DNA from: Nocardioidaceae bacterium SCSIO 66511
GTDB lineage: Bacteria > Actinomycetota > Actinomycetes > Propionibacteriales > Nocardioidaceae
NCBI GenBank assembly: GCA_023100825.1
Contig: CP095846.1
Coordinates: 3,162,001 to 3,226,000 of the forward strand
Reading direction: 5' to 3'
DNA length: 64,000 nt
Under the pieces are notes generated by a model, which saw only the letters and a list, made by a program, of their open reading frames with translations, made no database searches and was not told the origin of the DNA. A program made the position numbers and the translations under genes. Of this stretch, positions 1-64,000 are shown piece after piece (position 1 is the first letter of the stretch; each line of letters begins with the position of its first letter).

Positions 1-573
1 GGCGTGCACCAGCACGTTGTTCTTGTGTACGAGCGTGAGCTTCTTGGCCGGCCGTGCGGCCGCCCGCGCGAACGCGTCGCGTACGACTCGCTCGACGCCG
101 TGCGCGGTGTTGACACTGACCTCGGTCGCGATCTCGTGCGGCGTGCCGACGCGCAGTGCGCCGCCATTGCCGACGTACGGACCTTCGGTGCCCTCGCGGA
201 CGACGACGAAGTCGATCTCGCCCGGATCGCTCAACGGCGACGGAACTCCGGTGAACAGCTTCGACGGGCGGAGGTTGACGTAGTGGTCGAGCTCGAACCG
301 CAGCCGCAGCAGCAACCCCCGCTCGAGTACGCCGGACGGGACGCCTGGGTCACCGACAGCGCCGAGCAGAATAGCGTCGTGGCCGCGGATCTCCTCGAGT
401 ACCGAGTCCGGAAGGGTTTCGCCGCTGGCGTGGTAACGCCGGGCGCCGAGGTCGTACTCGGTGGTCGTGAACGAAAGGTCGTACGCGGGTGCGATGGTGT
501 CGAGCACCCGGAGCGCCTCGTGGGTCACTTCGGGGCCGATTCCGTCGCCCGGGACGACTGCGAGTGAGGTCAT
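1..573 (-). CDS. leuB: 3-isopropylmalate dehydrogenase, C-terminus cut off by window edge
   Basis: Oxidatively decarboxylates 3-isopropylmalate in cytoplasmic leucine synthesis. The first 191 codons are present and the gene runs off the window. The N-terminus [20 protein letters not shown] carries the GDGIGPEV motif of isocitrate/isopropylmalate dehydrogenases. Further in are the LLGAVGDP loop, LRPSK (substrate-binding Arg) and [12 protein letters not shown], all typical of LeuB. The ATG at 573 is the only start that gives this N-terminus; no clear ribosome-binding site precedes it. In many actinobacteria leuB lies near ilvBNC and serA; here ilvC is about 31 kb away and no serA lies between. 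Confidence 0.95.
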
Positions 574-615
574 GTGAGGACTCTAGTCATGACTGGGGAA
601 GCCGAACTTCGCGTC

Positions 616-738
616 TCAGTTGTCGTCGGGGCGTTCGCCGCCGTTGTCGCGCAGATCCATCGCGTTCTGCACGGCACTCTGGCCGTCGTACTTGTCGCGC
701 AGGTGGCTCGGGCCCCACTCGGGGTACATGTCATACAT
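616..738 (-). CDS. 40-residue conserved-looking small protein, function unknown
   Basis: A short reading frame beginning MYDMYPEWGP and ending in an acidic, Asn/Asp-rich tail (RDNGGERPDDN). It has a strong ribosome-binding site, AGGAGAG, about 6 bases before ATG 738. A longer in-frame extension exists but has poor coding character, so the short start is preferred. The composition (many Asp, Tyr and Trp, no hydrophobic segment) suggests a soluble cytoplasmic protein. It lies 42 bp upstream of leuB on the same strand and might be cotranscribed with it. I do not recognise a characterised family. Confidence 0.6.
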   Translation of the reverse strand: MYDMYPEWGPSHLRDKYDGQSAVQNAMDLRDNGGERPDDN

Positions 739-925
739 CGGTCTCTCCTGTGATCGTTGTGAATCGGGCGGAATAGGGAAAACGCTCGGCGGTTGGCTTG
801 GAGTTCCAGCCAGGCCGTGCGACGTACCGTCCGATGGATCACATCGAAGAGGTCTGCTGCCGAGAAAGGTAACGCTGTTTGCGGGTTCATCCTCGCGGCG
901 GGAGCTCCAGGCCAAACGCCGAACT

Positions 926-960
926 CCGCGGCGAGGGTGGCCTATGTGGCCTCGCCGCGG
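926..960. repeat. GC-rich inverted repeat, 11-bp arms
   Basis: Arms CCGCGGCGAGG and CCTCGCCGCGG are perfectly complementary around a 13-nt loop. It could be a U-less terminator or a protein site; no coding frame depends on it. Confidence 0.5.
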
Positions 961-982
961 CAGCTGAGAATTACTACGAACT

Positions 983-997
983 TCCGCATGATGCGGA
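983..997. promoter_or_regulatory. candidate operator palindrome upstream of methyltransferase
   Basis: TCCGCATGATGCGGA is a perfect 7-bp dyad around one base, in a locally less GC-rich stretch (about 940-1085) that resembles a promoter region. No nearby regulator gene explains it. Confidence 0.35.
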
Positions 998-1097
998 TTA
1001 CGTTAGGTCACCGTTCAGTCACGAGCCAGCGGATTCGGCCGACTTCTCAGATTCCGAGACGCAAAACTCAGTTGCTGGACTGTGCGAGACTGCCCGG

Positions 1098-1661
1098 GTG
1101 AGCGCGCCCCCCGACGTACCTCCATTGGTCACCCGCGCCTTGGAGCTGTCCAGGCAAGAGGGATTCATCACCGCGACCCGCCACGAGACCGGCAGACTGC
1201 TCGCCACGCTCTCCGCCTCGCGGGCAGGCACCCTCGCGGAACTGGGCACCGGTTGCGGTGTCGGGTCGGCATGGATCAGCAGCGGTACGCGTGGCGACGC
1301 TCACGTCGTGACGGCCGAGGTCGATCCGTCGCTGGCGGAGAAGGTGCAGGAGATCTTCGCCGAGGTCCCCGAGGTCGAGGTGATCGCCGGCGACTGGACG
1401 ACGCTCGAGCAGTACGCGCCGTTCTCGCTGCTGTTCGTCGACGTACGCGACGTCAAGGGCAGTGTCGAGGCGGTGTGCGATCTGATGGAGCCCGGCGGTG
1501 TCGTCGTGCTCGATGACTTCACCCCGTGCGAGTCGTGGCCGCCGATCTTCGAAGGGCGGGTCGACGTGATGCGCGAGCAATGGCTCAGCGACGAGCGCTT
1601 CACGGCCGTCGAGGTGATGGTCTCCCCCGACTCATCGGTGTTGCTCGCGACCCGTCGCTGA
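1098..1661 (+). CDS. SAM-dependent O-methyltransferase family protein
   Basis: Class I methyltransferase of 187 residues. Motif I is visible as LAELGTGCGVGSAW near residue 48, followed by VVTAEVD (acidic ribose-binding residue at the end of strand beta-2), VIAGDW and LLFVDVRD. This layout matches the O-methyltransferase/Methyltransf_24 group. GTG 1098 is chosen because residues before it lack family character; a -10-like GAGACT ends six bases before it, so the mRNA may be leaderless. It faces the minus-strand beta-glucosidase tail-to-tail. The acceptor substrate cannot be told from sequence. Confidence 0.75.
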   Translation: MSAPPDVPPLVTRALELSRQEGFITATRHETGRLLATLSASRAGTLAELGTGCGVGSAWISSGTRGDAHVVTAEVDPSLAEKVQEIFAEVPEVEVIAGDWTTLEQYAPFSLLFVDVRDVKGSVEAVCDLMEPGGVVVLDDFTPCESWPPIFEGRVDVMREQWLSDERFTAVEVMVSPDSSVLLATRR

Positions 1662-1694
1662 GCCAAGACACCTCATCTCGGCAGACGCTCGACG

Positions 1695-3170
1695 TCAGCT
1701 CGCCTCGGGTCGCGGGGCCTCGCCGACCCGCGCGTGCCGCGAGATGAGGTCGGCGTACCACCGAGCGCTCGACTTCGGCAGCCGGCGTTGGTCGTCGTAG
1801 TCGACGTAGACGATCCCGAACCGCTTCGTGTAGCCGTACGCCCACTCGAAGTTGTCCAGCAGCGACCAGACGAAGTAGCCCCCGACGGGGGCACCCGCCT
1901 CGATGGCGTCGCCGACGGCGGCGATGTGGCGCGCGAGGTACTCCACTCGCATCGGATCATGGACCCGGCCGTCTCCGTCGACCCGGTCGTCGTACGCGGC
2001 GCCGTTCTCGGTCACCAAGAGCTCGACGGCCGGCGCCTGGCGGTGTACGCGCAGCAGCAGGTCGGTGAGCCCACGCGGGTCGATGCTCCACCCCATCACG
2101 GTGTACGGCCCGGGCTGGCGGGGGAACTCGATGTCATCGGAGGCCGGCCAGGCGGATGACTCGCCGTCACCGTGTCCGTCGGCCTCTTCGCGAGGTGCGG
2201 CACCGTCGTACGCGCGTACGACGGTCGGACTGTAGTAGTTCACGCCGACGACGTCGAGCGGTCGACAGATCATGTCGAGATCGCCGTCGCGGACGAACGA
2301 CCAGTCGGTGACGCTTTGCGTCTCATCCACGACGTCGGCCGGATAACGACCGTCGAGCATCGGGTCGAGGAAGACGCGGTTCTGTAGACCGTCGACCCGT
2401 CTCGCCGCCGCCGTGTCGCTATCGGCCAGCGTCTCCGGACGAACGGACGCCAGGTTGAGGGTGACGCCGACCTTCGCGTTCGGTGCGTACGCCCGGATCG
2501 ACTCGACGGCGAGGCCGTGCGCGAGGTTGAGGTGATGCACGGCTGCGAGTGCGTCCGCGGGGTCGGTGCGCCCGGGCGCATGTACTCCACTGGCATATCC
2601 GAGATACGCCGAACACCATGGCTCGTTGACGGTGATGAACGTGCCGACGCGGTCACCGAGCCGCTCCGCGACGACGGCCGCGTACTCGCCGAAACGCTCA
2701 GCCGTCTCGCGCCGGGGCCAACCGCCCGCGTCCTCGAGCCGCTGCGGCAGATCCCAGTGGTAGAGGGTCACCACGGGATCGATTCCCGCGTCGAGTAACG
2801 CGTCGGTGAGCCTCGCGTAGAAGTCGAGACCCTTCGGGTTCACCGGGCCGAGGCGGGTCTCGTCGACGTCCGGCGTGACCCGCGGCCAGGAGATGGAGAA
2901 GCGGTACGCGTCGAGGCCGAGCTCGCGCATCAGCCGTACGTCCTCGAGGTAGCGGTTGTAGTGGTCGCAGGCGATATCACCGTTGTGGTCGCGAAGCACT
3001 TGTCCGGGCGTGTGGCTGAACGTGTCCCAGATCGACGGGGAGCGACCGTCGGTGCGTACTGCACCCTCGATCTGATAGGACGCGGTCGCGGCACCCCACA
3101 CAAAGCCCGTTGGGAATGCCGACTCGACTCCGGCGGTGGCGGCGGTCTCGGCTGTTTGTCGTGTCGTCAT
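1695..3170 (-). CDS. GH1 beta-glucosidase
   Basis: Cytoplasmic family-1 retaining glycosidase of 491 residues, expected to hydrolyse imported cellobiose or other beta-glucosides to glucose. The N-terminal [20 protein letters not shown] signature, the acid/base Glu of TVNEPW (about E183) and the nucleophile Glu of LVTENG (about E388) are all present. No signal peptide is seen. ATG 3170 is preferred over a longer frame to 3293, because that extension would run into the upstream permease and lacks family character. It is the last gene of a lacI-lipoprotein-permease-permease-GH1 operon, 73 bp after the second permease, the same order as Streptomyces cebR/cebEFG-bglC genes. Confidence 0.93.
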
Positions 3171-3243
3171 GAGCGTGCGGACGCCGCGGCGCCCCCTCCC
3201 TCGGTAGATCGGTGGATGGTCTTCTGCTGGAACGGGTACGCGG

Positions 3244-4083
3244 TCATCCCTTGACGGCTCCGGCCATGATGCCGCCGACGATCTGGCGGCCAAGGATCAC
3301 GAACGCGATCAGCACCGGAGCGGTGCCGACGAGAGTTCCCGCCATGATCACCGCGGTGTCCGGCACGTAGCCGCTGCCCAGATTGTTGAGCGCGACCTGC
3401 ACGGTGGGGTTCTCGGAGTTCAGCGTGATGATCGGCCAGAAGAAGTCGTTCCAGGCGGTCATGAACGTGAGCATCCCGAGCACCGCCATGCCCGGCCGGG
3501 CGGAGGGCAGTACGACACTCCAGAACATCCGCAACGCGGACGCCCCGTCGACACGCGCCGCCTCGATCAGCTCATCGGGCAGCGACTGCGCGATGTACTG
3601 CCGCATGAAGAAGACCCCGAACGCCGTGACCAGCGTCGGCAGGATCACCGAGGCCAGCGTGCCGATCAGGCCGTAGTCGGACATCACCATGAACAGCGGA
3701 ACGACGCCGAGCGTCGGTGGGATCATCATCGTCGCGACGGTGAATGCGAACAACGCGTTGCGACCGCGGAACCGCAGCTTCGCGAACGCATAGCCGGCGG
3801 ACGTACAGAACAACACGGTGCCGACGGTGATCGCGGTCGACACGACCACCGAGTTTGTGATCGCGAGTCCGATCTGCTGCTGCTCCAACGCAGTGGTGAC
3901 GTTCGACCAGAGATCCGGGCCGGGCGTCAGCGGAGGCGGCGACTTCGCCATGTCCGACATCGGCCTGCTACCCGCGACGATCATGTAGTAGAAGGGGAAC
4001 GCGAACGCGATCGCGGTCAGCGCGAGTAGTGCGTACCCGACGGGCCCGAGCCCGGTGCCCGATCTGTTGCGGCCGGCGATCAT
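3244..4083 (-). CDS. ABC sugar importer permease, MalG/CebG type
   Basis: Inner-membrane subunit of 279 residues with six predicted helices. It has a MalG-like N-terminus ([29 protein letters not shown]), the cytoplasmic EAA loop [26 protein letters not shown], and the C-terminal [10 protein letters not shown] ending common in this family. ATG 4083 overlaps the stop of the preceding permease (ATGA) and has a strong GGGGAGGAAG ribosome-binding site, so the two are translationally coupled. No ATPase gene is in the operon; such importers commonly share an MsiK-type ATPase encoded elsewhere. Confidence 0.93.
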
Positions 4084-5069
4084 GCTTCCTCCCCGAGCAA
4101 CGTCGTGCCACGCATGCGCCATCGGGCGATTGCGGTGTTCAGCAGTACGAGCAGCACGATCAGCAGGAACGAAACCCACGCGATCGCCGCGGCCCGGCCG
4201 AGTGCTCCGAACTGCCAGCCCTGTTGGTACATGAGCAATCCGAGCGTCTGATACTGGTGCTGGCTACCGCCCTGCGGTATGCCGCCGCCGAAGAGCAACG
4301 GCTCGCCGAAGAGCTGGGTCGCGCCGATCGTCGACACGACGATCGTGAACAGGATCGTCGGCCGTAGCCCGGGCAGCGTGATGTACCGGAACTGCTGCCA
4401 CTTGCTTGCGCCGTCCAGCGCGGCGGACTCGTAGAGGTCGTACGAGATGGTCTGCATCCCGGCGAGATAGATCAACGCGTTGTAGCCGGTCCAACGCCAG
4501 ATCACGATGACGGCGATCGCGATCTGGGCGGTCCAGTCGCCGTTGCGCCAGTCGATCGCGTCCATCCCGAACACCGACATCGCCCAGTTCGCGAAGCCTC
4601 CGTCAGTGGCGAAGATCTGCCCGAAGATCAAGGTCGCGGCGGCGACCGACGTGGCATACGGAAGGATCATCGAGATGCGGAAGAACATCCGCACCCGCAT
4701 CCGGTAGTTGAGCAGATGCGCCAGGCCCAAGGCGAGCAACAACTGCGGGATCGTCGACAGCGCGCCGATCGTGACGGTCTTCCACGCTGCGTTGTAGAAG
4801 TCGGGGTTGGAGAAGAGCCAGCGGAAGTTCTCGAACCCGACCCACTGCATGTCAGACCCGAGGCGCGCGTCGTACAGGCTGATCCAAGCTGTGTAGATCA
4901 ACGGGAAAAGCCCGAACGCCGCGAAGATCAAGAAGAACGGCGCGATGAAGGCGTACGGGGCGCCTCGCCGCTCACGCCGGGAGCGACGCTGTCGTCGCCG
5001 GTTCGGACGCGTACCTTCCGCCTGGACTCGCGTACGTCTCGGCGCTGGCGCAGTTGTCGGTGTCGTCAT
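4080..5069 (-). CDS. ABC sugar importer permease, MalF/CebF type
   Basis: Membrane permease of 329 residues. A basic cytoplasmic N-terminus rich in Arg precedes the first helix (PYAFIAPFFLIFAAFGLFPLIYTAWISLYD). The EAA loop reads SYDLYESAALDGASKWQQFRYITLPGLRP, diagnostic of binding-protein-dependent sugar permeases. The start ATG 5069 has GGAGAG five bases upstream; a longer frame to 5141 has no ribosome-binding site. It lies 77 bp after the solute-binding lipoprotein and overlaps the MalG-type gene by four bases, so the two permeases probably form a heterodimer. Confidence 0.93.
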   Translation of the reverse strand: MTTPTTAPAPRRTRVQAEGTRPNRRRQRRSRRERRGAPYAFIAPFFLIFAAFGLFPLIYTAWISLYDARLGSDMQWVGFENFRWLFSNPDFYNAAWKTVTIGALSTIPQLLLALGLAHLLNYRMRVRMFFRISMILPYATSVAAATLIFGQIFATDGGFANWAMSVFGMDAIDWRNGDWTAQIAIAVIVIWRWTGYNALIYLAGMQTISYDLYESAALDGASKWQQFRYITLPGLRPTILFTIVVSTIGATQLFGEPLLFGGGIPQGGSQHQYQTLGLLMYQQGWQFGALGRAAAIAWVSFLLIVLLVLLNTAIARWRMRGTTLLGEEA

Positions 5070-5146
5070 CGGCTCTCCGGTCGCAGTTGGTCGCCAAGAA
5101 CGGATCGGTGCGGCCGGCTTGCGTCGAACCGGCCGCACCAACCCGC

Positions 5147-6439
5147 TCAGCCCACCTGGTTGTCGACGGTCGAGGAGGCCTGCTCCCAGGCGTCGTCCGC
5201 GCTCACGTCACCGGTCTCGACCGACAGCAGCGCTTGCACCATCGCGTTCTTGATCGCCCCGTCGAGGGGGCCGAGAATCTGCGTCGGAGCACTCTGCGCG
5301 GACTTCGAAAAGATCTTGCCGATCGGCGCATTGTTGAAGTACTCGTCCTTGACATCGACCACCTGCGCCATCGCGTCGGTGTTCGACGGAAAGTTGCCGA
5401 CCTCGGAGAACACCTTCGCCTGCTGCTTGGCGTCGGTGAGCCAGGCGATCAGGTCAGCGGCTTCCTCCTTGTTGTCGGATGCTTCGGGGATCGCGAGGTA
5501 CGAGCCGCCCCAGTTGCCTCCTGCACCGCCCGGAAGCGACATCACGTTCCACTTGCCCTTACCGTCGTCGCCCGCCTTGCCCTTGATGTAACCGACCATC
5601 CACGACGGGCAGGCAATGGTCGCGAACGAGCCGGTGGCGAAACCCTTGTCCCAGCTGGCATCGAGGAACTGCTCGAGCCCGGCCGTCAGACCGGACTCCC
5701 CTGCCGACGCGGCCAGGTCGAACGCGTTTCGCACGGCGTCGTTGGAGTCGTAGACGAGCTCGCCTTCATCGTCGTAGTAGATGGTGGACTCCGTCGAGAT
5801 GATCGCGTTGTAAAGGCCGCCCGCGGAGTCGAGGAACGCCGAGTCAGACGGCGCGTTCTGCTGGTACTCCTCGCCGAGCGCGAGCAGGTCGTCCCACGAC
5901 CCGACGCGCTTGGACAGCTCTGCGGGAGCGCTCGGCAGGCCCGCCTGCTCGTACAGGTCCGAGCGATAGCAGAGAGCCATCGGGCCGATGTCGGTACCCA
6001 TGCCGATGACCTTCCCGTCATCGGTGGTCGCGGCATCGCTCTTCCATGCGGGATACAAGTCGAGGTTCTTCGCCGCGGCCGTGTCGCTCAGATCCGACCA
6101 CTTGTCCGACTGGTTCTGCGTCGCCTCCGCGATACGGGCGACCTCGATGCCCTGCACGTCGGCGAGCCCGCTGCCGGAGTTGAGCTTTGTCTGCAACGCC
6201 GGCCAGTACTTGTCCTCACCTTGCGTCGACTGGTAGTCGATCTCGATATCGGGGTTCTGCTTCATGTACGCGTCGAAGAGTCCGACCTCGTCGTAGCCGA
6301 ACGTGCCGAACAGGCTGATCGACACGGTCGTCTTACCGTTCTCGTCCGATTCACTGCTGCCGCCGCAGGCGGCGACGACCATGGTTCCCGCGAGTACGAC
6401 GGCGATCGCGGCTGTCCGCTTCTTGCGTGCGCTGAGCAT
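5147..6439 (-). CDS. ABC sugar-binding lipoprotein (CebE-like)
   Basis: Extracellular solute-binding protein of 430 residues. A lipoprotein signal peptide (MLSARKKRTAAIAVVLAGTMVVAACGGSS) ends in the lipobox VAAC, so the mature protein should be anchored through that Cys. The body shows family-1 binding-protein features (TVSISLFGTFGYDEVGLFDAYMKQ, PDIEIDYQS, and a C-terminal SVETGDVSADDAWEQA helix). ATG 6439 has a good GGGAGGAT site. Directly upstream lies a perfect LacI-type operator, so expression is probably repressed without inducer. Cellobiose or another beta-glucoside is inferred from the linked GH1 enzyme. Confidence 0.92.
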   Translation of the reverse strand: MLSARKKRTAAIAVVLAGTMVVAACGGSSESDENGKTTVSISLFGTFGYDEVGLFDAYMKQNPDIEIDYQSTQGEDKYWPALQTKLNSGSGLADVQGIEVARIAEATQNQSDKWSDLSDTAAAKNLDLYPAWKSDAATTDDGKVIGMGTDIGPMALCYRSDLYEQAGLPSAPAELSKRVGSWDDLLALGEEYQQNAPSDSAFLDSAGGLYNAIISTESTIYYDDEGELVYDSNDAVRNAFDLAASAGESGLTAGLEQFLDASWDKGFATGSFATIACPSWMVGYIKGKAGDDGKGKWNVMSLPGGAGGNWGGSYLAIPEASDNKEEAADLIAWLTDAKQQAKVFSEVGNFPSNTDAMAQVVDVKDEYFNNAPIGKIFSKSAQSAPTQILGPLDGAIKNAMVQALLSVETGDVSADDAWEQASSTVDNQVG

Positions 6440-6477
6440 AGATCCTCCCGGCCGAGATCACGGCCTTGAATGAACGC

Positions 6478-6495
6478 TGTGAGAGCGCTCTCACG
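6478..6495. promoter_or_regulatory. LacI-family operator in front of the beta-glucoside operon
   Basis: Inside TGTGAGAGCGCTCTCACG there is a 16-bp perfect palindrome (6479-6494) centred on AGCGCT. The known Streptomyces CebR box TGGGAGCGCTCCCA shares the central GAGCGCTC core. The site lies 38 bp before the lipoprotein start and downstream of a TTGACA-like element, as expected for repression. Confidence 0.85.
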
Positions 6496-6509
6496 ATGTA
6501 CGGCATAGA

Positions 6510-6536
6510 GTGACCCAGGTCACCAGGGTCTGTCAA
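6510..6536 (-). promoter_or_regulatory. probable promoter elements of the beta-glucoside operon
   Basis: On the minus strand a consensus -35 TTGACA lies at 6536-6531. It is followed by a second dyad, GTGACCCAGGTCAC (6510-6523), 14 nt upstream of the LacI operator. No convincing -10 lies at the usual spacing; TATGCC is 23 bases away. The second dyad may bind another regulator. Confidence 0.4.
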
Positions 6537-6551
6537 GAGGCGGCCGCCGGC

Positions 6552-7571
6552 TCACGCCGACTCACGCCCGACGACCTCGGTCTCCAGCACCAGGGACGTC
6601 ACCTCGAGCCCCTCGGCGGCGTCGATCAGCAGCCGAGCCATCTGGCGCCCCATCGCATCGAGCGGCTGCCGGATGGTCGTCAGCTGCGGACTCGATGACG
6701 CCGCGACGGGCACATCGTCGAAGCCCACAACGGCAAGATCGTCGGGTACGACGCGGCCACGCTCGGCGGCGACCTGGATCGCAGCGACCGCCATCAGGTC
6801 GTTGGCGGCGAACAGTCCGTCGACATCGGGAACGTTGTCGAGGAGCTCGACCATCGCCGCACGCCCACCGGCCATGCTGAAGTCGCCGGCGACGATCCGC
6901 TCAGCGGACAGCTCGACGCCCGCGGACGCCAGACCTTGTCGAAACCCCTCCAACCGATCGGGTGTGACGGTCATGTCCTCCGGACCGGTGATCGTCGCGA
7001 TGCGCGTACATCCGCGCTCGAGTAGCACTCGAGCGGCGGCCGCTCCGCCGCCCAGGTTGTCGGACGAGACGTACGGCAGCGCCGGCCGACCACGCGGTGG
7101 ACGACCGGCAAGTACGACGGGTACCCCGAGCTGATGGACCCGACGGGGCAGGGTGTCGTGCGAATGCACGGAGACGAACATGACGCCGTCGACGTGTCCG
7201 CCCGCGGCGTACTGCTCGACCCGCGCCCGGTCGTCGTCGGTCGCCACGATCACGAACAACAAGGGTCGACCGCGCTCGGCCGCGGCGGCGTGGGCGCCCC
7301 GAAGCACCGGCGCGAAGAACGGGTCGGAGAAGAAGACGTCCTCGGATTCCGCTACGACGAACGCCAGGGCATCACTCTGCCTGGTGACCAGCGAGCGCGC
7401 GGCGCTGTTGGGCACGTACCCGAGGTCGTCGGCCGCCGCACGTACGGAGTCGCGAGCACGCGCGCTGACCCGGGTCGAACCGTTGAGCACGCGGCTCGCG
7501 GTCGCTCGCGATACGCCGGCTCGCGCGGCGACCGCTTCCAGGGTCACCGCGGATCGTCGGTTCTCGCTCAC
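6552..7571 (-). CDS. LacI-family repressor (CebR-like)
   Basis: Transcriptional regulator of 339 residues. The N-terminal helix-turn-helix and hinge helix read TLEAVAARAGVSRATASRVLNGSTRVSA and AADDLGYVPNSAARSLVTRQS. A periplasmic-binding-protein-like effector domain follows from about residue 65, with the typical ...VDGLFAANDLMAVAAI and VPDDLAVVGFDDVP segments. GTG 7571 has AAAGGGG five bases upstream. It is the first gene on the strand carrying the importer and GH1 genes, 112 bp before the lipoprotein, and the 16-bp operator lies in that gap. It probably represses the operon until a beta-glucoside is bound. Confidence 0.92.
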   Translation of the reverse strand: MSENRRSAVTLEAVAARAGVSRATASRVLNGSTRVSARARDSVRAAADDLGYVPNSAARSLVTRQSDALAFVVAESEDVFFSDPFFAPVLRGAHAAAAERGRPLLFVIVATDDDRARVEQYAAGGHVDGVMFVSVHSHDTLPRRVHQLGVPVVLAGRPPRGRPALPYVSSDNLGGGAAAARVLLERGCTRIATITGPEDMTVTPDRLEGFRQGLASAGVELSAERIVAGDFSMAGGRAAMVELLDNVPDVDGLFAANDLMAVAAIQVAAERGRVVPDDLAVVGFDDVPVAASSSPQLTTIRQPLDAMGRQMARLLIDAAEGLEVTSLVLETEVVGRESA

Positions 7572-7700
7572 GCTGCCCCTTTCCAGGCGATCGAAGTGGG
7601 ATCAGTATGCACGCGCCGAGTCGGCGGTTCGCCGGTCGGCGGTTCGCGTCGGATTCGCACCGCTACTTCTGACGTACTACATTCAAAAGTTGCATGACCA

Positions 7701-7730
7701 TTGACGGAACTGCGCTCCCCTCATTACGCT
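7701..7730 (+). promoter_or_regulatory. candidate promoter of the ThuA/dehydrogenase fusion
   Basis: TTGACG (7701-7706) and TACGCT (7725-7730) are separated by 18 bp, followed by the palindrome TCACGTGA (7745-7752) and, 33 bp later, the start codon. The same gap with lacI holds a 12-bp direct repeat, TCGGCGGTTCGC, at 7621-7632 and 7636-7647. Confidence 0.45.
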
Positions 7731-7784
7731 CGGTGGCGACTTAGTCACGTGATCCGGGTCACATATCACGAGCAGGAGTTGCAA

Positions 7785-10676
7785 ATGCCCCTCATGGATC
7801 CGCATCGCGGGGCGGGCATCCCCCGTCCCGCGAACCGACGTCCGTCCAGATCCGCCGTGCGAAGTGCCGCCGCCCTCACCTTCCTGATGGGACTGCTCGC
7901 CGCACTCCTCGCGCCGATCGCGGTCGCTTCGCCGCCCGCACCGACGCAGCAACCCGCCGAGCCCCCGGCGGCGCAACCTGCCAAACAGGGCAAGTTCGAC
8001 GTACTCGTCTTCTCCAAGACCGCCGGCTTCAGACACGACTCGATACCGGCCGGGATCCGCCGCATCAAGCAGTTGGGCGCGGCGAACGGATTCCGGGTCG
8101 ACGCGACCGAGGACGCGACGACGTTCCGGGCAAACCGGCTGCGTAAGTACGAGGCCGTGGTGTTCCTCAGCACGACCGGCGACGTACTGAACAACAAGCA
8201 GCAGCGCGCCTTCGAGCAATGGATCCGCCAAGGCGGCGGCTACGTCGGCGTCCATGCGGCCGCAGACACCGAGTACGACTGGCCGTTCTACGGCAACCTC
8301 GTCGGCACGTACTTCAAGAGCCACCCCGCCGTCCAGGAGGCCACCGTCAAGGTCGCCGACCGGGTGCACCCGTCGACGAAGCATCTGCCGGACCGATGGG
8401 TACGCACCGACGAGTGGTACGACTACAAGGCCAATCCGCGCGGTGACGTGCACGTGCTGGCCAGCCTGGACGAGTCCAGCTACGACGGCGGCACGATGGG
8501 CAGCGACCACCCGATCGCCTGGTGCCAGCGCTTCGACGGCGCCCGCTCCTGGTACACCGGCGGAGGCCACACCGCCAAGTCGTTCAACGAGCCGGCCTTC
8601 GCGAAGCACCTGCTCGGCGGCATCCGCTGGGCGGCCGGCGATGTCGCCGGCGACTGCGGCGGGACGACGGAGCAGGGATTCCAGAAGGTCACGCTGAATG
8701 ACACCCCCGGCGAACCGATGGGCCTCGCAGTGCTGCCGGACGGTCGGGTGCTGCACACGGACCGCACCGGCGAGGTACGTCTGCACGACCCGGAAACCGG
8801 CCTGAACACGCTGGCCGCGAACCTCACGAAGGTCATCTACAGCCACGACGAGGAGGGCGTGCAGAGCGTCGCGATCGATCCGAACTTCAAGCGCAACCGT
8901 TGGGTGTACCTCTATCACTCGTTGCCCACCGGCGACACTCCGGTCGATGACCCGTCGACACCGGACGTCAACGAGGGCGATGCTCCGAACACCGGCACTC
9001 CCGAGGACTGGGCGAAGTTCAAGGGCGACATGCGACTGTCGCGGTACAAGTTCACCGCCAAGGGGACGCTCAACCTGGACTCCGCGCAGACGATCATCGA
9101 CATTCCGGTGGACCGAGGTCAGTGCTGCCACGTAGGCGGGCACATCGACTTCGACGGGCAGGGCAACCTCTACCTGTCGACCGGTGATGACTCGAACCCG
9201 TTCGAGTCCGACGGCTACACCCCGATCGATGAACGGGAGAACCGCAACCCGGTCTTCGATGCGCAGCGATCGGCGGCGAACACGAACGACCTGCGCGGCA
9301 AGGTGCTCCGCATCCATCCGAAGCGCGGCGGCGGTTACACCGTCCCGGACGGGAACCTCTTCCCGAAGGGAGCACCACAGACGCGTCCGGAGATCTACCT
9401 GATGGGTCTGCGCAACCCGTTCCGCATCGCAGTCAACAGGGAGAACGGCGACCTGTACGTCGCCGACTACTCACCGGATGCGAACGACGCCGACCCGGAT
9501 CGCGGACCCGCGGGCCACGGCAAGTGGTTCATCGCCCGTGACTCCGGCAACTACGGGTGGCCGTACTGCGCGACGGCGGAGCTCCCGTACGTCGACTACG
9601 ACTTCGAGACCAAGGAGTCCGGCGAGTCGTTCGACTGCGCAAACCCGGTGAACGACTCACCGCACAACACTGGGCTGCGCGAGCTCCCGGCGGTGGAGCA
9701 ACCGGACGTCTACTACACCTACGACGAGTCCGAGGAGTTCCCCGAGCTCGGCACCGGCGGCATCGGCCCCATGGCCGGTCCGGCGTACGACTTCGACAAG
9801 GGCTCGAACTCGCGGGTGAAGTGGCCGGAGTACTACGACGGCGCTCCGCTGGCATACGAGTGGACACGTGACTGGATCAGCGAGATGCGTCTTGACGATC
9901 GCGGTGATCTCTTCGACATCAACCAGATACTGAAGTCATTCACGTTCGACAACCCGATGGACATCGAGTTCGGCACTGACGGTGCGCTCTACGTTCTCGA
10001 GTACGGCGACGGCTACTTCGCGGAGAACCCCACTGCGCAGCTGTCTCGGATCGACTACGTACGCGGCGGTCGTACGCCGATCCCGAAGGTCGAGGCGACC
10101 CCGACGAACGGCGATGCACCACTGGAGGTGACCTTCTCCAGTGCGGGCACAAGTGACCCGGACGGCGATCGGTTGACCTACCAGTGGGACTTCGACGCCG
10201 ACGGAACGTTCGACTCGCAGGAGAAGAACCCGACGCACACGTACCCGGACAACGGCGTCTACCAGGCAACGTTGAAGGTCACCGACCGGACCGGGCGCTC
10301 CGCGTCGAGTTCGGTGGAGATCGTGATCGGAAACGACCGGCCGGTACTGGAGTTCATCACCCCGAAGGACGGTGATCCCTTCGAGTTCGGCGACACGGTG
10401 CAGTACGAGGTGAAGGTCACCGACGACCAGGAGGTGGACTGCAGCCAGGTGAAGGTGGCCTACATCCTCGGCCACGACAACCACGGTCATCCGCAGACCG
10501 AGACCACCGGGTGTAAGGGGCAGCTGGAAGCCCCGCTCGCCGGCGGCCACGAGGGCGAGGACAACCTGCGCGGCGTGTTCCACGCGTCGTACAGCGACCA
10601 GGGTCCGGACGGTGACGGTGTCGGCTCGCTCACCGGTGACGCGGAGATCGCACTGGTGCCGACCGGAGGCAACTGA
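7785..10676 (+). CDS. secreted ThuA - PQQ-type sugar dehydrogenase - PKD fusion protein
   Basis: A 963-residue exported protein. After a signal peptide (hydrophobic AALTFLMGLLAALLAPIAVAS) come three regions. Residues about 69-290 form a ThuA-like, class I amidotransferase-fold domain (FDVLVFSKTAGFRHDSI, GGYVGVHAAADTEYDWPFY). Residues about 299-755 form a soluble glucose/sorbosone-dehydrogenase beta-propeller (PMGLAVLPDGRVLHTDRTG, CCHVGGHIDFDGQGNLYLSTGDD, LRNPFRIAVN). Residues about 764-845 form a PKD domain (SAGTSDPDGDRLTYQWDFD), with a further 110-residue tail. ATG 7785 has AGGAG. It is divergent from the lacI gene, so sugar-related control is plausible. The substrate is unknown; ThuA relatives occur in trehalose and other sugar-oxidation loci. 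Confidence 0.88.
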   Translation: MPLMDPHRGAGIPRPANRRPSRSAVRSAAALTFLMGLLAALLAPIAVASPPAPTQQPAEPPAAQPAKQGKFDVLVFSKTAGFRHDSIPAGIRRIKQLGAANGFRVDATEDATTFRANRLRKYEAVVFLSTTGDVLNNKQQRAFEQWIRQGGGYVGVHAAADTEYDWPFYGNLVGTYFKSHPAVQEATVKVADRVHPSTKHLPDRWVRTDEWYDYKANPRGDVHVLASLDESSYDGGTMGSDHPIAWCQRFDGARSWYTGGGHTAKSFNEPAFAKHLLGGIRWAAGDVAGDCGGTTEQGFQKVTLNDTPGEPMGLAVLPDGRVLHTDRTGEVRLHDPETGLNTLAANLTKVIYSHDEEGVQSVAIDPNFKRNRWVYLYHSLPTGDTPVDDPSTPDVNEGDAPNTGTPEDWAKFKGDMRLSRYKFTAKGTLNLDSAQTIIDIPVDRGQCCHVGGHIDFDGQGNLYLSTGDDSNPFESDGYTPIDERENRNPVFDAQRSAANTNDLRGKVLRIHPKRGGGYTVPDGNLFPKGAPQTRPEIYLMGLRNPFRIAVNRENGDLYVADYSPDANDADPDRGPAGHGKWFIARDSGNYGWPYCATAELPYVDYDFETKESGESFDCANPVNDSPHNTGLRELPAVEQPDVYYTYDESEEFPELGTGGIGPMAGPAYDFDKGSNSRVKWPEYYDGAPLAYEWTRDWISEMRLDDRGDLFDINQILKSFTFDNPMDIEFGTDGALYVLEYGDGYFAENPTAQLSRIDYVRGGRTPIPKVEATPTNGDAPLEVTFSSAGTSDPDGDRLTYQWDFDADGTFDSQEKNPTHTYPDNGVYQATLKVTDRTGRSASSSVEIVIGNDRPVLEFITPKDGDPFEFGDTVQYEVKVTDDQEVDCSQVKVAYILGHDNHGHPQTETTGCKGQLEAPLAGGHEGEDNLRGVFHASYSDQGPDGDGVGSLTGDAEIALVPTGGN

Positions 10677-10688
10677 CGGAGGAGTCGA

Positions 10689-10720
10689 TCGGGTGGCGGG
10701 GCTGCGGCCTCGCCACCCGA
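10689..10720. terminator. bidirectional hairpin between convergent genes
   Basis: Perfect 10-bp arms TCGGGTGGCG and CGCCACCCGA enclose a 12-nt loop between the ends of the ThuA fusion and the YczE-type gene. No U-tract follows on either strand, as is common in high-GC actinobacteria. Confidence 0.6.
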
Positions 10721-10727
10721 CGGCTGT

Positions 10728-11345
10728 TCACTCCTCGTGGAGCCGCACCGACACCAGCGGTAGGAAGAACTGCACGATCGGACCGATCGCGAGCGCGTAC
10801 ACGATGGTGCCGAGCCCGACCGTGCCGCCGAGCAGGAAGCCGAGCACCACGACCGTCACCTCGACCGAGGTACGAATCAGCCGGACGCTCAGTCCGGTCC
10901 TGCTCACCAGCGCGAGCCAGAGACCGTCGCGCGGCCCCGGTCCCAGATGCGTACCGATGTAGAGCGCGCCAGCGAGGCCGTTCAGCACGACACCGCCGAT
11001 GAGCAAGGCGAAACGGGCCACCAACGAGTCGGGTTCGGACATCACGGCGAGCCCGAGATCGGCGGCCAGTCCGATCAGGATCACGTTCAGCACCGTGCCG
11101 AGCCCGGGCCACTGCCGCAGCGGGATCCACAACAGCAGCAGGACCGCACCGACGGCGATCACGACCTGCCCGAAGGTCATCGGGAGGTGTCGGGTCACTC
11201 CGTCGTGGAAGACGTCCCACGGGTCGAGTCCGAGCACGGACTCGACCATCATCGCCATCGACCAGCCGTAGAGCGCGAGCCCGAACACCAGCTGCGGAAG
11301 CCGGCGGGTCAGCTTGCCGGCGCGAAGCTGTTCGATCGGATTCAT
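10728..11345 (-). CDS. YczE-family integral membrane protein
   Basis: A 205-residue protein with about five or six membrane helices (LPQLVFGLALYGWSMAMMVES; FGQVVIAVGAVLLLLWIPL; LGTVLNVILIGLAADLGL; FALLIGGVVLNGLAGALYIG). It carries the family-typical THLGPGPRDGLWLALVSRTGLSVRLIRTSVEVTVV segment. It resembles Bacillus YczE, a membrane protein of unknown transport role. It is divergent from a MocR regulator, the same pairing as yczR-yczE. The start is uncertain: ATG 11345 gives a normal length, ATG 11393 adds 16 residues, and neither has a clear ribosome-binding site. Confidence 0.8.
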   Translation of the reverse strand: MNPIEQLRAGKLTRRLPQLVFGLALYGWSMAMMVESVLGLDPWDVFHDGVTRHLPMTFGQVVIAVGAVLLLLWIPLRQWPGLGTVLNVILIGLAADLGLAVMSEPDSLVARFALLIGGVVLNGLAGALYIGTHLGPGPRDGLWLALVSRTGLSVRLIRTSVEVTVVVLGFLLGGTVGLGTIVYALAIGPIVQFFLPLVSVRLHEE

Positions 11346-11454
11346 GACCGGCGGCCGATACGGCGCGCGGCGAGTGCGCAGGAGCGTGGGCATGATTCGA
11401 TTCTGTACGTAGGTGGCCTGGAAATCGATAGCCAATTGCGAGAGAGTGGACTAC

Positions 11455-12891
11455 ATGCCAGCTGCCCAACTCTCTGCTCGTCGGCTCGTCGACCTGTTGT
11501 CGGACTATCCGTCGACCAGGCCGGCGTACCGCGCTCTCGCCAACGCGGTACGCGGCGTCCTCGTCGACGGCCGCGTCACCCATCAGACTCGGCTGCCGAG
11601 CGAGCGGGAGCTCAGTGTCGCGCTCGGCGTGAGCCGCACAACGGTCACTCGCGCGTACGGCGAGCTCGTCGATTCGGGTTGGGCGACTGCTCGCCGAGGC
11701 TCCGGTACGACGCTCGTCCTGCGCGGCCGAGACCACACCGGTGGTGAGTCGTTGATCCCTCCCGACGCCGAGGACGGCGTCATCAACCTGATGATCGCTG
11801 CGCCACCTGCACCGCCCGGCACGATGGATGCCGTCGAACGCGCGGTCGCGCTGCTGCCCGCGCGTCTGACCGGGCACGGGTATCGCATGTCCGGTGACCC
11901 GTTGTTGCGCGAGCAGATCGCAGCGCACTATGACGATCGCGGCCTCCCCACCGATCCCGAGCAGATCATCGTGACTCCTGGCGCGCTCGCCGCTACCGCG
12001 GTCGTGGTGCGGATGCTCATCGGCCGCGGCGACCGCGCGATCATGGAGACCCCGAGCTACCCGAACTCCGTAGAGACGCTTCGCGCCGGTGGTGCTCGTG
12101 TCGTCGGCCTCCCGGTCTCCGCAGCCGGGTGGGACGCCGAGGCCTTCGAAGCGACCATCCGGCAGACGGCACCGCGGTTCGCGTTGCTCATCCCCGACTT
12201 CCAGAACCCGACCGGCGCTCTCATGGACGCCGAGACCCGCGACCGGTTCGGGACCGTGTTGGCTCGCACACGCACCATCGGCGTCGCCGACGAGACGATG
12301 GCCGACCTTCCGATCGACCCGCTCACGATGCCACCTCCGTTCGCCGCTTCGAACCCCGACGTGATCACGATCGGCAGTATCAGCAAGGCGTTCTGGGGCG
12401 GCTTCCGGATCGGCTGGCTCCGCGTACCCACCTCGCTGCATGACCGCGTGGTGCAGGCTCGTACGTCGCTCGATCTCGGCTGCAGTCTCGCCGACCAGCT
12501 CATCGCGTACGAGATGTTCACCCATCGCGACACGTTGCTCGGTGAACGTCGAGAAGCGCTCCGTGAGTCCCGTGATGTGCTCGTGTCCGAGCTGCGCGAT
12601 CGCCTGTCCGATTGGGAGTTCACCACACCTCGCGGTGGCATGACACTGTGGGCCCGGATGCCCGAGCCGGTGGCGAGCGCCGTCGTCCTCGCGGCCGAGA
12701 GGCACGGATTGCTGCTCGCGTCGGGCGGCCAGTTCGGCGTCGACCAGGACCTTCGGCACTACATACGGCTGCCGTTCGCCGCACCTGCCGACGTACTCCG
12801 TGAGGGAGTCGATCGCCTCGCGCGCGCCTACGCTGACGCGATCGCAGAGCCGACGCTCGTACGTGAGCGCGCCGGCTCGTTCATCGCGTAG
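11455..12891 (+). CDS. MocR/GntR-family regulator with aminotransferase-like domain
   Basis: PLP-dependent transcription factor of 478 residues. A GntR winged helix (VTHQTRLPSERELSVALGVSRTTVTRAYGELVDSGWA) occupies about residues 30-85. A class I aminotransferase fold follows from about residue 110, with the PLP-lysine motif ITIGSISKAFWGGFRIGW. ATG 11455 is preceded by GAGAGAG. It probably controls the divergent yczE-type gene and itself, as YczR does in Bacillus. The 109-bp divergent gap holds TACGTA and ATCGAT dyads but no clear repeated operator. Confidence 0.88.
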   Translation: MPAAQLSARRLVDLLSDYPSTRPAYRALANAVRGVLVDGRVTHQTRLPSERELSVALGVSRTTVTRAYGELVDSGWATARRGSGTTLVLRGRDHTGGESLIPPDAEDGVINLMIAAPPAPPGTMDAVERAVALLPARLTGHGYRMSGDPLLREQIAAHYDDRGLPTDPEQIIVTPGALAATAVVVRMLIGRGDRAIMETPSYPNSVETLRAGGARVVGLPVSAAGWDAEAFEATIRQTAPRFALLIPDFQNPTGALMDAETRDRFGTVLARTRTIGVADETMADLPIDPLTMPPPFAASNPDVITIGSISKAFWGGFRIGWLRVPTSLHDRVVQARTSLDLGCSLADQLIAYEMFTHRDTLLGERREALRESRDVLVSELRDRLSDWEFTTPRGGMTLWARMPEPVASAVVLAAERHGLLLASGGQFGVDQDLRHYIRLPFAAPADVLREGVDRLARAYADAIAEPTLVRERAGSFIA

Positions 12892-12903
12892 AGGCCGCCG
12901 CAA

Positions 12904-13581
12904 TCACGCCGGGGTCGGCCACGTCTCACCGCGCCAGGCAGCGTCCCAGAACATCCACTCGAACCTCGCGGCGCGTGCGTACGCACCGAGCATCTCATCG
13001 CGCCTGCGCTCGGTTGCCGCCGCCGCGACTTCATCGACATGCCGCTCGATGTCTCGAACGGCCTGCTCGAAAGCGGCATCGGCGTACGCGTCGATCCACG
13101 CCCGATAAGGGTGATCGGGTTCGGCCGTCTGCGCGACAACGGCCTGGCCCACCTCTTCATAGACCCGGAAGCAGGGCAGCACGCCGGCGAGACCGACTTC
13201 GATCGGCGCGTACGCCGCGAGAGTCTGCAACGTGCCGATATAGGCGGCGCAGGTCGGGCTCTGCTCCGGCGCATCGGCCGCCTGCGGGTCGATGCCGCGG
13301 GGAGTCAGGTACGCCGCGTGCAGCTCGCGCTCGGCGGTGATCCCCTGCGCAGCGGAGCCGGCGAGCATTGCCGAGGCAGCCGGGTCGGCTGTACGCGCGG
13401 CAAGGGTGGCGAGCGCGCGGGCGTACCCGGTCAGGTAATGCGAATCGTCGACGAGATAGCGCGCAAAAACCGCTTCGGGCAGTGAACCGTCGGCCAAGGC
13501 CACCAGGAACGGATGGGTCGTGATCGCGTCGTACCACGCCGAGACGGACCGCCACGCCTGTTCGGACCAGCCGACAGTCAT
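12904..13581 (-). CDS. tenA: thiaminase II / aminopyrimidine aminohydrolase
   Basis: TenA-family salvage enzyme of 225 residues that hydrolyses aminopyrimidine breakdown products of thiamine to hydroxymethylpyrimidine. The catalytic Cys (about C137) lies in GVLPCFRVYEEVG, and the C-terminal FEWMFWDAAW is typical of the family. ATG 13581 overlaps the thiD stop by four bases, so it is coupled to thiD as the last gene of the thiM-thiE-thiD-tenA operon. Its product feeds ThiD directly. The gene ends 12 bp from the converging MocR gene. Confidence 0.93.
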   Translation of the reverse strand: MTVGWSEQAWRSVSAWYDAITTHPFLVALADGSLPEAVFARYLVDDSHYLTGYARALATLAARTADPAASAMLAGSAAQGITAERELHAAYLTPRGIDPQAADAPEQSPTCAAYIGTLQTLAAYAPIEVGLAGVLPCFRVYEEVGQAVVAQTAEPDHPYRAWIDAYADAAFEQAVRDIERHVDEVAAAATERRRDEMLGAYARAARFEWMFWDAAWRGETWPTPA

Positions 13582-14411
13582 CTGTGCTCCCTGGGCAGGA
13601 GGCCGCCTTCGAGTTCCCACAGATGGTTCACCGGACTCCGGCCCTCCCCGATCTGCCAGGATGCTGCACTCTCCAAGGCTCCGCTCACATAGCGTTTTGC
13701 TCCCTGGATCGCATCGCGCAGCGGCATCGGGTACATCAGGTAGCTGGCGATTGCACTCGAGAGCGTGCAGCCGGTGCCATGCGTGTTCGCAGTGTCTACC
13801 CAGTGCGCGGCGAACACCGCCGGGCCTTCTTCGTCGACCAGGATGTCGGTTGCGTAGTCGCCCTCGCGGTGCCCGCCCTTGACGAGGACGGCTCGGGAAC
13901 CGAGGTCGCGCAGGGCCGATGCCGCCGCGATCATCGAGTCGCGGTCATCCGGCTCGGCAACGCCTGCGAGTACGCCCGCCTCCGGGAGGTTCGGTGTCAC
14001 GACAGTCGCCAACGGCAACAGGTGCTCGCGAATAGCGTCGACGGTGTCCTCGGGCACGAGGCGGTCACCTGATGTCGCGACCATGACCGGATCCAGCACG
14101 ACGTCGTACGGGCGGTGCCGCCTGATCGCGTCGGCCAGTCCGATGACGACGTCTGCGGTGCCGAGCATGCCGATCTTGACGGAGGCGACGTCGAGATCGG
14201 TCACCACCTGTTCGTACTGGGCGACCACGAAGTCCGCCGGGATCGTGTGAATGTCGCTCACCCCGAGCGTGTTCTGCACAGTCAGCGAGGTGATGACTGC
14301 GCCGCTATAGACCTTCAGGGCCGTTGCTGTCTTGAGGTCTGCTTGGATTCCAGCACCGCCCGACGGGTCAGAGCCGGCGACGCTCAGCATTGCGGGTCGC
14401 TTCGCCATCAT
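13578..14411 (-). CDS. thiD: hydroxymethylpyrimidine / phosphomethylpyrimidine kinase
   Basis: Ribokinase-fold enzyme of 277 residues that phosphorylates HMP and HMP-P in thiamine synthesis. The N-terminus AMLSVAGSDPSGGAGIQADLKT and the C-terminal anion hole WVDTANTHGTGCTLSSAIAS are diagnostic. ATG 14411 overlaps the thiE stop (ATGA); a second ATG three bases on is equally well placed after AGAGGA. It overlaps tenA by four bases downstream. The operon salvages HMP and thiazole; no thiC or thiG is in this window. Confidence 0.95.
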   Translation of the reverse strand: MMAKRPAMLSVAGSDPSGGAGIQADLKTATALKVYSGAVITSLTVQNTLGVSDIHTIPADFVVAQYEQVVTDLDVASVKIGMLGTADVVIGLADAIRRHRPYDVVLDPVMVATSGDRLVPEDTVDAIREHLLPLATVVTPNLPEAGVLAGVAEPDDRDSMIAAASALRDLGSRAVLVKGGHREGDYATDILVDEEGPAVFAAHWVDTANTHGTGCTLSSAIASYLMYPMPLRDAIQGAKRYVSGALESAASWQIGEGRSPVNHLWELEGGLLPREHR

Positions 14412-15067
14412 CGTCCTCTCTGGTGATCGCGCGCGTCGTCGACGATCGCGCGTAGCTCGCTCGCGGCGAGCCCCGGGTCCGGCGCCGAGCAGATCGCAGA
14501 CACCACGGCGATACCGTCGGCTCCGGCGGCGACCACGTCGGCGGCGTTACGTACATCGATGCCGCCGATCGCCACGAGCGGCAGGCCTGGCGGCATCGAC
14601 TGCCGCAGCGCCGCAACGCCTGCGAGTCCGAGCGGAGTCGTCGTGTCTGTCTTCGTCGCGGTTGCCCAGACCGGGCTGGCGGCGAGGTAGTCGCTCGCTG
14701 AGACGTTCGCGGTGTCACCCAGTTGGTCGAAGTCGTGTATCGACCAGCCGATCACACGATCGGCGCCCAGGCGGGCGCGCACGGACACAGGTGGTTCGTC
14801 ATCGGGTCCGACATGGACGCCGGCGGCGTCGGCTTCCAACGCGGCTTCGGCGTCGTCGTTGACGAGAACGGGTACACCCGTGCCCTTCAAGGCCGTACGA
14901 AGGTCGTCGTACTGCTCGGCGAGCGACTCGTGCGAAGCATGTTTGTCGCGCAACTGGACCAACGTGACGCCTCCGGCGACAGCGGCACGTACCACGTCAA
15001 CCAGTGGACGGCCGGCGGTGTCGCCCGTGACGAGGTACAGGCGCGGGTCGATCTCAACCATCGACAT
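14408..15067 (-). CDS. thiE: thiamine-phosphate synthase
   Basis: TIM-barrel enzyme of 219 residues that joins HMP diphosphate and thiazole phosphate. The N-terminal YLVTG, GGVTLVQLRDKHAS, VLVNDDAEAALEADAAGVHVGPDD and VAIGGIDVRNAADVVAAGADGIAVVSAI segments are classical ThiE motifs. The start is ambiguous between ATG 15067 and ATG 15061; both overlap thiM and neither has a separate ribosome-binding site, which points to translational coupling. It lies between thiM and thiD under the TPP riboswitch. Confidence 0.95.
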   Translation of the reverse strand: MSMVEIDPRLYLVTGDTAGRPLVDVVRAAVAGGVTLVQLRDKHASHESLAEQYDDLRTALKGTGVPVLVNDDAEAALEADAAGVHVGPDDEPPVSVRARLGADRVIGWSIHDFDQLGDTANVSASDYLAASPVWATATKTDTTTPLGLAGVAALRQSMPPGLPLVAIGGIDVRNAADVVAAGADGIAVVSAICSAPDPGLAASELRAIVDDARDHQRGR

Positions 15068-15851
15068 GCTGCGCGAGACCGCCCGCGTCGAGCCGTGCTA
15101 GCTCGTCGAGAAGCCTCCACCGCAAGGATCCTGGGCCTTCCGCGGAAGCACCGGCGATCTCTCCCGCGGCCGACATCACTGCGAGTGCTCCGGTCGTCGC
15201 CTCGAACGTGTCGTCGTGCGCGGCAAGACATGCCCCGACGAGCGCACTCAATGAGCAGCCGAGTGCGGTGATCATCGGCATCCGCGGGTCGCCACCGCGG
15301 AGTACGAGCGGCTCACGTACGCCGTCGGTGACGTAGTCTTCCGGACCGGTCACCGCAACGACTGCGCCAGTACGCTTCGCGAGCGCGTCAGCGTGCCCGC
15401 GTACGTCGTCGAGCGAGGCGTCGCTGTCGACTCCCCTGCCGCCCGACGTACTCGTGGCGATGGTGAGGACCTCACTTGCATTGCCGCGGATGACGGTCGG
15501 CTCGAACTCGAGAAGGCGGTCGACCGTCTCGCGTCGGTAGGAGGTCGCACCGACCGCGACCGGATCCAGCACCCATGGCTTGCCGGTATCGCGGGCAGCC
15601 TCGGCCGCCTCGAGCATGCCGTCGACCCACCGTGGCGACGGCGTGCCGATGTTGGCGACGACGGCACCCGCGATACGCGCGAACTCCCCGGCCTCGCGTG
15701 GGTCGTGCACCATCGCCGGCGACGCACCGGCAGCGTTCAACACATTCGCGGCGAGGTCCATGGACACGTAGTTGGTGATGCACTGCACCAGCGGCGCCTG
15801 CTCGCGTACGGCCGCGTGCACGGCGATGACTGCGGGCGTGATGTGGCTCAT
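15054..15851 (-). CDS. thiM: hydroxyethylthiazole kinase
   Basis: ThiM, 265 residues, phosphorylates the thiazole alcohol for salvage. Visible motifs are QCITNYVSMDLAANVLNAAGASPAMVHDPREA near the N-terminus, KPWVLDPVAVGAT, IRGNASEV, VAVTGPEDYVTDG, and ALGCSLSALVGA with the catalytic Cys of the anion hole. ATG 15851 follows GGGAG with six bases between. That ribosome-binding site is also the 3' strand of the TPP aptamer's P1 helix, so the gene should be shut off when TPP is plentiful. First gene of thiM-thiE-thiD-tenA. Confidence 0.96.
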   Translation of the reverse strand: MSHITPAVIAVHAAVREQAPLVQCITNYVSMDLAANVLNAAGASPAMVHDPREAGEFARIAGAVVANIGTPSPRWVDGMLEAAEAARDTGKPWVLDPVAVGATSYRRETVDRLLEFEPTVIRGNASEVLTIATSTSGGRGVDSDASLDDVRGHADALAKRTGAVVAVTGPEDYVTDGVREPLVLRGGDPRMPMITALGCSLSALVGACLAAHDDTFEATTGALAVMSAAGEIAGASAEGPGSLRWRLLDELARLDAGGLAQHVDG

Positions 15852-15856
15852 CGTCA

Positions 15857-15926
15857 GCTCCCTTACGCCGGTATGACCCGGATCAGGTTCGGCGGGTGTG
15901 ATCTCAGCCTTGCGGCACCCCGGAAC
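15857..15926 (-). ncRNA. TPP (thi-box) riboswitch
   Basis: Read on the minus strand, the conserved aptamer order is present: GGGGTGCC, CTGAGATCACACCC, GAACCTGATCCGGGT, then CCGGCGTAAGGGAG. P1 can form from GUUCC (15926-15922) and GGAGC (15861-15857). The latter overlaps the thiM Shine-Dalgarno sequence. No U-tract terminator lies between aptamer and thiM, so control is probably at translation. Confidence 0.95.
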
Positions 15927-15986
15927 GGCGACCCCGACTCTAACAGCCTGCTGAGCGCTGGAGCAGCAGCCGACGAAGTGAGAGCA

Positions 15987-16739
15987 CTAGCCAAGGTCTG
16001 CGGCGAGCGCTGCTGCCGCCTTGGTGAGCACGGGCACCGCACGATCGACGAGCTCATCGGACATCCGCGGCCCCGGCCCGGACACCGATACTGCTAGCCG
16101 GGTCGACGTCGACGGAACGACGACGGCGACACAGCGGACACCTACTTCCTGCTCCCCTTCGTCGAGTGCGTACCCGCGCTCGCGACAGGTGTGTACCTGG
16201 GCGACGAACTCGGCGGGATCGGTGATCGTGTGCGGAGTGTGTTTCTCCATCCCGCTTCGATCCAGCAGCTCGCGGATCTCCTCATCGGAGGCGTCGCTCA
16301 ACAGCGCCTTGCCGACGGCGGTGCAGTGCGGGGACACTCGTCGTCCGACCTCGGTGAACATCCGCATCGAATGGCTGCCAGGCGCCTGCGCGACGTACGC
16401 CACCTGGTCGCCGTCGAGCATCGCGAGGTTCGTCGTCTCGCCGACGGACTCGACGACGCGGCGCAGGTGCGGGACGGCTACGTGGTTGAGCATCGACTCG
16501 GAGCTGTCGGCGAGGAGCAGCAGCCGCGGGCCGAGGGCGTACCGCCGGGACGGCTCCTGCCGCAGGTAACCGAGATCGACCAGCGTGCGTACGAGGCGGT
16601 GGATCGTCGGAAGGGGGAACCCCGATGCCTGAGCGAGCTGAGACAGCCCCATGACGCCGCCGTTGGCGGCGACGAGCTCGAGCAACGTGAATGCCCGCGC
16701 GATCGACTGAACGCCTCCAGAGCGTCGCTGGTCGGCCAT
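15987..16739 (-). CDS. IclR-family transcriptional regulator
   Basis: Regulator of 250 residues. The winged helix occupies about residues 10-65 (VQSIARAFTLLELVAANGGVMGLSQLAQASGFPLPTIHRLVRTL). The effector domain has the typical GRRVSPHCTAVGKALLSDAS and ERGYALDEGEQEVGVRCVAVVV segments. ATG 16739 (MADQRR) is preferred over 16772 because GAAGGGA precedes it. It is transcribed in the same direction as the dicarboxylate carrier upstream of it, and two IclR-like palindromes lie in the divergent promoter at 18.2-18.4 kb. It probably controls the glyoxylate cluster; the effector may be glyoxylate or a precursor. Confidence 0.9.
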   Translation of the reverse strand: MADQRRSGGVQSIARAFTLLELVAANGGVMGLSQLAQASGFPLPTIHRLVRTLVDLGYLRQEPSRRYALGPRLLLLADSSESMLNHVAVPHLRRVVESVGETTNLAMLDGDQVAYVAQAPGSHSMRMFTEVGRRVSPHCTAVGKALLSDASDEEIRELLDRSGMEKHTPHTITDPAEFVAQVHTCRERGYALDEGEQEVGVRCVAVVVPSTSTRLAVSVSGPGPRMSDELVDRAVPVLTKAAAALAADLG

Positions 16740-16854
16740 CTGCGTGGTTCCCTTCTCGGTCGTCCGTGCCATGAGGGTATGCCGTGCGGTGCGACGCCGG
16801 TGCCCTACGCCAGGACAGCGGCGCCGCAGCGCACGGCGGTCAAGGGGCGCCGGT

Positions 16855-18222
16855 TCAGCCCCAGCCGGGAACCACGAACACCGCCCACGTGACGATCGGC
16901 GCGATCAGGCACATCGAGAAGCCCCATGCCATCAGCTGTTTGTAGACCCGGTCGCGGTCCTCGTCACCGGCGTTCGCGACCACCAACGCTCCGCTCGTGG
17001 AGAACGGGCTCGAGTCGACGACCGAGGACGAGATCGCCAGCGCGCAGATCATCCCGATCGCGCCGACCTCACCGTCGAGCAGGAACGGAACCGCGAGCGG
17101 GATGAGCGCACCGAGAATGCCCGTGGTCGACGCGAACGCCGATACGAACGCTCCGATGAAGCAGATCAGAATCGCTGCGACCAGCGGCGTGCCGATATCG
17201 GCGACGTTGTCGCCGAGCCAGTCGATGGTGCCGATCAGCTCCATCAGCGACACGTACGTGACGATGCCGCAGATCAACAGCACGGTCGGCCATGCGATGG
17301 CGCTCACGGCGCCCTTGTTCGCCCCGGGCGAGAACACCGACAAGATCACCGCGAGCGTCACGGCCGAGAAGCCGACATCGAGCTCGAAGCCGAGCGCTCC
17401 GACGGCAAGGGCGAGCATGCCGATCACCGTCAGCGCGCGGTTGCGGTCGAGGGTGGTGACGGGTTCGGACAACCCGGCGCTCGGGATCGACGTCGTCTGG
17501 ACCGAGGTGGTCGTGGCGCGACGCTGCGAGGAGGACGGGGTGCCCGAGTTCGCCGAGCCGCCGTCGTGGGTGTCGATCATGTCGCCGTCGCCCTTGTCGA
17601 TCTTGCCGAGCAGCGCCCGGCCGCCGAAGAGGACGAAGGTCACGAGGCCGAGCACGATGTTGAACACCAGCGACGAGAGGAACAGAACCGTCGGGTTGCC
17701 CGGGAGGTCGGCCTTCTCGACGACACCGTTGGTGATGCTGCCGAAGATGCTCAGCGGCGAGAAGCCGCCCGCGCTCGCGCCGTTGATGACCATCAGGCCC
17801 ATCAGCAGCGGGTTGATGTTGTAGCGCTTCGCGAAGCCCATCCCGATCGGCGCGATGATCGCGACAGCAGCGGGTACGACCGCGCCGAACGCCGTGATCA
17901 CCGCGGTGACCGCGAACATCACCCACGGGATCAGCGCGACCCTGCCGCCGACCGCGCGTACGGACTTGTGCACGAGCCAGTCGACCGTGCCGTTCTCCTT
18001 CGCCAAGGCGAACAGGTACGTCACGCCGACGAGGATCACGAACAGGTCGCCGGGGAAACCGCCGAGGATCGTGTCGATCTTGTCATCCATCGGCCCGGAA
18101 AGTACGAAAGAGCCGACGATGAAGGCGGCGACGAGCGCAAGGGCGCCCATATGGACTGGCAGGACGGTCGCGATCAGGAAGACCGCGACGAGTACGAGAA
18201 TCGATATCAGTTGGTCGGACAC
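16855..18222 (-). CDS. MatC/SLC13-type dicarboxylate transporter
   Basis: Integral membrane carrier of 455 residues with about eleven helices. The N-terminal half (QLISILVLVAVFLIATVLPVHMGALALVAAFIVG; DLFVILVGVTYLFALAKENGTVDWLV) matches the MatC_N domain of malonate/dicarboxylate carriers. The C-terminal half repeats the pattern, with ISSSVVDSSPFSTSGALVVANA. A hydrophilic Ser/Thr-rich loop of about 50 residues separates the halves. GTG 18222 is chosen because GGAGG lies seven bases upstream; a longer frame to 18369 would consume the promoter. It is divergent from the aminotransferase and shares its candidate IclR sites. Confidence 0.85.
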   Translation of the reverse strand: MSDQLISILVLVAVFLIATVLPVHMGALALVAAFIVGSFVLSGPMDDKIDTILGGFPGDLFVILVGVTYLFALAKENGTVDWLVHKSVRAVGGRVALIPWVMFAVTAVITAFGAVVPAAVAIIAPIGMGFAKRYNINPLLMGLMVINGASAGGFSPLSIFGSITNGVVEKADLPGNPTVLFLSSLVFNIVLGLVTFVLFGGRALLGKIDKGDGDMIDTHDGGSANSGTPSSSQRRATTTSVQTTSIPSAGLSEPVTTLDRNRALTVIGMLALAVGALGFELDVGFSAVTLAVILSVFSPGANKGAVSAIAWPTVLLICGIVTYVSLMELIGTIDWLGDNVADIGTPLVAAILICFIGAFVSAFASTTGILGALIPLAVPFLLDGEVGAIGMICALAISSSVVDSSPFSTSGALVVANAGDEDRDRVYKQLMAWGFSMCLIAPIVTWAVFVVPGWG

Positions 18223-18263
18223 ATTGGCCTCCACACAGACAGGTCTCAGCGGCCCCCGCGGCC

Positions 18264-18278
18264 TTCCACTAAGCGGAA
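18264..18278. promoter_or_regulatory. candidate IclR operator, site 1
   Basis: TTCCACTAAGCGGAA is an imperfect 15-bp dyad that matches site 2 at 12 of 15 positions. It lies 42 bp before the dicarboxylate carrier start. A second dyad, GGAATATTCC (18279-18288), abuts it. Confidence 0.6.
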
Positions 18279-18393
18279 GGAATATTCCACGCGATACAGT
18301 GCCGTGTGATCCAGATCTCGTCAAGAGGTGCTCGCTCGAGCTCGGCCGAACCTTGCTGCCAGCTCGCACCTAATCCATAATGCGATAGGTAGA

Positions 18394-18408
18394 TTCCGCA
18401 AAGCGGAT
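18394..18408. promoter_or_regulatory. candidate IclR operator, site 2
   Basis: TTCCGCAAAGCGGAT is a near-perfect dyad 37 bp before the aminotransferase start. With site 1, 130 bp away, it places one copy near each divergent promoter. It resembles IclR-family boxes of the TTCCGCNNNGCGGAA type. Confidence 0.65.
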
Positions 18409-18445
18409 ATCTGTCTACACAGCTCAACACGTAGGAGGACGCCAG

Positions 18446-19603
18446 ATGGGTCGGCACTACCTGCAGATCCCGGGACCGAGCAACGTTCCCGAGGAGGTCC
18501 TACGGGCAACCGCCAGACCGACCATCGACCATCGCGGACCGGAGTTCCAGGCGATGGGCAAACGGATCCTGGCGAACGTCAAGGCGGTGTTCAAGACGAC
18601 GAGGCCGGTGATCATCTACCCCGCCTCCGGTACGGGCGCGTGGGAGGCCGCACTGGTCAACACCCTCAGTCCCGGCGACCGAGTGCTCTACTTCGAGACC
18701 GGACACTTCGCAACGCTGTGGCAGCAGATGGCCGCCGAGCTCGGACTCGTCGTCGACCTCGTACCCGGCGACTGGCGCCACGGCGTCGACACCGAGGTGC
18801 TCGCCGAGCGCCTCGCCGCAGACACCAACCATGAGATCAAGGCCGTGTGCTGCGTGCACAACGAGACGTCGACCGGTGTCACCAGCCGCATCGGCGACGT
18901 ACGTACCGCCATCGACGACACCGGCCATTCAGCGCTGTTGCTCGTCGACACGATCTCCGGCCTCGGCTCGATCGACTACCGACACGACGAGTGGGGCGTC
19001 GATGTGACGATCGCCGGCTCACAGAAGGGGCTGATGCTCCCGCCAGGGTTGGGCTTCAACGCCGTCAGTGACAAGGCGCTCGCCGCGTACGAAACGGCCG
19101 AGCTACGCAAGTCGTACTGGGACTGGAAGCCGATCCTCGACGCCAACGCCAACGGGTTCTGGCCGTCGACTCCGGCGACGAACCTGCTGTACGGCCTCGA
19201 GGTGGCGTTGCGGTTGTTCGACGAGGAGGGCATCGAGAACGTGTTCGCCCGCCATCAGCGATACTCGGCTGCCACCCGGGCAGCCGTAGCCGCATGGGGC
19301 GGCGGCCTCGAGGTGCAATGCCTCGACGACCGCGAGCACTCCGGCGCGCTCACTGCAATCCGCGTACCCGACGGGCACGACGCGGACGCGATACGCAAGC
19401 TCATCCTGGAGCGCTTCGACATGTCCCTCGGCGCCGGCCTCAGCAAGGTCGCCGGCAAGGTCTTCCGGATCGGCCACCTCGGGTGGTTCGAGGACCTCAG
19501 CCTGATCGGCACCCTCGGCGGCGTACAGATCGGTCTGTCACTTGCCGGTGTGCCCATCAAGAAGGACGGCGTCGACGCGGCCATGGAGGTCCTCGAGCAA
19601 TGA
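18446..19603 (+). CDS. alanine/serine-glyoxylate-type aminotransferase
   Basis: Class V PLP aminotransferase of 385 residues. It has the family N-terminus (HYLQIPGPSNVPEEVLRATARPTIDHRGPEF), the cofactor-binding PASGTGAWEAALVNTL, VDTISGLGSIDY, and the PLP-lysine motif AGSQKGLMLPPGLGF. The usual reaction is amino transfer from alanine or serine to glyoxylate. ATG 18446 has AGGAGG at optimal distance. Its stop overlaps the start of the FAD/Fe-S oxidase (ATGA), so the two are coupled. Pairing with malate synthase supports glyoxylate as the shared metabolite. Confidence 0.9.
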   Translation: MGRHYLQIPGPSNVPEEVLRATARPTIDHRGPEFQAMGKRILANVKAVFKTTRPVIIYPASGTGAWEAALVNTLSPGDRVLYFETGHFATLWQQMAAELGLVVDLVPGDWRHGVDTEVLAERLAADTNHEIKAVCCVHNETSTGVTSRIGDVRTAIDDTGHSALLLVDTISGLGSIDYRHDEWGVDVTIAGSQKGLMLPPGLGFNAVSDKALAAYETAELRKSYWDWKPILDANANGFWPSTPATNLLYGLEVALRLFDEEGIENVFARHQRYSAATRAAVAAWGGGLEVQCLDDREHSGALTAIRVPDGHDADAIRKLILERFDMSLGAGLSKVAGKVFRIGHLGWFEDLSLIGTLGGVQIGLSLAGVPIKKDGVDAAMEVLEQ

Positions 19604-22530
19604 CGGCGCTCGAAACCCCCGTCGAGGCACCAACGGCGTTCACCGACGAGCTGCGCCGTGAGATCCGCGGCGACGTACTGCTCGACGACTACTCGCGTCA
19701 TCTGTTCTCGCGCGACGCCAGCATGTACACGATGGTGCCGGTCGCCGTGGTGTGTCCGCGCGATCACGACGACGTCGCCGCGGCCGTCCGGACCGCCGCG
19801 GCGCACGGCATCGAGGTCACCCCACGCGGCGCGGGTACGAGCCTGGCCGGCCAGACCGTCGGCCGCGGTGTGGTCCTCGACTTCTCGAAGTACCTGAACG
19901 AGATCGTCAGCGTCGACCCCGACGCGCGTACGGCGCGCGTACAGGTCGGCGTCGTACAGGACGACCTGAACCGGGCCGCGGCCCCGTACGGTCTGATGTT
20001 CGGGCCCGACACCTCCACCAGCAACCGCGCCACCATCGGCGGAATGCTCGGCAACAACTCGGCCGGCAGCGGTTCGTTGCGCTACGGCATGACGATCGAC
20101 CACATCCGCGCGCTCGACGCCGTGCTCGCCGACGGCAGCACGGCCGCCCTCGGCCCGGTCGACGCTGACGAAGTCGCCCGCCGCGCCAGTGTCTCGACCC
20201 TCGAAGGCAGCCTGTATCGAGAGCTGCCTCGCATCGTCGATGTCAATGCCGATGCGATCGCAGCAGGTTTTCCGCCGTTCTGGCGACGAGCGTGCGGCTA
20301 CCGCCTCGATCGGCTCGCAGACGACACGACGCCGTTCGACCTCGCGAAGTTCATCGTCGGCTGCGAAGGCACGCTGGCGATCGCAACTGAGGTCGAGGTC
20401 GATCTCGTCCCCAAACCGAAACACACCATGTATGCCGTCGGGCACTTCGAGACCACCCAACAGGCGATCGAGGCGACCGCTGACGCGTTGTCGTGCGAGC
20501 CTGCCCAGGTCGAGCTGATGGACAAGACGATTCTCGATCTGTCCCGGCAGAAGATCGAGTACGCCGATCTGGGCGACCACCTGGTCGGAGACCCAGCCGC
20601 CCTGCTGTTCGTCTCGTTCAACGGTGACGACCCCGATGACGTACGCGCGCGTCTCGACCATCTGGTGCAGGTCTGGGCAGATGCGGGCCACGGCTACCAC
20701 ACACTCGCCCTGGTAACGCCCGCTGAGCAACAAGCCTTGCTCAAGGTACGAAAGTCCAGCCTCGGGCTGCTGATGGCCGCCAGCGAGGGCACCAACCGCC
20801 CGCTGGCGTTCGTCGAGGACACCGCGGTCCCGCCGGAGCGGCTGGCCGACTACACCGCACGCTTCGCCGCGATCCTCGATGAGCACCAGATGAAGGCAGG
20901 CTTCTACGGGCACTGCTCCGTTGGATGCCTGCACATCCGTCCGTTCGTCGACCTCGCGGACCCCGACGAGATCGTCCGGATGCGCGCCGTCGCCGCGAAG
21001 ATCAAGGACCTCGTCCGTGAGTTCGGCGGAGTCAACTCCTCCGAGCACGGCGACGGCCTGGCCCGCTCGGAGTTCAACCGCGAGATCTTCGGCGAAGACC
21101 TGTACGAGGCGATGCGAGAGGTCAAGCGAGTCTTCGATCCGCAGAACATCCTCAATCCCGGCAAGATCGTCGATGCCCCCTCGATGACCGACAACCTCCG
21201 TGACGCGATGCTGCCTCCTGCGCCGTCGCTTCGTACCCGGCTCGACTTCGAGGTCGTCGGCGGCATGCGCGGCGCGGCCGACCGCTGCATGAACATCGGG
21301 GTTTGTCGCAAGAGCACGACAGGCGCCATGTGTCCTTCGTACATCGCGACTCGCGATGAGGAGCACGCGACCCGTGGGCGCGCGAATGCGTTGGTGAAGG
21401 CGTTGTCCGAGCCCGATCCGAAGGCTGCGCTCGGTGACGAGAGACTGCACGACATTCTCGACCTGTGCCTCATGTGTAAAGCGTGCAAGGCCGAATGCCC
21501 CTTGGGCGTCGACATGGCAAAGCTCAAGAGCGAGGCGCTCTCGCATCACCACGACGTTCACGGCGTGCCGCTCCGCTCTCGCGTGTTCGGTGCGATCCGG
21601 ACACTGAACCGCATCGGCTCGACGCTGGCGCCCATCGCCAACGTGCCCGGCCGCATTCCCTTCGTACGAAGGCTGATGGAGCGCGTACTCGGAATCGCGA
21701 GGCAGCGACCGCTCCCACGCTTCCACTTCCGCAACCTGCGGCGTTGGTACGCGCGAGAGCCGAAGCCGCAGAGTGCGCCGCTCGGCACCGTCAACTTCCT
21801 CGCGGACTCGTTCACCACGTACACCGAGCCGCATATCGGCCAAGCGGCGATCGCTCTGCTCCGACAAGCGGGCTGGGCAGTCGACCTCCCGTCGGCGGGT
21901 TGCTGCGGGCGGTCGGCCCTGTCGAAGGGTCTTGTCGACCAGGCCGCGGCGAGCGCCCGCGATATGGCAAGACGACTCGACCAAGACACGGCGGCTGACT
22001 CTCCGATCGTGGGTTGCGAGCCGTCTTGCCTTTACACCTTGCGTGATGAGCACCTGGCGATGGCGCCGGGCGACCGTCATGTCGAGGCGGTCTCGGGTCG
22101 TGTACGCCAGCTCGAGGAGCTACTCGTCGAGGCGATCGACGCCGGTCATCTCGTGCTCGCAGACACCTCGTGGCTCTCCGGGCGGCGCATACTCTTCCAC
22201 GGGCATTGCCATCAGAAGGCAGAGGTCGGCACGGCGGCGACCATGGCTCTGTTGCGTCGCATCCCCGGTGCCGAGGTCGTCGAACTCGACGCGGGCTGCT
22301 GTGGCATGGCCGGCTCGTTCGGCTACGAGTCCGAGCACTACGAGGTCTCGATGAAGGTCGGCGGCGACCGGCTCTTTCCTGCCGTTCGCGCCGAGGGACC
22401 CGACACCGTGATCGCCGCGACCGGCACGTCCTGTCGCGAGCAGATCTTCCACGGCACCGAACGCTCGGCGTGGCATCCGGTCGAGCTCGTCCACCATGCC
22501 GTCATCAACGCTGCATCCCCTCAACAGTGA
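19600..22530 (+). CDS. FAD-linked and Fe-S-containing 2-hydroxyacid oxidase/dehydrogenase (GlcD-GlcF fusion)
   Basis: A 976-residue fusion. The N-terminal half is a vanillyl-alcohol-oxidase-type FAD domain (CPRDHDDVAAAVRTAAAHGIEVTPRGAGTSLAGQTVG, about residues 50-90) with its C-terminal cap. The second half carries two ferredoxin-like Cys clusters (near residue 562, and CLMCKACKAECPLGVD near 622). Two CCG motifs follow (CCGRSA about 767, CCGMAG about 900), as in GlcF/LldE proteins. It could oxidise glycolate, D-lactate or D-2-hydroxyglutarate; the neighbours favour a glyoxylate-yielding substrate. YdiJ-type D-2-hydroxyglutarate dehydrogenase is the main alternative. Confidence 0.88.
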   Translation: MTALETPVEAPTAFTDELRREIRGDVLLDDYSRHLFSRDASMYTMVPVAVVCPRDHDDVAAAVRTAAAHGIEVTPRGAGTSLAGQTVGRGVVLDFSKYLNEIVSVDPDARTARVQVGVVQDDLNRAAAPYGLMFGPDTSTSNRATIGGMLGNNSAGSGSLRYGMTIDHIRALDAVLADGSTAALGPVDADEVARRASVSTLEGSLYRELPRIVDVNADAIAAGFPPFWRRACGYRLDRLADDTTPFDLAKFIVGCEGTLAIATEVEVDLVPKPKHTMYAVGHFETTQQAIEATADALSCEPAQVELMDKTILDLSRQKIEYADLGDHLVGDPAALLFVSFNGDDPDDVRARLDHLVQVWADAGHGYHTLALVTPAEQQALLKVRKSSLGLLMAASEGTNRPLAFVEDTAVPPERLADYTARFAAILDEHQMKAGFYGHCSVGCLHIRPFVDLADPDEIVRMRAVAAKIKDLVREFGGVNSSEHGDGLARSEFNREIFGEDLYEAMREVKRVFDPQNILNPGKIVDAPSMTDNLRDAMLPPAPSLRTRLDFEVVGGMRGAADRCMNIGVCRKSTTGAMCPSYIATRDEEHATRGRANALVKALSEPDPKAALGDERLHDILDLCLMCKACKAECPLGVDMAKLKSEALSHHHDVHGVPLRSRVFGAIRTLNRIGSTLAPIANVPGRIPFVRRLMERVLGIARQRPLPRFHFRNLRRWYAREPKPQSAPLGTVNFLADSFTTYTEPHIGQAAIALLRQAGWAVDLPSAGCCGRSALSKGLVDQAAASARDMARRLDQDTAADSPIVGCEPSCLYTLRDEHLAMAPGDRHVEAVSGRVRQLEELLVEAIDAGHLVLADTSWLSGRRILFHGHCHQKAEVGTAATMALLRRIPGAEVVELDAGCCGMAGSFGYESEHYEVSMKVGGDRLFPAVRAEGPDTVIAATGTSCREQIFHGTERSAWHPVELVHHAVINAASPQQ

Positions 22531-22559
22531 GCATCCCGCACTAGAAAGGCAGGCGAGCC

Positions 22560-24161
22560 ATGGCCAAGGTCAACGTGATCGCTGACGTTCCCGAGGACGC
22601 AAGGTCGATCCTCAGCGAGGAGGCCCTCGCGTTCCTCGCTGAGCTGCAGACGAGGTTCGGCGCGCGCCGCGATGAGCTTCTCGTCCGCCGTCGGCAGCGG
22701 CGCGACGAGGCCGCACGTACGGGCAAGCTCGACTTCCTTCCGGAGACCGAAGGCATCCGCTCCGGAGACTGGACGGTCGCCGCGCAACCGGGAGATCTGC
22801 AGGACCGCCGAGTCGAGATGACCGGGCCGACCGATCGCAAGATGTCGATCAATGCGCTCAACTCCGGCGCACAGGTATGGCTCGCCGATATGGAGGACGC
22901 GTCGACGCCGCATTGGAGCAACGTCGTCGAGAGCCAGCTCAGCCTGTACGACGGCATCCGCCGCACGCTTTCGTACACCTCACCGGAAGGCAAGGAGTAC
23001 GCCCTCAAGGACCAGCACCTCGCTACGATAGTAATGCGTCCGCGCGGCTGGCACTTCGACGAGTCCAACATCACCGTCGACGACGCACCCGTGGTCGGCG
23101 CGCTCGTCGACTTCGGGCTCTACTTCTTCCACAACGCGGCCGAGCTGATCGCACGCGGCAGCGGGCCGTACTTCTACCTGCCCAAGATGGAGAGCCACCT
23201 CGAGGCGCGGCTGTGGAACGACGTGTTCACCTTCGCGGAGGAGTACTGCGGAATCCCGTACGGCACGGTGCGTGCGACGGTCCTGATCGAGACGTTCCCG
23301 GCAGCGTTCGAGATGGACGAGATCCTCTACGAACTACGCGACCATGCATCGGGGCTGAACGCCGGTCGCTGGGACTACCTGTTCTCGATCATCAAGACCT
23401 TCCGCGAGCGCCCCGAGTTCGTACTCCCCGACCGAAACGTCGTCGGCATGGCGTCGCCGTTCATGCGCGCGTACGCAGAGCTGCTCGTCAAGACGTGCCA
23501 TCGGCGCGGTGCGATGGCGATCGGCGGCATGTCGGCGTTCATCCCGAGCAGACGCGACGAGGAGGTCAACAAGGTTGCGTTCGCGAAGGTACGCGAGGAC
23601 AAGGAACGCGAAGCGGGCCAGGGATTCGACGGCTCGTGGGTCGCGCACCCCGACCTCGTCCCGCTGTGCCGCGAGGTGTTCGACGGCGTGCTCGGCGAGA
23701 ACCCGAACCAAGTGAGCAGACAGCGAGACGACGTCTCACCCGATGCCGCCGCCCTGCTCGACGTCACGACAACCCCGGGCGATGTCACGCTGGCCGGCAT
23801 CCACAACAACGTGCAGGTCTCGCTGCTCTATCTCGCGTCGTGGCTCGGCGGCGGTGGTGCGGTCGCGATCAACAACCTGATGGAGGACGCCGCGACGGCG
23901 GAGATCGCGCGTTCGCAGATCTGGCAATGGGTTCGCCACGGCACGAAGCTCGACGATGGCACGGTCGTGACCAAGGAACTCGTCGAGTCGATCGTCGACG
24001 ACGAGTACGCGAAGATCCGCGATGCAGTCGGCGCCGAGGCGTTCGAGTCCGGCCACTACGCACTGGCCCGGCGGATCTTCACCGAGATCGCGCTTGCGGA
24101 CGACTACGCCGACTTCCTCACGCTGCCGGCGTACCGCGCGGTCGTGGCGCACGAGGCATAA
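22560..24161 (+). CDS. aceB: malate synthase A
   Basis: Condenses glyoxylate with acetyl-CoA to malate. At 533 residues it has normal AceB length. Motifs: RSGDWTVAAQPGDLQDRRVEMTGPTDRKM, NSGAQVWLADMEDASTPHWSN, RGWHFDE, LPKMESHLEARLWNDVF, TVLIETFPAAFEMDEILYELRDH (catalytic Glu), and the C-terminal LNNLMEDAATAEIARSQIWQWV-like segment. ATG 22560 has a GAAAGG site 9-10 bases upstream. No isocitrate lyase is present, so the glyoxylate must come from elsewhere, most simply the upstream oxidase. Confidence 0.96.
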   Translation: MAKVNVIADVPEDARSILSEEALAFLAELQTRFGARRDELLVRRRQRRDEAARTGKLDFLPETEGIRSGDWTVAAQPGDLQDRRVEMTGPTDRKMSINALNSGAQVWLADMEDASTPHWSNVVESQLSLYDGIRRTLSYTSPEGKEYALKDQHLATIVMRPRGWHFDESNITVDDAPVVGALVDFGLYFFHNAAELIARGSGPYFYLPKMESHLEARLWNDVFTFAEEYCGIPYGTVRATVLIETFPAAFEMDEILYELRDHASGLNAGRWDYLFSIIKTFRERPEFVLPDRNVVGMASPFMRAYAELLVKTCHRRGAMAIGGMSAFIPSRRDEEVNKVAFAKVREDKEREAGQGFDGSWVAHPDLVPLCREVFDGVLGENPNQVSRQRDDVSPDAAALLDVTTTPGDVTLAGIHNNVQVSLLYLASWLGGGGAVAINNLMEDAATAEIARSQIWQWVRHGTKLDDGTVVTKELVESIVDDEYAKIRDAVGAEAFESGHYALARRIFTEIALADDYADFLTLPAYRAVVAHEA

Positions 24162-24168
24162 GGCAACA

Positions 24169-25320
24169 GTGCCCCTCTCCGATATCACCGTCGTCGAGGT
24201 CGGTTCGTTCATCGCGGCACCGTTCGCCGCGATGCAGCTGGCCGACCTCGGAGCGCGGGTGATCAAGGTCGAGCCGCCCGGCCGTGGCGACTTCGTCCGC
24301 GAGAACGCGCCGTTCGTCGCAGGTGAGAGCTCGTCGTTCCTTCGCCTCAACCGCAACAAGGAGTCGGTCGAACTCGATCTGAAGTCTCCCGAAGGGGCGG
24401 CGAGGTTCCGCCAGCTCGTCACCGGGGCAGACGTACTGATCGAGAACCTCCGTCCGGATGCGATGCGGCGCATGGGATTCGGGTACGAAGATCTCTGTGC
24501 CGACAACCCAGGCCTCATCTACGCATCGGCATCGGGGTGGGGCCAGGACGGTCCGCTCGCCGACCGACCAGGCCTCGACATCATGGCGCAAGCACGGTCG
24601 GGGCTGATGAGCGTGACGGGATTCCCGGATGCGGCCCCGGCGAAGGTCGGCGTACCGATCTGCGACCTCACCTGTGCTTTGTACGTCTCACTCGCGGTGA
24701 CGGCAGCGATGCGCGAGCGCGATCGTTCCGGGCTCGGCCAACGAGTCGACGTGTCGCTGTACGAGTCGGGGGTCGCCCTTGCTGTGTGGGAAGCCGGGCG
24801 GTACTTCGGCGACGGCGGTGTGCCCGGGCCGCAGGGCTCCGCCCACCAGTCGCAGGCGCCGTATCAGGCGGTGGCCTCAGCCGACGGGTACGTCACGATC
24901 GGCGCGAACACCCCCGGGCTGTGGGCCGCGTTCTGCACCGCGTTGGCCCTCGACCACCTCGCGGACGACCCCAGATTCGCAGACAACTCGCAACGGATGG
25001 CGAACCGTGACGCACTGATCACGGAGATCGAGCGGGTGACCTCGACGATGCCGACCGACTCGATCATCGATGCGCTGGCGGCGGCCGGCGTACCTTGCGC
25101 TCCGATCCAGACGTACGACCAGGTGTTCACCGACCCCGCGCTCGAAGCGCGTGACTTCTACTGGGATGCTCCCCATCCGGTGGTCGGCGACGTACGTCAG
25201 GTCGGATCGCCGATGCGGTTTTCGCGTACACCCGTACGACGTGGCAATGCCGGGCCTCCGCTCGGTGCCGCGACCGACCGGTTGCTCGCCGAGCTCGATG
25301 AGGCTCAGAACAAGGAGTAG
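24169..25320 (+). CDS. family III (CaiB/BaiF) acyl-CoA transferase
   Basis: CoA-transferase of 383 residues. The N-terminal LSDITVVEVGSFIAAPFAAMQLADLGARVIKVEPPGRGD is diagnostic, as are VELDLKSPEGAARF, LIENLRPDAMRRMGFGYEDL, and GQDGPLADRPGLDIMAQARSGLM with the catalytic Asp. GTG 24169 lies 7 bases after the aceB stop; the open frame extends further upstream inside aceB. Its partner enoyl-CoA hydratase follows after two bases. Together they could activate and hydrate an unsaturated carboxylic acid; the substrate is not evident. Confidence 0.88.
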   Translation: MPLSDITVVEVGSFIAAPFAAMQLADLGARVIKVEPPGRGDFVRENAPFVAGESSSFLRLNRNKESVELDLKSPEGAARFRQLVTGADVLIENLRPDAMRRMGFGYEDLCADNPGLIYASASGWGQDGPLADRPGLDIMAQARSGLMSVTGFPDAAPAKVGVPICDLTCALYVSLAVTAAMRERDRSGLGQRVDVSLYESGVALAVWEAGRYFGDGGVPGPQGSAHQSQAPYQAVASADGYVTIGANTPGLWAAFCTALALDHLADDPRFADNSQRMANRDALITEIERVTSTMPTDSIIDALAAAGVPCAPIQTYDQVFTDPALEARDFYWDAPHPVVGDVRQVGSPMRFSRTPVRRGNAGPPLGAATDRLLAELDEAQNKE

Positions 25321-25322
25321 AG

Positions 25323-26090
25323 ATGACCGACGAGCTCCTCGTCACCGCCGACGGACCGATTCTCCGCGTGACGTTCAACCGGCCACAGGCGCGCAACGCC
25401 ATGACGCATGCGATGTACGAAGGTCTCGTCGCCGCGTGCGAGCAGGCGGACGCGGACGACTCGCTCCGGGTGATGGTGCTGCGTGGTGCGGGTGGCGAGG
25501 CGTTCGTCGCGGGCACGGACATCGCACAGTTCGCCGGCTTCGACGGCGCACAGGGAGTCGCGTACGAGAGGTCGATCGACGCGACCGTCGGTCGGCTGCT
25601 GCGGGTCGAGGTCCCGGTCGTCGCCGCGATCGACGGCCCTTGCGTCGGCGGTGGACTGGCACTGGCGGCGGCAGCCGACCTCCGTATCGCCGGGCCGGGT
25701 GCGAGGTTCGGCGTACCGATCGCTCGTACGCTCGGCAACACGCTGTCGCCCGCGACGTTGGCCTTGCTCGAACGTCAGCTCGGCCACGCACGTACGGTCG
25801 ACCTGCTGATGAGCGCGCGCTTCGTCGACGCGGCGGAAGCCAAGGCCTGCGGGTTCGTACGCGAGGTCGCCGACGACGTCGGAGCCGCGACGGATGCCCT
25901 CATCGACCGGCTGGTCGCCAACGCGCCGCTCACGCTGTGGTCGGTCAAGGAAACCCTGCGCCGTCTGCACGCGGACGCCGTGGCGGTCGACGCCTCCGAC
26001 GTCATCGCCACCGTGTACGGCTCCGCCGACTTCGCCGAAGGAGTCGCCGCTTTCACCGACAAGCGCAAGCCGAACTGGTCCGGCAGCTGA
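25323..26090 (+). CDS. enoyl-CoA hydratase/isomerase family (crotonase)
   Basis: A 255-residue crotonase-fold enzyme. The N-terminus reads LRVTFNRPQARNAMTHAMYEGL. The oxyanion-hole segments are LRGAGGEAFVAGTDIAQFAGF and VAAIDGPCVGGGLALAAAADLRIA. Gly and Asp occupy positions where many hydratases carry the two catalytic Glu residues, so isomerase or hydrolase activity cannot be excluded. ATG 25323 follows AAGGAG. It is the last gene of the operon starting at 18446. Confidence 0.87.
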   Translation: MTDELLVTADGPILRVTFNRPQARNAMTHAMYEGLVAACEQADADDSLRVMVLRGAGGEAFVAGTDIAQFAGFDGAQGVAYERSIDATVGRLLRVEVPVVAAIDGPCVGGGLALAAAADLRIAGPGARFGVPIARTLGNTLSPATLALLERQLGHARTVDLLMSARFVDAAEAKACGFVREVADDVGAATDALIDRLVANAPLTLWSVKETLRRLHADAVAVDASDVIATVYGSADFAEGVAAFTDKRKPNWSGS

Positions 26091-26103
26091 TCCTAGGGTC
26101 AAA

Positions 26104-26170
26104 CCCGCCGAAGTACGCCGTCCTGCCAATCCGGCACCCCTTTAATGGCACGACGACGTACCTCGGCGGG
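26104..26170. repeat. long-range inverted repeat between operon end and MFS gene
   Basis: Arms CCCGCCGAAGTACG (26104-26117) and CGTACCTCGGCGGG (26157-26170) match at 13 of 14 positions around a 39-bp centre containing TTTAAT. It may be a pair of regulator half-sites for the exporter or a terminator of the upstream operon. Confidence 0.4.
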
Positions 26171-26245
26171 TGGGAGTACGCTGAAGACGGCCGAGCGGGT
26201 CTGGCTCGCGGCGACCGTCACATGTATCAAGCAGGGGGATCTGCC

Positions 26246-27727
26246 GTGGCCACACGCGAGGAGCTGAACACCGGAGACGCCGCCGTACGCCCATGGCCGG
26301 CATTGTGGGCGCTGGTGATCGGCTTCTTCATGATCCTGGTCGACCAGACCATCGTCTCGGTGGCGACGCCGGCGATCATGGACGGTCTCGACGCCGACGT
26401 GAACGAGGTCGTCTGGGTCACCAGCGCGTACCTCCTCGCATTCGCCGTGCCCGTACTCATCACCGGCCGCCTCGGCGACCGGATCGGCCCGAAGAAGGTC
26501 TACCTCACCGGTCTCACGGTGTTCACGCTCGCATCGCTGTGGTGCGGTCTGACCACCACGATCGATCAGCTCATCATCGCGCGTGTCGTGCAGGGCCTTG
26601 GCGCATCGATGATGACTCCGCAGACCATGGCCGTCATCACGCGGCTCTTCCCGGCGAACAAGCGGGGCCAAGCACTCAGCCTGTGGGGAGCGACCGCAGG
26701 AGTCGCGACCCTCGTCGGGCCGATCCTCGGCGGCGTGCTCGTCGACGGGCTCGGGTGGGAGTGGATCTTCCTGATCAACGTCCCGGTCGGCGTCGTCGCG
26801 TTCGTCCTGGCGATGCGCCTCGTACCCAACCTGCCGACGCATGTACACAGGTTCGACGTACTCGGCGTCGTGCTGAGCGCGATCGGCATGTTCCTGCTGG
26901 TGTTCGGCATCCAGGAAGGCGAGGACTACGACTGGGGCACGATCACCGGGCCCATCTCGGTGTGGTCGCTGATCATCGCCGGCCTCATCGTGATCGCGAT
27001 CTTCATCGGTTGGCAGGCGGTCAACAAGCACGAGCCCCTCCTTCCGCTCAAGCTGTTCACCGATCGGAACTTCTCGCTAGCCAATGTCGCGATCACGACC
27101 GTCGGCTTCGCGATCACCTCGTTCGCGTTCCCGTTCATGCTCTACGCGCAGGCCGTACGCGGGCTCTCGCCGACCGAGTCGGCCCTCCTGCTCGTCCCGA
27201 TGGCCGTCATCAGCGGCGTACTCGCGCCGTTCGTCGGCAAGCTCACCGACCGCGCGCACCCCCGGTACGTCGCGGGCATCGGTCTCGCCAGCTTCCCCGT
27301 TTCCCTTGTGTGGCTGAGCATTGAGATGAGTCCGGATGTCGCGGTCTGGCGGCTGCTGCTTCCGATCGCCCTACTCGGTGTTGCGAACGGGTTCATGTGG
27401 GCGCCCCTTGGATCGACCGCGACCCGCAACCTGCCCATGCACCAGGCGGGCGCCGGTGCGGGCGTCTACAACGCCACCCGCCAAATCGGCGCCGTACTCG
27501 GCAGCGCGAGCATCGCCGCACTGATGCAGGCCCGGCTGACCGCCCATCTGCCCGGCAGCGGTGGCGGCGGCGCAGGGGCGCCGGAGGCGGGCGTACGAGA
27601 GCTGCCGGCTTTCCTGCACGACGGGTTCAGCCAGGCGATGGCCGACTCACTCCTGCTACCTGCCGGCGTGATCGTCGTCGGCTTGATTGCGGCACTGTGC
27701 TTCGCCCGACCGAAGCAGCTGGGCTGA
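26246..27727 (+). CDS. DHA2-family MFS drug:proton antiporter
   Basis: A 493-residue exporter with 14 predicted helices. Helix 1 carries the DHA2 signature (FFMILVDQTIVSVATPAIMDGL). The helix 2-3 loop reads ITGRLGDRIGPKKVYLTGL (motif A), and motif C is visible as GATAGVATLVGPILGGVLVDGLGWEWIFLINVP. GTG 26246 is chosen because GGGGGA precedes it at normal distance; ATG 26222 is an alternative. The cargo is unknown. It faces the XRE gene tail-to-tail 26 bp away. Confidence 0.88.
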   Translation: MATREELNTGDAAVRPWPALWALVIGFFMILVDQTIVSVATPAIMDGLDADVNEVVWVTSAYLLAFAVPVLITGRLGDRIGPKKVYLTGLTVFTLASLWCGLTTTIDQLIIARVVQGLGASMMTPQTMAVITRLFPANKRGQALSLWGATAGVATLVGPILGGVLVDGLGWEWIFLINVPVGVVAFVLAMRLVPNLPTHVHRFDVLGVVLSAIGMFLLVFGIQEGEDYDWGTITGPISVWSLIIAGLIVIAIFIGWQAVNKHEPLLPLKLFTDRNFSLANVAITTVGFAITSFAFPFMLYAQAVRGLSPTESALLLVPMAVISGVLAPFVGKLTDRAHPRYVAGIGLASFPVSLVWLSIEMSPDVAVWRLLLPIALLGVANGFMWAPLGSTATRNLPMHQAGAGAGVYNATRQIGAVLGSASIAALMQARLTAHLPGSGGGGAGAPEAGVRELPAFLHDGFSQAMADSLLLPAGVIVVGLIAALCFARPKQLG

Positions 27728-27753
27728 TCGGCCACCCGGCGGACACAGCGCCG

Positions 27754-28020
27754 TCACCGCGCCCCTATCGAGGCATCGAGACCCTTCCATACGGATGCGA
27801 GGCGCTCGAGGTCGATGTCGACCGCGTCGGCGATTCGTACGACCGTGCCGAAGGCCGGCGACGGCAGCCGGCCGGTCTCGATCTTGCGTAGCGTTTCGGG
27901 CGAGATGCCGGCCGCAGCGGCGATGGCCGCGGGCTCACGCTCGCCGCGCGCCGCGCGCAGGAACCGGCCGAGCCTTCGACCCGCCTCGATCTGCTCGGGC
28001 GTCAGCGGATTGCGAACCAT
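27754..28020 (-). CDS. small XRE-family HTH regulator
   Basis: An 88-residue protein, mainly one Cro/CI-type helix-turn-helix (GRFLRAARGEREPAAIAAAAGISPETLRKIETGRLPSPAFGTVVRIADAVDIDLERLA, residues about 18-75). ATG 28020 has GGAGAGGT directly upstream. It is divergent from the methionine aminopeptidase, with 61 bp between starts, and that gap holds two overlapping dyads. It probably regulates itself and the peptidase. Confidence 0.85.
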   Translation of the reverse strand: MVRNPLTPEQIEAGRRLGRFLRAARGEREPAAIAAAAGISPETLRKIETGRLPSPAFGTVVRIADAVDIDLERLASVWKGLDASIGAR

Positions 28021-28043
28021 ACCTCTCCTCGATCCTCGCTCGT

Positions 28044-28065
28044 GGTATTACTATACCGATATCGG
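28044..28065. promoter_or_regulatory. overlapping dyads in the XRE/aminopeptidase promoter
   Basis: GGTATTACTATACC (28044-28057) and CCGATATCGG (28056-28065) overlap by two bases in a short AT-rich stretch between the divergent starts. This is the expected place for an XRE operator covering both promoters. Confidence 0.5.
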
Positions 28066-28081
28066 AAAGAGGGGCACCGGA

Positions 28082-28849
28082 TTGATCCAACTCAAGTCGC
28101 CGCGGCAGATCGAGCAGATGCGAGCGGCCGGCAGGTTCGTCGGCGAGACGCTCGCCGAGCTTCGTGACCTCGTCGAGCCCGGTGTGGACGTGATGGACCT
28201 CGAGCATCACACCCGCAAGCTCATCCGCGAGCGCGGAGCGACGTCGTGCTACTGGGACTACGCACCGCCGTTCGGCAACGGTCCGTTTCGCAATGTGATC
28301 TGCCTATCGGTCAACGACGCCGTCCTGCACGGGCTTCCCAAACCGTACCGGCTCCGCGACGGCGACCTGCTCAGCATGGACCTCGCAGTGTCGGTCGACG
28401 GATGGGTCGGTGACGCGGCCATCAGCGTGATCGCAGGTACGCCCCGCGATGAGGATCTCCGACTGATCCGGGCGAGCGAGGAGGGGCTCGACGCAGGTAT
28501 CGCGAGATCGCGAGTCGGCAACCGGATCGGCGATGTATCGGCTGCCGTCGGCGAGGTCGCCGCATCGTACGGCTACACCGTCAACACCGAGTTCGGCGGC
28601 CACGGTGTCGGCCACACCATGCACGAGGCGCCCTCGGTGCCCAATGACGGACGGTCCGGGCGTGGACTGCGAATCAGACCCGGCCTGGTGTTCACGATCG
28701 AGCCGTGGTTCGCGGCCACCACCAACGAGATCACCTACGACGAGGACGGGTGGACGATCCGCTCGGCCGACGGCTCACGCACCGCGCACTCCGAGCACAC
28801 GCTCGCGATCACCGAGGACGGCCCCGAGGTACTCACCCGACTGGGCTAG
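28082..28849 (+). CDS. map: type I methionine aminopeptidase
   Basis: Removes N-terminal Met from nascent proteins. It has 255 residues, the usual length. Metal-binding motifs are MDLAVSVDGWVGDAA (two Asp), GGHGVGHTMHEAPSVPN (His) and LVFTIEPWF (Glu), with a final Glu in HSEHTLAI. TTG 28082 (LIQLKSPRQIEQMRAAGRF) is chosen because GAGGGG lies seven bases upstream and the N-terminus then matches the family. The rare start may keep expression low. Probably an accessory copy, since the main map normally lies by adk/secY in actinobacteria; not verified here. Confidence 0.93.
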   Translation: MIQLKSPRQIEQMRAAGRFVGETLAELRDLVEPGVDVMDLEHHTRKLIRERGATSCYWDYAPPFGNGPFRNVICLSVNDAVLHGLPKPYRLRDGDLLSMDLAVSVDGWVGDAAISVIAGTPRDEDLRLIRASEEGLDAGIARSRVGNRIGDVSAAVGEVAASYGYTVNTEFGGHGVGHTMHEAPSVPNDGRSGRGLRIRPGLVFTIEPWFAATTNEITYDEDGWTIRSADGSRTAHSEHTLAITEDGPEVLTRLG

Positions 28850-30048
28850 TGCCTCGCCGGCAGCAAGTCCGGGTCGAACAACGCGGCGACGATCGTCTGC
28901 ACGTACGGCGCCTCCGAACCATCGTGGTTGCCGGTGGGATTGAGGTTGTAAACCATCACTCGTGCCAGATCACGGGTTGCGAACGCCGCGGTGGTGTATC
29001 CCTGCGTCGCTCCGCTCTTGCCCCAGAGCGTGACGCCGTTCGGCAACCGCGTACGAGTCAGGCCGACGCTGTAGCACGCCCGTCCGGCATCGGGTCCGAT
29101 CCTGCAGTTGGAGTCCTCCCCCGCGTACGGCACGTCGGGCACGTCGAACAACTCCCGACGTTGGGCGGGCGACAACAGCTCGCCCTCGAACAGCGCGCGC
29201 AGCAACCGGGTCAGATCGCCGGTCGATGAGATCATCGCGCCCTCGGCCCAGGCGTACGGACTCTGCTCGGTCACGTCGACGAGACGATCGCCCACCTGTA
29301 CGTACCCGTGCGCGTGCGGACCACGGATCAAGGGGTTGTTGTACGTCGGCAGGTACGTATCCCGAAGCCCGAGGGGCGAGATGATCCGAGTTCGCACCTC
29401 ATGGGCGTACGAATGCCCGCTCGCTTTCTCGATGACGAGTCCGGCGATGAAGTAGTTGACCCCGTTGTAGCGCTGCGCGGCACCCGGTGCGTGCTGCATC
29501 GGTTCGTCCGTCGCGTTCGCGATCACTCGGCGCGGCGACATCCCCTCGAACCGATGCCGTACGAACCAGGCCGGGTCCTCGGCACGTTCGTCTTCATCGG
29601 AGTACGGCAACCCGCTGGTGTGGTTGAGCAGCTGGCGCACCGTGATCCTCGGGTACCGCCTCGGCAGTAGGGCGGGCAGATAGTGCTGGACCGACTGGCC
29701 GAGCTGCAGCTTGCCCTCGTCGGCGAGCTGCAACGCGACGACAGCGGTGAAGACCTTGGTGACGCTGCCGATCCGAAACCGCCCGTCGGCTCGTACGGGA
29801 CGTTCGCTTCGAAGGTCGGAGACCCCCGCGGTGGTCGACCATCGGCCGGCGCTACCGGTGACCTTGACCATCGCGCCCGTCATGTCATCGGCCGGCAGCT
29901 TGGCGAGCTTGCGCACGATCGGGTCTGGATCGAGAGGCGGCGGGTCGGCAGGTTTGGCCGGTCCGTCGGACGCGAGCGCAGCCGGCGCTGCGAGCAGGCC
30001 GACCATGAGTCCGGCCGCAATCGCAGTGAGTCTGGTTGGTCGGCGCAT
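28846..30048 (-). CDS. secreted serine hydrolase, beta-lactamase class C / D-Ala-D-Ala carboxypeptidase fold
   Basis: A 400-residue exported S12-type hydrolase. A signal peptide (RLTAIAAGLMVGLLAAPAALAS) is followed by the nucleophile motif SVTK (S95, K98), LLNHTSGLPY, and a KTG-like KSG in LWGKSGATQGY. The usual YxN is altered: RYNGVNY has Gly at the Asn position. It could be a peptidase, esterase or inactive relative. Its stop overlaps the converging map stop by four bases (CTAG). GTG/ATG choice: ATG 30048, with AAGGGAG about ten bases upstream. Confidence 0.85.
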   Translation of the reverse strand: MRRPTRLTAIAAGLMVGLLAAPAALASDGPAKPADPPPLDPDPIVRKLAKLPADDMTGAMVKVTGSAGRWSTTAGVSDLRSERPVRADGRFRIGSVTKVFTAVVALQLADEGKLQLGQSVQHYLPALLPRRYPRITVRQLLNHTSGLPYSDEDERAEDPAWFVRHRFEGMSPRRVIANATDEPMQHAPGAAQRYNGVNYFIAGLVIEKASGHSYAHEVRTRIISPLGLRDTYLPTYNNPLIRGPHAHGYVQVGDRLVDVTEQSPYAWAEGAMISSTGDLTRLLRALFEGELLSPAQRRELFDVPDVPYAGEDSNCRIGPDAGRACYSVGLTRTRLPNGVTLWGKSGATQGYTTAAFATRDLARVMVYNLNPTGNHDGSEAPYVQTIVAALFDPDLLPARH

Positions 30049-30280
30049 CTGTGGTGCGCTCCCTTCGGTTCGGCGACACCATCGATCCTGATGTGCGTCG
30101 AGTTACCCCGCCATCAGGCAGATCCCGCGCAACACCCTGAGATCGCGGCACATCGGCCCCAGACGGGCGGGAACCCCTCCCACGTGCGGCCCGTCAACTA
30201 CTCTGGATAGGTTGCCGGACCACTACCGGCGCAATAGACGATGACTACGACCGCACCGGACAGGGGGTAGCGCTTCACCC

Positions 30281-32068
30281 ATGCAGACCTTCGTGTTCTG
30301 GATCTGGTCGGCGCTGACCTCGCTGTGTGAAGCGCTCGGCGCACCGCCGCGCGTCGCCGTCGGCGTGGGGTTGTTCCTGCTCGCGGGTGTCATCGCAGGT
30401 GTCGTGGCGCCGGCTACGGCCACGGTGATGACCCACACGCGAGACCGCATCATGGTGCGGCAACAGGCACGGCGCTGGACGGGCCGCAAGCCACATCGTG
30501 CCGAGTGGACACTGATCAACCGCACCCATGGAATCCACGGCTTGAGCCCACTGATGCGGGTCATCGCGTACGCCGTACCGGTCGTGGTCGGGTTCGCGTT
30601 CGCCTCGGGCAGCAACGACTCGTACGTCGATTCGTGGGCGGACGAGGGCACCGAGAAGGCGTTCTCCGACCTCGTACTCTTCGCCGACCGCTCCCACACC
30701 GATACCGGGTTCATCGTGGTCTTCGGCGGGCTCGGCATCGCCGCCGTACTCCTTGCATACCTCGCCGCTCGCATCACCACGTCCTGGCGGCTGGCCCGGC
30801 CGCGGCTTTCGTACGCTCCGACGGGCTACGCGATCGTCTGTGCGCTGGGGCTGCTCGCTTCGCTCACCGCGACGAGCCCGCTCCTCCTCGCGTATGCCGC
30901 CGCGTACCTCGGCTGGGTGGTCGTTGTCGCTCTTGTCGTCGCCGTCGGCAAGGCGCCCAAGGTGTTCGTCGCCGGACTGCTCGACACCTCGGAGCGGGAG
31001 GCGGCGCACTCCGGTGCACCCGAGGGTCCGCACACCGGCTACACCCAGCCGTCACCGAATCCGCCGTACTACCAACCGGCACCGCCGCCGGCCCCTACGG
31101 GCGGCCAACCCCCGCACGGGCCTCCCCCGGAGCCCGTCGCCGCACCCGTACCCGCCGGTGGTACGCGGGCGATGCCGACCGATCATGCGCTCGACAGCCC
31201 CGGCCGGGCAGTCGTCACCGCCTCGACGCCGATGCTGCGATGTGAACCACCCCACCCGGGCGATCCGGCGACCATCGGGGCGTACCGCGTGCATGGCCGA
31301 CTCGGCTCGGGTGCGATGGGCACCGTGTTCCTCGCGACCTCCGAGCGGGCGGGGCAGGTCGCCCTGAAGGTGCTCGCGCCCGCACTCGCCGGCGACGACG
31401 ACAGCAGGCGACGGTTCTTCCGAGAGATGCACGCGCTACGTCACATCGACAGTCCGCGCGTCGTCGGCGTCGTCGACAGCGGAGTCGCGGGCGACACACC
31501 GTACATCGCGATGACGGCCATCGAAGGCCCCGACCTCGGATCGCACGTGCGCGATACGAAGCCGCTCGAGACCGACGGGCTGTCCAGCCTCGCGCAGGGT
31601 CTGGCCGAGGGGCTCGCGGCCGTACACGTACATGGGTTGGTGCACAGAGACGTCAAGCCGTCCAACATCATCTGGTCGAACGACGGCCCGTGTCTCGTCG
31701 ACTTCGGCCTCGCCCACCTGGGAGACCAGACCCGCGTCACGAGCACCGGGCTGGTGATCGGCAGCCCCAGCTACGTATCACCGGAGCGGCTGCGGGGTAC
31801 GACCGCGACCGCGGCGTCGGACGTGTGGAACTGGGCGGCTTGCCTCGCCTTCGCGGCGTCCGGTGAGAACCTCTACCGCAGTGACGACCCGATCGCCCTC
31901 TGGCACCGGATCCTCAACCACGACTACGATCCGGCGGCGCTGGCGAGGCTCAACGAACTAGGGCCGGGAGTGTTCGCGCTGGCCGAGCAATGCCTCGCGA
32001 CGGAACCGACCGACCGGCCTCGCGACGGAGCCGAGCTGCTGCGCCGCTACAACGCCGCGGCAGCCTGA
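30281..32068 (+). CDS. membrane Ser/Thr protein kinase with C-terminal kinase domain
   Basis: A 595-residue protein. Residues 1-240 hold four or five predicted membrane helices (VAVGVGLFLLAGVIAGVVA; RVIAYAVPVVVGFAFASG; FIVVFGGLGIAAVLLAYLA; a long segment around 185-225). A Pro/Gly-rich linker (about 240-325) leads to a Hanks-type kinase: YRVHGRLGSGAMGTVFLA (P-loop), VALKVL (Lys), HRDVKPSN (about 455), VDFGLA (about 473), YVSPERL. Most actinobacterial Pkn proteins have the kinase first and a single helix after it, so this order is unusual. Ligand and targets are unknown. Transcribed alone, converging with ilvC. Confidence 0.87.
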   Translation: MQTFVFWIWSALTSLCEALGAPPRVAVGVGLFLLAGVIAGVVAPATATVMTHTRDRIMVRQQARRWTGRKPHRAEWTLINRTHGIHGLSPLMRVIAYAVPVVVGFAFASGSNDSYVDSWADEGTEKAFSDLVLFADRSHTDTGFIVVFGGLGIAAVLLAYLAARITTSWRLARPRLSYAPTGYAIVCALGLLASLTATSPLLLAYAAAYLGWVVVVALVVAVGKAPKVFVAGLLDTSEREAAHSGAPEGPHTGYTQPSPNPPYYQPAPPPAPTGGQPPHGPPPEPVAAPVPAGGTRAMPTDHALDSPGRAVVTASTPMLRCEPPHPGDPATIGAYRVHGRLGSGAMGTVFLATSERAGQVALKVLAPALAGDDDSRRRFFREMHALRHIDSPRVVGVVDSGVAGDTPYIAMTAIEGPDLGSHVRDTKPLETDGLSSLAQGLAEGLAAVHVHGLVHRDVKPSNIIWSNDGPCLVDFGLAHLGDQTRVTSTGLVIGSPSYVSPERLRGTTATAASDVWNWAACLAFAASGENLYRSDDPIALWHRILNHDYDPAALARLNELGPGVFALAEQCLATEPTDRPRDGAELLRRYNAAAA

Positions 32069-32079
32069 ACGTACAAAAA

Positions 32080-32138
32080 GAGTTCGCGGACTTTTCGGTG
32101 TCGCATGCGCTCGACAGCACCGAAAAGTCCGCGAACTC
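32080..32138. terminator. 21-bp perfect inverted repeat between kinase gene and ilvC
   Basis: Arms at 32080-32100 and 32118-32138 are perfectly complementary over 21 bp around a 17-nt loop. Each arm contains an internal T4 or A4 run. It lies between two convergent genes, so a bidirectional terminator is likely; the preceding AAAAAG serves as a U-tract only on the minus strand. Confidence 0.7.
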
Positions 32139-32149
32139 CGGACGACGGG

Positions 32150-33175
32150 TCAGCGTGCCGCGCTGCCCTGTACGTAGTCGTCGTCGGTCTTGATCCACGC
32201 CATCAGGCCGCGCAGGTCCTTGCCGACCGCCTCGATCGGGTGCTTGGCACCCTCCTCGCGGAACTTCTTGAACTCCGGCGCGCCGGCGTCCTGGTCGTCG
32301 ATGAAGCGCTGCGCGAACGTACCGTCCTGGATCTCGTTGAGTACGTCCTTCATCCGCGCCTTCACCGACGCGTCGATGATGCGCGGACCCGATACGTAGT
32401 CGCCGTACTCGGCAGTGTCGGAGCACGACCAGCGCTGCTTGGCGATGCCACCCTCGTACATCAGATCGACGATCAGCTTCAGCTCATGGAGGCACTCGAA
32501 GTACGCGACCTCGGGCTGGTAACCCGCCTCGGTCAACGTCTCGAAGCCTGCCTGGATCAGCGACGAAACACCGCCGCACAGCACCGACTGCTCACCGAAC
32601 AGATCCGTCTCGGTCTCCTCGGTGAACGTCGTCTTGATGGCGCCGGCGCGCGTACCGCCGATGCCCTTCGCGTACGCCATCGTCAGCGGCCACGCATTGC
32701 CGGTGGCGTCCTGCTCCACCGCGACGAGCACAGGCACGCCGCGTCCCTCGACGTACTCGCGGCGGACGAGGTGGCCTGGGCCCTTCGGGGCGACCATGCA
32801 CACGTCGACGCCTGCCGGCGGCTTGATGTAGTCGTAGCGGATGTTGAAGCCGTGGCTGAAGAACAGCGCGTCTCCGTCGACCAGGTTGGGCTCGATGGCC
32901 TCCTTGTAGACGTGCCGCTGCACGTGGTCGGGCACGGCGACCACGATCAGGTCGGCCTCCTCGCACGCCTCGTACGGCGTGACGACCCGCAGGCCTTCGT
33001 CCTCGGCCTTCTGCCGGCTCTTCGAGCCCTCGGCCAGGCCGACGCGTACGTCGACACCGGAGTCGCGCAGCGACAGAGCGTGCGCGTGCCCCTGGCTGCC
33101 GTATCCCAGCACGGCGACATTGCGCTGCTGGATCACCGACAGGTCGGCGTCGTCGTCATAGAACATCTCGGGCAC
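32150..33175 (-). CDS. ilvC: ketol-acid reductoisomerase
   Basis: Second common step of Val/Ile/Leu synthesis: NADPH-dependent rearrangement and reduction of acetohydroxy acids. Class I enzyme of 341 residues. Nucleotide site [21 protein letters not shown]; catalytic segment [16 protein letters not shown]-terminal [60 protein letters not shown] 33175 gives the normal [12 protein letters not shown] start and has AAGGAG six bases upstream. Last gene of ilvB-ilvN-ilvC, 37 bp after ilvN, and thus under the ilvB attenuator. Confidence 0.97.
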
Positions 33176-33212
33176 GTGTTTCTCCTTAGTTTGTGCGGGT
33201 TGTGTTGATACG

Positions 33213-33755
33213 TCAGCCGACCTGGCTGCTCGGCGGCGGACCGGGTACGGGGCGAAGTGCGCGGTCGCTGATCGAGCGGCTGCCGCGCCCGATGCCGACG
33301 AGACCGGACTGCACGAGCTCGCGGATTCCGAACGGCTCCAGGACGCGCATCATGGCGTCCAGCTTGCCGCGGTCACCGGTCGCCTCGATCGTCACGCTGT
33401 CCGGTGCGACGTCGACGACCTTCGCCCGGAACAGCTGCACCGTCTCGAGCACCTGGCTGCGCGTCGTCGGGTCTGCCTTGACCTTCACCAGGACCAGCTC
33501 GCGCTCGACCGACGATCCGGTGTCGAGCTCGACGATCTTGAGTACGTTGACCAGCTTGTTCAGCTGTTTGGTGACCTGCTCGAGGGGCAGCTGCTCGACG
33601 TTGACGACGATCGTCATCCGCGAGACACCCTTGATCTCGGTCGGTCCGACCGCGAGCGAGTCGATGTTGAAGCCGCGGCGCATGAACAGGCTCGAGACCC
33701 GCGCCAGCGCACCCGGCGTGTCCTCGACCAAAACCGAAAGCGTGTGCTTACTCAC
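33213..33755 (-). CDS. ilvN: acetolactate synthase regulatory subunit
   Basis: Small subunit of 180 residues that binds valine and activates IlvB. The N-terminal ACT domain reads [35 protein letters not shown]; the second half ([41 protein letters not shown]) matches ALS_ss_C. GTG 33755 is selected by GGAGGACG before it. The longer frame to 33902 overlaps ilvB and is rejected. It lies between ilvB (49 bp away) and ilvC. Confidence 0.96.
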
Positions 33756-33804
33756 TGCTCGTCCTCCTCGCAGCGCTGAATGGTTCGAGTCGTCCTCACA
33801 GTCC

Positions 33805-35562
33805 TCACAGCTCGTCCTCCTCGAACGTCGGCGCCATATCGCGCGCGATCTGTATCTCGTCGTTGCTGGTGCCAGCGGGCACCATCGGCCAGACCATCGC
33901 ATCGCGATGCACGACGAAGTCGATCACGACCGGGAGATCCTTGATCGACATCGCCTTCTCGATCGTGGCGTCGAGGTCCTCGGGGCGCTCGCAGCGCAGA
34001 CCGACGCAGCCGTACGCCTCGGCGAGCGTCACGAAATCGGGGATCCGCCGCGGACCTGCGGACGTGTGCAGGTCGGTGTTGGAGTAGCGCTCGTCGTAGA
34101 ACAGCGTCTGCCACTGTCGCACCATGCCGAGCGAGGAGTTGTTGATCACCGCGACCTTGACCGGGATGCCCTCGATCGCGCAGGTCGCGAGCTCCTGGTT
34201 GGTCATCTGGAAACAGCCGTCGCCGTCGATCGCCCAGACGACGTCGTCGGGCCGGGCGACCTGCGCGCCCATCGCCGCCGGCACGCAGAAGCCCATCGTG
34301 CCGAGTCCGCCGGAGTTGATCCACGCGGTCGGGCGTTCGTACGAGACGAACTGCGCCGCCCACATCTGGTGCTGGCCGACGCCCGCGACGTACGTCGCGT
34401 CGGGTCCGGCGATCTCGCCGATGCGCTTGATGACCTGTTGCGGAGCAAGAGAGTCGCCTTCGGGTTCGTCGTACCCGAGTGGGTACCGCTCGGCGATCCC
34501 GCGCATCATCGTCATCCAGGCTGTGTAGTCGCCCTGGTTGCCCGCGTCGTGCTCGGACTGCAGCGCGACGACGAGGTCGGCGATCGCCTCGCGGCAGTCG
34601 CCGACGATGGGTACGTCGGCAACGCGGTTCTTGGAGATCTCCGCCGGATCGATGTCGGCGTGGATCACCTTCGCGTCAGGGGCGAACGAGTCGAGCCGGC
34701 CGGTCACCCGGTCGTCGAACCGCGCGCCGAGCGAGACGATCAGGTCGCTACGCTGCAGGGCCGCGACCGCGGCGACCCCACCATGCATACCGGGCATGCC
34801 GAGGTGTAGTTCGTGTGAGTCCGGGAACGCGCCGCGAGCCATCAGCGTCGTGACGACGGGGATGCCGGTCATCTCCGCGAGTACGCGGAGCTCCTTACTC
34901 GCGCGCGCCCTGACAACACCGCCGCCGACGTAGAGCACCGGGCGCCTGGCCTCGTTGATCAGCCGCGCGGCCTCGCGGATCTGCTTGCCGTGCGGCCGTG
35001 GGTTCGGCCGGTATCCCGGCATGGAGATCTCGCCCGGCCACTCGAACGTCGTCTGTTGCTGCATCGCGTCTTTGGCGATGTCGACGAGCACCGGGCCGGG
35101 ACGGCCGGTCGAGGCGATGTGGAACGCCTCGGCGATGACCTTCGGGATCTCCGCCGGATCGGTGACGAGGTAGCTGTGCTTGGTGATCGGCATCGAGATG
35201 CCGCGGATGTCGGCCTCCTGGAACGCATCCGTGCCGATCGCACCGCTGGCCACCTGACCAGTGACGGCGACCAGTGGAACGGAGTCCATGTTGGCGTCGG
35301 CAAGCGGCGTCACGAGGTTGGTGGCTCCCGGACCCGAGGTCGCCATGCAGACGCCAACCTTGCCGGTCGCCACCGCATAGCCCTGTGCCGCGTGACCGGC
35401 GCCCTGCTCGTGGCGTACGAGGATGTGGCGGATCTGCGACGAGTCGAGCATCGGGTCGTACGCGGGCAGGATCGCGCCGCCCGGGATACCGAATACGGTG
35501 TCGACGCCCGCATGCTCCAACGCACGGATGAGGCTCTGTGCCCCGGTCATCTGCTCGCCCAT
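33805..35562 (-). CDS. ilvB: acetolactate synthase catalytic subunit
   Basis: ThDP- and FAD-dependent enzyme of 585 residues that makes acetolactate and acetohydroxybutyrate. The catalytic Glu lies in [17 protein letters not shown], the FAD region follows, and the ThDP motif is [29 protein letters not shown]. The N-terminus has [23 protein letters not shown] 35562 has GGAAGGA. The 5' leader of about 200 nt contains a leader peptide and a terminator, so transcription into ilvBNC should depend on charged Ile/Leu/Val tRNAs. Confidence 0.97.
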
Positions 35563-35681
35563 GGCGTCCTTCCTGGTGTGCTGGTCATCCCGGCGTCTGT
35601 TCGTCTCGGCGAGTGACTCGACTGCCGCCCCGCGGGTACGAGGCGCCTCTGCGAAGCAGATCCCGACCGCAGTGTCCCAAT

Positions 35682-35715
35682 AAAAAATCCCCTCGGCCGG
35701 GAGGCATTCGAGGGG
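35682..35715 (-). terminator. ilvB attenuator terminator
   Basis: The stem CCCCTCG / CGAGGGG (35715-35709 with 35695-35689) and a 13-nt loop are followed by A and a run of six T. It is the clearest U-tract terminator in the window and lies upstream of, not after, a gene. Confidence 0.85.
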
Positions 35716-35722
35716 GACGCGG

Positions 35723-35738
35723 GACCTGCAGTCAGGTC
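35723..35738 (-). promoter_or_regulatory. pause hairpin of the ilvB attenuator
   Basis: GACCTG-ACTG-CAGGTC folds into a perfect 6-bp stem just after the leader peptide stop, the usual position of the pause structure in amino-acid attenuators. Confidence 0.55.
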
Positions 35739-35744
35739 ATCGCG

Positions 35745-35774
35745 TCAATCGCGTACGAGAAGAATGAAACGCAC
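35745..35774 (-). CDS. ilvB leader peptide
   Basis: Nine codons followed by TGA encode MRFILLVRD (GTG start). Four consecutive codons, ATT CTT CTC GTA, specify Ile-Leu-Leu-Val, the regulatory amino acids. ATT and CTT are unusual in this GC-rich sequence. No ribosome-binding site precedes it, but the likely transcription start coincides with the GTG. The stop lies six bases before the pause hairpin. An overlapping longer frame from the ATG at about 35853 has no control-codon run and is less likely. Confidence 0.75.
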   Translation of the reverse strand: MRFILLVRD

Positions 35775-35782
35775 GAGACAAG

Positions 35783-35810
35783 ATTCCACCCAGCGCAAGG
35801 CTTCGGTCAA
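35783..35810 (-). promoter_or_regulatory. ilvB promoter
   Basis: TTGACC (35810-35805) and TGGAAT (35788-35783) are spaced 16 bp apart. The GTG of the leader peptide begins nine bases after the -10, so the leader peptide is probably read from a leaderless transcript. The -10 is only a moderate match. Confidence 0.5.
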
Positions 35811-35868
35811 GCCGCGAGATGGTTCGTCTCATCTTTCGAGATGGCTGTCTCGGCATTCAGCCAGTGAG

Positions 35869-36876
35869 TCACTCGGCAGTCCAGGCGAGCAGGTCATCGA
35901 CCGGACGCGTATTGATGATCCGGTCGATCGTCACGCCGGCGCGCTCGGCGCGCTCGCATCCGTACCCCTGCCAGTCGAGCTGACCCGGCGCATGGGAGTC
36001 GGTGTCGATGGAGAACTCGCAGCCCATCTCGACGGCGAGGCGAAGTAGCCGCATCGGCGGATCGCGCCGCTCGGGCCGGCTGTTGATCTCGACCGCTGTT
36101 CCGTTATCGCGGCAGGCGGCGAAAACCGCCTCCGCGTCGAACGTCGACTCCGGCCGGGTGCCGCGGGCGCCCTCGACCAGGCGACCGGTGCAATGCCCGA
36201 GGATGTCGACGTGCGGGTTGGCGACCGCAGTGGTCATGCGTTTGGTCATGACACCTGGGTCGGCGCGGAGCTTGGAATGCACACTCGCCACCACGACGTC
36301 GAGGCGACCCAGCAGATCGTCGCGCTGGTCGAGCGAACCGTCGTCGAGGATGTCGACCTCGATCCCGGTGAGGATCCGAAACGGCGCCAACCGCTCATTG
36401 AGCTCGGCGAGTACGTCGAGCTGGCGCTCGAGCCGCTCGGCAGAGAGCCCGTTCGCAACCGTGAGCCGCGGCGAGTGATCGGTGAGCGCCGCGTACTCGT
36501 GTCCGAGTGACGCCGCGCGGCGCATCATCTCCTCGATCGGGCTGCCGCCGTCGGACCAGTCCGAATGCAGGTGCAGGTCTCCGCGCAACGCCTGCCGGAT
36601 CTCGGCGCCGCCGCCGATGGGTTTTGCCTCGGCCTTCAGGTCGACCAGCTTCGTCGGCTCCTCACCGGCGACCGCCTGCGAGATCGCCTTCGCCGTGGAC
36701 GGGCCGATACCCGAGAGCCTGGTCCACGACCGCGCCTTCGCATGCTGTTCACGCTCGGCCGCGGTCAGCCCCTCGACGATGTCGGCCGCCTTCCGGTACG
36801 CCTGCACCCGCCTCGTCTCGGCGCGTGAGCGCTCCATCCAGAACGCGATCTCCCGCAGCGCATCGACCGGATCCAT
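35869..36876 (-). CDS. PHP-domain metal-dependent phosphoesterase with helix-hairpin-helix N-terminus
   Basis: A 335-residue protein. The N-terminal 90 residues resemble the DNA polymerase X / HhH region (MDPVDALREIAFWMERSRAETRRVQAYRKAADIV; LSGIGPSTAKAISQ). From about residue 98 a PHP domain carries the expected metal ligands: GDLHLHSDWSDGG, ALTDHSPRL, GIEVDILDDG, VASVHSKL, HVDILGHCTG, EFSIDTDSHAPGQL. There is no polymerase domain. Function is unproven; DNA repair or histidinol-phosphatase-like activity are options. ATG 36876 has no ribosome-binding site. Confidence 0.88.
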   Translation of the reverse strand: MDPVDALREIAFWMERSRAETRRVQAYRKAADIVEGLTAAEREQHAKARSWTRLSGIGPSTAKAISQAVAGEEPTKLVDLKAEAKPIGGGAEIRQALRGDLHLHSDWSDGGSPIEEMMRRAASLGHEYAALTDHSPRLTVANGLSAERLERQLDVLAELNERLAPFRILTGIEVDILDDGSLDQRDDLLGRLDVVVASVHSKLRADPGVMTKRMTTAVANPHVDILGHCTGRLVEGARGTRPESTFDAEAVFAACRDNGTAVEINSRPERRDPPMRLLRLAVEMGCEFSIDTDSHAPGQLDWQGYGCERAERAGVTIDRIINTRPVDDLLAWTAE

Positions 36877-36910
36877 GCGGGTCAGCGTACGGGCTGGAGG
36901 TCGCCGGCCG

Positions 36911-36971
36911 GTTTTGTATCCCTGCGTGAGAGATACGAACCTATTGGAGCTGTGTCGCAGGGATACAAAAC
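36911..36971. terminator. 16-bp perfect inverted repeat downstream of ilvD
   Basis: Arms GTTTTGTATCCCTGCG (36911-36926) and CGCAGGGATACAAAAC (36956-36971) enclose a 29-nt loop, 15 bp after the ilvD stop and just upstream of the PHP gene. It has no U-tract, but its plan (long perfect arms ending in T4/A4) resembles the element at 32080-32138. Confidence 0.6.
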
Positions 36972-36985
36972 GCCGACGACCGAAA

Positions 36986-38659
36986 TCAACCGCAGATCGC
37001 GCCGTGCGCAGCCGACTTGACCAGCTTCGCGTACTTCGCGAGTACGCCGCGGTCGTACTGGGCGGGTAGCGGCTGCCATCCCTCTCGCCTGGCATCCAGC
37101 TCGTCCTTGTCGACGACGACGTCGAGTGTCTTGTTCGCTACGTCGAGGCGGATCCGGTCGCCGTCACGGACGAACGCGATCGGGCCGCCGTCGACCGCCT
37201 CGGGCGCGACGTGGCCGACGCAGAGACCGGTGGTGCCTCCGGAGAAGCGTCCGTCGGTGAGCAGGAGTACGTCCTTGCCGAGCCCGGCGCCCTTGATCGC
37301 ACCGGTGATCGCGAGCATCTCGCGCATGCCCGGCCCGCCCTTCGGACCTTCGTACCGGATGACGACGGCGTCTCCGGCCTGTACTGTTCCGTCCGCGAGC
37401 GCCTCCATCGCATGCTGCTCACGCTCGAACACCCTGGCCGTGCCCTCGAACACATCGTTGTCGAAGCCTGCGCTCTTCACGACCGCGCCCTCGGGTGCGA
37501 GCGACCCGTGCAGGATGGTGAGTCCGCCGGTCTTGTGGATCGGGTTGGAGAGCTCGCGGATGATGTCTCCGTCGACGTTGGACGGTACGTCCGCGAGGTT
37601 CTCGGCCATCGTCTTGCCGGTGACGGTCAGGCAGTCGCCGTGCATGAGTCCGGCGTCGAGAAGGGTCTTCATCACGACCGGGATGCCGCCGACCTTGTCG
37701 ACATCGTTCATCACGTACTTGCCGAACGGTTTGAGGTCGCCGAGGTGCGGCACGGTGTCGCCGACGCGGCTGAAGTCGTCGAGAGTCAGGTCGACATCGG
37801 CCTCGCGCGCGATGGCCAGCAGATGGAGCACGGCGTTCGTGGAGCCGCCGAGTGCCATGACGACCGCGATCGCGTTCTCGAACGCCTCCTTCGTCATGAT
37901 CTGACGGGCAGTGATGCCCTTCTCGAGCATCCCTACGACGGCTCGACCGGAGCTGTGCGCGAAGCCGTCGCGGCGCCGGTCGACCGCCGGCGGCGCGGCC
38001 GACCCGGGTAGCGACATGCCCAGGGCCTCGGCAACCGACGCCATCGTGTTGGCGGTGTACATGCCGCCGCACGCACCCTCGCCCGGGCAGATCGCACGCT
38101 CGATCTCGTCGACCTTCTCGCGGCTGATGAGTCCGCGCATACAAGCGCCGACGGCCTCGAACGCATCGATGATCGTGACGTCCTGGCCGTCCACCTGACC
38201 GGGCATGATCGAGCCGGCGTACAGGAAGACGCTCGCGAGGTCGAGACGCGCGGCAGCCATCAGCATGCCCGGCAGGCTTTTGTCGCATCCGGCGAGCAGC
38301 ACCGACCCGTCGAGTCGCTCGGCCATCATCACGGTCTCGACCGAGTCCGCGATCACCTCACGCGACACCAGCGAGAAGTGCATCCCCTCGTGTCCCATGG
38401 AGATTCCGTCGGAGACGGAGATGGTGCCGAACTCGAGCGGGTAGCCGCGCGCCTCGTGTACGCCGGCCTTCACTGCGTCGGCCAACCGGTCGAGCGACAG
38501 GTTGCACGGCGTGATCTCGTTCCAGCTGGACGCTACGCCGATCTGCGGCTTGGCGAAGTCGTCGTCGTCCATGCCGACGGCACGGAGCATGCCGCGAGCG
38601 GCCGCCTTCTCGAGTCCATCGGTGACGTCACGGCTGCGGGGTTTGATGTCGGGGGCCAT
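36986..38659 (-). CDS. ilvD: dihydroxyacid dehydratase
   Basis: Fe-S dehydratase of the third common branched-chain step, 557 residues. Cluster cysteines lie in [28 protein letters not shown] and [40 protein letters not shown] and the C-terminal [20 protein letters not shown] with the catalytic Ser are also present. ATG 38659 ([25 protein letters not shown]) is a standard start. It precedes the PHP gene and the ilvB attenuator on the same strand, but the inverted repeat after it suggests separate transcription. Confidence 0.97.
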
Positions 38660-38740
38660 GGAGCAGAGCGTACGACCGGAGCGTACGTGCTGTGCAGTCG
38701 CGGTCGCACGATTCGAGACGCGCGGAGTCTCGCTCGCGCC

Positions 38741-39457
38741 TCAGCGACGCTTGACCAGACCCGCCACCGACACCGCGGCCATGGCGATACCGCCGGCCAA
38801 TGTCAGCCAGAGTCCGATGCCGATCGAGGCTTCGACACCCGACGGAGCGCCCGCGACCGAGTCGGAGATATCGGCCATGTCGACGATCGCCACAATCACG
38901 ACCAGCGCAGCGATGACGAGCCCGATGATGGCGGCCGTCAGCGCCAACCGACCGACCCCTCGTACAACACCGAAGGCGATCGCCGCAAGAGCGAGCACAA
39001 CCGTGATGACGCCATCGCGAGTCTCGTCGTCGCCGGCCATGTCGGTGCCGGTCACACCATTGATGTCGATACTGCGACCGCCGAACTCCACCGTGCCCCA
39101 AGTCAGGAACGCCGCGATGCCGACAATGACACCGGTCGCCGCGATGAGCCAGCCGATGAGCCGAGCGTTGGAGTCGGGCGCCGGTGCCGGCGGCCGTTGC
39201 TGATAGCCGGGGTACGGCTGGGCCGGGCCGGGCTGCTGGCCGTAGGCGGACTGCCCGCCGTACGCGGGCTGCTGACCGTAACCGGGTGGCTGCTGGCCAT
39301 ACCCGGGCTGAGGGTGCGCATATCCCGGCGGCGGGTTGTGACCCTGCGGTGGCTGTCCCGGTGCACCGGGATAGGGAGGCTGACCTTGCTGAGGTGGTGG
39401 CCCCGGATACCGCGGGCCGCCTTGGCCGTCGGGCCACGGCGGTTGCTGTTCACTCAC
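38741..39457 (-). CDS. membrane protein with Pro/Gln/Gly/Tyr-rich N-terminal repeat region
   Basis: A 238-residue protein. Residues 1-95 are low-complexity and repetitive (PGYGQQPPGYGQQPAYGG...), probably disordered and cytoplasmic. Then come four membrane helices (LIGWLIAATGVIVGIAAFLTWG; VITVVLALAAIAFGVV; LALTAAIIGLVIAALVVIVAIV; IGIGLWLTLAGGIAMAAVSVAGLV) with a short Asp-rich loop after the first. GTG 39457 has GAGGAACG. Such proteins are common and uncharacterised in actinobacteria; condensate or scaffold roles are only speculation. Confidence 0.7.
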   Translation of the reverse strand: MSEQQPPWPDGQGGPRYPGPPPQQGQPPYPGAPGQPPQGHNPPPGYAHPQPGYGQQPPGYGQQPAYGGQSAYGQQPGPAQPYPGYQQRPPAPAPDSNARLIGWLIAATGVIVGIAAFLTWGTVEFGGRSIDINGVTGTDMAGDDETRDGVITVVLALAAIAFGVVRGVGRLALTAAIIGLVIAALVVIVAIVDMADISDSVAGAPSGVEASIGIGLWLTLAGGIAMAAVSVAGLVKRR

Positions 39458-39530
39458 GTACGTTCCTCATCCTCACGGAGACTGCCTCCGCACGCTATCG
39501 CGACCTCGTGTCAGACCGCGTCGGAACGGG

Positions 39531-40625
39531 TCAATAGACCGCGGCGCGTACGGACAGAACGTCGGGCAGGTGCTCGGCCGCAGCGAACCAGGTGTCACCG
39601 TCGTCGTTGCTCGCGTACACCGAACCGTCGCGACTCCCGAAGTACACCCCCGCGGGACTTCCGGTGTCGACACACATCGCGTCGCGCATCACGGCCGAAT
39701 AGAACTCATCGGGTAATCCGCGGCCGAGCTCCTCCCACGTGTCGCCCGCGTCGTGCGAGCGCCACACCCGGGCGTGCCCGTGCGGCGGGAACCGCTCTTC
39801 GGGGCTGACGACCGGGAAGACGTAGATCGTGTCGGGTTCGCGGGGATGCACCACGACCGGGAACCCGAAGTCGCTGGAGAGCCCGTCGGCGATCGAGTTC
39901 CATTGCTCGCCGCCGTCGTCGGATCGGTAGACGCCACCGTGGTTCTGGGCGTACAGACGATCCGGCACCGAAGAGTGCCGTGCCACCTTGTGCACGCACT
40001 GGCCATACTCGGGCTGCTGGTCCTCGGGATAGAAGTCCGCGACGATGCCCTTGTTGGCCGGCGCCCAGGATCCGCCGCCGTCGGCTGTGCGATAGACGCC
40101 GCCGGTCGACATCGCGACGGTCACCTGCGCAGGGTCGGTCGGATGCGGAAGCACCGTGTGGATCGCCTGGCCTCCACCGCCCGGATGCCACGTCGGCCGA
40201 TGCGGGTGGTCCCACAGGCCGCGTACGAGCTCGAAGCTCTTGCCTCCGTCGACCGAGCGGAAGAGCGCCGAGGGCTCCGTGCCGGCGTACGTCGTGCCGG
40301 GCTGGTCGGCCGGCCCGGGCGTGAGCTGCCAGACACGCTCGAGCGCCGAGCCGGTGTCTTCGGGGAAGGCGACCGCGCTCGCCTCCTGACCCTGCCATGT
40401 CTTGCCGAGGTCGTCGGAGTAGAGCACTTGCGGCCCCCAGTGCCAGCTCATCGAGCCGACGAGCAGCCGCGGAGGATCCGTACGCGTGTCGATCGCACAG
40501 GACGCGACCTCGGACATCAGGAAGTGCGGGTCGTCCCACGTCCAGTTCGTACGCGCGGCGTCGGAACGTCCGAGCCACAGCCCCTTGCGGGTGCCGACGA
40601 GCATGATCGCGCCGTCGGCGGCCAT
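39531..40625 (-). CDS. Asp-box (BNR) beta-propeller protein
   Basis: A 364-residue protein with at least six Asp-box motifs: YSDDLGKTW, RSVDGGKSF, RTADGGGSW, RSDDGGEQW, RSHDAGDTW and ASNDDGDTW. This indicates a six- or seven-bladed propeller like sialidases and sortilin/HCF136-type proteins. No signal peptide is seen, so it is cytoplasmic. Sialidase catalytic residues are not evident. ATG 40625 overlaps the VOC gene stop (TGATG) and follows AGGA, so the two are coupled and under the PadR operator. Activity unknown. Confidence 0.75.
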   Translation of the reverse strand: MAADGAIMLVGTRKGLWLGRSDAARTNWTWDDPHFLMSEVASCAIDTRTDPPRLLVGSMSWHWGPQVLYSDDLGKTWQGQEASAVAFPEDTGSALERVWQLTPGPADQPGTTYAGTEPSALFRSVDGGKSFELVRGLWDHPHRPTWHPGGGGQAIHTVLPHPTDPAQVTVAMSTGGVYRTADGGGSWAPANKGIVADFYPEDQQPEYGQCVHKVARHSSVPDRLYAQNHGGVYRSDDGGEQWNSIADGLSSDFGFPVVVHPREPDTIYVFPVVSPEERFPPHGHARVWRSHDAGDTWEELGRGLPDEFYSAVMRDAMCVDTGSPAGVYFGSRDGSVYASNDDGDTWFAAAEHLPDVLSVRAAVY

Positions 40626-41014
40626 CACTGTCCTACCAATGATCGTTGATTCATTCCGAACTCATTTCCCTCGGAGTCGGCGAACCGTGCCCACCAGCCG
40701 CCCCACGCCGCCTCGGCGGGCTCCTCGATGACAGTGCCGCCCGCAGCCTTGATGTCGCTGGCGGTTTGGACGATGTCGTCGGTGTTGAAGACACACGGGC
40801 CGAACGCGCCTGTGCCGTCGACGTTGTGAAACAGGACGACGCGGGTGAACGCCCCGGGCGGGCGTACCTCGATCCAGCGCGGGCCGTCCTCGTCGTCGGG
40901 ACCACCCATCGGCTGGTCGCTGAGCAGCTCGAAGCCGAGCACCTCGGTGTAGAAGCGCTTTGCGCGCTCCTGATCGGCCACGTTGACCGTCACGAAGTCG
41001 ACTGCGGTGATCAC
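40625..41014 (-). CDS. VOC-superfamily (glyoxalase/bleomycin-resistance fold) protein
   Basis: A 129-residue single-unit VOC protein: FVTVNVADQERAKRFYTEVLGFEL at the N-terminus and AAWGGWWARFADSEGNEFGMNQ at the C-terminus. Metal or ligand residues cannot be fixed from sequence alone. GTG 41014 has GGAG about nine bases upstream. It is divergent from a PadR regulator, with a perfect palindrome between, and is coupled to the Asp-box gene. Detoxification or antibiotic binding is possible. Confidence 0.82.
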   Translation of the reverse strand: MITAVDFVTVNVADQERAKRFYTEVLGFELLSDQPMGGPDDEDGPRWIEVRPPGAFTRVVLFHNVDGTGAFGPCVFNTDDIVQTASDIKAAGGTVIEEPAEAAWGGWWARFADSEGNEFGMNQRSLVGQ

Positions 41015-41045
41015 CTGCGTGCTCTCCTCGAGTTCTCGGCGCGCT

Positions 41046-41062
41046 TATTCCTAATAGGAATA
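41046..41062. promoter_or_regulatory. PadR operator
   Basis: TATTCCTAATAGGAATA is a perfect 17-bp palindrome (8-bp arms, one central base) in the 62-bp divergent gap. It sits directly upstream of the padR -10 box TACGCT (41064-41069), so binding would block both promoters. Confidence 0.8.
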
Positions 41063-41076
41063 GTACGCTACGGCCC

Positions 41077-41634
41077 GTGAGTCAAGACCTGTCGACGACC
41101 TCGTACGCGCTGCTCGGTCTACTCGCCTTCGACGCCCGGACCTCCGAGCACGGACTGACCGGCTACGAGCTGAAGCAGCGCGCCGACTTCACGCTGCGCT
41201 TCTACTGGACCTCGCCCGCGATGAGCCAGATCTACTCCGAGCTCTCCCGACTGGCCCGCTCCGGGCTCGTCGAGGCGATGTCCGCGCGACAAGGCAGGCG
41301 TACGACCCGCCGCTACCGCATCACCGACGCCGGCACCGAGGCGCTCACGGGATGGCTCGCCACCAGCGAACCGGAGTTCCCGGTCCTGAAACATCCGGTC
41401 GCACTGCGACTGCTGATGGGCCAGCTGATGGGTCGCGACGCCCTCGTACGAATGCTCGACGCGTACGAGAAGGCGCTCGCCGACCGTCAGGCGGAGCTCG
41501 AGGCGGTGCGCCGGATGCTGGCCGATCGCGATGACGTCCGCTACCCCGCACTCGTCGCCGACTGGGGCCTGGCGCACTACGAGTCCGAACGCGAGATCAC
41601 CGAACGTACTCGTCGCGCGATCGCCGATGAGTAG
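41077..41634 (+). CDS. PadR-family transcriptional regulator
   Basis: A 185-residue regulator. The winged helix (YALLGLLAFDARTSEHGLTGYELKQRADFTLRFYWTSPAMSQIYSELSRLARSGLVEA) is followed by a helical dimerisation segment (Vir_C type) with MLDAYEKALADRQAELEAVRRML. GTG 41077 follows TACGCT by seven bases, so the transcript is probably leaderless. It is divergent from the VOC/Asp-box operon and should repress both through the 17-bp palindrome. Confidence 0.88.
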   Translation: MSQDLSTTSYALLGLLAFDARTSEHGLTGYELKQRADFTLRFYWTSPAMSQIYSELSRLARSGLVEAMSARQGRRTTRRYRITDAGTEALTGWLATSEPEFPVLKHPVALRLLMGQLMGRDALVRMLDAYEKALADRQAELEAVRRMLADRDDVRYPALVADWGLAHYESEREITERTRRAIADE

Positions 41635-41677
41635 CTCGTAGGTTCGCCCGCGGCGAGGAGTGGGCGGAGGTGGCGCC

Positions 41678-42223
41678 TCAGCGCGAGATCACGTACGGCT
41701 CGAACACGACGTACGAGACCAGCGCTGCCCACGCGAGGCTGACCAGGCTGCCGATGATGAACCGCTCGGCGGCGCCCGTGCCGGCGTGGCTGCGTAGCTC
41801 GGGATAGCGTCCGAGACCCTTGACCGCGAGCACGACCGCGATGCCTTCGGGCCAGCGTGCGGCGAGGGTGAGGAAGACCGAGAAGCGTTCGAGCGCGCCG
41901 ATCCAGGCACCTCCGCGCAACAGCTCGCCGGCCGCCCGCATCGACGATGACTCCTCGCCTGGTTTCGAAGTCCCGTCGATCTGCGCGAACACGGCGGCCA
42001 CGACCACGGCGCCTCCGGCAACGGCGAGAATCGCACCGAAGAGGACGAAGACCGGCCGCTGGTCGCCGGTGAGCGGATCCTCGAACAAGGTGGCAACCGC
42101 GGCGACACCTGCCAACGCGGCAACGGCGAGCGCCGCCAACGTACGCAGACCCGATGTGCGTACGAACGACCACGCAACGACGGCGCAGACACCCGCGGCG
42201 ACAGTGAGTACGTAGGCCGTCAT
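41678..42223 (-). CDS. four-helix membrane protein paired with SatD-like gene
   Basis: A 181-residue integral membrane protein. Helices at about 3-20, 27-46, 58-82 and 150-178 (YVLTVAAGVCAVVAWSFV; LAALAVAALAGVAAVATLF; VFVLFGAILAVAGGAVVVAAVF; IIGSLVSLAWAALVSYVVF) flank a cytoplasmic stretch with WIGALERFSVFLTLAARWPEGIAVVLAVKGLGRYPELR. ATG 42223 overlaps the stop of the SatD-like gene by four bases, so the two are translated together. I do not recognise a named function. Confidence 0.75.
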   Translation of the reverse strand: MTAYVLTVAAGVCAVVAWSFVRTSGLRTLAALAVAALAGVAAVATLFEDPLTGDQRPVFVLFGAILAVAGGAVVVAAVFAQIDGTSKPGEESSSMRAAGELLRGGAWIGALERFSVFLTLAARWPEGIAVVLAVKGLGRYPELRSHAGTGAAERFIIGSLVSLAWAALVSYVVFEPYVISR

Positions 42224-42813
42224 TCATCCACTCCGTGTTCGAGCACCCAGGCCGCGAGCCGTCGAGCCCTGGCCTCCTCGGACCACCCTGCCACTCGCAA
42301 CCGACGACTCATCGCCTGCGGCGTTATGCCGATACGCTCGGCGGCGTCGAGCTGGCGTTCGGCAGCGGCCATCGCGTCGACCGCCTCCCAGCCCGCGTCG
42401 CTGCGACGCATGAGCAGCCCGGCGAGCAGCACCAGCGCGGTCTCGGCCCGCTCGGCGCCGGCCTCGTCGTTGCCGACGACGGCGACCCCCGCCGGCTCCT
42501 GTTTCGCTCGCTCGACGGCTGAGCGCGCATTGACGAACGCGACGCCGCGGCCCGCGCGTACGTTGTCCGGAAGCGGCGATTCAGCGCCGCCGACGCCGAC
42601 CCCGATCCACCAGTCGCCGCGTCGTACGAGATCGACGGTGACCGAGACAACGGTGGTCGCATCGGATGCAAGACCCTGGACCTCGTCGCCTGCCGTGCGG
42701 TCGAAGGCGAGCGTGAGCGTGTCGCCGTACGCCGAGTTGAGGGCGTCGAGTACGTCGGGCACGGCATCCGCGCTGCTGCGGCTGCCGCGTTGATCCGCGG
42801 TGATCACGTACAT
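42220..42813 (-). CDS. SatD-family protein
   Basis: A 197-residue protein. The N-terminus MYVITADQRGSRSSADAVPDVLDALN and the segment TLAFDRTAGDEVQGL resemble the SatD family, named from the streptococcal SAT operon. The C-terminus (ERIGITPQAMSRRLRVAGWSEEARARRLAAWVLEHG) has a helix-turn-helix look, so it may bind DNA. ATG 42813 fits the family start; in-frame ATGs at 42825 and 42828 are alternatives. The upstream DNA contains repeated CATTGATTGAT words at 32-bp spacing. Confidence 0.75.
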   Translation of the reverse strand: MYVITADQRGSRSSADAVPDVLDALNSAYGDTLTLAFDRTAGDEVQGLASDATTVVSVTVDLVRRGDWWIGVGVGGAESPLPDNVRAGRGVAFVNARSAVERAKQEPAGVAVVGNDEAGAERAETALVLLAGLLMRRSDAGWEAVDAMAAAERQLDAAERIGITPQAMSRRLRVAGWSEEARARRLAAWVLEHGVDE

Positions 42814-42825
42814 GGAGTCAATCAT

Positions 42826-42868
42826 CATTGATTGATCATTCGAAATCAATATTCAAACATTGATTGAT
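42826..42868. promoter_or_regulatory. direct repeats CATTGATTGAT upstream of the SatD-like gene
   Basis: CATTGATTGAT occurs at 42826-42836 and 42858-42868, 32 bp apart (about three helical turns), in an AT-rich island inside GC-rich DNA. Related words (ATCAAT, TTGATCG) continue to about 42930. A regulator-binding array is likely. Confidence 0.55.
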
Positions 42869-42954
42869 TGTGATGCCGTTCGCCGCAACGCTCTCGCATT
42901 GACTGCCCACTATCAACCCACAGGCATTGATCGACGCAGTGGGACCATGGAGTC

Positions 42955-43818
42955 ATGCTGCCGACGCCCACCGACTGCCGCCTACGACTCGGCAGGTCAC
43001 TGCTCTCCCGCGTTGCCGGGCCCGACGCACTCGAGCGGCGTGCGCGCATCGGGAGCTCGGACGACGACCGCTGGTTCGCTCCCGGCAGCCCGATCACCGT
43101 CGTACATGCCGATTCGTCGATGTTCGTCGGCGGCCTGCGGGCGCTGCTTCTGCAGTCGCTGCATCCGCTCGCGATGGCCGGAGTCGCCGACCATTCGGGT
43201 TTCCGCGGCGACCCGTGGGGCCGGCTGCAACGAACCTCGGCGTTCCTCGGCATCACGACCTTCGGGAGCGCCGCCGAGGCGCGTCGAGCGGTCGCGAGAG
43301 TACGCGGCGTGCACCGCCGCATACGCGGAGAGACACCCGACGGCCGCCCGTACGAAGCAAGCGATCCGGAGCTACTGCGCTGGGTGCACATCGCGGAGGC
43401 CGACAGCTTCCTGACTGCGCATGACCGATACGGATTGCGCCGGTTGAGCGATGCGGAGCGCGACACCTACGTCGCGCAGACCGCCGTCGTCGCCCGCGCA
43501 TTGGGAGCCGACGACGTGCCCGAGACCGTTGCCGAGCTACGCAGTGCGCTCGCCGACTTCCGTCCGGAGTTGGCGAGCACACCGGCCGCCAGACGCACCG
43601 CACGCTTCCTACTCGTCCACCCGCCCGTACCGATTGCCCTGCGCGCGCCGTACACGATGCTGTCGGCCGCGGCCGTCGGGCTGCTGCCGTGGTGGGCGCG
43701 GCTCCCACTGCGGCTGCCGTACCTGCCGCTGACCGAGGCGACCGTCGTACGGGCAGGTGGCGTCGCCGTCACCAAAGGTGTGCGCTGGGCGATGTCGCCG
43801 ATCAACGCACGACATTGA
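42955..43818 (+). CDS. MpaB-type (DUF2236) oxygenase-family protein
   Basis: A 287-residue protein of the oxygenase MpaB / latex-clearing-protein-related group. Family features are ITVVHADSSMFVGGLRALLLQSLHPLAMAGVADHSGFRGDPWGRLQRTSAFLGITTFG, with the conserved His, and ELLRWVHIAEADSFL. The N-terminal Arg-rich region may contact DNA or membrane. ATG 42955 is the first good start. Its 3' end overlaps the converging 2-hydroxyacid dehydrogenase by 17 bp. Substrate unknown; members may bind haem. Confidence 0.8.
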   Translation: MLPTPTDCRLRLGRSLLSRVAGPDALERRARIGSSDDDRWFAPGSPITVVHADSSMFVGGLRALLLQSLHPLAMAGVADHSGFRGDPWGRLQRTSAFLGITTFGSAAEARRAVARVRGVHRRIRGETPDGRPYEASDPELLRWVHIAEADSFLTAHDRYGLRRLSDAERDTYVAQTAVVARALGADDVPETVAELRSALADFRPELASTPAARRTARFLLVHPPVPIALRAPYTMLSAAAVGLLPWWARLPLRLPYLPLTEATVVRAGGVAVTKGVRWAMSPINARH

Positions 43819-44701
43819 GCAGCGACTCACCCGCGGCGAACCTCCGCAGCTGATCACGCAGCAAGGCATGCATCCGCGGGACCATCGCCGTCGTTCCGCC
43901 CGCGACATGAGGGGTGATGAGTACGCCGGGCGCATCCCAGAGCGGGTCTCCCGCGGGCAGCGGCTCCGGAGACGTCACGTCGAGCGCCGCGTACAACCTG
44001 CCCTTCGACGTCTCGGCCAGCAGCGCCTCGTTGTCGACCACACCACCGCGTGCGACGTTGACCAGCGTCGCGCCGTCCTTCATCGCGGCGAGGAAGTTCG
44101 CGTCGACCAGGTGGCGGGTCTCGTCGGTGAGCGGCACGAGGAGTACGACCACATCGGCCGTCGGCAGCAACTCCGGCAGCTCCTCGATGGTGCGTACGCC
44201 GTCGCGGGCGCGGCGGGCGACCTTCACCACCTCGCACTCGAACGGTTCGAGCCGGCGACCGAGCGCCTCGCCGATACTGCCGTAGCCGACGATCAGGACC
44301 CGGCTGTCCGCGAGCGCCGGTCCGCTCGTGTCGTGTCGCCAGTCATGCGCAGGCTGAGCGCGCACGTACTCCGGGATGCCCCGAATGGAAGCGAGCATCA
44401 ACGCCATCGCCATCTCGGCGGTCGCCGCATCGTGCACTCCTCGCGCGTTGCAGAGAGTGACCTCGTCGACAACATGCCGAGCGACGTGCTCCGTGCCCGC
44501 GGTGAGCGTCTGCACCACCCGAAGGGACGTCATCTGACGCAGCACCGACGGGAGGTCGACGTTCGTGTCGTACGCCGGTACGTACAATTCGACCCGCTCG
44601 ATGTCGGACGGCGGTTCACCCCCGACATAGACATCGTACGAAAGACCTTCGGGTGCCTCGCCCAGGTCGCCATGCGGGAACGGCAGCCAGACCAGCGACA
44701 T
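43802..44701 (-). CDS. D-isomer-specific 2-hydroxyacid dehydrogenase
   Basis: NAD-dependent enzyme of 299 residues. The Rossmann motif is VLIVGYGSIGEALGRRL. The catalytic set is visible: Arg in LVNVARGGVVDNEALL, Glu in LYAALDVTSPEPLPAGDPLW, and His in VLITPHVAGGT. The N-terminal substrate domain is short. ATG 44701 has GAGGAG; longer frames to 45220 are antisense to the next gene and rejected. It is too short for SerA and lacks its ACT domain. Likely a glyoxylate/hydroxypyruvate reductase-like enzyme. Confidence 0.87.
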   Translation of the reverse strand: MSLVWLPFPHGDLGEAPEGLSYDVYVGGEPPSDIERVELYVPAYDTNVDLPSVLRQMTSLRVVQTLTAGTEHVARHVVDEVTLCNARGVHDAATAEMAMALMLASIRGIPEYVRAQPAHDWRHDTSGPALADSRVLIVGYGSIGEALGRRLEPFECEVVKVARRARDGVRTIEELPELLPTADVVVLLVPLTDETRHLVDANFLAAMKDGATLVNVARGGVVDNEALLAETSKGRLYAALDVTSPEPLPAGDPLWDAPGVLITPHVAGGTTAMVPRMHALLRDQLRRFAAGESLLNVVR

Positions 44702-44767
44702 CGCTCTCCTCATCGTCGAATCGGGACCTAGTGCCCGCCGTCGGCGCTCCCTGAGACAATTAGTTAC

Positions 44768-45694
44768 ATGACCGCACAAACCGTAGCCGCTTCGACGGCC
44801 GTTCCGCGCGTGCGCTTCTACGATGTGCACAGCGCCGACGGCACCCGGCTGCGGGCGTGGAGCAACGACGCCGAGGGGCCGACCGTACTGCTCTGCAACG
44901 GCCTCGGCACCAATCCGTACGTCTGGCCGGCGTTGCTCTCCCCCGACTGCGGCGTCAACGTCATCTCGTGGAACCACCGAGGAGTCGGCGGCTCCGATCG
45001 GCCGGACGACCCCGATCACGTCTCGATCGAGGACTTCGTCGAGGACGCCGTCGCCGTCCTCGACGACGCAGGCGTCGACTCCTGCGTCGTCGTGGGCTGG
45101 TCGTTCGGCGTCAACGTCGCCTTCGAGCTGGCCACCCTGCATCCCGAGCGAGTGACGGGCCTGCTCGCGGTCGCCGGCGTACCCGGCGACACGTTCAGCA
45201 CCATGCTCGGGCCACTGCATCTGCCCGCTCCGGTGGCGCGTCGGCTAACGGTCGGGTCGGCATGGGCGATGCTCGCAACCGGCAAGGCGCTGTCGATGGT
45301 CACCAAGCGGGTGCCGTGGAACCCCGTCACCACGAAACTGTTGCGGCACAGCGGTTTCATGCTGCCGTCGGCGTCCGATGCCGTCGTACGCGAGGCGGTA
45401 CGCGAGTTTCTGACCACCGACATCGACTGGTACATGCGACTGGCCGTGCACGCGGCACGTCACCCACGGGTGTCGCTGTCAGCCATCGACGTTCCGACGA
45501 CGTTCGTCTCAGGGCACTGGGACGTACTCGCCGGGGCTCGGGCGATGGACACGGCGGCCGAGCGAATGGCCGATGCGCACCTCGTCGAGCTGCGCGGATC
45601 GCACTTCCTGCCGATGGAGTACCCGGACGAAATCCATACCGAGTTGCTGAACCTGCTGTCTCGGATCAACGCTCAGTCGACGTCGATCGAGTAG
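44768..45694 (+). CDS. alpha/beta hydrolase
   Basis: A 308-residue hydrolase. The oxyanion region is LLCNGLGTNPYVWPAL, the nucleophile elbow GWSFG (S112), the acid is probably Asp in VSGHWDVLAGA and the His is in LRGSHFLPMEYP. ATG 44768 lies seven bases after GACAAT, so it may be leaderless. It is divergent from the 2-hydroxyacid dehydrogenase (66 bp) and converges with the GNAT gene, overlapping it by 22 bp. Substrate unknown; the lid region is small and the sequence resembles haloperoxidase/lactonase-type family members. Confidence 0.87.
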   Translation: MTAQTVAASTAVPRVRFYDVHSADGTRLRAWSNDAEGPTVLLCNGLGTNPYVWPALLSPDCGVNVISWNHRGVGGSDRPDDPDHVSIEDFVEDAVAVLDDAGVDSCVVVGWSFGVNVAFELATLHPERVTGLLAVAGVPGDTFSTMLGPLHLPAPVARRLTVGSAWAMLATGKALSMVTKRVPWNPVTTKLLRHSGFMLPSASDAVVREAVREFLTTDIDWYMRLAVHAARHPRVSLSAIDVPTTFVSGHWDVLAGARAMDTAAERMADAHLVELRGSHFLPMEYPDEIHTELLNLLSRINAQSTSIE

Positions 45695-46707
45695 TACTTC
45701 GTGCGATGAGTCGGCCGGTAGCCGACCGACTCGTACAGCGCGACGGCACCACTCGGGTTCTCTGCATCGGCATCCAGCGTCGCGTACGAGTGACCGGCCT
45801 CGGCGAACGCCTCAGCCGAGAGCGCGAGCAGGTATCGAGCGAGACCGCATCCGCGCCAGGCGCGGCGGACGCCGATCACGTCTGTGTAGCCGTCGGTGAA
45901 ACCCTGCGGCGCCCAGTCGTGCTCGTACTCGCAGTTGACGACGTACGCGACGATCGGCTCGTCCGGGTCATTCGCGTCGACGATCACGAAGCTCTGAGCC
46001 GGGCGGAACGCCTCCTCCTCGAGAAGTCCGGTGCGCCAGGCCTCCTCGTCGTACGTAGCGGATCCCCAGTGATCTCGGAATGCGTCGTTGTGCGCGAGCC
46101 GTAACCGTTCCGCGTACCTGTCGTCGAACCGTTCGACGCGTAGGCCGTCGATCGGCAGATCGCCGACGTGCGGTACGTCTGTGAGTCGACGGCGCAGTTG
46201 GAGGAACCACCGCGTGACCTCGAAACCAGCCGCCTCGAACAGCCGCGCTCGATTGGTGACCTGCTCCTCGACGAAACCTCCGATCCGCGCAGGCAGTCGC
46301 GCGGCGTGCGCATCGACCGCGCGCAGGTCGGCGATGTTCGCAACCGCGCGCTTACGCTGCCACGCCAGCAGCTCTCGACCGATTCCGCGCCCGCGCCAGT
46401 CCGGGTCGACGCCGCCCGTCAGCGCAACCGCGACGGTATCGATCGCGCCGAGCCGGAACATGTTCCGGCCGACCGCGCGAAACTCGCCGTCGACATCCAC
46501 AGCCACCCTTGAGTCGGCCTCCAGGTCCACCCACGACTGGCGGGTCAGGACTTCCAGATCGGAGCGTCGCGTACGCTCCTCGGCGCGATCGTGGACCTCC
46601 ATCTTCTCGACCAGCGCGATCCATCGGTCGAGGTCGGCCACAGACAAGGCGCGCCAGGTGAGGCCGTTACGGTCTGGGCTCGTGGTGACCGACTGGGTAG
46701 TGCTCAT
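45673..46707 (-). CDS. tandem GNAT-family N-acetyltransferase
   Basis: A 344-residue protein with two GNAT domains. Acetyl-CoA motif A appears as VDPDWRGRGIGRELLAWQ near residue 100 and again as DVIGVRRAWRGCGLARYLLAL near residue 290. The two-domain plan resembles mycothiol synthase (MshD) and Eis-type enzymes, but there is no mycothiol gene nearby. ATG 46707 lies six bases after TACCTT (minus strand), a likely -10, so translation may be leaderless. The longer frame to 47118 overlaps the next gene and is rejected. Confidence 0.83.
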   Translation of the reverse strand: MSTTQSVTTSPDRNGLTWRALSVADLDRWIALVEKMEVHDRAEERTRRSDLEVLTRQSWVDLEADSRVAVDVDGEFRAVGRNMFRLGAIDTVAVALTGGVDPDWRGRGIGRELLAWQRKRAVANIADLRAVDAHAARLPARIGGFVEEQVTNRARLFEAAGFEVTRWFLQLRRRLTDVPHVGDLPIDGLRVERFDDRYAERLRLAHNDAFRDHWGSATYDEEAWRTGLLEEEAFRPAQSFVIVDANDPDEPIVAYVVNCEYEHDWAPQGFTDGYTDVIGVRRAWRGCGLARYLLALSAEAFAEAGHSYATLDADAENPSGAVALYESVGYRPTHRTKYYSIDVD

Positions 46708-46756
46708 AGCGAGAAGGTAGATGACCGACCTCGACAGAGCGACCGGATTTCGCCGC

Positions 46757-47170
46757 TCAGACGATCGGTGTGGTCTGTGCCAGTGCGATCCTCCACTGCG
46801 CACCATCACGCTTGACGACGTACGTGAACGCGCCCCGCTCGGGAACCTCGGCGGCCTCGTCCTGCCGCCCGTCATGCACAGACTTGATGCTGCTGACGAT
46901 GGCAACGTCGCCAGTGACCGGGCGTACGTCGATGACCTCGACGGTCGTGGTGACGTCGCGGAGCGGCGATGCGACCGCCTTCGCCATCGCGGACTCGAAC
47001 TCGTCGCGGCCGAACAGCCTGCGTCCCGCGATGTTGACGATGACGGCGTCCTCGACGTGTAGCGCCGGCAACACGCCGGCATCGTTCTGTGCGTCGTGAG
47101 CCTGCTGGACGACGGCACGGATCGCCCGCTCGTCGTCCTCGGTGATCGGAGAGGTCTCTGTCGTAGTCAT
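46757..47170 (-). CDS. SnoaL-like / SgcJ-type NTF2-fold protein
   Basis: A 137-residue protein of the SgcJ/EcaC group: ITEDDERAIRAVVQQAHDAQNDAGVLPALHVEDAVIVNIAGRRLFGRDEF, then VIDVRPVTGDVAIVSSIKSVHD and FTYVVKRDGAQWRIALAQTTPIV. The fold is a ligand-binding cone; catalytic residues cannot be assigned. ATG 47170 is divergent from the MarR gene, and MarR operator site 1 lies between them, so it is probably part of the MarR regulon. Confidence 0.78.
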   Translation of the reverse strand: MTTTETSPITEDDERAIRAVVQQAHDAQNDAGVLPALHVEDAVIVNIAGRRLFGRDEFESAMAKAVASPLRDVTTTVEVIDVRPVTGDVAIVSSIKSVHDGRQDEAAEVPERGAFTYVVKRDGAQWRIALAQTTPIV

Positions 47171-47228
47171 GCGACGAGCCTAGAACCTAAACATTGCTTC
47201 ATATCAAGGCCGTCGGACCTGCGGTTCA

Positions 47229-47245
47229 AGTTCGCCTCACGAACT
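47229..47245. promoter_or_regulatory. MarR operator, site 1
   Basis: AGTTCG-CCTCA-CGAACT, between the divergent SnoaL-like and marR genes. Arms are identical to those of site 2 near 47.77 kb. Confidence 0.75.
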
Positions 47246-47263
47246 AGATGATCTTTCAAATGC

Positions 47264-47278
47264 TATTCTGGAGAGGTG
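47264..47278 (+). promoter_or_regulatory. leaderless marR promoter
   Basis: A -10 box TATTCT (47264-47269) ends six bases before the GTG start. GGAGAG directly abuts the GTG and is too close to act as a ribosome-binding site, which supports a leaderless mRNA. Confidence 0.5.
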
Positions 47279-47743
47279 GGAGAACCTGCAGAGAATCAGT
47301 TGAACATCGTGACCGGGTTGGTACGTGCCACCTTTCTGGTCGACGCCGTCTATTCGGAATCTGCCCGAGAGCACGGCCTCACCCAACAGCAGGGTCAGCT
47401 GCTCTGCGTGCTGATGCCACAGCCGTACGGCATGCGCGAGCTCGGCACCATGCTCGGCCTGGCCAAGTCCAGCCTGACCGGCCTGGTGGACCGCACCGTG
47501 CGCAACGGACTGGTCCGACGTGAGCCGGACCCACGTGACACCCGGGCAGTGCGCGTCGCCCTCACCCCACAGGGCCGCACACTTGCGGATCGGTTCTACC
47601 CCGAGACGTGTCGGCGGATCGAGACCCTCACGACGGGCCTGAACAACACCGAGTGCGACACCCTCGCCCGGCTGCTCGGCCGCGTGGTTGCCGCCAACGA
47701 CGTACCCCCGGTGTTCGCCAACCTCGACGAGCCGGAGTCCTAG
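47276..47743 (+). CDS. MarR-family transcriptional regulator
   Basis: A 155-residue winged-helix regulator: QLLCVLMPQPYGMRELGTMLGLAKSSLTGLVDRTVRNGLVRREPDPRDTRAVRVALTPQGR. It has three Cys (in LLCVL, ETCRR and TECDT), so redox sensing is possible. GTG 47276 appears leaderless. Three operators with arms (A/C)GTTCG / CGAACT flank it: one upstream and two downstream, before the NmrA-type reductase. It therefore probably represses itself, the SnoaL-like gene and the reductase/LLM operon. Confidence 0.88.
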   Translation: MGEPAENQLNIVTGLVRATFLVDAVYSESAREHGLTQQQGQLLCVLMPQPYGMRELGTMLGLAKSSLTGLVDRTVRNGLVRREPDPRDTRAVRVALTPQGRTLADRFYPETCRRIETLTTGLNNTECDTLARLLGRVVAANDVPPVFANLDEPES

Positions 47744-47762
47744 TTGCCCAAATATCCCTTGT

Positions 47763-47779
47763 AGTTCGTGCTACGAACT
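47763..47779. promoter_or_regulatory. MarR operator, site 2
   Basis: AGTTCG-TGCTA-CGAACT, extended to 19 bp by flanking T and A. It lies 47 bp before the NmrA-type reductase start. Confidence 0.8.
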
Positions 47780-47784
47780 ACTAT

Positions 47785-47801
47785 CGTTCGTGCTGCGAAC
47801 T
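47785..47801. promoter_or_regulatory. MarR operator, site 3
   Basis: CGTTCG-TGCTG-CGAACT, 22 bp (two helical turns) after site 2, so two dimers could bind the same face of the helix. Confidence 0.75.
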
Positions 47802-47825
47802 AGCAGCACCTATGAAGGGCCCATC

Positions 47826-48683
47826 ATGTCTGACCGTATTGCCGTCACCGGAGCCACCGGAGCGCTCGGTGGCCTCGTCATCGACCACCTACTCACGCGT
47901 GTACCGGCCGATCGAATCGTCGCCATCGCCCGCAACCCGGACAAGACGACCACCCTCCAGGAGAGGTCCGTCCCCGTACGCATCGCAGACCACGAGGACC
48001 ATGCGGCCGTCGAAGCGGCGCTCGAGGGCGTAGACGTACTGCTGCTGGTCTCCGGCAACGAGTTCGTCAAGCGGATGACCCAGCACGAGAACGTCATCCG
48101 GGCTGCGCAACGAGCAGGTGTGTCTCGGCTCGTCTACACCAGCGCGCCGCACGCCGACACCAGCACCCAGTTCATCACCGCAGAGCACCGGGCAACCGAG
48201 AAGCTGATCCGTGAATCCGGGCTCACCTACACGATGCTGCGGATCAACTCCTGGCATGAGAACTACCAGGGTCTGCTGTCCAGCGCTCCCGACACGGGCG
48301 AGATCCTCGGCAGCGTGCATGAAGGGAGGGTGGCCAGCGCCGCCAAGACCGACTACGCCGAGGCGGCCGCTGTCGTACTGACGACCGACGGCCACGACAA
48401 CGCGACGTACGAACTGACCGGCGACGTCGCCTGGTCGTACCCGGAGCTCGCGGCGGCCGTTTCCGATGCCGTCGGTGTGCCGGTGTCCTACCGCGACGTG
48501 TCGTCGCAGGAGCATGCCGCCGCGCTACAAGCCCAAGGCGTCGACGATGACTTTGCGTCGTTCCTCGTACAGCTGGATGCCGACACCGCGTCGGGAGTCT
48601 CGGCGGAGGCGACCGACCAGCTGCGCCGGCTCATCGGCCGACCGTCGACCCCGCTCGTCGCGGGCTTGCGCGCCCTGGTCTGA
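47826..48683 (+). CDS. NmrA-like NAD(P)H-dependent reductase (quinone oxidoreductase 2 type)
   Basis: A 285-residue atypical short-chain reductase. The nucleotide motif is IAVTGATGALGGLVIDHLL, followed by VPVRIADHEDHAAVEAALEGVDVLLLVSG, LVYTSAPHADTS and LRINSWHENYQGLL, closely resembling QorB/YtfG proteins that reduce quinones. ATG 47826 has GAAGGG. Two MarR operators precede it, and an LLM-class oxidoreductase follows after 12 bp. The unit looks like a response to a quinone or other electrophile. Confidence 0.87.
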   Translation: MSDRIAVTGATGALGGLVIDHLLTRVPADRIVAIARNPDKTTTLQERSVPVRIADHEDHAAVEAALEGVDVLLLVSGNEFVKRMTQHENVIRAAQRAGVSRLVYTSAPHADTSTQFITAEHRATEKLIRESGLTYTMLRINSWHENYQGLLSSAPDTGEILGSVHEGRVASAAKTDYAEAAAVVLTTDGHDNATYELTGDVAWSYPELAAAVSDAVGVPVSYRDVSSQEHAAALQAQGVDDDFASFLVQLDADTASGVSAEATDQLRRLIGRPSTPLVAGLRALV

Positions 48684-48695
48684 AAGGAGATCACC

Positions 48696-49628
48696 ATGGT
48701 TTCCGACGGTGTCGTCTTCGGCTTCGGTGCGCCGAACGGTTTCGACGATCCGGCAGCGCTGCTGAACGCGACCGAACAAGCCGATCGTGACGGACTCGAC
48801 CTGTTCTCGATTCCCGATCATCCCTACCTCGGCTCGCGCCTGGACGCGTACGCCGCGATCGGGTTCGTGCTCGGCCGCACGAGCCGGATCGCAGCGTACG
48901 CGAACGTCACGAACCTGCCGACCCGCCCGGCGCCGATCCTTGCGCGGACCGCGGCTTCCCTTTCCGCGTTGTCCGGCGGCCGTTTCGTGCTCGGTATGGG
49001 TGCGGGCGGCGATTGGGGCCGGATCTCGGACCTCGGGGTGCGCCGGCTGTCGCCGAGAGACGCCGTGACCGCCTTCGAGGAGGCGGTCGTGCTCATCCGA
49101 CAACTGTCCGGCGGTGGCCCGCCGGTCGACTACGACGGCGACCACTACGGTGTGAGCCGGATCGATCCCTCGCCGACGCCCGCGCCAACGGTCTGGACAG
49201 GTTCGGTGGGCCCGAGGTCGCTGGCCGCAACGGGAAGGGTCGCGGACGGGTGGATCCCCGGCCACGCGGCGGACTGGCTCAGCGAGCGCTACCGGGAGTC
49301 GCGTCCGTACATCGACGACGCGGCGATGGCGGTCGGCCGTGACCCGCGCGAGATCCGGACGGTCTTCAACCTCCCGGGACAGATCACCGACCGCCCGCTG
49401 CCCTCTACGCGAGAACGCGACGGTCGCTGGATCGGCGGTTCGACACGCCAATGGGTCGAAGAGCTCACCGAGGCAGTGCTGCGCCATGGCGCATCGGGGT
49501 TCACGCTGTTCTCCGACCTCCGCGGTGGCACCGCGTCGGAGCTCACCTTGCGCCGTTGGGCGACCGAAGTCGCGCCGGCCGTACGCGAGGCAGTCGCGAA
49601 GAAGGCCGGCGCCGACCCCGTCAGGTGA
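48696..49628 (+). CDS. LLM-class flavin/F420-dependent oxidoreductase
   Basis: A 310-residue luciferase-like TIM-barrel protein: [71 protein letters not shown] is typical of F420-dependent members. ATG 48696 has a strong AAAGGAG site. It is cotranscribed with the NmrA-type reductase. Whether it uses F420H2 or FMN cannot be settled from sequence. Its last eight bases overlap the converging gatB gene. Confidence 0.87.
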
Positions 49629-51117
49629 GCTTCTCGAGGATCAGCTCGCGTACGCGACCGGCGTCGGCCTGCCCGCGCATCTCCTTCATCACCGCACCGA
49701 TGAGCGCCCCCGCGGCCGCATGCTTACCGCCGCGGATCTTGTCGGCGACGTCGGCGTTGGCCTTGATCGCGCGGTCGACCGCCTCGCCGAGCGCACCCTC
49801 GTCGGAGACCACCTCGAGGCCGCGGGCACTGACCACCTGCTCGGGTGAGCCCTCCCCCGCGAGTACCCCGTCGAAGACCTGGCGCGCGAGCTTGTCGTTG
49901 ATCCGCCCGGCGTCGACGAGCCCCTGGATCTCCGCGACCTGTGTAGGCGTGATCGCCAGCTCAGCAAGGTCGACCTCCTGCTCGTTCGCTCGGCGAGCGA
50001 GCTCCGAGAGCCACCACTTACGCGCTGCCTGCGGCGCGGCTCCGGCGGCGATCGTCTCGGCGACCGCGTCGAGCGCACCTGCGCCGACGACGTCACGCAT
50101 CTCGAGATCGGAGAAGTCCCAGTCCTGCTGCAGACGCGCACGACGCTCCGCCGGCGGCTCGGGCAGCTCCGCTCGCAGCTCCTCGACCCATTCGCGCGAC
50201 GGCGCGACGGGTACGAGGTCGGGCTCCGGGAAGTAGCGGTAGTCCTCCGCATCGGACTTCTCGCGGCCCGACGTGGTGATGCCCGTGTCTTCATGCCAGT
50301 GCCGCGTCTCTTGGAGCACCGAGTCACCCGCGTCGAGTTCGCCCGCCTGCCGGCCGACCTCGTAACGCACGGCGCGCTCGACCGAACGCAGCGAGTTGAC
50401 GTTCTTCGTCTCGGTGCGCGTACCGAGCGGTGCATCGGCGCCAGATCGCAATGACAGGTTGACATCGCAGCGCAGCGAGCCCTGCTCCATCCGTACGTCG
50501 GAGACACCGAGCCCGAGCAGCAGCTCGCGCAGGTGCGCGACGTACGCGCGTGCGACCTCCGGTGCCTTGTCACCCGCACCTTCGATCGGCCTCGTCACGA
50601 TCTCGATCAGCGGGATGCCGGCGCGGTTGTAGTCGACCAACGAGTGGTCGGCGCCGTGGATGCGGCCGGTGGCGCCGCCGACGTGCAGCGACTTACCGGT
50701 GTCTTCCTCCATGTGGGCGCGCTCAATGTCGATTCGGTACGTCTGGCCGTCGACAACGACCTCGGTCCAGCCGTCGAAGCAGATCGGCTCGTCGTACTGC
50801 GAGGTCTGGAAGTTCTTCGGCATATCCGGGTAGAAGTAGTTCTTGCGCGCGAAGCGGCACCACTCGGCGATCTCGCAGTTGAGCGCGAGACCGATCCGGA
50901 TGGCCGACTCGACCGCCGTACCGTTGACCACCGGCAGCGCGCCGGGCAGTCCGAGGCACACCGGGCACACTTGGGTGTTGGGCTCGGCGCCGAACGTCGT
51001 CGCGCACCCGCAGAACATCTTGGTCATCGTGCCGAGCTCGACATGCACCTCGAGCCCGAGCACCGGGTCGAAGCGGGTCATGGCGTCGTCGAACGACACC
51101 ATCGTCGCCGCGGTCAT
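49621..51117 (-). CDS. gatB: Asp-tRNA(Asn)/Glu-tRNA(Gln) amidotransferase subunit B
   Basis: Kinase/tRNA-binding subunit of GatCAB that converts mischarged Glu-tRNAGln or Asp-tRNAAsn. At 498 residues it is normal length. Motifs: [76 protein letters not shown] and [13 protein letters not shown]-terminal YqeY/GatB helical tail ([28 protein letters not shown]) follows. ATG 51117 overlaps the gatA stop (ATGA). Last gene of gatC-gatA-gatB. Confidence 0.97.
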
Positions 51118-52622
51118 GCGCGTACCTCCAGCTTCGGAGCCCCTGCAAGCAGTTGGCTCCCCCATTTGTCTTCGAGCATCGACTCGATCGCGGCGCCGAC
51201 GTTGTAGAGCCGGTCGTCGGCCGTCGCGGGTGCGAGGACCTGCACGCCGGCGGGCAGGCCGTCCTCGTCGGCGAGGCCGCTCGGCACGGAGATGCCCGGT
51301 ACGCCGGCGAGGTTCGCAGGGATGGTCGCGACGTCGTTCAGGTACATCGCCATCGGGTCGTCGAGCTTCTCGCCGAGCTTGAACGCCGTCGTCGGCGCCG
51401 TCGGCGAGATGAGCGCGTGCACCTGCTCGAACGCCGCAGCGAAGTCGCGGCTGATCAGCGTGCGTACCTTCTGCGCCGAGCCGTAGTACGCGTCGTAGTA
51501 GCCGCTCGACAGCGCGTACGTGCCGATGATGATGCGGCGCTTGACCTCATCGCCGAACCCGGCATCGCGGCTCGCTGCCATGACCTGCTCGGCACTCGGC
51601 GAGTCGACCCCGTCGGGCGTGACCCGCAGGCCGTAGCGCATAGCGTCGAACTTCGCGAGGTTGCTGCTCGCCTCGCTCGGCTGGATCAGGTAGTACGCGG
51701 CAAGTGCGTACTCGAAATGCGGGCACGAGACCTCGACGATCTCCGCACCCGCCTTGGTCAGCAGCTCGACGACGTCGTCGAAGCGGGCGCGTACGCCGGA
51801 CTGATAGCCCTCGCCGCCGAGCTCCTTGACCACGCCGATGCGTAACCCGGAGACGTCACCGCGACGTGCGGCCGCGACGAGATCGGGTACGGGCTGATCG
51901 ATGCTGGTCGAGTCCATCGGGTCGTGGCCGCCGATCACCTCGTGCAGCAGGGCCGCGTCGAGTACCGATCGGGTGACCGGTCCGGCCTGGTCGAAGCTGC
52001 TCGCGAGCGCGACGAGCCCGTAACGAGAGACGCCGCCGTAGGTCGGCTTGACGCCGACGGTGCCCGTGACGGCTCCGGGTTGGCGGATCGAACCTCCCGT
52101 GTCGGTGCCCACCGCGAGCGGCACCTCGTACGCAGCGACGGCCGCCGCGGAACCCCCTCCCGAGCCGCCCGGAATGCGATCGGTGTCCCATGGGTTGCGG
52201 GTCGGCCCGTACGCGGAGTGCTCGGTGGACGAGCCCATCGCGAACTCGTCCATGTTCGTCTTACCGACGATCGGCATGCCCGCCGCGCGGATGCGCTCGA
52301 CGACGGTCGCGTCGTACGGCGGCACCCACCCCTCGAGGATCCTCGACCCGCACGTGGTGGGCAGCCCTTTGGTGGCGAGAACGTCTTTGACGGCGATCGG
52401 TACGCCGGCGAGTGGTCCGAGCTTCTCACCGGAGGCGCGCCGAGCGTCGATATCGCGTGCCGTCGCGAGGGCACCCTCACGGTCGACATGCAGGAACGCG
52501 TTGATCTCGCCGTCGACGGCCGCAATGCGGTCGAGGCTCGCCGTGGTGGCGTCTTCGGAGGTGATGTCGCCCGCTGCGATCTTCTCGGCGAGTTCCGCTG
52601 CACCGAGGTCGAGTGCGCTCAC
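51114..52622 (-). CDS. gatA: Asp-tRNA(Asn)/Glu-tRNA(Gln) amidotransferase subunit A
   Basis: Glutaminase subunit of 502 residues in the amidase-signature family. The catalytic Ser-cisSer-Lys triad is in [76 protein letters not shown] is typical GatA. GTG 52622 overlaps the gatC stop (GTGA) and follows GGGAGGAGCA. It acts with GatB and GatC in translation quality control. Confidence 0.97.
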
Positions 52623-52933
52623 TGCTCCTCCCCAAGGATCCGCGGCACGGAGAACCGCTGCTGCTCGACCTGCGGCGCCATCGCCAGCGCCTCCTCCGGG
52701 CTGAGGCCCGGGCGTACCTCGTCGGGGCGAAAGACGTTGGTCAGCGGAACCGCATGCGACATCGGCGGGATGTCGTCGGTGGCGACCTCGGACACTGCGG
52801 CAACCGAGTCGAGGATGACCGACAGCTCCGGTGCCATCTTGTCGAGCTCCTCGTCGGACAGGTCGATGCGCGCGAGGCTCGCCAGGTGTGCGACGTCGGC
52901 GCGGGTGATGCCCGCGGCGTCTGGCTCGCTCAT
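52619..52933 (-). CDS. gatC: Asp-tRNA(Asn)/Glu-tRNA(Gln) amidotransferase subunit C
   Basis: Small 104-residue subunit that stabilises GatA-GatB. The N-terminal helix [36 protein letters not shown] and the extended [39 protein letters not shown] are classic. ATG 52933 has AAGGGA about 12 bases upstream. First gene of the gatCAB operon. Confidence 0.96.
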
Positions 52934-52997
52934 AGGGGCAGGAGTTCCCTTCGTCGGTGCGTGGGGATTACCGGCCCATCCTAGTGCTCCGCTCGAC

Positions 52998-53003
52998 TAC
53001 GCT
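52998..53003 (+). promoter_or_regulatory. -10 box of a leaderless gene
   Basis: TACGCT ends seven bases before ATG 53011. No ribosome-binding site is present and no -35 is clear. Confidence 0.45.
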
Positions 53004-53010
53004 GACCGGC

Positions 53011-53421
53011 ATGTCACGTCCGGCTCGCGTAGACGACATCGAGACCATCGCGCTCGCACTGCCGCGAACTGCGAAGGTCTCGGGTTGGGGCGGTCGACCC
53101 GCGTACCAGGTGAGCCGGAAGTGGTTTGTCGGGTTCCGCTCGCCACGCCCGGACGCGCTCGACGAGGACGGCGAACGACTGACCGATGTCATCCTGATCC
53201 GGGTTCCGGACGAGTCGGAGAAACTCGCTCTTGTGCAGGACGACGGGCCGTTCTTCACCACCTCGCACTTCGACGGCTACAACGCCGTTCTCGTACGTGA
53301 ATCGCAGCTGGACGAGATCTCACGCGTCGAACTGGCTGAGATTCTCACCGACGCCTGGCGCACCTGTGCACCGAAGACAGTCGTACGCGCGTACGACGAA
53401 GCGCGATCGGCGGACGAGTGA
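53011..53421 (+). CDS. MmcQ/YjbR-family DNA-binding-like protein
   Basis: A 136-residue protein of the MmcQ/YjbR (CyaY-like fold) group: VDDIETIALALPRTAKVSGWGGRPAYQVSRKWFVGFR, then IRVPDESEKLALVQDDGPFFTTSHFDGYNAVLV. Family function is unknown. ATG 53011 lies seven bases after TACGCT (52998-53003), the same -10 and spacing as at padR, so it is probably leaderless. Divergent from gatC, 77 bp away. Confidence 0.8.
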   Translation: MSRPARVDDIETIALALPRTAKVSGWGGRPAYQVSRKWFVGFRSPRPDALDEDGERLTDVILIRVPDESEKLALVQDDGPFFTTSHFDGYNAVLVRESQLDEISRVELAEILTDAWRTCAPKTVVRAYDEARSADE

Positions 53422-53467
53422 CGCACCCCGAACCGCACCCGCACACGGACGATTGAGGACGAACCCC

Positions 53468-53845
53468 ATGCAGCGCGAGGCAGTGGAACGCTGGGTCGAG
53501 ATGTACGAGCGGCTCTGGCGTACACCCGGCACCGATCTACTGACCGAGTTGTTCACAGCCGACGCCAGCTACCGTCCGTCACCGTGGGCGCGACCCGTCG
53601 CCAGCCTGAGCGAGATCGAACGGTTCTGGGAATCCGAGCGAGACAACGCCGATGAGCAATTCGCCATGTCGAGCGAGGTTGTGGCGGTCGACGATCGCAC
53701 CGCAGTCGTACGCGTCGCGGTGGACTACGCCTCAGCAGAAGCCGGACAGTGGCGCGACCTATGGGTGATGGAGTTTGCTCCGGATGGCCGTTGTCACTCG
53801 TTCGAGGAATGGCCGTTCGCCCCGGATCAGCTCGACGGTCACTAA
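53468..53845 (+). CDS. SnoaL-like / NTF2-superfamily protein
   Basis: A 125-residue protein with the NTF2-like pattern: AVERWVEMYERLWRTPGTDLLTELFTADASYRPSPWARPVASLSEIERFWESERDN, VVAVDDRTAVVRVAVDYA and WRDLWVMEFAPDGRCHSFEEWPFAP. The start ATG 53468 is the first after the MmcQ-like stop, 46 bp upstream; no strong ribosome-binding site is seen. Probably cotranscribed with the upstream gene. Function unknown. Confidence 0.75.
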   Translation: MQREAVERWVEMYERLWRTPGTDLLTELFTADASYRPSPWARPVASLSEIERFWESERDNADEQFAMSSEVVAVDDRTAVVRVAVDYASAEAGQWRDLWVMEFAPDGRCHSFEEWPFAPDQLDGH

Positions 53846-53892
53846 CCGCTGCGGGACTCGAGGTCCCTGTCGGCTGCGGGGGGGGTCCGGGG

Positions 53893-54471
53893 TCATCGGG
53901 TTAGTTGTGGTTCGAGTCGTTCGAGGTAGTTCTTGATCAGTGTCTTCGCATCGTGCGCAGAGAGCTGTCCTGCCATCAGCAGCGTCCCAACTCCGTGCGC
54001 CAGTCCGATCACTTCCAGTCCCAGGTTGCGTGCGGCTGTTGCGCTGAGGTTGTCGGACTGCAGGACGCCGGCGAGATGGTCAGCGAGGCCGCTCAGGTGC
54101 TTTTGGTAGGCATTTCCTGCCGTGTCGGAGTGGGTGATCGCCAGCGCTTCCAGGGAGACCCCAACGCGGTGGAAACCTCGGCTCGCCTGATCGGTTGGTA
54201 GTGCCTCGTCGAAGAACGCCCTGATGACCTCGACCGGTGATTCGCGTTCCGGGTGCCCGATGCGGGCCTGCCATCTTTCGACGCTCTTGGCGGCGAGACG
54301 ATCGAGTGTGGCGCCGAGCAGCTCGTCCTTGGTGCTGCCGTAGTACTGAACGAGCCGGAGGGACACGCCGGCTTCGGCGGCCACGGCTCTCATGGTGACG
54401 GCGTTGATCCCGCCGCGCGTGAGGAGGCGTTCGACCGCTTCCATGATCTCGGCCTTGCGCCCCGACGCCAT
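53893..54471 (-). CDS. TetR-family repressor of the adjacent exporter
   Basis: A 192-residue TetR protein. The helix-turn-helix is KAEIMEAVERLLTRGGINAVTMRAVAAEAGVSLRLVQYYGSTKDELL; the all-helical ligand domain follows. ATG 54471 (or 54474, three bases upstream) is placed after GGGAGG. The divergent gap of 70 bp holds a 34-bp palindrome covering the promoter of the MFS gene. It probably represses both genes until an exported compound binds. Confidence 0.88.
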   Translation of the reverse strand: MASGRKAEIMEAVERLLTRGGINAVTMRAVAAEAGVSLRLVQYYGSTKDELLGATLDRLAAKSVERWQARIGHPERESPVEVIRAFFDEALPTDQASRGFHRVGVSLEALAITHSDTAGNAYQKHLSGLADHLAGVLQSDNLSATAARNLGLEVIGLAHGVGTLLMAGQLSAHDAKTLIKNYLERLEPQLTR

Positions 54472-54498
54472 CATCAAGACCTCCCTCAGCCCCACCGA

Positions 54499-54532
54499 TG
54501 ATACATTCGTATCAGTTGATACGAATGTATCA
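54499..54532. promoter_or_regulatory. TetR operator
   Basis: Two perfect 16-bp arms, TGATACATTCGTATCA and TGATACGAATGTATCA, are separated by GT. Each arm is itself a partial dyad, so two TetR dimers could bind. The site lies directly before the AAGGAGGGG ribosome-binding site of the exporter. Confidence 0.85.
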
Positions 54533-54541
54533 AGGAGGGGT

Positions 54542-55921
54542 ATGTCATCGACACTGCAACGGCTCGGGCTGTGGACGTCGTGTCTCGCTCAACTGATCGT
54601 GGTGTTGGACGTCTCGGTGGTCAACGTCGCTCTGCCTTCTATCCAGGCCGACCTCGGGCTCGGAAGGGTTACGGCGTCGTGGGTGGCGATGGCCTACAGC
54701 CTCGGCTTCGCCGGATTACTCCTGGTCGGCGCAAGGCTGGCCGACGTCGTGGGCACTGCGAGACTGCTCGTCTGGAGCGTGGCGGCATTCACTGTGGCGA
54801 GCGTCATCGGGGGTCTCGCCACGGAAGGTTGGGTGCTGATCGCCGCTCGCGCCGCGCAGGGCATCTCTGCTGCTGCGGCGTCTCCGGCGACGTTCACATT
54901 GCTGACGACCACCCATGCTGAAGGTCCGGATCGAACCAGAGCCATCGCCGTCTGGACCGCGGTGAGCCTGGCCGGGGGTGGGCTGGGCAACATCGCCAGC
55001 GGGGTACTCACCGACTTGATCTCGTGGCGAGCCACCTTGTTGATCAATCTGCCCATCGGAGTCGGCGTCGCCATCGCAGCACTCGTTCTCTACCGACGGA
55101 CCACCGATCAGCGTGACTCCGGACGCATCGACACCATCGGGGCGGTGCTGGCCACCGCCGCATTCACGTGCGCCGCCTACGGACTGTCTGCCGCAGGCGA
55201 ACGAGCCGCGGGTGACCTGCCACTCGTGGCGGGTTCGGCGGCGGCCACGCTGTTGGTCCTGTTGATCCTGCAGCAGCGCCGCGCGCCCCACAAGCTCGTT
55301 CCCGGCGACCTCACACGAGATCGGCTGATCGTCCTCGGCAACATTGCGACGGCTTTGACAGGCGCATGTTTCCAAGTCGGCCTGTGGTACTTCCTGACCT
55401 TCCGGATGCAGACTGGGTTTGGATATTCGCCGATCCAGGCCGGGTTGGCCTTCCTCCCACTCACCGCCAGCATGTTGGTCGTGAACCTCTGGTTCACGCC
55501 GCGCCTCATGAAGAGATGCGCACCCCGTTTGCTCATCGTGGCGGGCGCGGTGATCGCCGTTTCTGGACTGATCTGGCTCGCCTCGGTCGACCGCGCCCCC
55601 TTCGCCGTCGCCGTCCTGGTGCCCACCGTCGGGATCGGAATTGGCGGTGGACTGATGAACACGCCGCTGGCCACGCTCGTCACCACAGGTGTCCGCCCCA
55701 AGCATGCCGGTGCAGCCTCTGGCCTGATGAACACCGCGAAGCAGTTCGGCGGTGCGGTCGGCCTGGCAGGCGCGACGACCGCCGCTTCCAGCGTCGGCAG
55801 CGACCGAGCAGCCTTCGTGCTCATGGCTGTTGCGCTTCTCGCTGTCATCGCCACAACGGCCGCGATCCCGGCCCACCGCAGTGGGTCACAGCGCGCCGTG
55901 ACAACAGGGAGAGCCTCATGA
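54542..55921 (+). CDS. DHA2-family MFS exporter under TetR control
   Basis: A 459-residue exporter with about 14 helices: CLAQLIVVLDVSVVNVALPSIQADLGL (helix 1), LLLVGARLADVVGTARLLVWS (motif A), AVSLAGGGLGNIASGVLTDLISWRATLLINLP (motif C-like). ATG 54542 has AAGGAGGGG. It uses the word 'gtac' far less than neighbouring genes and never 'cgtacg', which suggests recent acquisition together with tetR. Its stop overlaps the start of a truncated 23-codon frame. Substrate unknown. Confidence 0.88.
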   Translation: MSSTLQRLGLWTSCLAQLIVVLDVSVVNVALPSIQADLGLGRVTASWVAMAYSLGFAGLLLVGARLADVVGTARLLVWSVAAFTVASVIGGLATEGWVLIAARAAQGISAAAASPATFTLLTTTHAEGPDRTRAIAVWTAVSLAGGGLGNIASGVLTDLISWRATLLINLPIGVGVAIAALVLYRRTTDQRDSGRIDTIGAVLATAAFTCAAYGLSAAGERAAGDLPLVAGSAAATLLVLLILQQRRAPHKLVPGDLTRDRLIVLGNIATALTGACFQVGLWYFLTFRMQTGFGYSPIQAGLAFLPLTASMLVVNLWFTPRLMKRCAPRLLIVAGAVIAVSGLIWLASVDRAPFAVAVLVPTVGIGIGGGLMNTPLATLVTTGVRPKHAGAASGLMNTAKQFGGAVGLAGATTAASSVGSDRAAFVLMAVALLAVIATTAAIPAHRSGSQRAVTTGRAS

Positions 55922-55989
55922 CCCACGCCACCGCGGCACCAGCCCAGGTGATCGACAAGGTCGAGTCCTGGCGGCGCGATCAGCTGTGA
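55918..55989 (+). pseudogene. truncated gene start fused to the end of the exporter operon
   Basis: ATG 55918 overlaps the exporter stop (ATGA), as in coupled operons. The frame reads MTHATAAPAQVIDKVESWRRDQL and ends at TGA after 23 residues, inside the 3' end of the opposing gene. The good coupling but abrupt end suggests the N-terminus of a lost third gene cut off at a recombination joint. A genuine micro-protein is the alternative. The original family is not recognisable. Confidence 0.5.
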
Positions 55990-56930
55990 CGAACGCGTGA
56001 CCATCCGGTGCTGTGCAGCGGGCAACGTCGGTACTGATGGTCGGCGGCTGCCGCGCGGCCGCCGATCGCGACCCGGGAGGCCCAACGGAGCCGGCGACGG
56101 AAGAGCGCAACGAGGATGAGCCCGATCACCGTGGCGGACGCCCAGTTGGGTTGCGGGGCGATTCCGTCGACGTGGGGGTACCCGCCGTCTTCAAGACCTG
56201 CGGCGCGTTCGAAGTGGTTGAGGGAGTCCGGGAAGAACGCGTCGTCGACTGCGTAGAGCACCGGCATCGCCAACGGACCACCCGCGAGCGTGAGCGTCGC
56301 CCACTGGTCGACGTGGCGGGACTCATGGCGTGCCAGCGCTGCCCAAGGTCCCGGCTTATCGGGTGACTCTGCGATGAGGACGACGCCGCCGACCGCTACA
56401 CCCGAGTCAGCAGCCGCCGACGGCAGGAATGCGATGGTCGTTGACTGGTTCGCACACAGGTCGCCCCCGCGGTCGTTCACGTACTGCCGAGCGAGACCGG
56501 AGACCGGCGCCGTGACGACCTGCCGGCTCTTGGACCAAACTGGCCCACCGGCTGTCTCGGTCGACGGGAGATCGTGGGACTCCCCGGTGACGACTGCGGA
56601 CGGCCCCGGCTTACACGTCGGCAGGTCCGGGCCGTTCGCGTACTGGTTCACCGACAGTCCGGCCCCGGCCAGCACCAGCCCGGCGACCAGGAAGGTCGCC
56701 CCGTACGTGAGGTAGCGACGCCGTCGACAGCAGTCGCACGAGAACGCAGGACGTCGTCGGCCCCGGCGCTTCTTCCACGCCAGCACGACCAGTCCGAGCA
56801 CTCCGAACGCAAGGAACGCCGCGACCGCGACGAGGACGCGCACCGCGCGGCGAGGACGGCTCGCGCCGCCGCTGCGCAGGTGGTGCGCATCGGACGGCTC
56901 GCGCGTCCGCTCTGGCTGCAGGGTGAGCAC
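55980..56930 (-). CDS. membrane protein with HExxH-like motif, function unknown
   Basis: A 316-residue protein. The N-terminus has an Arg-rich start, one helix (VLVAVAAFLAFGVLGLVVLAW), a Cys/Arg-rich stretch (SCDCCRRRR), a second helix (YLTYGATFLVAGLVLAGAGL), then an outside-facing domain. That domain contains WAALARHESRHVDQWATL, which has H-x3-H spacing like a zinc metallopeptidase, and a last helix near residue 270. GTG 56930 has GGAGGAGG eight bases upstream, inside one arm of an inverted repeat. It may be a metallopeptidase-like protein, but a second Glu/His ligand is not certain. Confidence 0.6.
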   Translation of the reverse strand: MLTLQPERTREPSDAHHLRSGGASRPRRAVRVLVAVAAFLAFGVLGLVVLAWKKRRGRRRPAFSCDCCRRRRYLTYGATFLVAGLVLAGAGLSVNQYANGPDLPTCKPGPSAVVTGESHDLPSTETAGGPVWSKSRQVVTAPVSGLARQYVNDRGGDLCANQSTTIAFLPSAAADSGVAVGGVVLIAESPDKPGPWAALARHESRHVDQWATLTLAGGPLAMPVLYAVDDAFFPDSLNHFERAAGLEDGGYPHVDGIAPQPNWASATVIGLILVALFRRRLRWASRVAIGGRAAAADHQYRRCPLHSTGWSRVRHS

Positions 56931-56932
56931 CG

Positions 56933-56978
56933 CGTGTTCCTCCTCCCTCGGACAGTCGCCTATTGGAGGAGGAACACG
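56933..56978. repeat. inverted repeat placing a GGAGGAGG site on both strands
   Basis: Arms CGTGTTCCTCCTCC (56933-56946) and GGAGGAGGAACACG (56965-56978) are perfectly complementary over 14 bp around an 18-nt loop. One arm is the ribosome-binding site of the minus-strand membrane protein; the other precedes a tiny plus-strand frame at 56981. Confidence 0.65.
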
Positions 56979-56980
56979 TC

Positions 56981-57034
56981 ATGCACATCGAGCTCCGCCT
57001 TGAAACGACCTCTCAGCGGTTCTCTCGTTATTAA
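56981..57034 (+). CDS. possible 17-residue micro-ORF
   Basis: ATG 56981, eight bases after GGAGGAGG, opens a frame reading MHIELRLETTSQRFSRY followed by TAA. It is followed by an AT-richer stretch with no gene until 57193. It may be a leader peptide for the secreted hydrolase or a by-product of the inverted repeat duplicating the ribosome-binding site. Coding is unproven. Confidence 0.25.
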   Translation: MHIELRLETTSQRFSRY

Positions 57035-57120
57035 ACCGTAATCTTCCCGGAACAAAAACGTGATCCCAATGACAGCGCCCCACAACACGAGATCGGGCCG
57101 CGAACACAATGAACGCAACG

Positions 57121-57134
57121 GTGACGCGCGTCAC
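57121..57134. promoter_or_regulatory. palindrome upstream of the secreted hydrolase
   Basis: GTGACGCGCGTCAC is a perfect 14-bp palindrome 58 bp before the start codon, a candidate operator. No adjacent regulator gene is evident. Confidence 0.4.
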
Positions 57135-57192
57135 CCTGGGTCGCACGATCGGGCGTAGCAGTCGTCAACGTTCGAGCCCAGGAGGCACCTTC

Positions 57193-58677
57193 ATGACGGT
57201 TTCACCGATACCCCGATCGCGTGTACGCGGACTCGTACGCCGGCGATCCTGGCGCGCTGCAGCCCTCGCCGCGGCCGCCGCCTGCGTAGTCGCCGGACCG
57301 GGCGCGATGGCCGACAACGGCGGAGACCACCCGGCGCCGAGAGCAGACCAGAGCGAGCTCCCGGTCGCGACGTGTCCGTCGTCGCTGCCTGCCGACGCGA
57401 CGTGCTACGCGGGACGCCAGGAGTCCGGCGCCTACTACTGGATCGCCGTGCCTGCGGACTGGTCCGGAGACCTGGTCATGCACGCACACGGCGGCCCCGG
57501 ACTCGGCGAGGCCGACCCCGAACGAAGTGTCGACGATCTCGACCGCTGGTCGGTCATGGTCGACGAGGGGTACGCCTGGGCAGGTTCGTCATATCGACGC
57601 GGCGGATACGGCGCGCAGATGGCCGCGGCCGATACCGAACAGCTGCGCCGGTTGTTCGTCAGCGCGTTCGGGGAGCCCGAGACGACCCTGCTCCACGGCC
57701 AGTCCTGGGGAGGCAATGTCGCGGCAAAGCTCGTGGAGATGTCCGAGCAGGAATCGTCGATGCCCTATGACGGTGCCTTGCTGACCAGCGGAGTGCTCGG
57801 CGGCGGGAGTCGCGGCTACGACTACCGGCTCGACCTTCGGGCCGTCTACCAGTACTACTGCGGCAACCATCCCCGGCCGAACGAGCCGCAGTACGCACTG
57901 TGGCGTGGGCTTCCCGCCGACTCGACGATGACGAGCGAGGACCTGGAGCAGCGAGTCCAGGAATGCACGGGTTACCAGTCACCTGCGAGCGAGCGCACTC
58001 CCGAACAGCGCAAGGCCATGTCGAACATCCTGTCGGTGATTCGCATCCCGGAGGAGACTCTGTACTCGCATTTGAAGTTCGCGACGTTCACGTTCCGCGA
58101 CATCGTGCACGAACGGCTCGACGACGAGAACCCGTTCGGCAACCTCGGTGTCCGATACAGCGGATCCGATGACGACCGTGCCCTCAACCGCGGTGTCGCC
58201 CGATACCGGGCCGACAGGTCCGCTCGACGTGACCTGTCGTTCGACAGCGACCTGACCGGACAGGTGTCGATCCCGATCCTCACCCTGCATGCGATCGACG
58301 ACCCGACCGCGTTCGTCGAGCACGAGTCGGCGTACCGCTCCACGCTCGAAGGCGCGGGTACGTCGAAGCACCTCGTGCAGACCTTCACCACCGAGGACCA
58401 GCACAGCACCTTGAGCGCGTCGGAGTACGCCGCTGCGATCGGATCGCTGCGCGATTGGGTCGATGAAGGCAAGCGGCCGTCGCCGTCATCGGTCGCCACG
58501 GCCTGTGCCGACGAGGACACCACGTACGGCGAAGGGTGCTTCATCGACCGGGACTACCGACCCGCCCCGTACTTCGACCGAGTGCGCCCCCGGCCGGGAA
58601 ACACAAAATGGCCGGCGATGACCTGGCGGCAGTACCTGCGTTGGGACCGCGCGGGCGACATCGGAATCGACTACTGA
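57193..58677 (+). CDS. secreted alpha/beta hydrolase
   Basis: A 494-residue exported hydrolase. The N-terminus has a twin-arginine-like signal (VRRRSWRAAALAAAAACVVAGPGAMA). The fold shows an oxyanion HG in LVMHAHGGPGLG, the nucleophile in LLHGQSWGGNVAAKL, an acid in LTLHAIDDPTAFVEHES and a His in TTEDQHSTLS. Several Cys in the mature region (ATCPSSLPADATCYAG; YYCGNHP; ECTGYQ) may form disulfides. ATG 57193 has GGAGG. An esterase or peptidase of uncertain substrate. Confidence 0.85.
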   Translation: MTVSPIPRSRVRGLVRRRSWRAAALAAAAACVVAGPGAMADNGGDHPAPRADQSELPVATCPSSLPADATCYAGRQESGAYYWIAVPADWSGDLVMHAHGGPGLGEADPERSVDDLDRWSVMVDEGYAWAGSSYRRGGYGAQMAAADTEQLRRLFVSAFGEPETTLLHGQSWGGNVAAKLVEMSEQESSMPYDGALLTSGVLGGGSRGYDYRLDLRAVYQYYCGNHPRPNEPQYALWRGLPADSTMTSEDLEQRVQECTGYQSPASERTPEQRKAMSNILSVIRIPEETLYSHLKFATFTFRDIVHERLDDENPFGNLGVRYSGSDDDRALNRGVARYRADRSARRDLSFDSDLTGQVSIPILTLHAIDDPTAFVEHESAYRSTLEGAGTSKHLVQTFTTEDQHSTLSASEYAAAIGSLRDWVDEGKRPSPSSVATACADEDTTYGEGCFIDRDYRPAPYFDRVRPRPGNTKWPAMTWRQYLRWDRAGDIGIDY

Positions 58678-58687
58678 CGCAACGACC

Positions 58688-59359
58688 TCAGCCGGGCCGG
58701 AGGGCGTACTCGATGACCGGGCGTCCGGTGGCGGCGTAGCGCGGGCGGCGTACGACCATGCCGATGTCGTGGAGGTACTCGAGGTAGCGCCGGGCAGTCA
58801 CCCTCGATGACGACATGCGGTCCGCGACCTCCGCCGCGCTGAGGGCGGTATCCGTCTGCAGCAGGCGGGTCACCGCATCCAGGGACTCGGCGCTCAGGCC
58901 CTTCGGCAGAGTTCCGGTCGTCGATCGTGGCCGCGCCAGCAGTCGGTCGACCGACTGCTGGCTGGTCACGACGTCGTCGCCCTCGATCGCCTGCCGGTGC
59001 GTCGCCCACGACTCGAGCCGCTCGCGCAACGCGGTGAAGAGGAACGGCTTCAACAGGTACTGAGAGATGCCCAGCGACGCCGCCTGGCGTACGACGGCCA
59101 GCTCCCGGGCCGAGGTGACCGCGATGACGTCGGTGGTGTCGCCGGCCGCACGCATCGCACGGACGATGTCGAGGCCGTGGCGGTCGGGCAGGTTCATGTC
59201 CAGCAGCACAACGTCGATACCGCCGCCGGACAGCACCCGCAGCGCCTCCTGCCCCGAGTACGCCGTGCCGGCGAGCTCGAAACCGTCGACTCGCCCGACG
59301 TACTCGCCGTGCGCCGCGGCCGTGGTGGGCTCGTCCTCAACGACCAGTACGCGTCGCAT
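58688..59359 (-). CDS. CitB/DcuR-type response regulator
   Basis: A 223-residue regulator. The receiver domain has VLVVEDEP, phospho-acceptor D54 in VVLLDMNLPDRHG, VIAVTSA and LLKPF. The C-terminal DNA-binding domain (ALSAAEVADRMSSSRVTARRYLEYLHDIGMVVRRPRY) is of the CitB/DpiA kind. ATG 59359 lies inside the end of the kinase gene (23-bp overlap), showing translational coupling. It probably activates the divergent GntP-family carrier. Confidence 0.92.
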   Translation of the reverse strand: MRRVLVVEDEPTTAAAHGEYVGRVDGFELAGTAYSGQEALRVLSGGGIDVVLLDMNLPDRHGLDIVRAMRAAGDTTDVIAVTSARELAVVRQAASLGISQYLLKPFLFTALRERLESWATHRQAIEGDDVVTSQQSVDRLLARPRSTTGTLPKGLSAESLDAVTRLLQTDTALSAAEVADRMSSSRVTARRYLEYLHDIGMVVRRPRYAATGRPVIEYALRPG

Positions 59360-60983
59360 CGGTCGCCTCCTCCTGCGAGTTCGTACGCGGCGCTGCGAAG
59401 GGGAGGTCGACAGAGAACATCGCCCCTTCTTCGTCTCGCACCTCGATGGTTCCCTGTAGCCGCTGGACCGTCTGCTGGACCAGAGCGAGACCCAGCCCGC
59501 GAGCCATGCCAGCCGAGCTGGACTTGGTCGACCAGCCCCTGGTGAACATCACCGATGGGTCCGTCGGCGGACCGTCGCCGGAGTCGACCACGACGATGTG
59601 CAGCTGACCGTCCGCAACATGGAGACCGATCTCGACCCTCGCCGGCCGATCCGTCCCGGTGGTGCGGTTCAGCGTCGCGTCGAATGCGTTGTCGACCAGG
59701 TTGCCGACGATCGTGACGAGATCGCGCGGCTCGAACGCACCCTCGGGGAGCTCACCCTCGGTCTCGACAGCGAGGTCGACACCGAGCTCGGCCGCTTCGG
59801 ATGCCTTGCCGAGCAATAGTGCCGCGAGGGCGGGTTCTCTGATCGAGGAGACGAGATCGTCGGTCAGCCGCTGCGTGACGTGCAGTCCGTCGACGGCGAA
59901 GGCCTTGGCCCGCTCCTCGTGCCCGAGCTCGATCAGCGAGACCACGGTGTGCATTCGGTTCTGGGCCTCATGCTGCTGACTGCGAAGCGCATCGGCGAGG
60001 CTGCGTGCGCGGTCGAGCTCGCCGGTCAGAGCTTCCAGTTCGGTGCGGTCACGCAACGTCGCGACCGTACCGAGACGCCGACCCTCCCATTCGGTCGTGG
60101 TCTGGTTGAGTACGAGGATCCGCGACTTGGAGACATGCAATTCGTCGGCTCGGTTCTCACCCGATGCAAGCGCAGTGGCCAAGTCGTCGGGAAGCCCGAC
60201 TTCGTCGACCCGGCGACCGATGTCGTCGGATCCGAGGTCGAGCAGTCGGGCGGCCTCGTCGTTGATCAGATGGACCCGCCCGTCGACGTCGACCACGACC
60301 AGCCCCTCGCGTACCGAATGGAGCACGGCATCGTGATGGTCGTACATGGCCTGCAGCTCCGATGCGCCAAGACCGTGCGTCTGACGCCGCAACCGACCCG
60401 TGATCAGCCAGGTCGCGGCGGCACCGGCCAGCAGGACCAGCGCCGCGAAGCCCACCATCCACGGCACTCGCGTCGCCAGCACCTCACCAACTTGGTCCTT
60501 CGTGATGCCAACCGACACCAGGGCGACGACCTCGCCGTCGGAGCGTACGGGCACCACCGCGCGTACCGACGGACCGAGGGTGCCGGTGTAGGTCTCGACG
60601 ACGGTGCCTCCGGCAGCGGCGGGCGCGATCGTGCCGATGAACGTCTCGCCGATCCGTTGCGGGTTCGGGTGGCTGTAGCGAGTGCCGGACGGGCTCATGA
60701 CCACGATGAAGTCGGTGTCGGTGCGCACCCGGATCCGCTCCGCCAGCGGCTGAAGCGTCTTACTCGGATCCGGATCGTCAAGCGCCTCGACGACGGTCGG
60801 CATCTCCGCGATCGTCGACGCGACTCTGACGCTCACCTCCGCTGCTCGATCCTCACTCGTATCGACCACCTGGACGTACGCGCCCGCGAGCCCCGCGGCC
60901 AACAGCAGCACCACAACAGCCAGCTGCAACGCCATCAGCTGCGTGGCCAAGCTCCACTGACGGGGATGTCCTGGATGCTTCAC
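59337..60983 (-). CDS. CitA/DcuS-type sensor histidine kinase
   Basis: A 548-residue membrane kinase. Two helices (about residues 17-40 and 170-195) flank an extracellular sensor of about 130 residues with VASTIAEMPTVVEAL and DTDFIVVMSPSGTRYSHPNPQRIG, typical of carboxylate-sensing CitA/DcuS. A PAS domain (VREGLVVVDVDGRVHLINDEAARLLDLG) precedes the SpoOB-type phosphotransfer helix (RSQQHEAQNRMHTVVSLIELG) and the ATPase (IVGNLVDNAFDATLN; ARGLGLALVQQTV). GTG 60983 is tentative; an in-frame TTG at 61022 is possible. A carboxylate ligand is inferred. Confidence 0.9.
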   Translation of the reverse strand: MKHPGHPRQWSLATQLMALQLAVVVLLLAAGLAGAYVQVVDTSEDRAAEVSVRVASTIAEMPTVVEALDDPDPSKTLQPLAERIRVRTDTDFIVVMSPSGTRYSHPNPQRIGETFIGTIAPAAAGGTVVETYTGTLGPSVRAVVPVRSDGEVVALVSVGITKDQVGEVLATRVPWMVGFAALVLLAGAAATWLITGRLRRQTHGLGASELQAMYDHHDAVLHSVREGLVVVDVDGRVHLINDEAARLLDLGSDDIGRRVDEVGLPDDLATALASGENRADELHVSKSRILVLNQTTTEWEGRRLGTVATLRDRTELEALTGELDRARSLADALRSQQHEAQNRMHTVVSLIELGHEERAKAFAVDGLHVTQRLTDDLVSSIREPALAALLLGKASEAAELGVDLAVETEGELPEGAFEPRDLVTIVGNLVDNAFDATLNRTTGTDRPARVEIGLHVADGQLHIVVVDSGDGPPTDPSVMFTRGWSTKSSSAGMARGLGLALVQQTVQRLQGTIEVRDEEGAMFSVDLPFAAPRTNSQEEATDATRTGR

Positions 60984-61111
60984 GATCGGGGCCTCGACTT
61001 GCTGCGTACGTAATGAACACAAGGGTGACCCTGCACATCATGCCCGCCACAGTGGTGCCCGTCACACCGCAGCCCAGGAGCTACGGCCCCGTTGCAGAAG
61101 GCAGGTACACC

Positions 61112-62518
61112 TTGATCGCCCTCCATGCGACCATCGCAATCCTCGCGGTGGTCATCCTCATCATCGCTCTGCGCGTCGATCCAGTGATCTCGCTGGTGAT
61201 CGGCTCGCTCTACCTCGGTCTGGCCTCTGGGCTGGGTTTCGAGACGACTCTGAGCACGATCGTGGACGGCTTCGGCAGCATCATGGCCGAGGTCGGACTG
61301 CTGATCGGTTTCGGAGTCCTGATCGGGTCGCTGTTGTTCTCGATGGAGGCGTTGCAACGGCTCGTCCGGGTGCTGCTGAACACGCTAGGTGCCAAACGGC
61401 TTCCGTACGCCCTCAGCGCGGCCCTGAGCACGATCTTCCCGTCGATCTACGTCGACGTGCAGTTGGTGCTCGCAGCACCGCTCGCCCGCTCGGCCGCACC
61501 GCAGCTCGGGCGCAACGGTCTCGGTCTGATGGGCGGCGCGCTGACCACCGGCATCCTGGTCGGCTACGTCTTCGTCGTGCCGGGGCTGGGCACCGTGTCG
61601 ATCGCCGGCCTGCTGGACGTACCGCTCGGCACCATGCTGATCTACGGCCTGCTCGTCGGCCCGCTCACCGCCGTGCTCACGACCTTCCTCTACAGCAGGC
61701 TGCTCAAGCTCGGATCCTGGAACCCCGAGAAGGACGAGGATGCGTCCGAGTCGCTGCTCGAGGAGGAGGCCCTCGCCGCCGAGACGGCGGGCCGGACGAC
61801 CGGCACTGCGAGCAGCGGTAGTGGCGGCGCAGGTGCCGACGATGCGGCCGACGACCGCAAGCTGCCCTCGTTGTTCGTGTCGTTGCTGCCGGTTCTGGTG
61901 CCGCTCCTGCTGATCGCGTTCGGCGCGATCGCCGACACGGCCGGTTTCTCCAACGAGCTGATCGCGTTCCTCGGCGATCCGGTGTTCGCTTTGTTCATCG
62001 GCCTCGTCGGTGCGGTGATCCTCGCTCGGCTCAGCATCGGCGTAGAGCGGGCCGAACAGGCGTTGAGCAAGGGCTTCGACACCACCGGTCAGATCCTGCT
62101 CGTCACCGGCGTCGGCGGCTCGCTCGGCGCCGTGATCGCCGCAACCGACCTCGACCAGATGCTCGGCGACCTGTTCTCGGCAGAGTCGGGCGCTCCCGTG
62201 ATCGTCAGCATCCTGTTGGCGTGGCTCATCGCAGCCGTTCTCCACCTTGCCATCGGTTCGATCTCGGTCGCCGCGATCACCGCAGCCGGCATCATCGGCC
62301 CGATCGTCGGCCAGCTCGACGTACCGGCCGCGGTCATCGGACTGGCCATCGGCGCCGGAGCGCTGTTCGCACTGCACGTCAACAGCAACTTCTTCTGGAT
62401 GTTCCAGACGTTGCTCGGCGTGTCCACCCGCGGCACGTTGAAGGCGCTCACCTTCGTGACGTCGATGGCCTCGGTGGTCTCGCTACCGATAATTCTGGTG
62501 ATCGCCCTCGTCGTCTGA
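61112..62518 (+). CDS. GntP-family carboxylate/gluconate:proton symporter
   Basis: A carrier of 468 residues with about 12-13 helices. The N-terminus LIALHATIAILAVVILIIALRVDPVISLVIGSLYLGLASG and the repeats GGALTTGILVGYVFVVPGLG and HLAIGSISVAAITAAGIIGPI are characteristic of GntP. A charged, Glu/Ser/Gly-rich cytoplasmic loop (about 205-255) is longer than usual. TTG 61112 follows GGCAGG and matches the family start; ATG 61013 would add 33 poorly conserved residues. Divergent from the two-component system, which probably controls it. Confidence 0.88.
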   Translation: MIALHATIAILAVVILIIALRVDPVISLVIGSLYLGLASGLGFETTLSTIVDGFGSIMAEVGLLIGFGVLIGSLLFSMEALQRLVRVLLNTLGAKRLPYALSAALSTIFPSIYVDVQLVLAAPLARSAAPQLGRNGLGLMGGALTTGILVGYVFVVPGLGTVSIAGLLDVPLGTMLIYGLLVGPLTAVLTTFLYSRLLKLGSWNPEKDEDASESLLEEEALAAETAGRTTGTASSGSGGAGADDAADDRKLPSLFVSLLPVLVPLLLIAFGAIADTAGFSNELIAFLGDPVFALFIGLVGAVILARLSIGVERAEQALSKGFDTTGQILLVTGVGGSLGAVIAATDLDQMLGDLFSAESGAPVIVSILLAWLIAAVLHLAIGSISVAAITAAGIIGPIVGQLDVPAAVIGLAIGAGALFALHVNSNFFWMFQTLLGVSTRGTLKALTFVTSMASVVSLPIILVIALVV

Positions 62519-62542
62519 CGAATAGTCAGGCCCGATAAGTCG

Positions 62543-64000
<1,458 letters not shown>

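Follow-up and report, generated by a model that had tools for sequence, protein, structure and literature searches.

We found that the feature upstream of ilvB in Nocardioidaceae bacterium SCSIO 66511 is a genuine, conserved branched-chain attenuator. It lies in the window, by which we mean the whole stretch of 64,000 nucleotides of contig CP095846.1 that was analyzed, and it consists of a short frame with isoleucine, leucine and valine codons upstream of ilvB, which is followed by an intrinsic terminator. We consider it highly probable that ilvBNC is controlled by ribosome-mediated transcription attenuation and that the leader peptide involved is translated from a leaderless mRNA.

Layout of the leader upstream of ilvB

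The elements of the leader and the genes downstream of it are located as follows:

35805..35810, minus strand: -35 element TTGACC, read from the sequence; its first base lies 36 nt before the leader GTG
35781..35786, minus strand: -10 element GAATCT (NANNNT), read from the sequence; six bases before the GTG
35745..35774, minus strand: leader peptide frame GTG...TGA, MRFILLVRD, probably leaderless; sequence and a same-genus match
35716..35746, minus strand: hairpin A, two stacked 6-bp stems GACGCG/CGCGUC and GACCUG/CAGGUC; folding and covariation
35689..35715, minus strand: terminator hairpin CCCCUCG...CGAGGGG, flush with hairpin A; folding and covariation
35682..35687, minus strand: U6 tract of the terminator, read from the sequence
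33805..35562, minus strand: ilvB, acetolactate synthase large subunit; NCBIfam NF005860, 1101.7 bits, cut-off 881
33213..33902, minus strand: ilvN, acetolactate synthase small subunit; NF008864, 221.8 bits, cut-off 119, residues 51-211
32150..33175, minus strand: ilvC, ketol-acid reductoisomerase; NF004017, 555.6 bits, cut-off 336

The two promoter elements are separated by a spacer of 18 nt. The leader reads GTG CGT TTC ATT CTT CTC GTA CGC GAT TGA, with its start codon at 35774-35772, the control codons ATT CTT CTC GTA at 35765-35754 and the stop codon, which is overlapped by the 5' arm of hairpin A, at 35747-35745. Between the T-run and the ilvB start (ATG 35562) there are 119 bases, and the true start of ilvN is probably internal to the open reading frame as listed. 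The upstream open reading frame ends at 35869, which is 94 bases before the leader GTG. The region directly upstream of the leader (35869-38659, minus strand) carries ilvD and a PHP-domain gene in the same direction, and these open reading frames overlap as listed.

These data confirm, on the minus strand, the nine-codon frame starting at GTG 35774 and the stem followed by six T that a first-pass annotation of the sequence had described. A pause hairpin had also been proposed and it is present, but its size had to be corrected: it consists of two stacked 6-bp stems and it touches the terminator. The -10 element had been placed nine bases before the GTG; since the best -10 ends six bases before this codon, that position was off by three.

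When both strands of the window were scanned for a stem with a T5 run behind a short frame that contains four I/L/V codons in a row, this was the single place that emerged. There were few chances for such a hit, since the window has only 4 T-runs of five or longer; stop codons that follow four I/L/V codons in a row number 10. A generic promoter/terminator scanner, which we judged too strict (loops of 3-8, at least 9 of 12 promoter matches), made no call within 35500-36000, and because of this silence our promoter and terminator calls rest on comparison and folding. Rfam searches of the ilvB leader region yielded sub-threshold matches only, the best of which was on the plus strand (23.9 bits, gathering score 44), and a tRNA scan of the whole window returned none. 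A TPP riboswitch at 15840-15932 of the window (minus strand) scored 54.3 bits, which is exactly the gathering score. Folding of the ilvB leader gave a z-score of -3.85, with none of 200 shuffles as good, and in the lowest-energy fold hairpin A and the terminator coexist.

Conservation among relatives and the probable leaderless start

For comparison we assembled 110 ilvB loci, namely 30 from 39 genomes searched and the best 80 named matches listed, the latter being biased toward IlvB proteins similar to that of the window. A leader filter, which required the end of an ILV-rich frame and a T-run 20-130 nt downstream, was passed by 87 of these 110 loci, compared with 8 on the opposite strand and an average of 7.2 in dinucleotide shuffles. 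Among the 23 failures, 13 bear names that we take to denote Microbacteriaceae, one being titled so in its record (L087, L092, L093, L097, L098, L100-L103, L105-L108). At several of these Microbacteriaceae loci the DNA shortly upstream of ilvB holds a frame resembling the end of ilvD, and their ilvB may be transcribed together with ilvD. The remaining failures comprise two loci with too little upstream DNA (L091, L104), two clear leaders that the filter missed (L013, L038), three loci where a degenerate frame lies at the correct distance from TTGAC (L054, L062, L086), two loci with visible leaders (L036, L095) and one in which none is visible (L056).

One same-genus genome among those searched (L002) has the identical peptide and the identical -35 element, with GAACGT replacing GAATCT. 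The leaders found in relatives are similar to those of Nocardioides, Aeromicrobium and Kribbella, which makes the Propionibacteriales the most likely origin of the window. In Streptomyces, loci like L048 can be aligned with it over promoter, control codons, hairpin A and terminator. Promoter, control codons and hairpins are conserved in other ilvB leaders. The first-pass annotation had suggested aligning the leader in relatives and had regarded lack of conservation as fatal to its proposal; we found the ILV codons, hairpin A and the terminator conserved, with covariation in both hairpins.

It had also been noticed that ATT and CTT are uncommon in this DNA, and this holds widely in the leaders of relatives. 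Over the control stretches of 74 leaders, 73% of the Ile codons are ATT, 74% of the Val codons GTA and 39% of the Leu codons CTT, whereas in ilvB of the same 74 loci (first 500 codons per locus) the corresponding shares are 4%, 2% and 3%. GTA is in frame in 70 of the 74 leaders.

Covariation was scored in 33 of 84 leaders, hand-picked for spread. Here, 93.9% of the cells pair, 8 of 13 pairs changed on both sides (shuffled mean 5.0), and the score for both helices was 0.273, compared with 0.168 in shuffled data and at most 0.107 in slid registers. Arm swapping of hairpin A was carried out on the 70 loci with in-frame GTA, thinned to 53: native arms gave -21.1 and swapped arms -15.7 kcal/mol, and none of 2000 permutations was as good, but the native partner was the single best in 13 of the 53 loci only. 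For the terminator arms the values were -17.1 (native) and -13.3 kcal/mol (swapped; 56 loci).

Spacing was counted in 74 of 81 leaders with a terminator call, the doubtful L050, L057, L069, L072, L073, L099 and L109 being left out. Hairpin A starts 9-11 nt past the first base of GTA in 56 of 70 leaders, the value for the window being 10 nt. The gap between hairpin A and terminator is 0 or -1 in 59 of the 74 leaders, as against 39% in shuffled sequence, in a count that ignores relatedness and in which the method disallowed overlaps of more than one base. Hairpin A begins near nt 29 in 9-codon as well as in 13-codon leaders (exactly at nt 29 in 25 of 81), and therefore its position goes with the control codons and not with the stop codon. 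A start-proximal hairpin (GUGCG/CGUAC) was considered as an anti-antiterminator and set aside; it occurs in the window and some relatives and is, by eye, missing in others.

The promoter geometry was evaluated in 84 of the 87 leaders (L061, L068 and L090, which have no ATG or GTG by the rule applied, were left out), and the start codons were picked blind to the promoter. The distance from the first base of TTGAC to the leader start is 35 bases in 7 loci, 36 in 38, 37 in 21 and 38 in 2 (68 of 84); TTGAC was found at this distance before the ilvB start in none of the 84, and its exact form is absent in 15 leaders. Similarly, the first base of NANNNT lies 12 nt upstream of the leader start in 44 and 13 nt upstream in 34 of the 84 leaders, compared with 0-4 times at each of the other offsets (9 to 18). 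Because the promoter elements sit at such a distance, transcription would start at the leader start codon, and the leader peptide is very probably translated from a leaderless mRNA. Counting of SD-like cores was dropped as support for this conclusion, since cores of at least 4 bases occur before 37 of 84 leader starts and before 32 of 84 ilvB starts (random about 15 of 84), so that the two kinds of start are not separated by it.

These SD statistics are compatible with an attenuator that has a 5' untranslated region, the mRNA beginning further upstream. We regard this as very unlikely, since the promoter elements keep a fixed distance to the start codon, the upstream open reading frame stops 94 bases ahead of the GTG, and leaderless starts are mapped in relatives. 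The S. lividans IlvL attenuator of ilvBHC (MRTRILVLGKRVG) has been described as leaderless by RNA 5' ends (PMC8079986), and a mapped leaderless start has been published for the C. diphtheriae ilvB leader (PMC5784534); for C. glutamicum, the transcription start is given as one nucleotide from the leader start codon (PMC11857589, citing other work). These mapped starts and the fixed promoter distance support the leaderless start that the first-pass annotation had suggested, and we saw no indication that transcription begins downstream of the leader. Its view that this is not the usual textbook layout is correct when E. coli is the reference, but for actinobacterial ilvB the layout had already been described. 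Leaderless ilvB leader peptides are thus known from S. lividans and C. diphtheriae, and nearly so from C. glutamicum, and the attenuator in the window, with its probably leaderless peptide, is a clear further example of this kind of switch.

Related leaders at cimA and in other genomes

A covariance model (R1) built from the 33 leaders gave one strong match in the genome itself, which is the ilvB leader (1.2e-18; the window sequence is part of the model). Of 149 genomes drawn from the phylum, 16 match the model at 0.001 or better. Among the matches listed, 12 of 13 same-class genomes match it, and four genomes outside the class do so at 1.6e-4 to 7.7e-4. In one of the latter (L124), an ILV-rich frame ending VLILVPRPRLVGG precedes a gene that reads as ilvB, so that the design may reach beyond the class. 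Others among these matches are Leu-rich leaders with a terminator: MRSFALELLLR before leuA (L127; NF002086, 692 bits, cut-off 532) and VRTGLLLTEPR before leuS (L128), the latter gene being cut by the locus end and scoring 448 bits, which is under the cut-off of 548. Leu leaders at leuA and leuS have already been published for S. lividans (PMC8079986).

The model also produced a second, weak match in the same genome (E 0.39, 19.1 bits), about 3.6 kb before the window. This is an Ile leader, VHTSATIIPRRV, at G000:C1:3158280-3158402 on the minus strand (1501-1623 of locus L112), with hairpin and terminator and with the citramalate synthase gene cimA downstream (TIGR00977, 596 bits, cut-off 450). 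It reads GTG CAC ACC AGC GCC ACG ATC ATT CCC AGG CGC GTC TAG. A short Ile-codon leader with hairpin and terminator is present at 26 of 30 cimA loci, this genome included, examples being MTARQVIIC, MVASYTVIIT and VQRQIIIS. There is no leader at four of the 30 (L136, L140, L141, L153), among which L136 has upstream DNA; the L144 leader contains just one codon for Ile, and in those of L131, L132 and L156 the Ile codons are interspersed with other I/L/V codons.

The following counts refer to 25 cimA leaders, for six of which the start was placed by eye; L135, added by eye, is outside them. In 21 of 25, hairpin A follows the last Ile codon at a distance of 8-9 nt, and all 25 show a gap of -1 to 1 between A and the terminator. 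In 18 thinned loci, native arms gave -23.4 and swapped arms -18.3, and none of 2000 permutations was as good. The -35 element is mostly other than TTGAC, and -10 counts are circular for 19 of the 25, where the filter itself required NANNNT. Rfam contains no family for the cimA leader (best 24.7 bits, threshold 43), and a search of full-text literature, which does not cover subscription journals, listed no paper on a cimA leader peptide.

Proposed mode of action and its alternatives

For the mode of action we propose the following sequence of events. RNA polymerase would start at the G of GTG 35774, and a ribosome would load on the bare 5' end and translate MRFILLVRD. When Ile-, Leu- and Val-tRNA are charged, this ribosome would reach the stop codon at the 5' arm of hairpin A and keep A open, so that the terminator could form and ilvBNC would be off. 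Upon shortage of one of these amino acids the ribosome would stall on ATT CTT CTC GTA, and hairpin A, which lies just ahead, could fold, hinder the terminator and let transcription continue. Helices can begin about 7-9 nt after the A-site codon. Hairpin A would go with starvation because a stalled ribosome leaves it free and a ribosome at the stop codon opens it. We infer where transcription starts, which positions the ribosome takes and, most of all, how A causes read-through, the last because A and the terminator coexist in the fold and no stable alternative was seen in 13 loci.

Published systems share much of this architecture. S. lividans IlvL and the window both have an ILV leader, hairpins and a U-rich terminator before ilvB, but the S. 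lividans leader has 13 codons and that of the window 9, and the stop codon is inside hairpin A in Streptomyces and at its start in the window. The Corynebacterium ilvBNC attenuator or ilvB-II motif (PMC11857589, PMC5784534, PMC10272879), with a leaderless or one-nucleotide leader, likewise combines a BCAA-rich peptide and a terminator hairpin with ilvBNC downstream; here, 15-17 codons are usual, and a three-hairpin model with a three-base overlap was put forward, whereas the hairpins of the window are flush (Corynebacterium is outside the loci aligned here). The leader of M. tuberculosis ilvB1 also has a BCAA uORF (LVVI), which is longer, and a terminator, it reads through on BCAA shortage, and its response was lost on LVVI-to-AAAA exchange in a reporter (PMC13236596).

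Two versions of the action of A stand. Either A abuts on the terminator, whose stem would be kept from closing in the polymerase exit channel, or the two overlap. For the Actinomycetes in general one might imagine a single leaderless design, used at several branched-chain genes with swapped codons (I/L/V at ilvB, Ile at cimA), that acts by abutment and not by alternative pairing, and we put this forward tentatively, as a possibility that is rather doubtful in this full form. Here, A would keep a constant distance of 8-11 nt downstream of the last control codon, touch the terminator and block closure of its stem; the two helices would be compatible in free RNA, yet A would hinder closure in the exit channel. 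In the overlap model, hairpin A has a few bases in common with the terminator and is in competition with the lowest part of the terminator stem. The model is one form of our preferred explanation, though not of flush abutment, and we consider it quite plausible, if short of probable. It has been published for C. glutamicum with mutants (PMC11857589), and the Kribbella-like L021 shows open overlap of A and terminator. Before the terminator 3' arm exists, 39 of 74 leaders lose at least 2 bases of the terminator 5' arm to upstream pairing, the number in the window being three; in 25 of the 74, however, no base is captured and in 10 there is one, and the three bases of the window pair with nt 24-26, which are probably covered by a ribosome on GTA.

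E. coli-type attenuators have an SD-led leader and a stable 2:3 antiterminator. They share with the window element a leader peptide with control codons for the pathway products before an intrinsic terminator, and theirs is the best-known mechanism: a stalled ribosome would cover A at its 5' arm and so leave the 3' arm of A free to pair with the terminator 5' arm. When the last Val codon is masked, weak pairings of this kind do appear in some folds, that of the window included. However, folding of 13 loci revealed such weak pairings only and no stable, mutually exclusive 2:3 antiterminator. When the leader was masked as far as its stop codon and the terminator 3' arm was still lacking, the total energies were only -0.3 to -9.2 kcal/mol, the terminator is present in every full fold, and the control codons lie upstream of A, outside its 5' arm. 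This makes a classical mechanism unlikely here, and the word complete, which the first-pass annotation had used for the attenuator, is too strong, given that no stable 2:3 antiterminator was seen. The simplest alternative, a constitutive terminator that follows a chance short frame and regulates nothing, would need only the fold and the T-run. We consider it extremely improbable, since the leader frame, its rare codons and hairpin A are conserved, A covaries, and leaders of the same class respond in experiments on C. glutamicum (PMC11857589) and M. tuberculosis (PMC13236596).

Two published observations argue against ribosome-mediated attenuation as we propose it. Mutations of candidate ilvB control codons in S. 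coelicolor are said to be without effect (PMC1262725), and in C. glutamicum expression fell by 80% when the leader start codon was lost (PMC11857589), which is not predicted by a model in which A alone antiterminates. Neither the C. glutamicum start-codon mutant nor the S. coelicolor codon mutants are explained by abutment alone or by overlap alone.

Taken as a regulatory device, this attenuator would make the expression of genes for isoleucine, leucine and valine biosynthesis responsive to the supply of these three amino acids. Many Actinomycetes have preserved its probably leaderless layout, its rare control codons and the short distance between its two hairpins. What is noteworthy here is the shared codon-to-hairpin ruler, the close hairpin spacing and the Ile version at cimA. 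The conserved spacing bears on how such leaders stop termination, a point which the papers on S. coelicolor and C. glutamicum left unclear, and the Ile-only cimA leader provides a natural specificity control for the ilvB leader.
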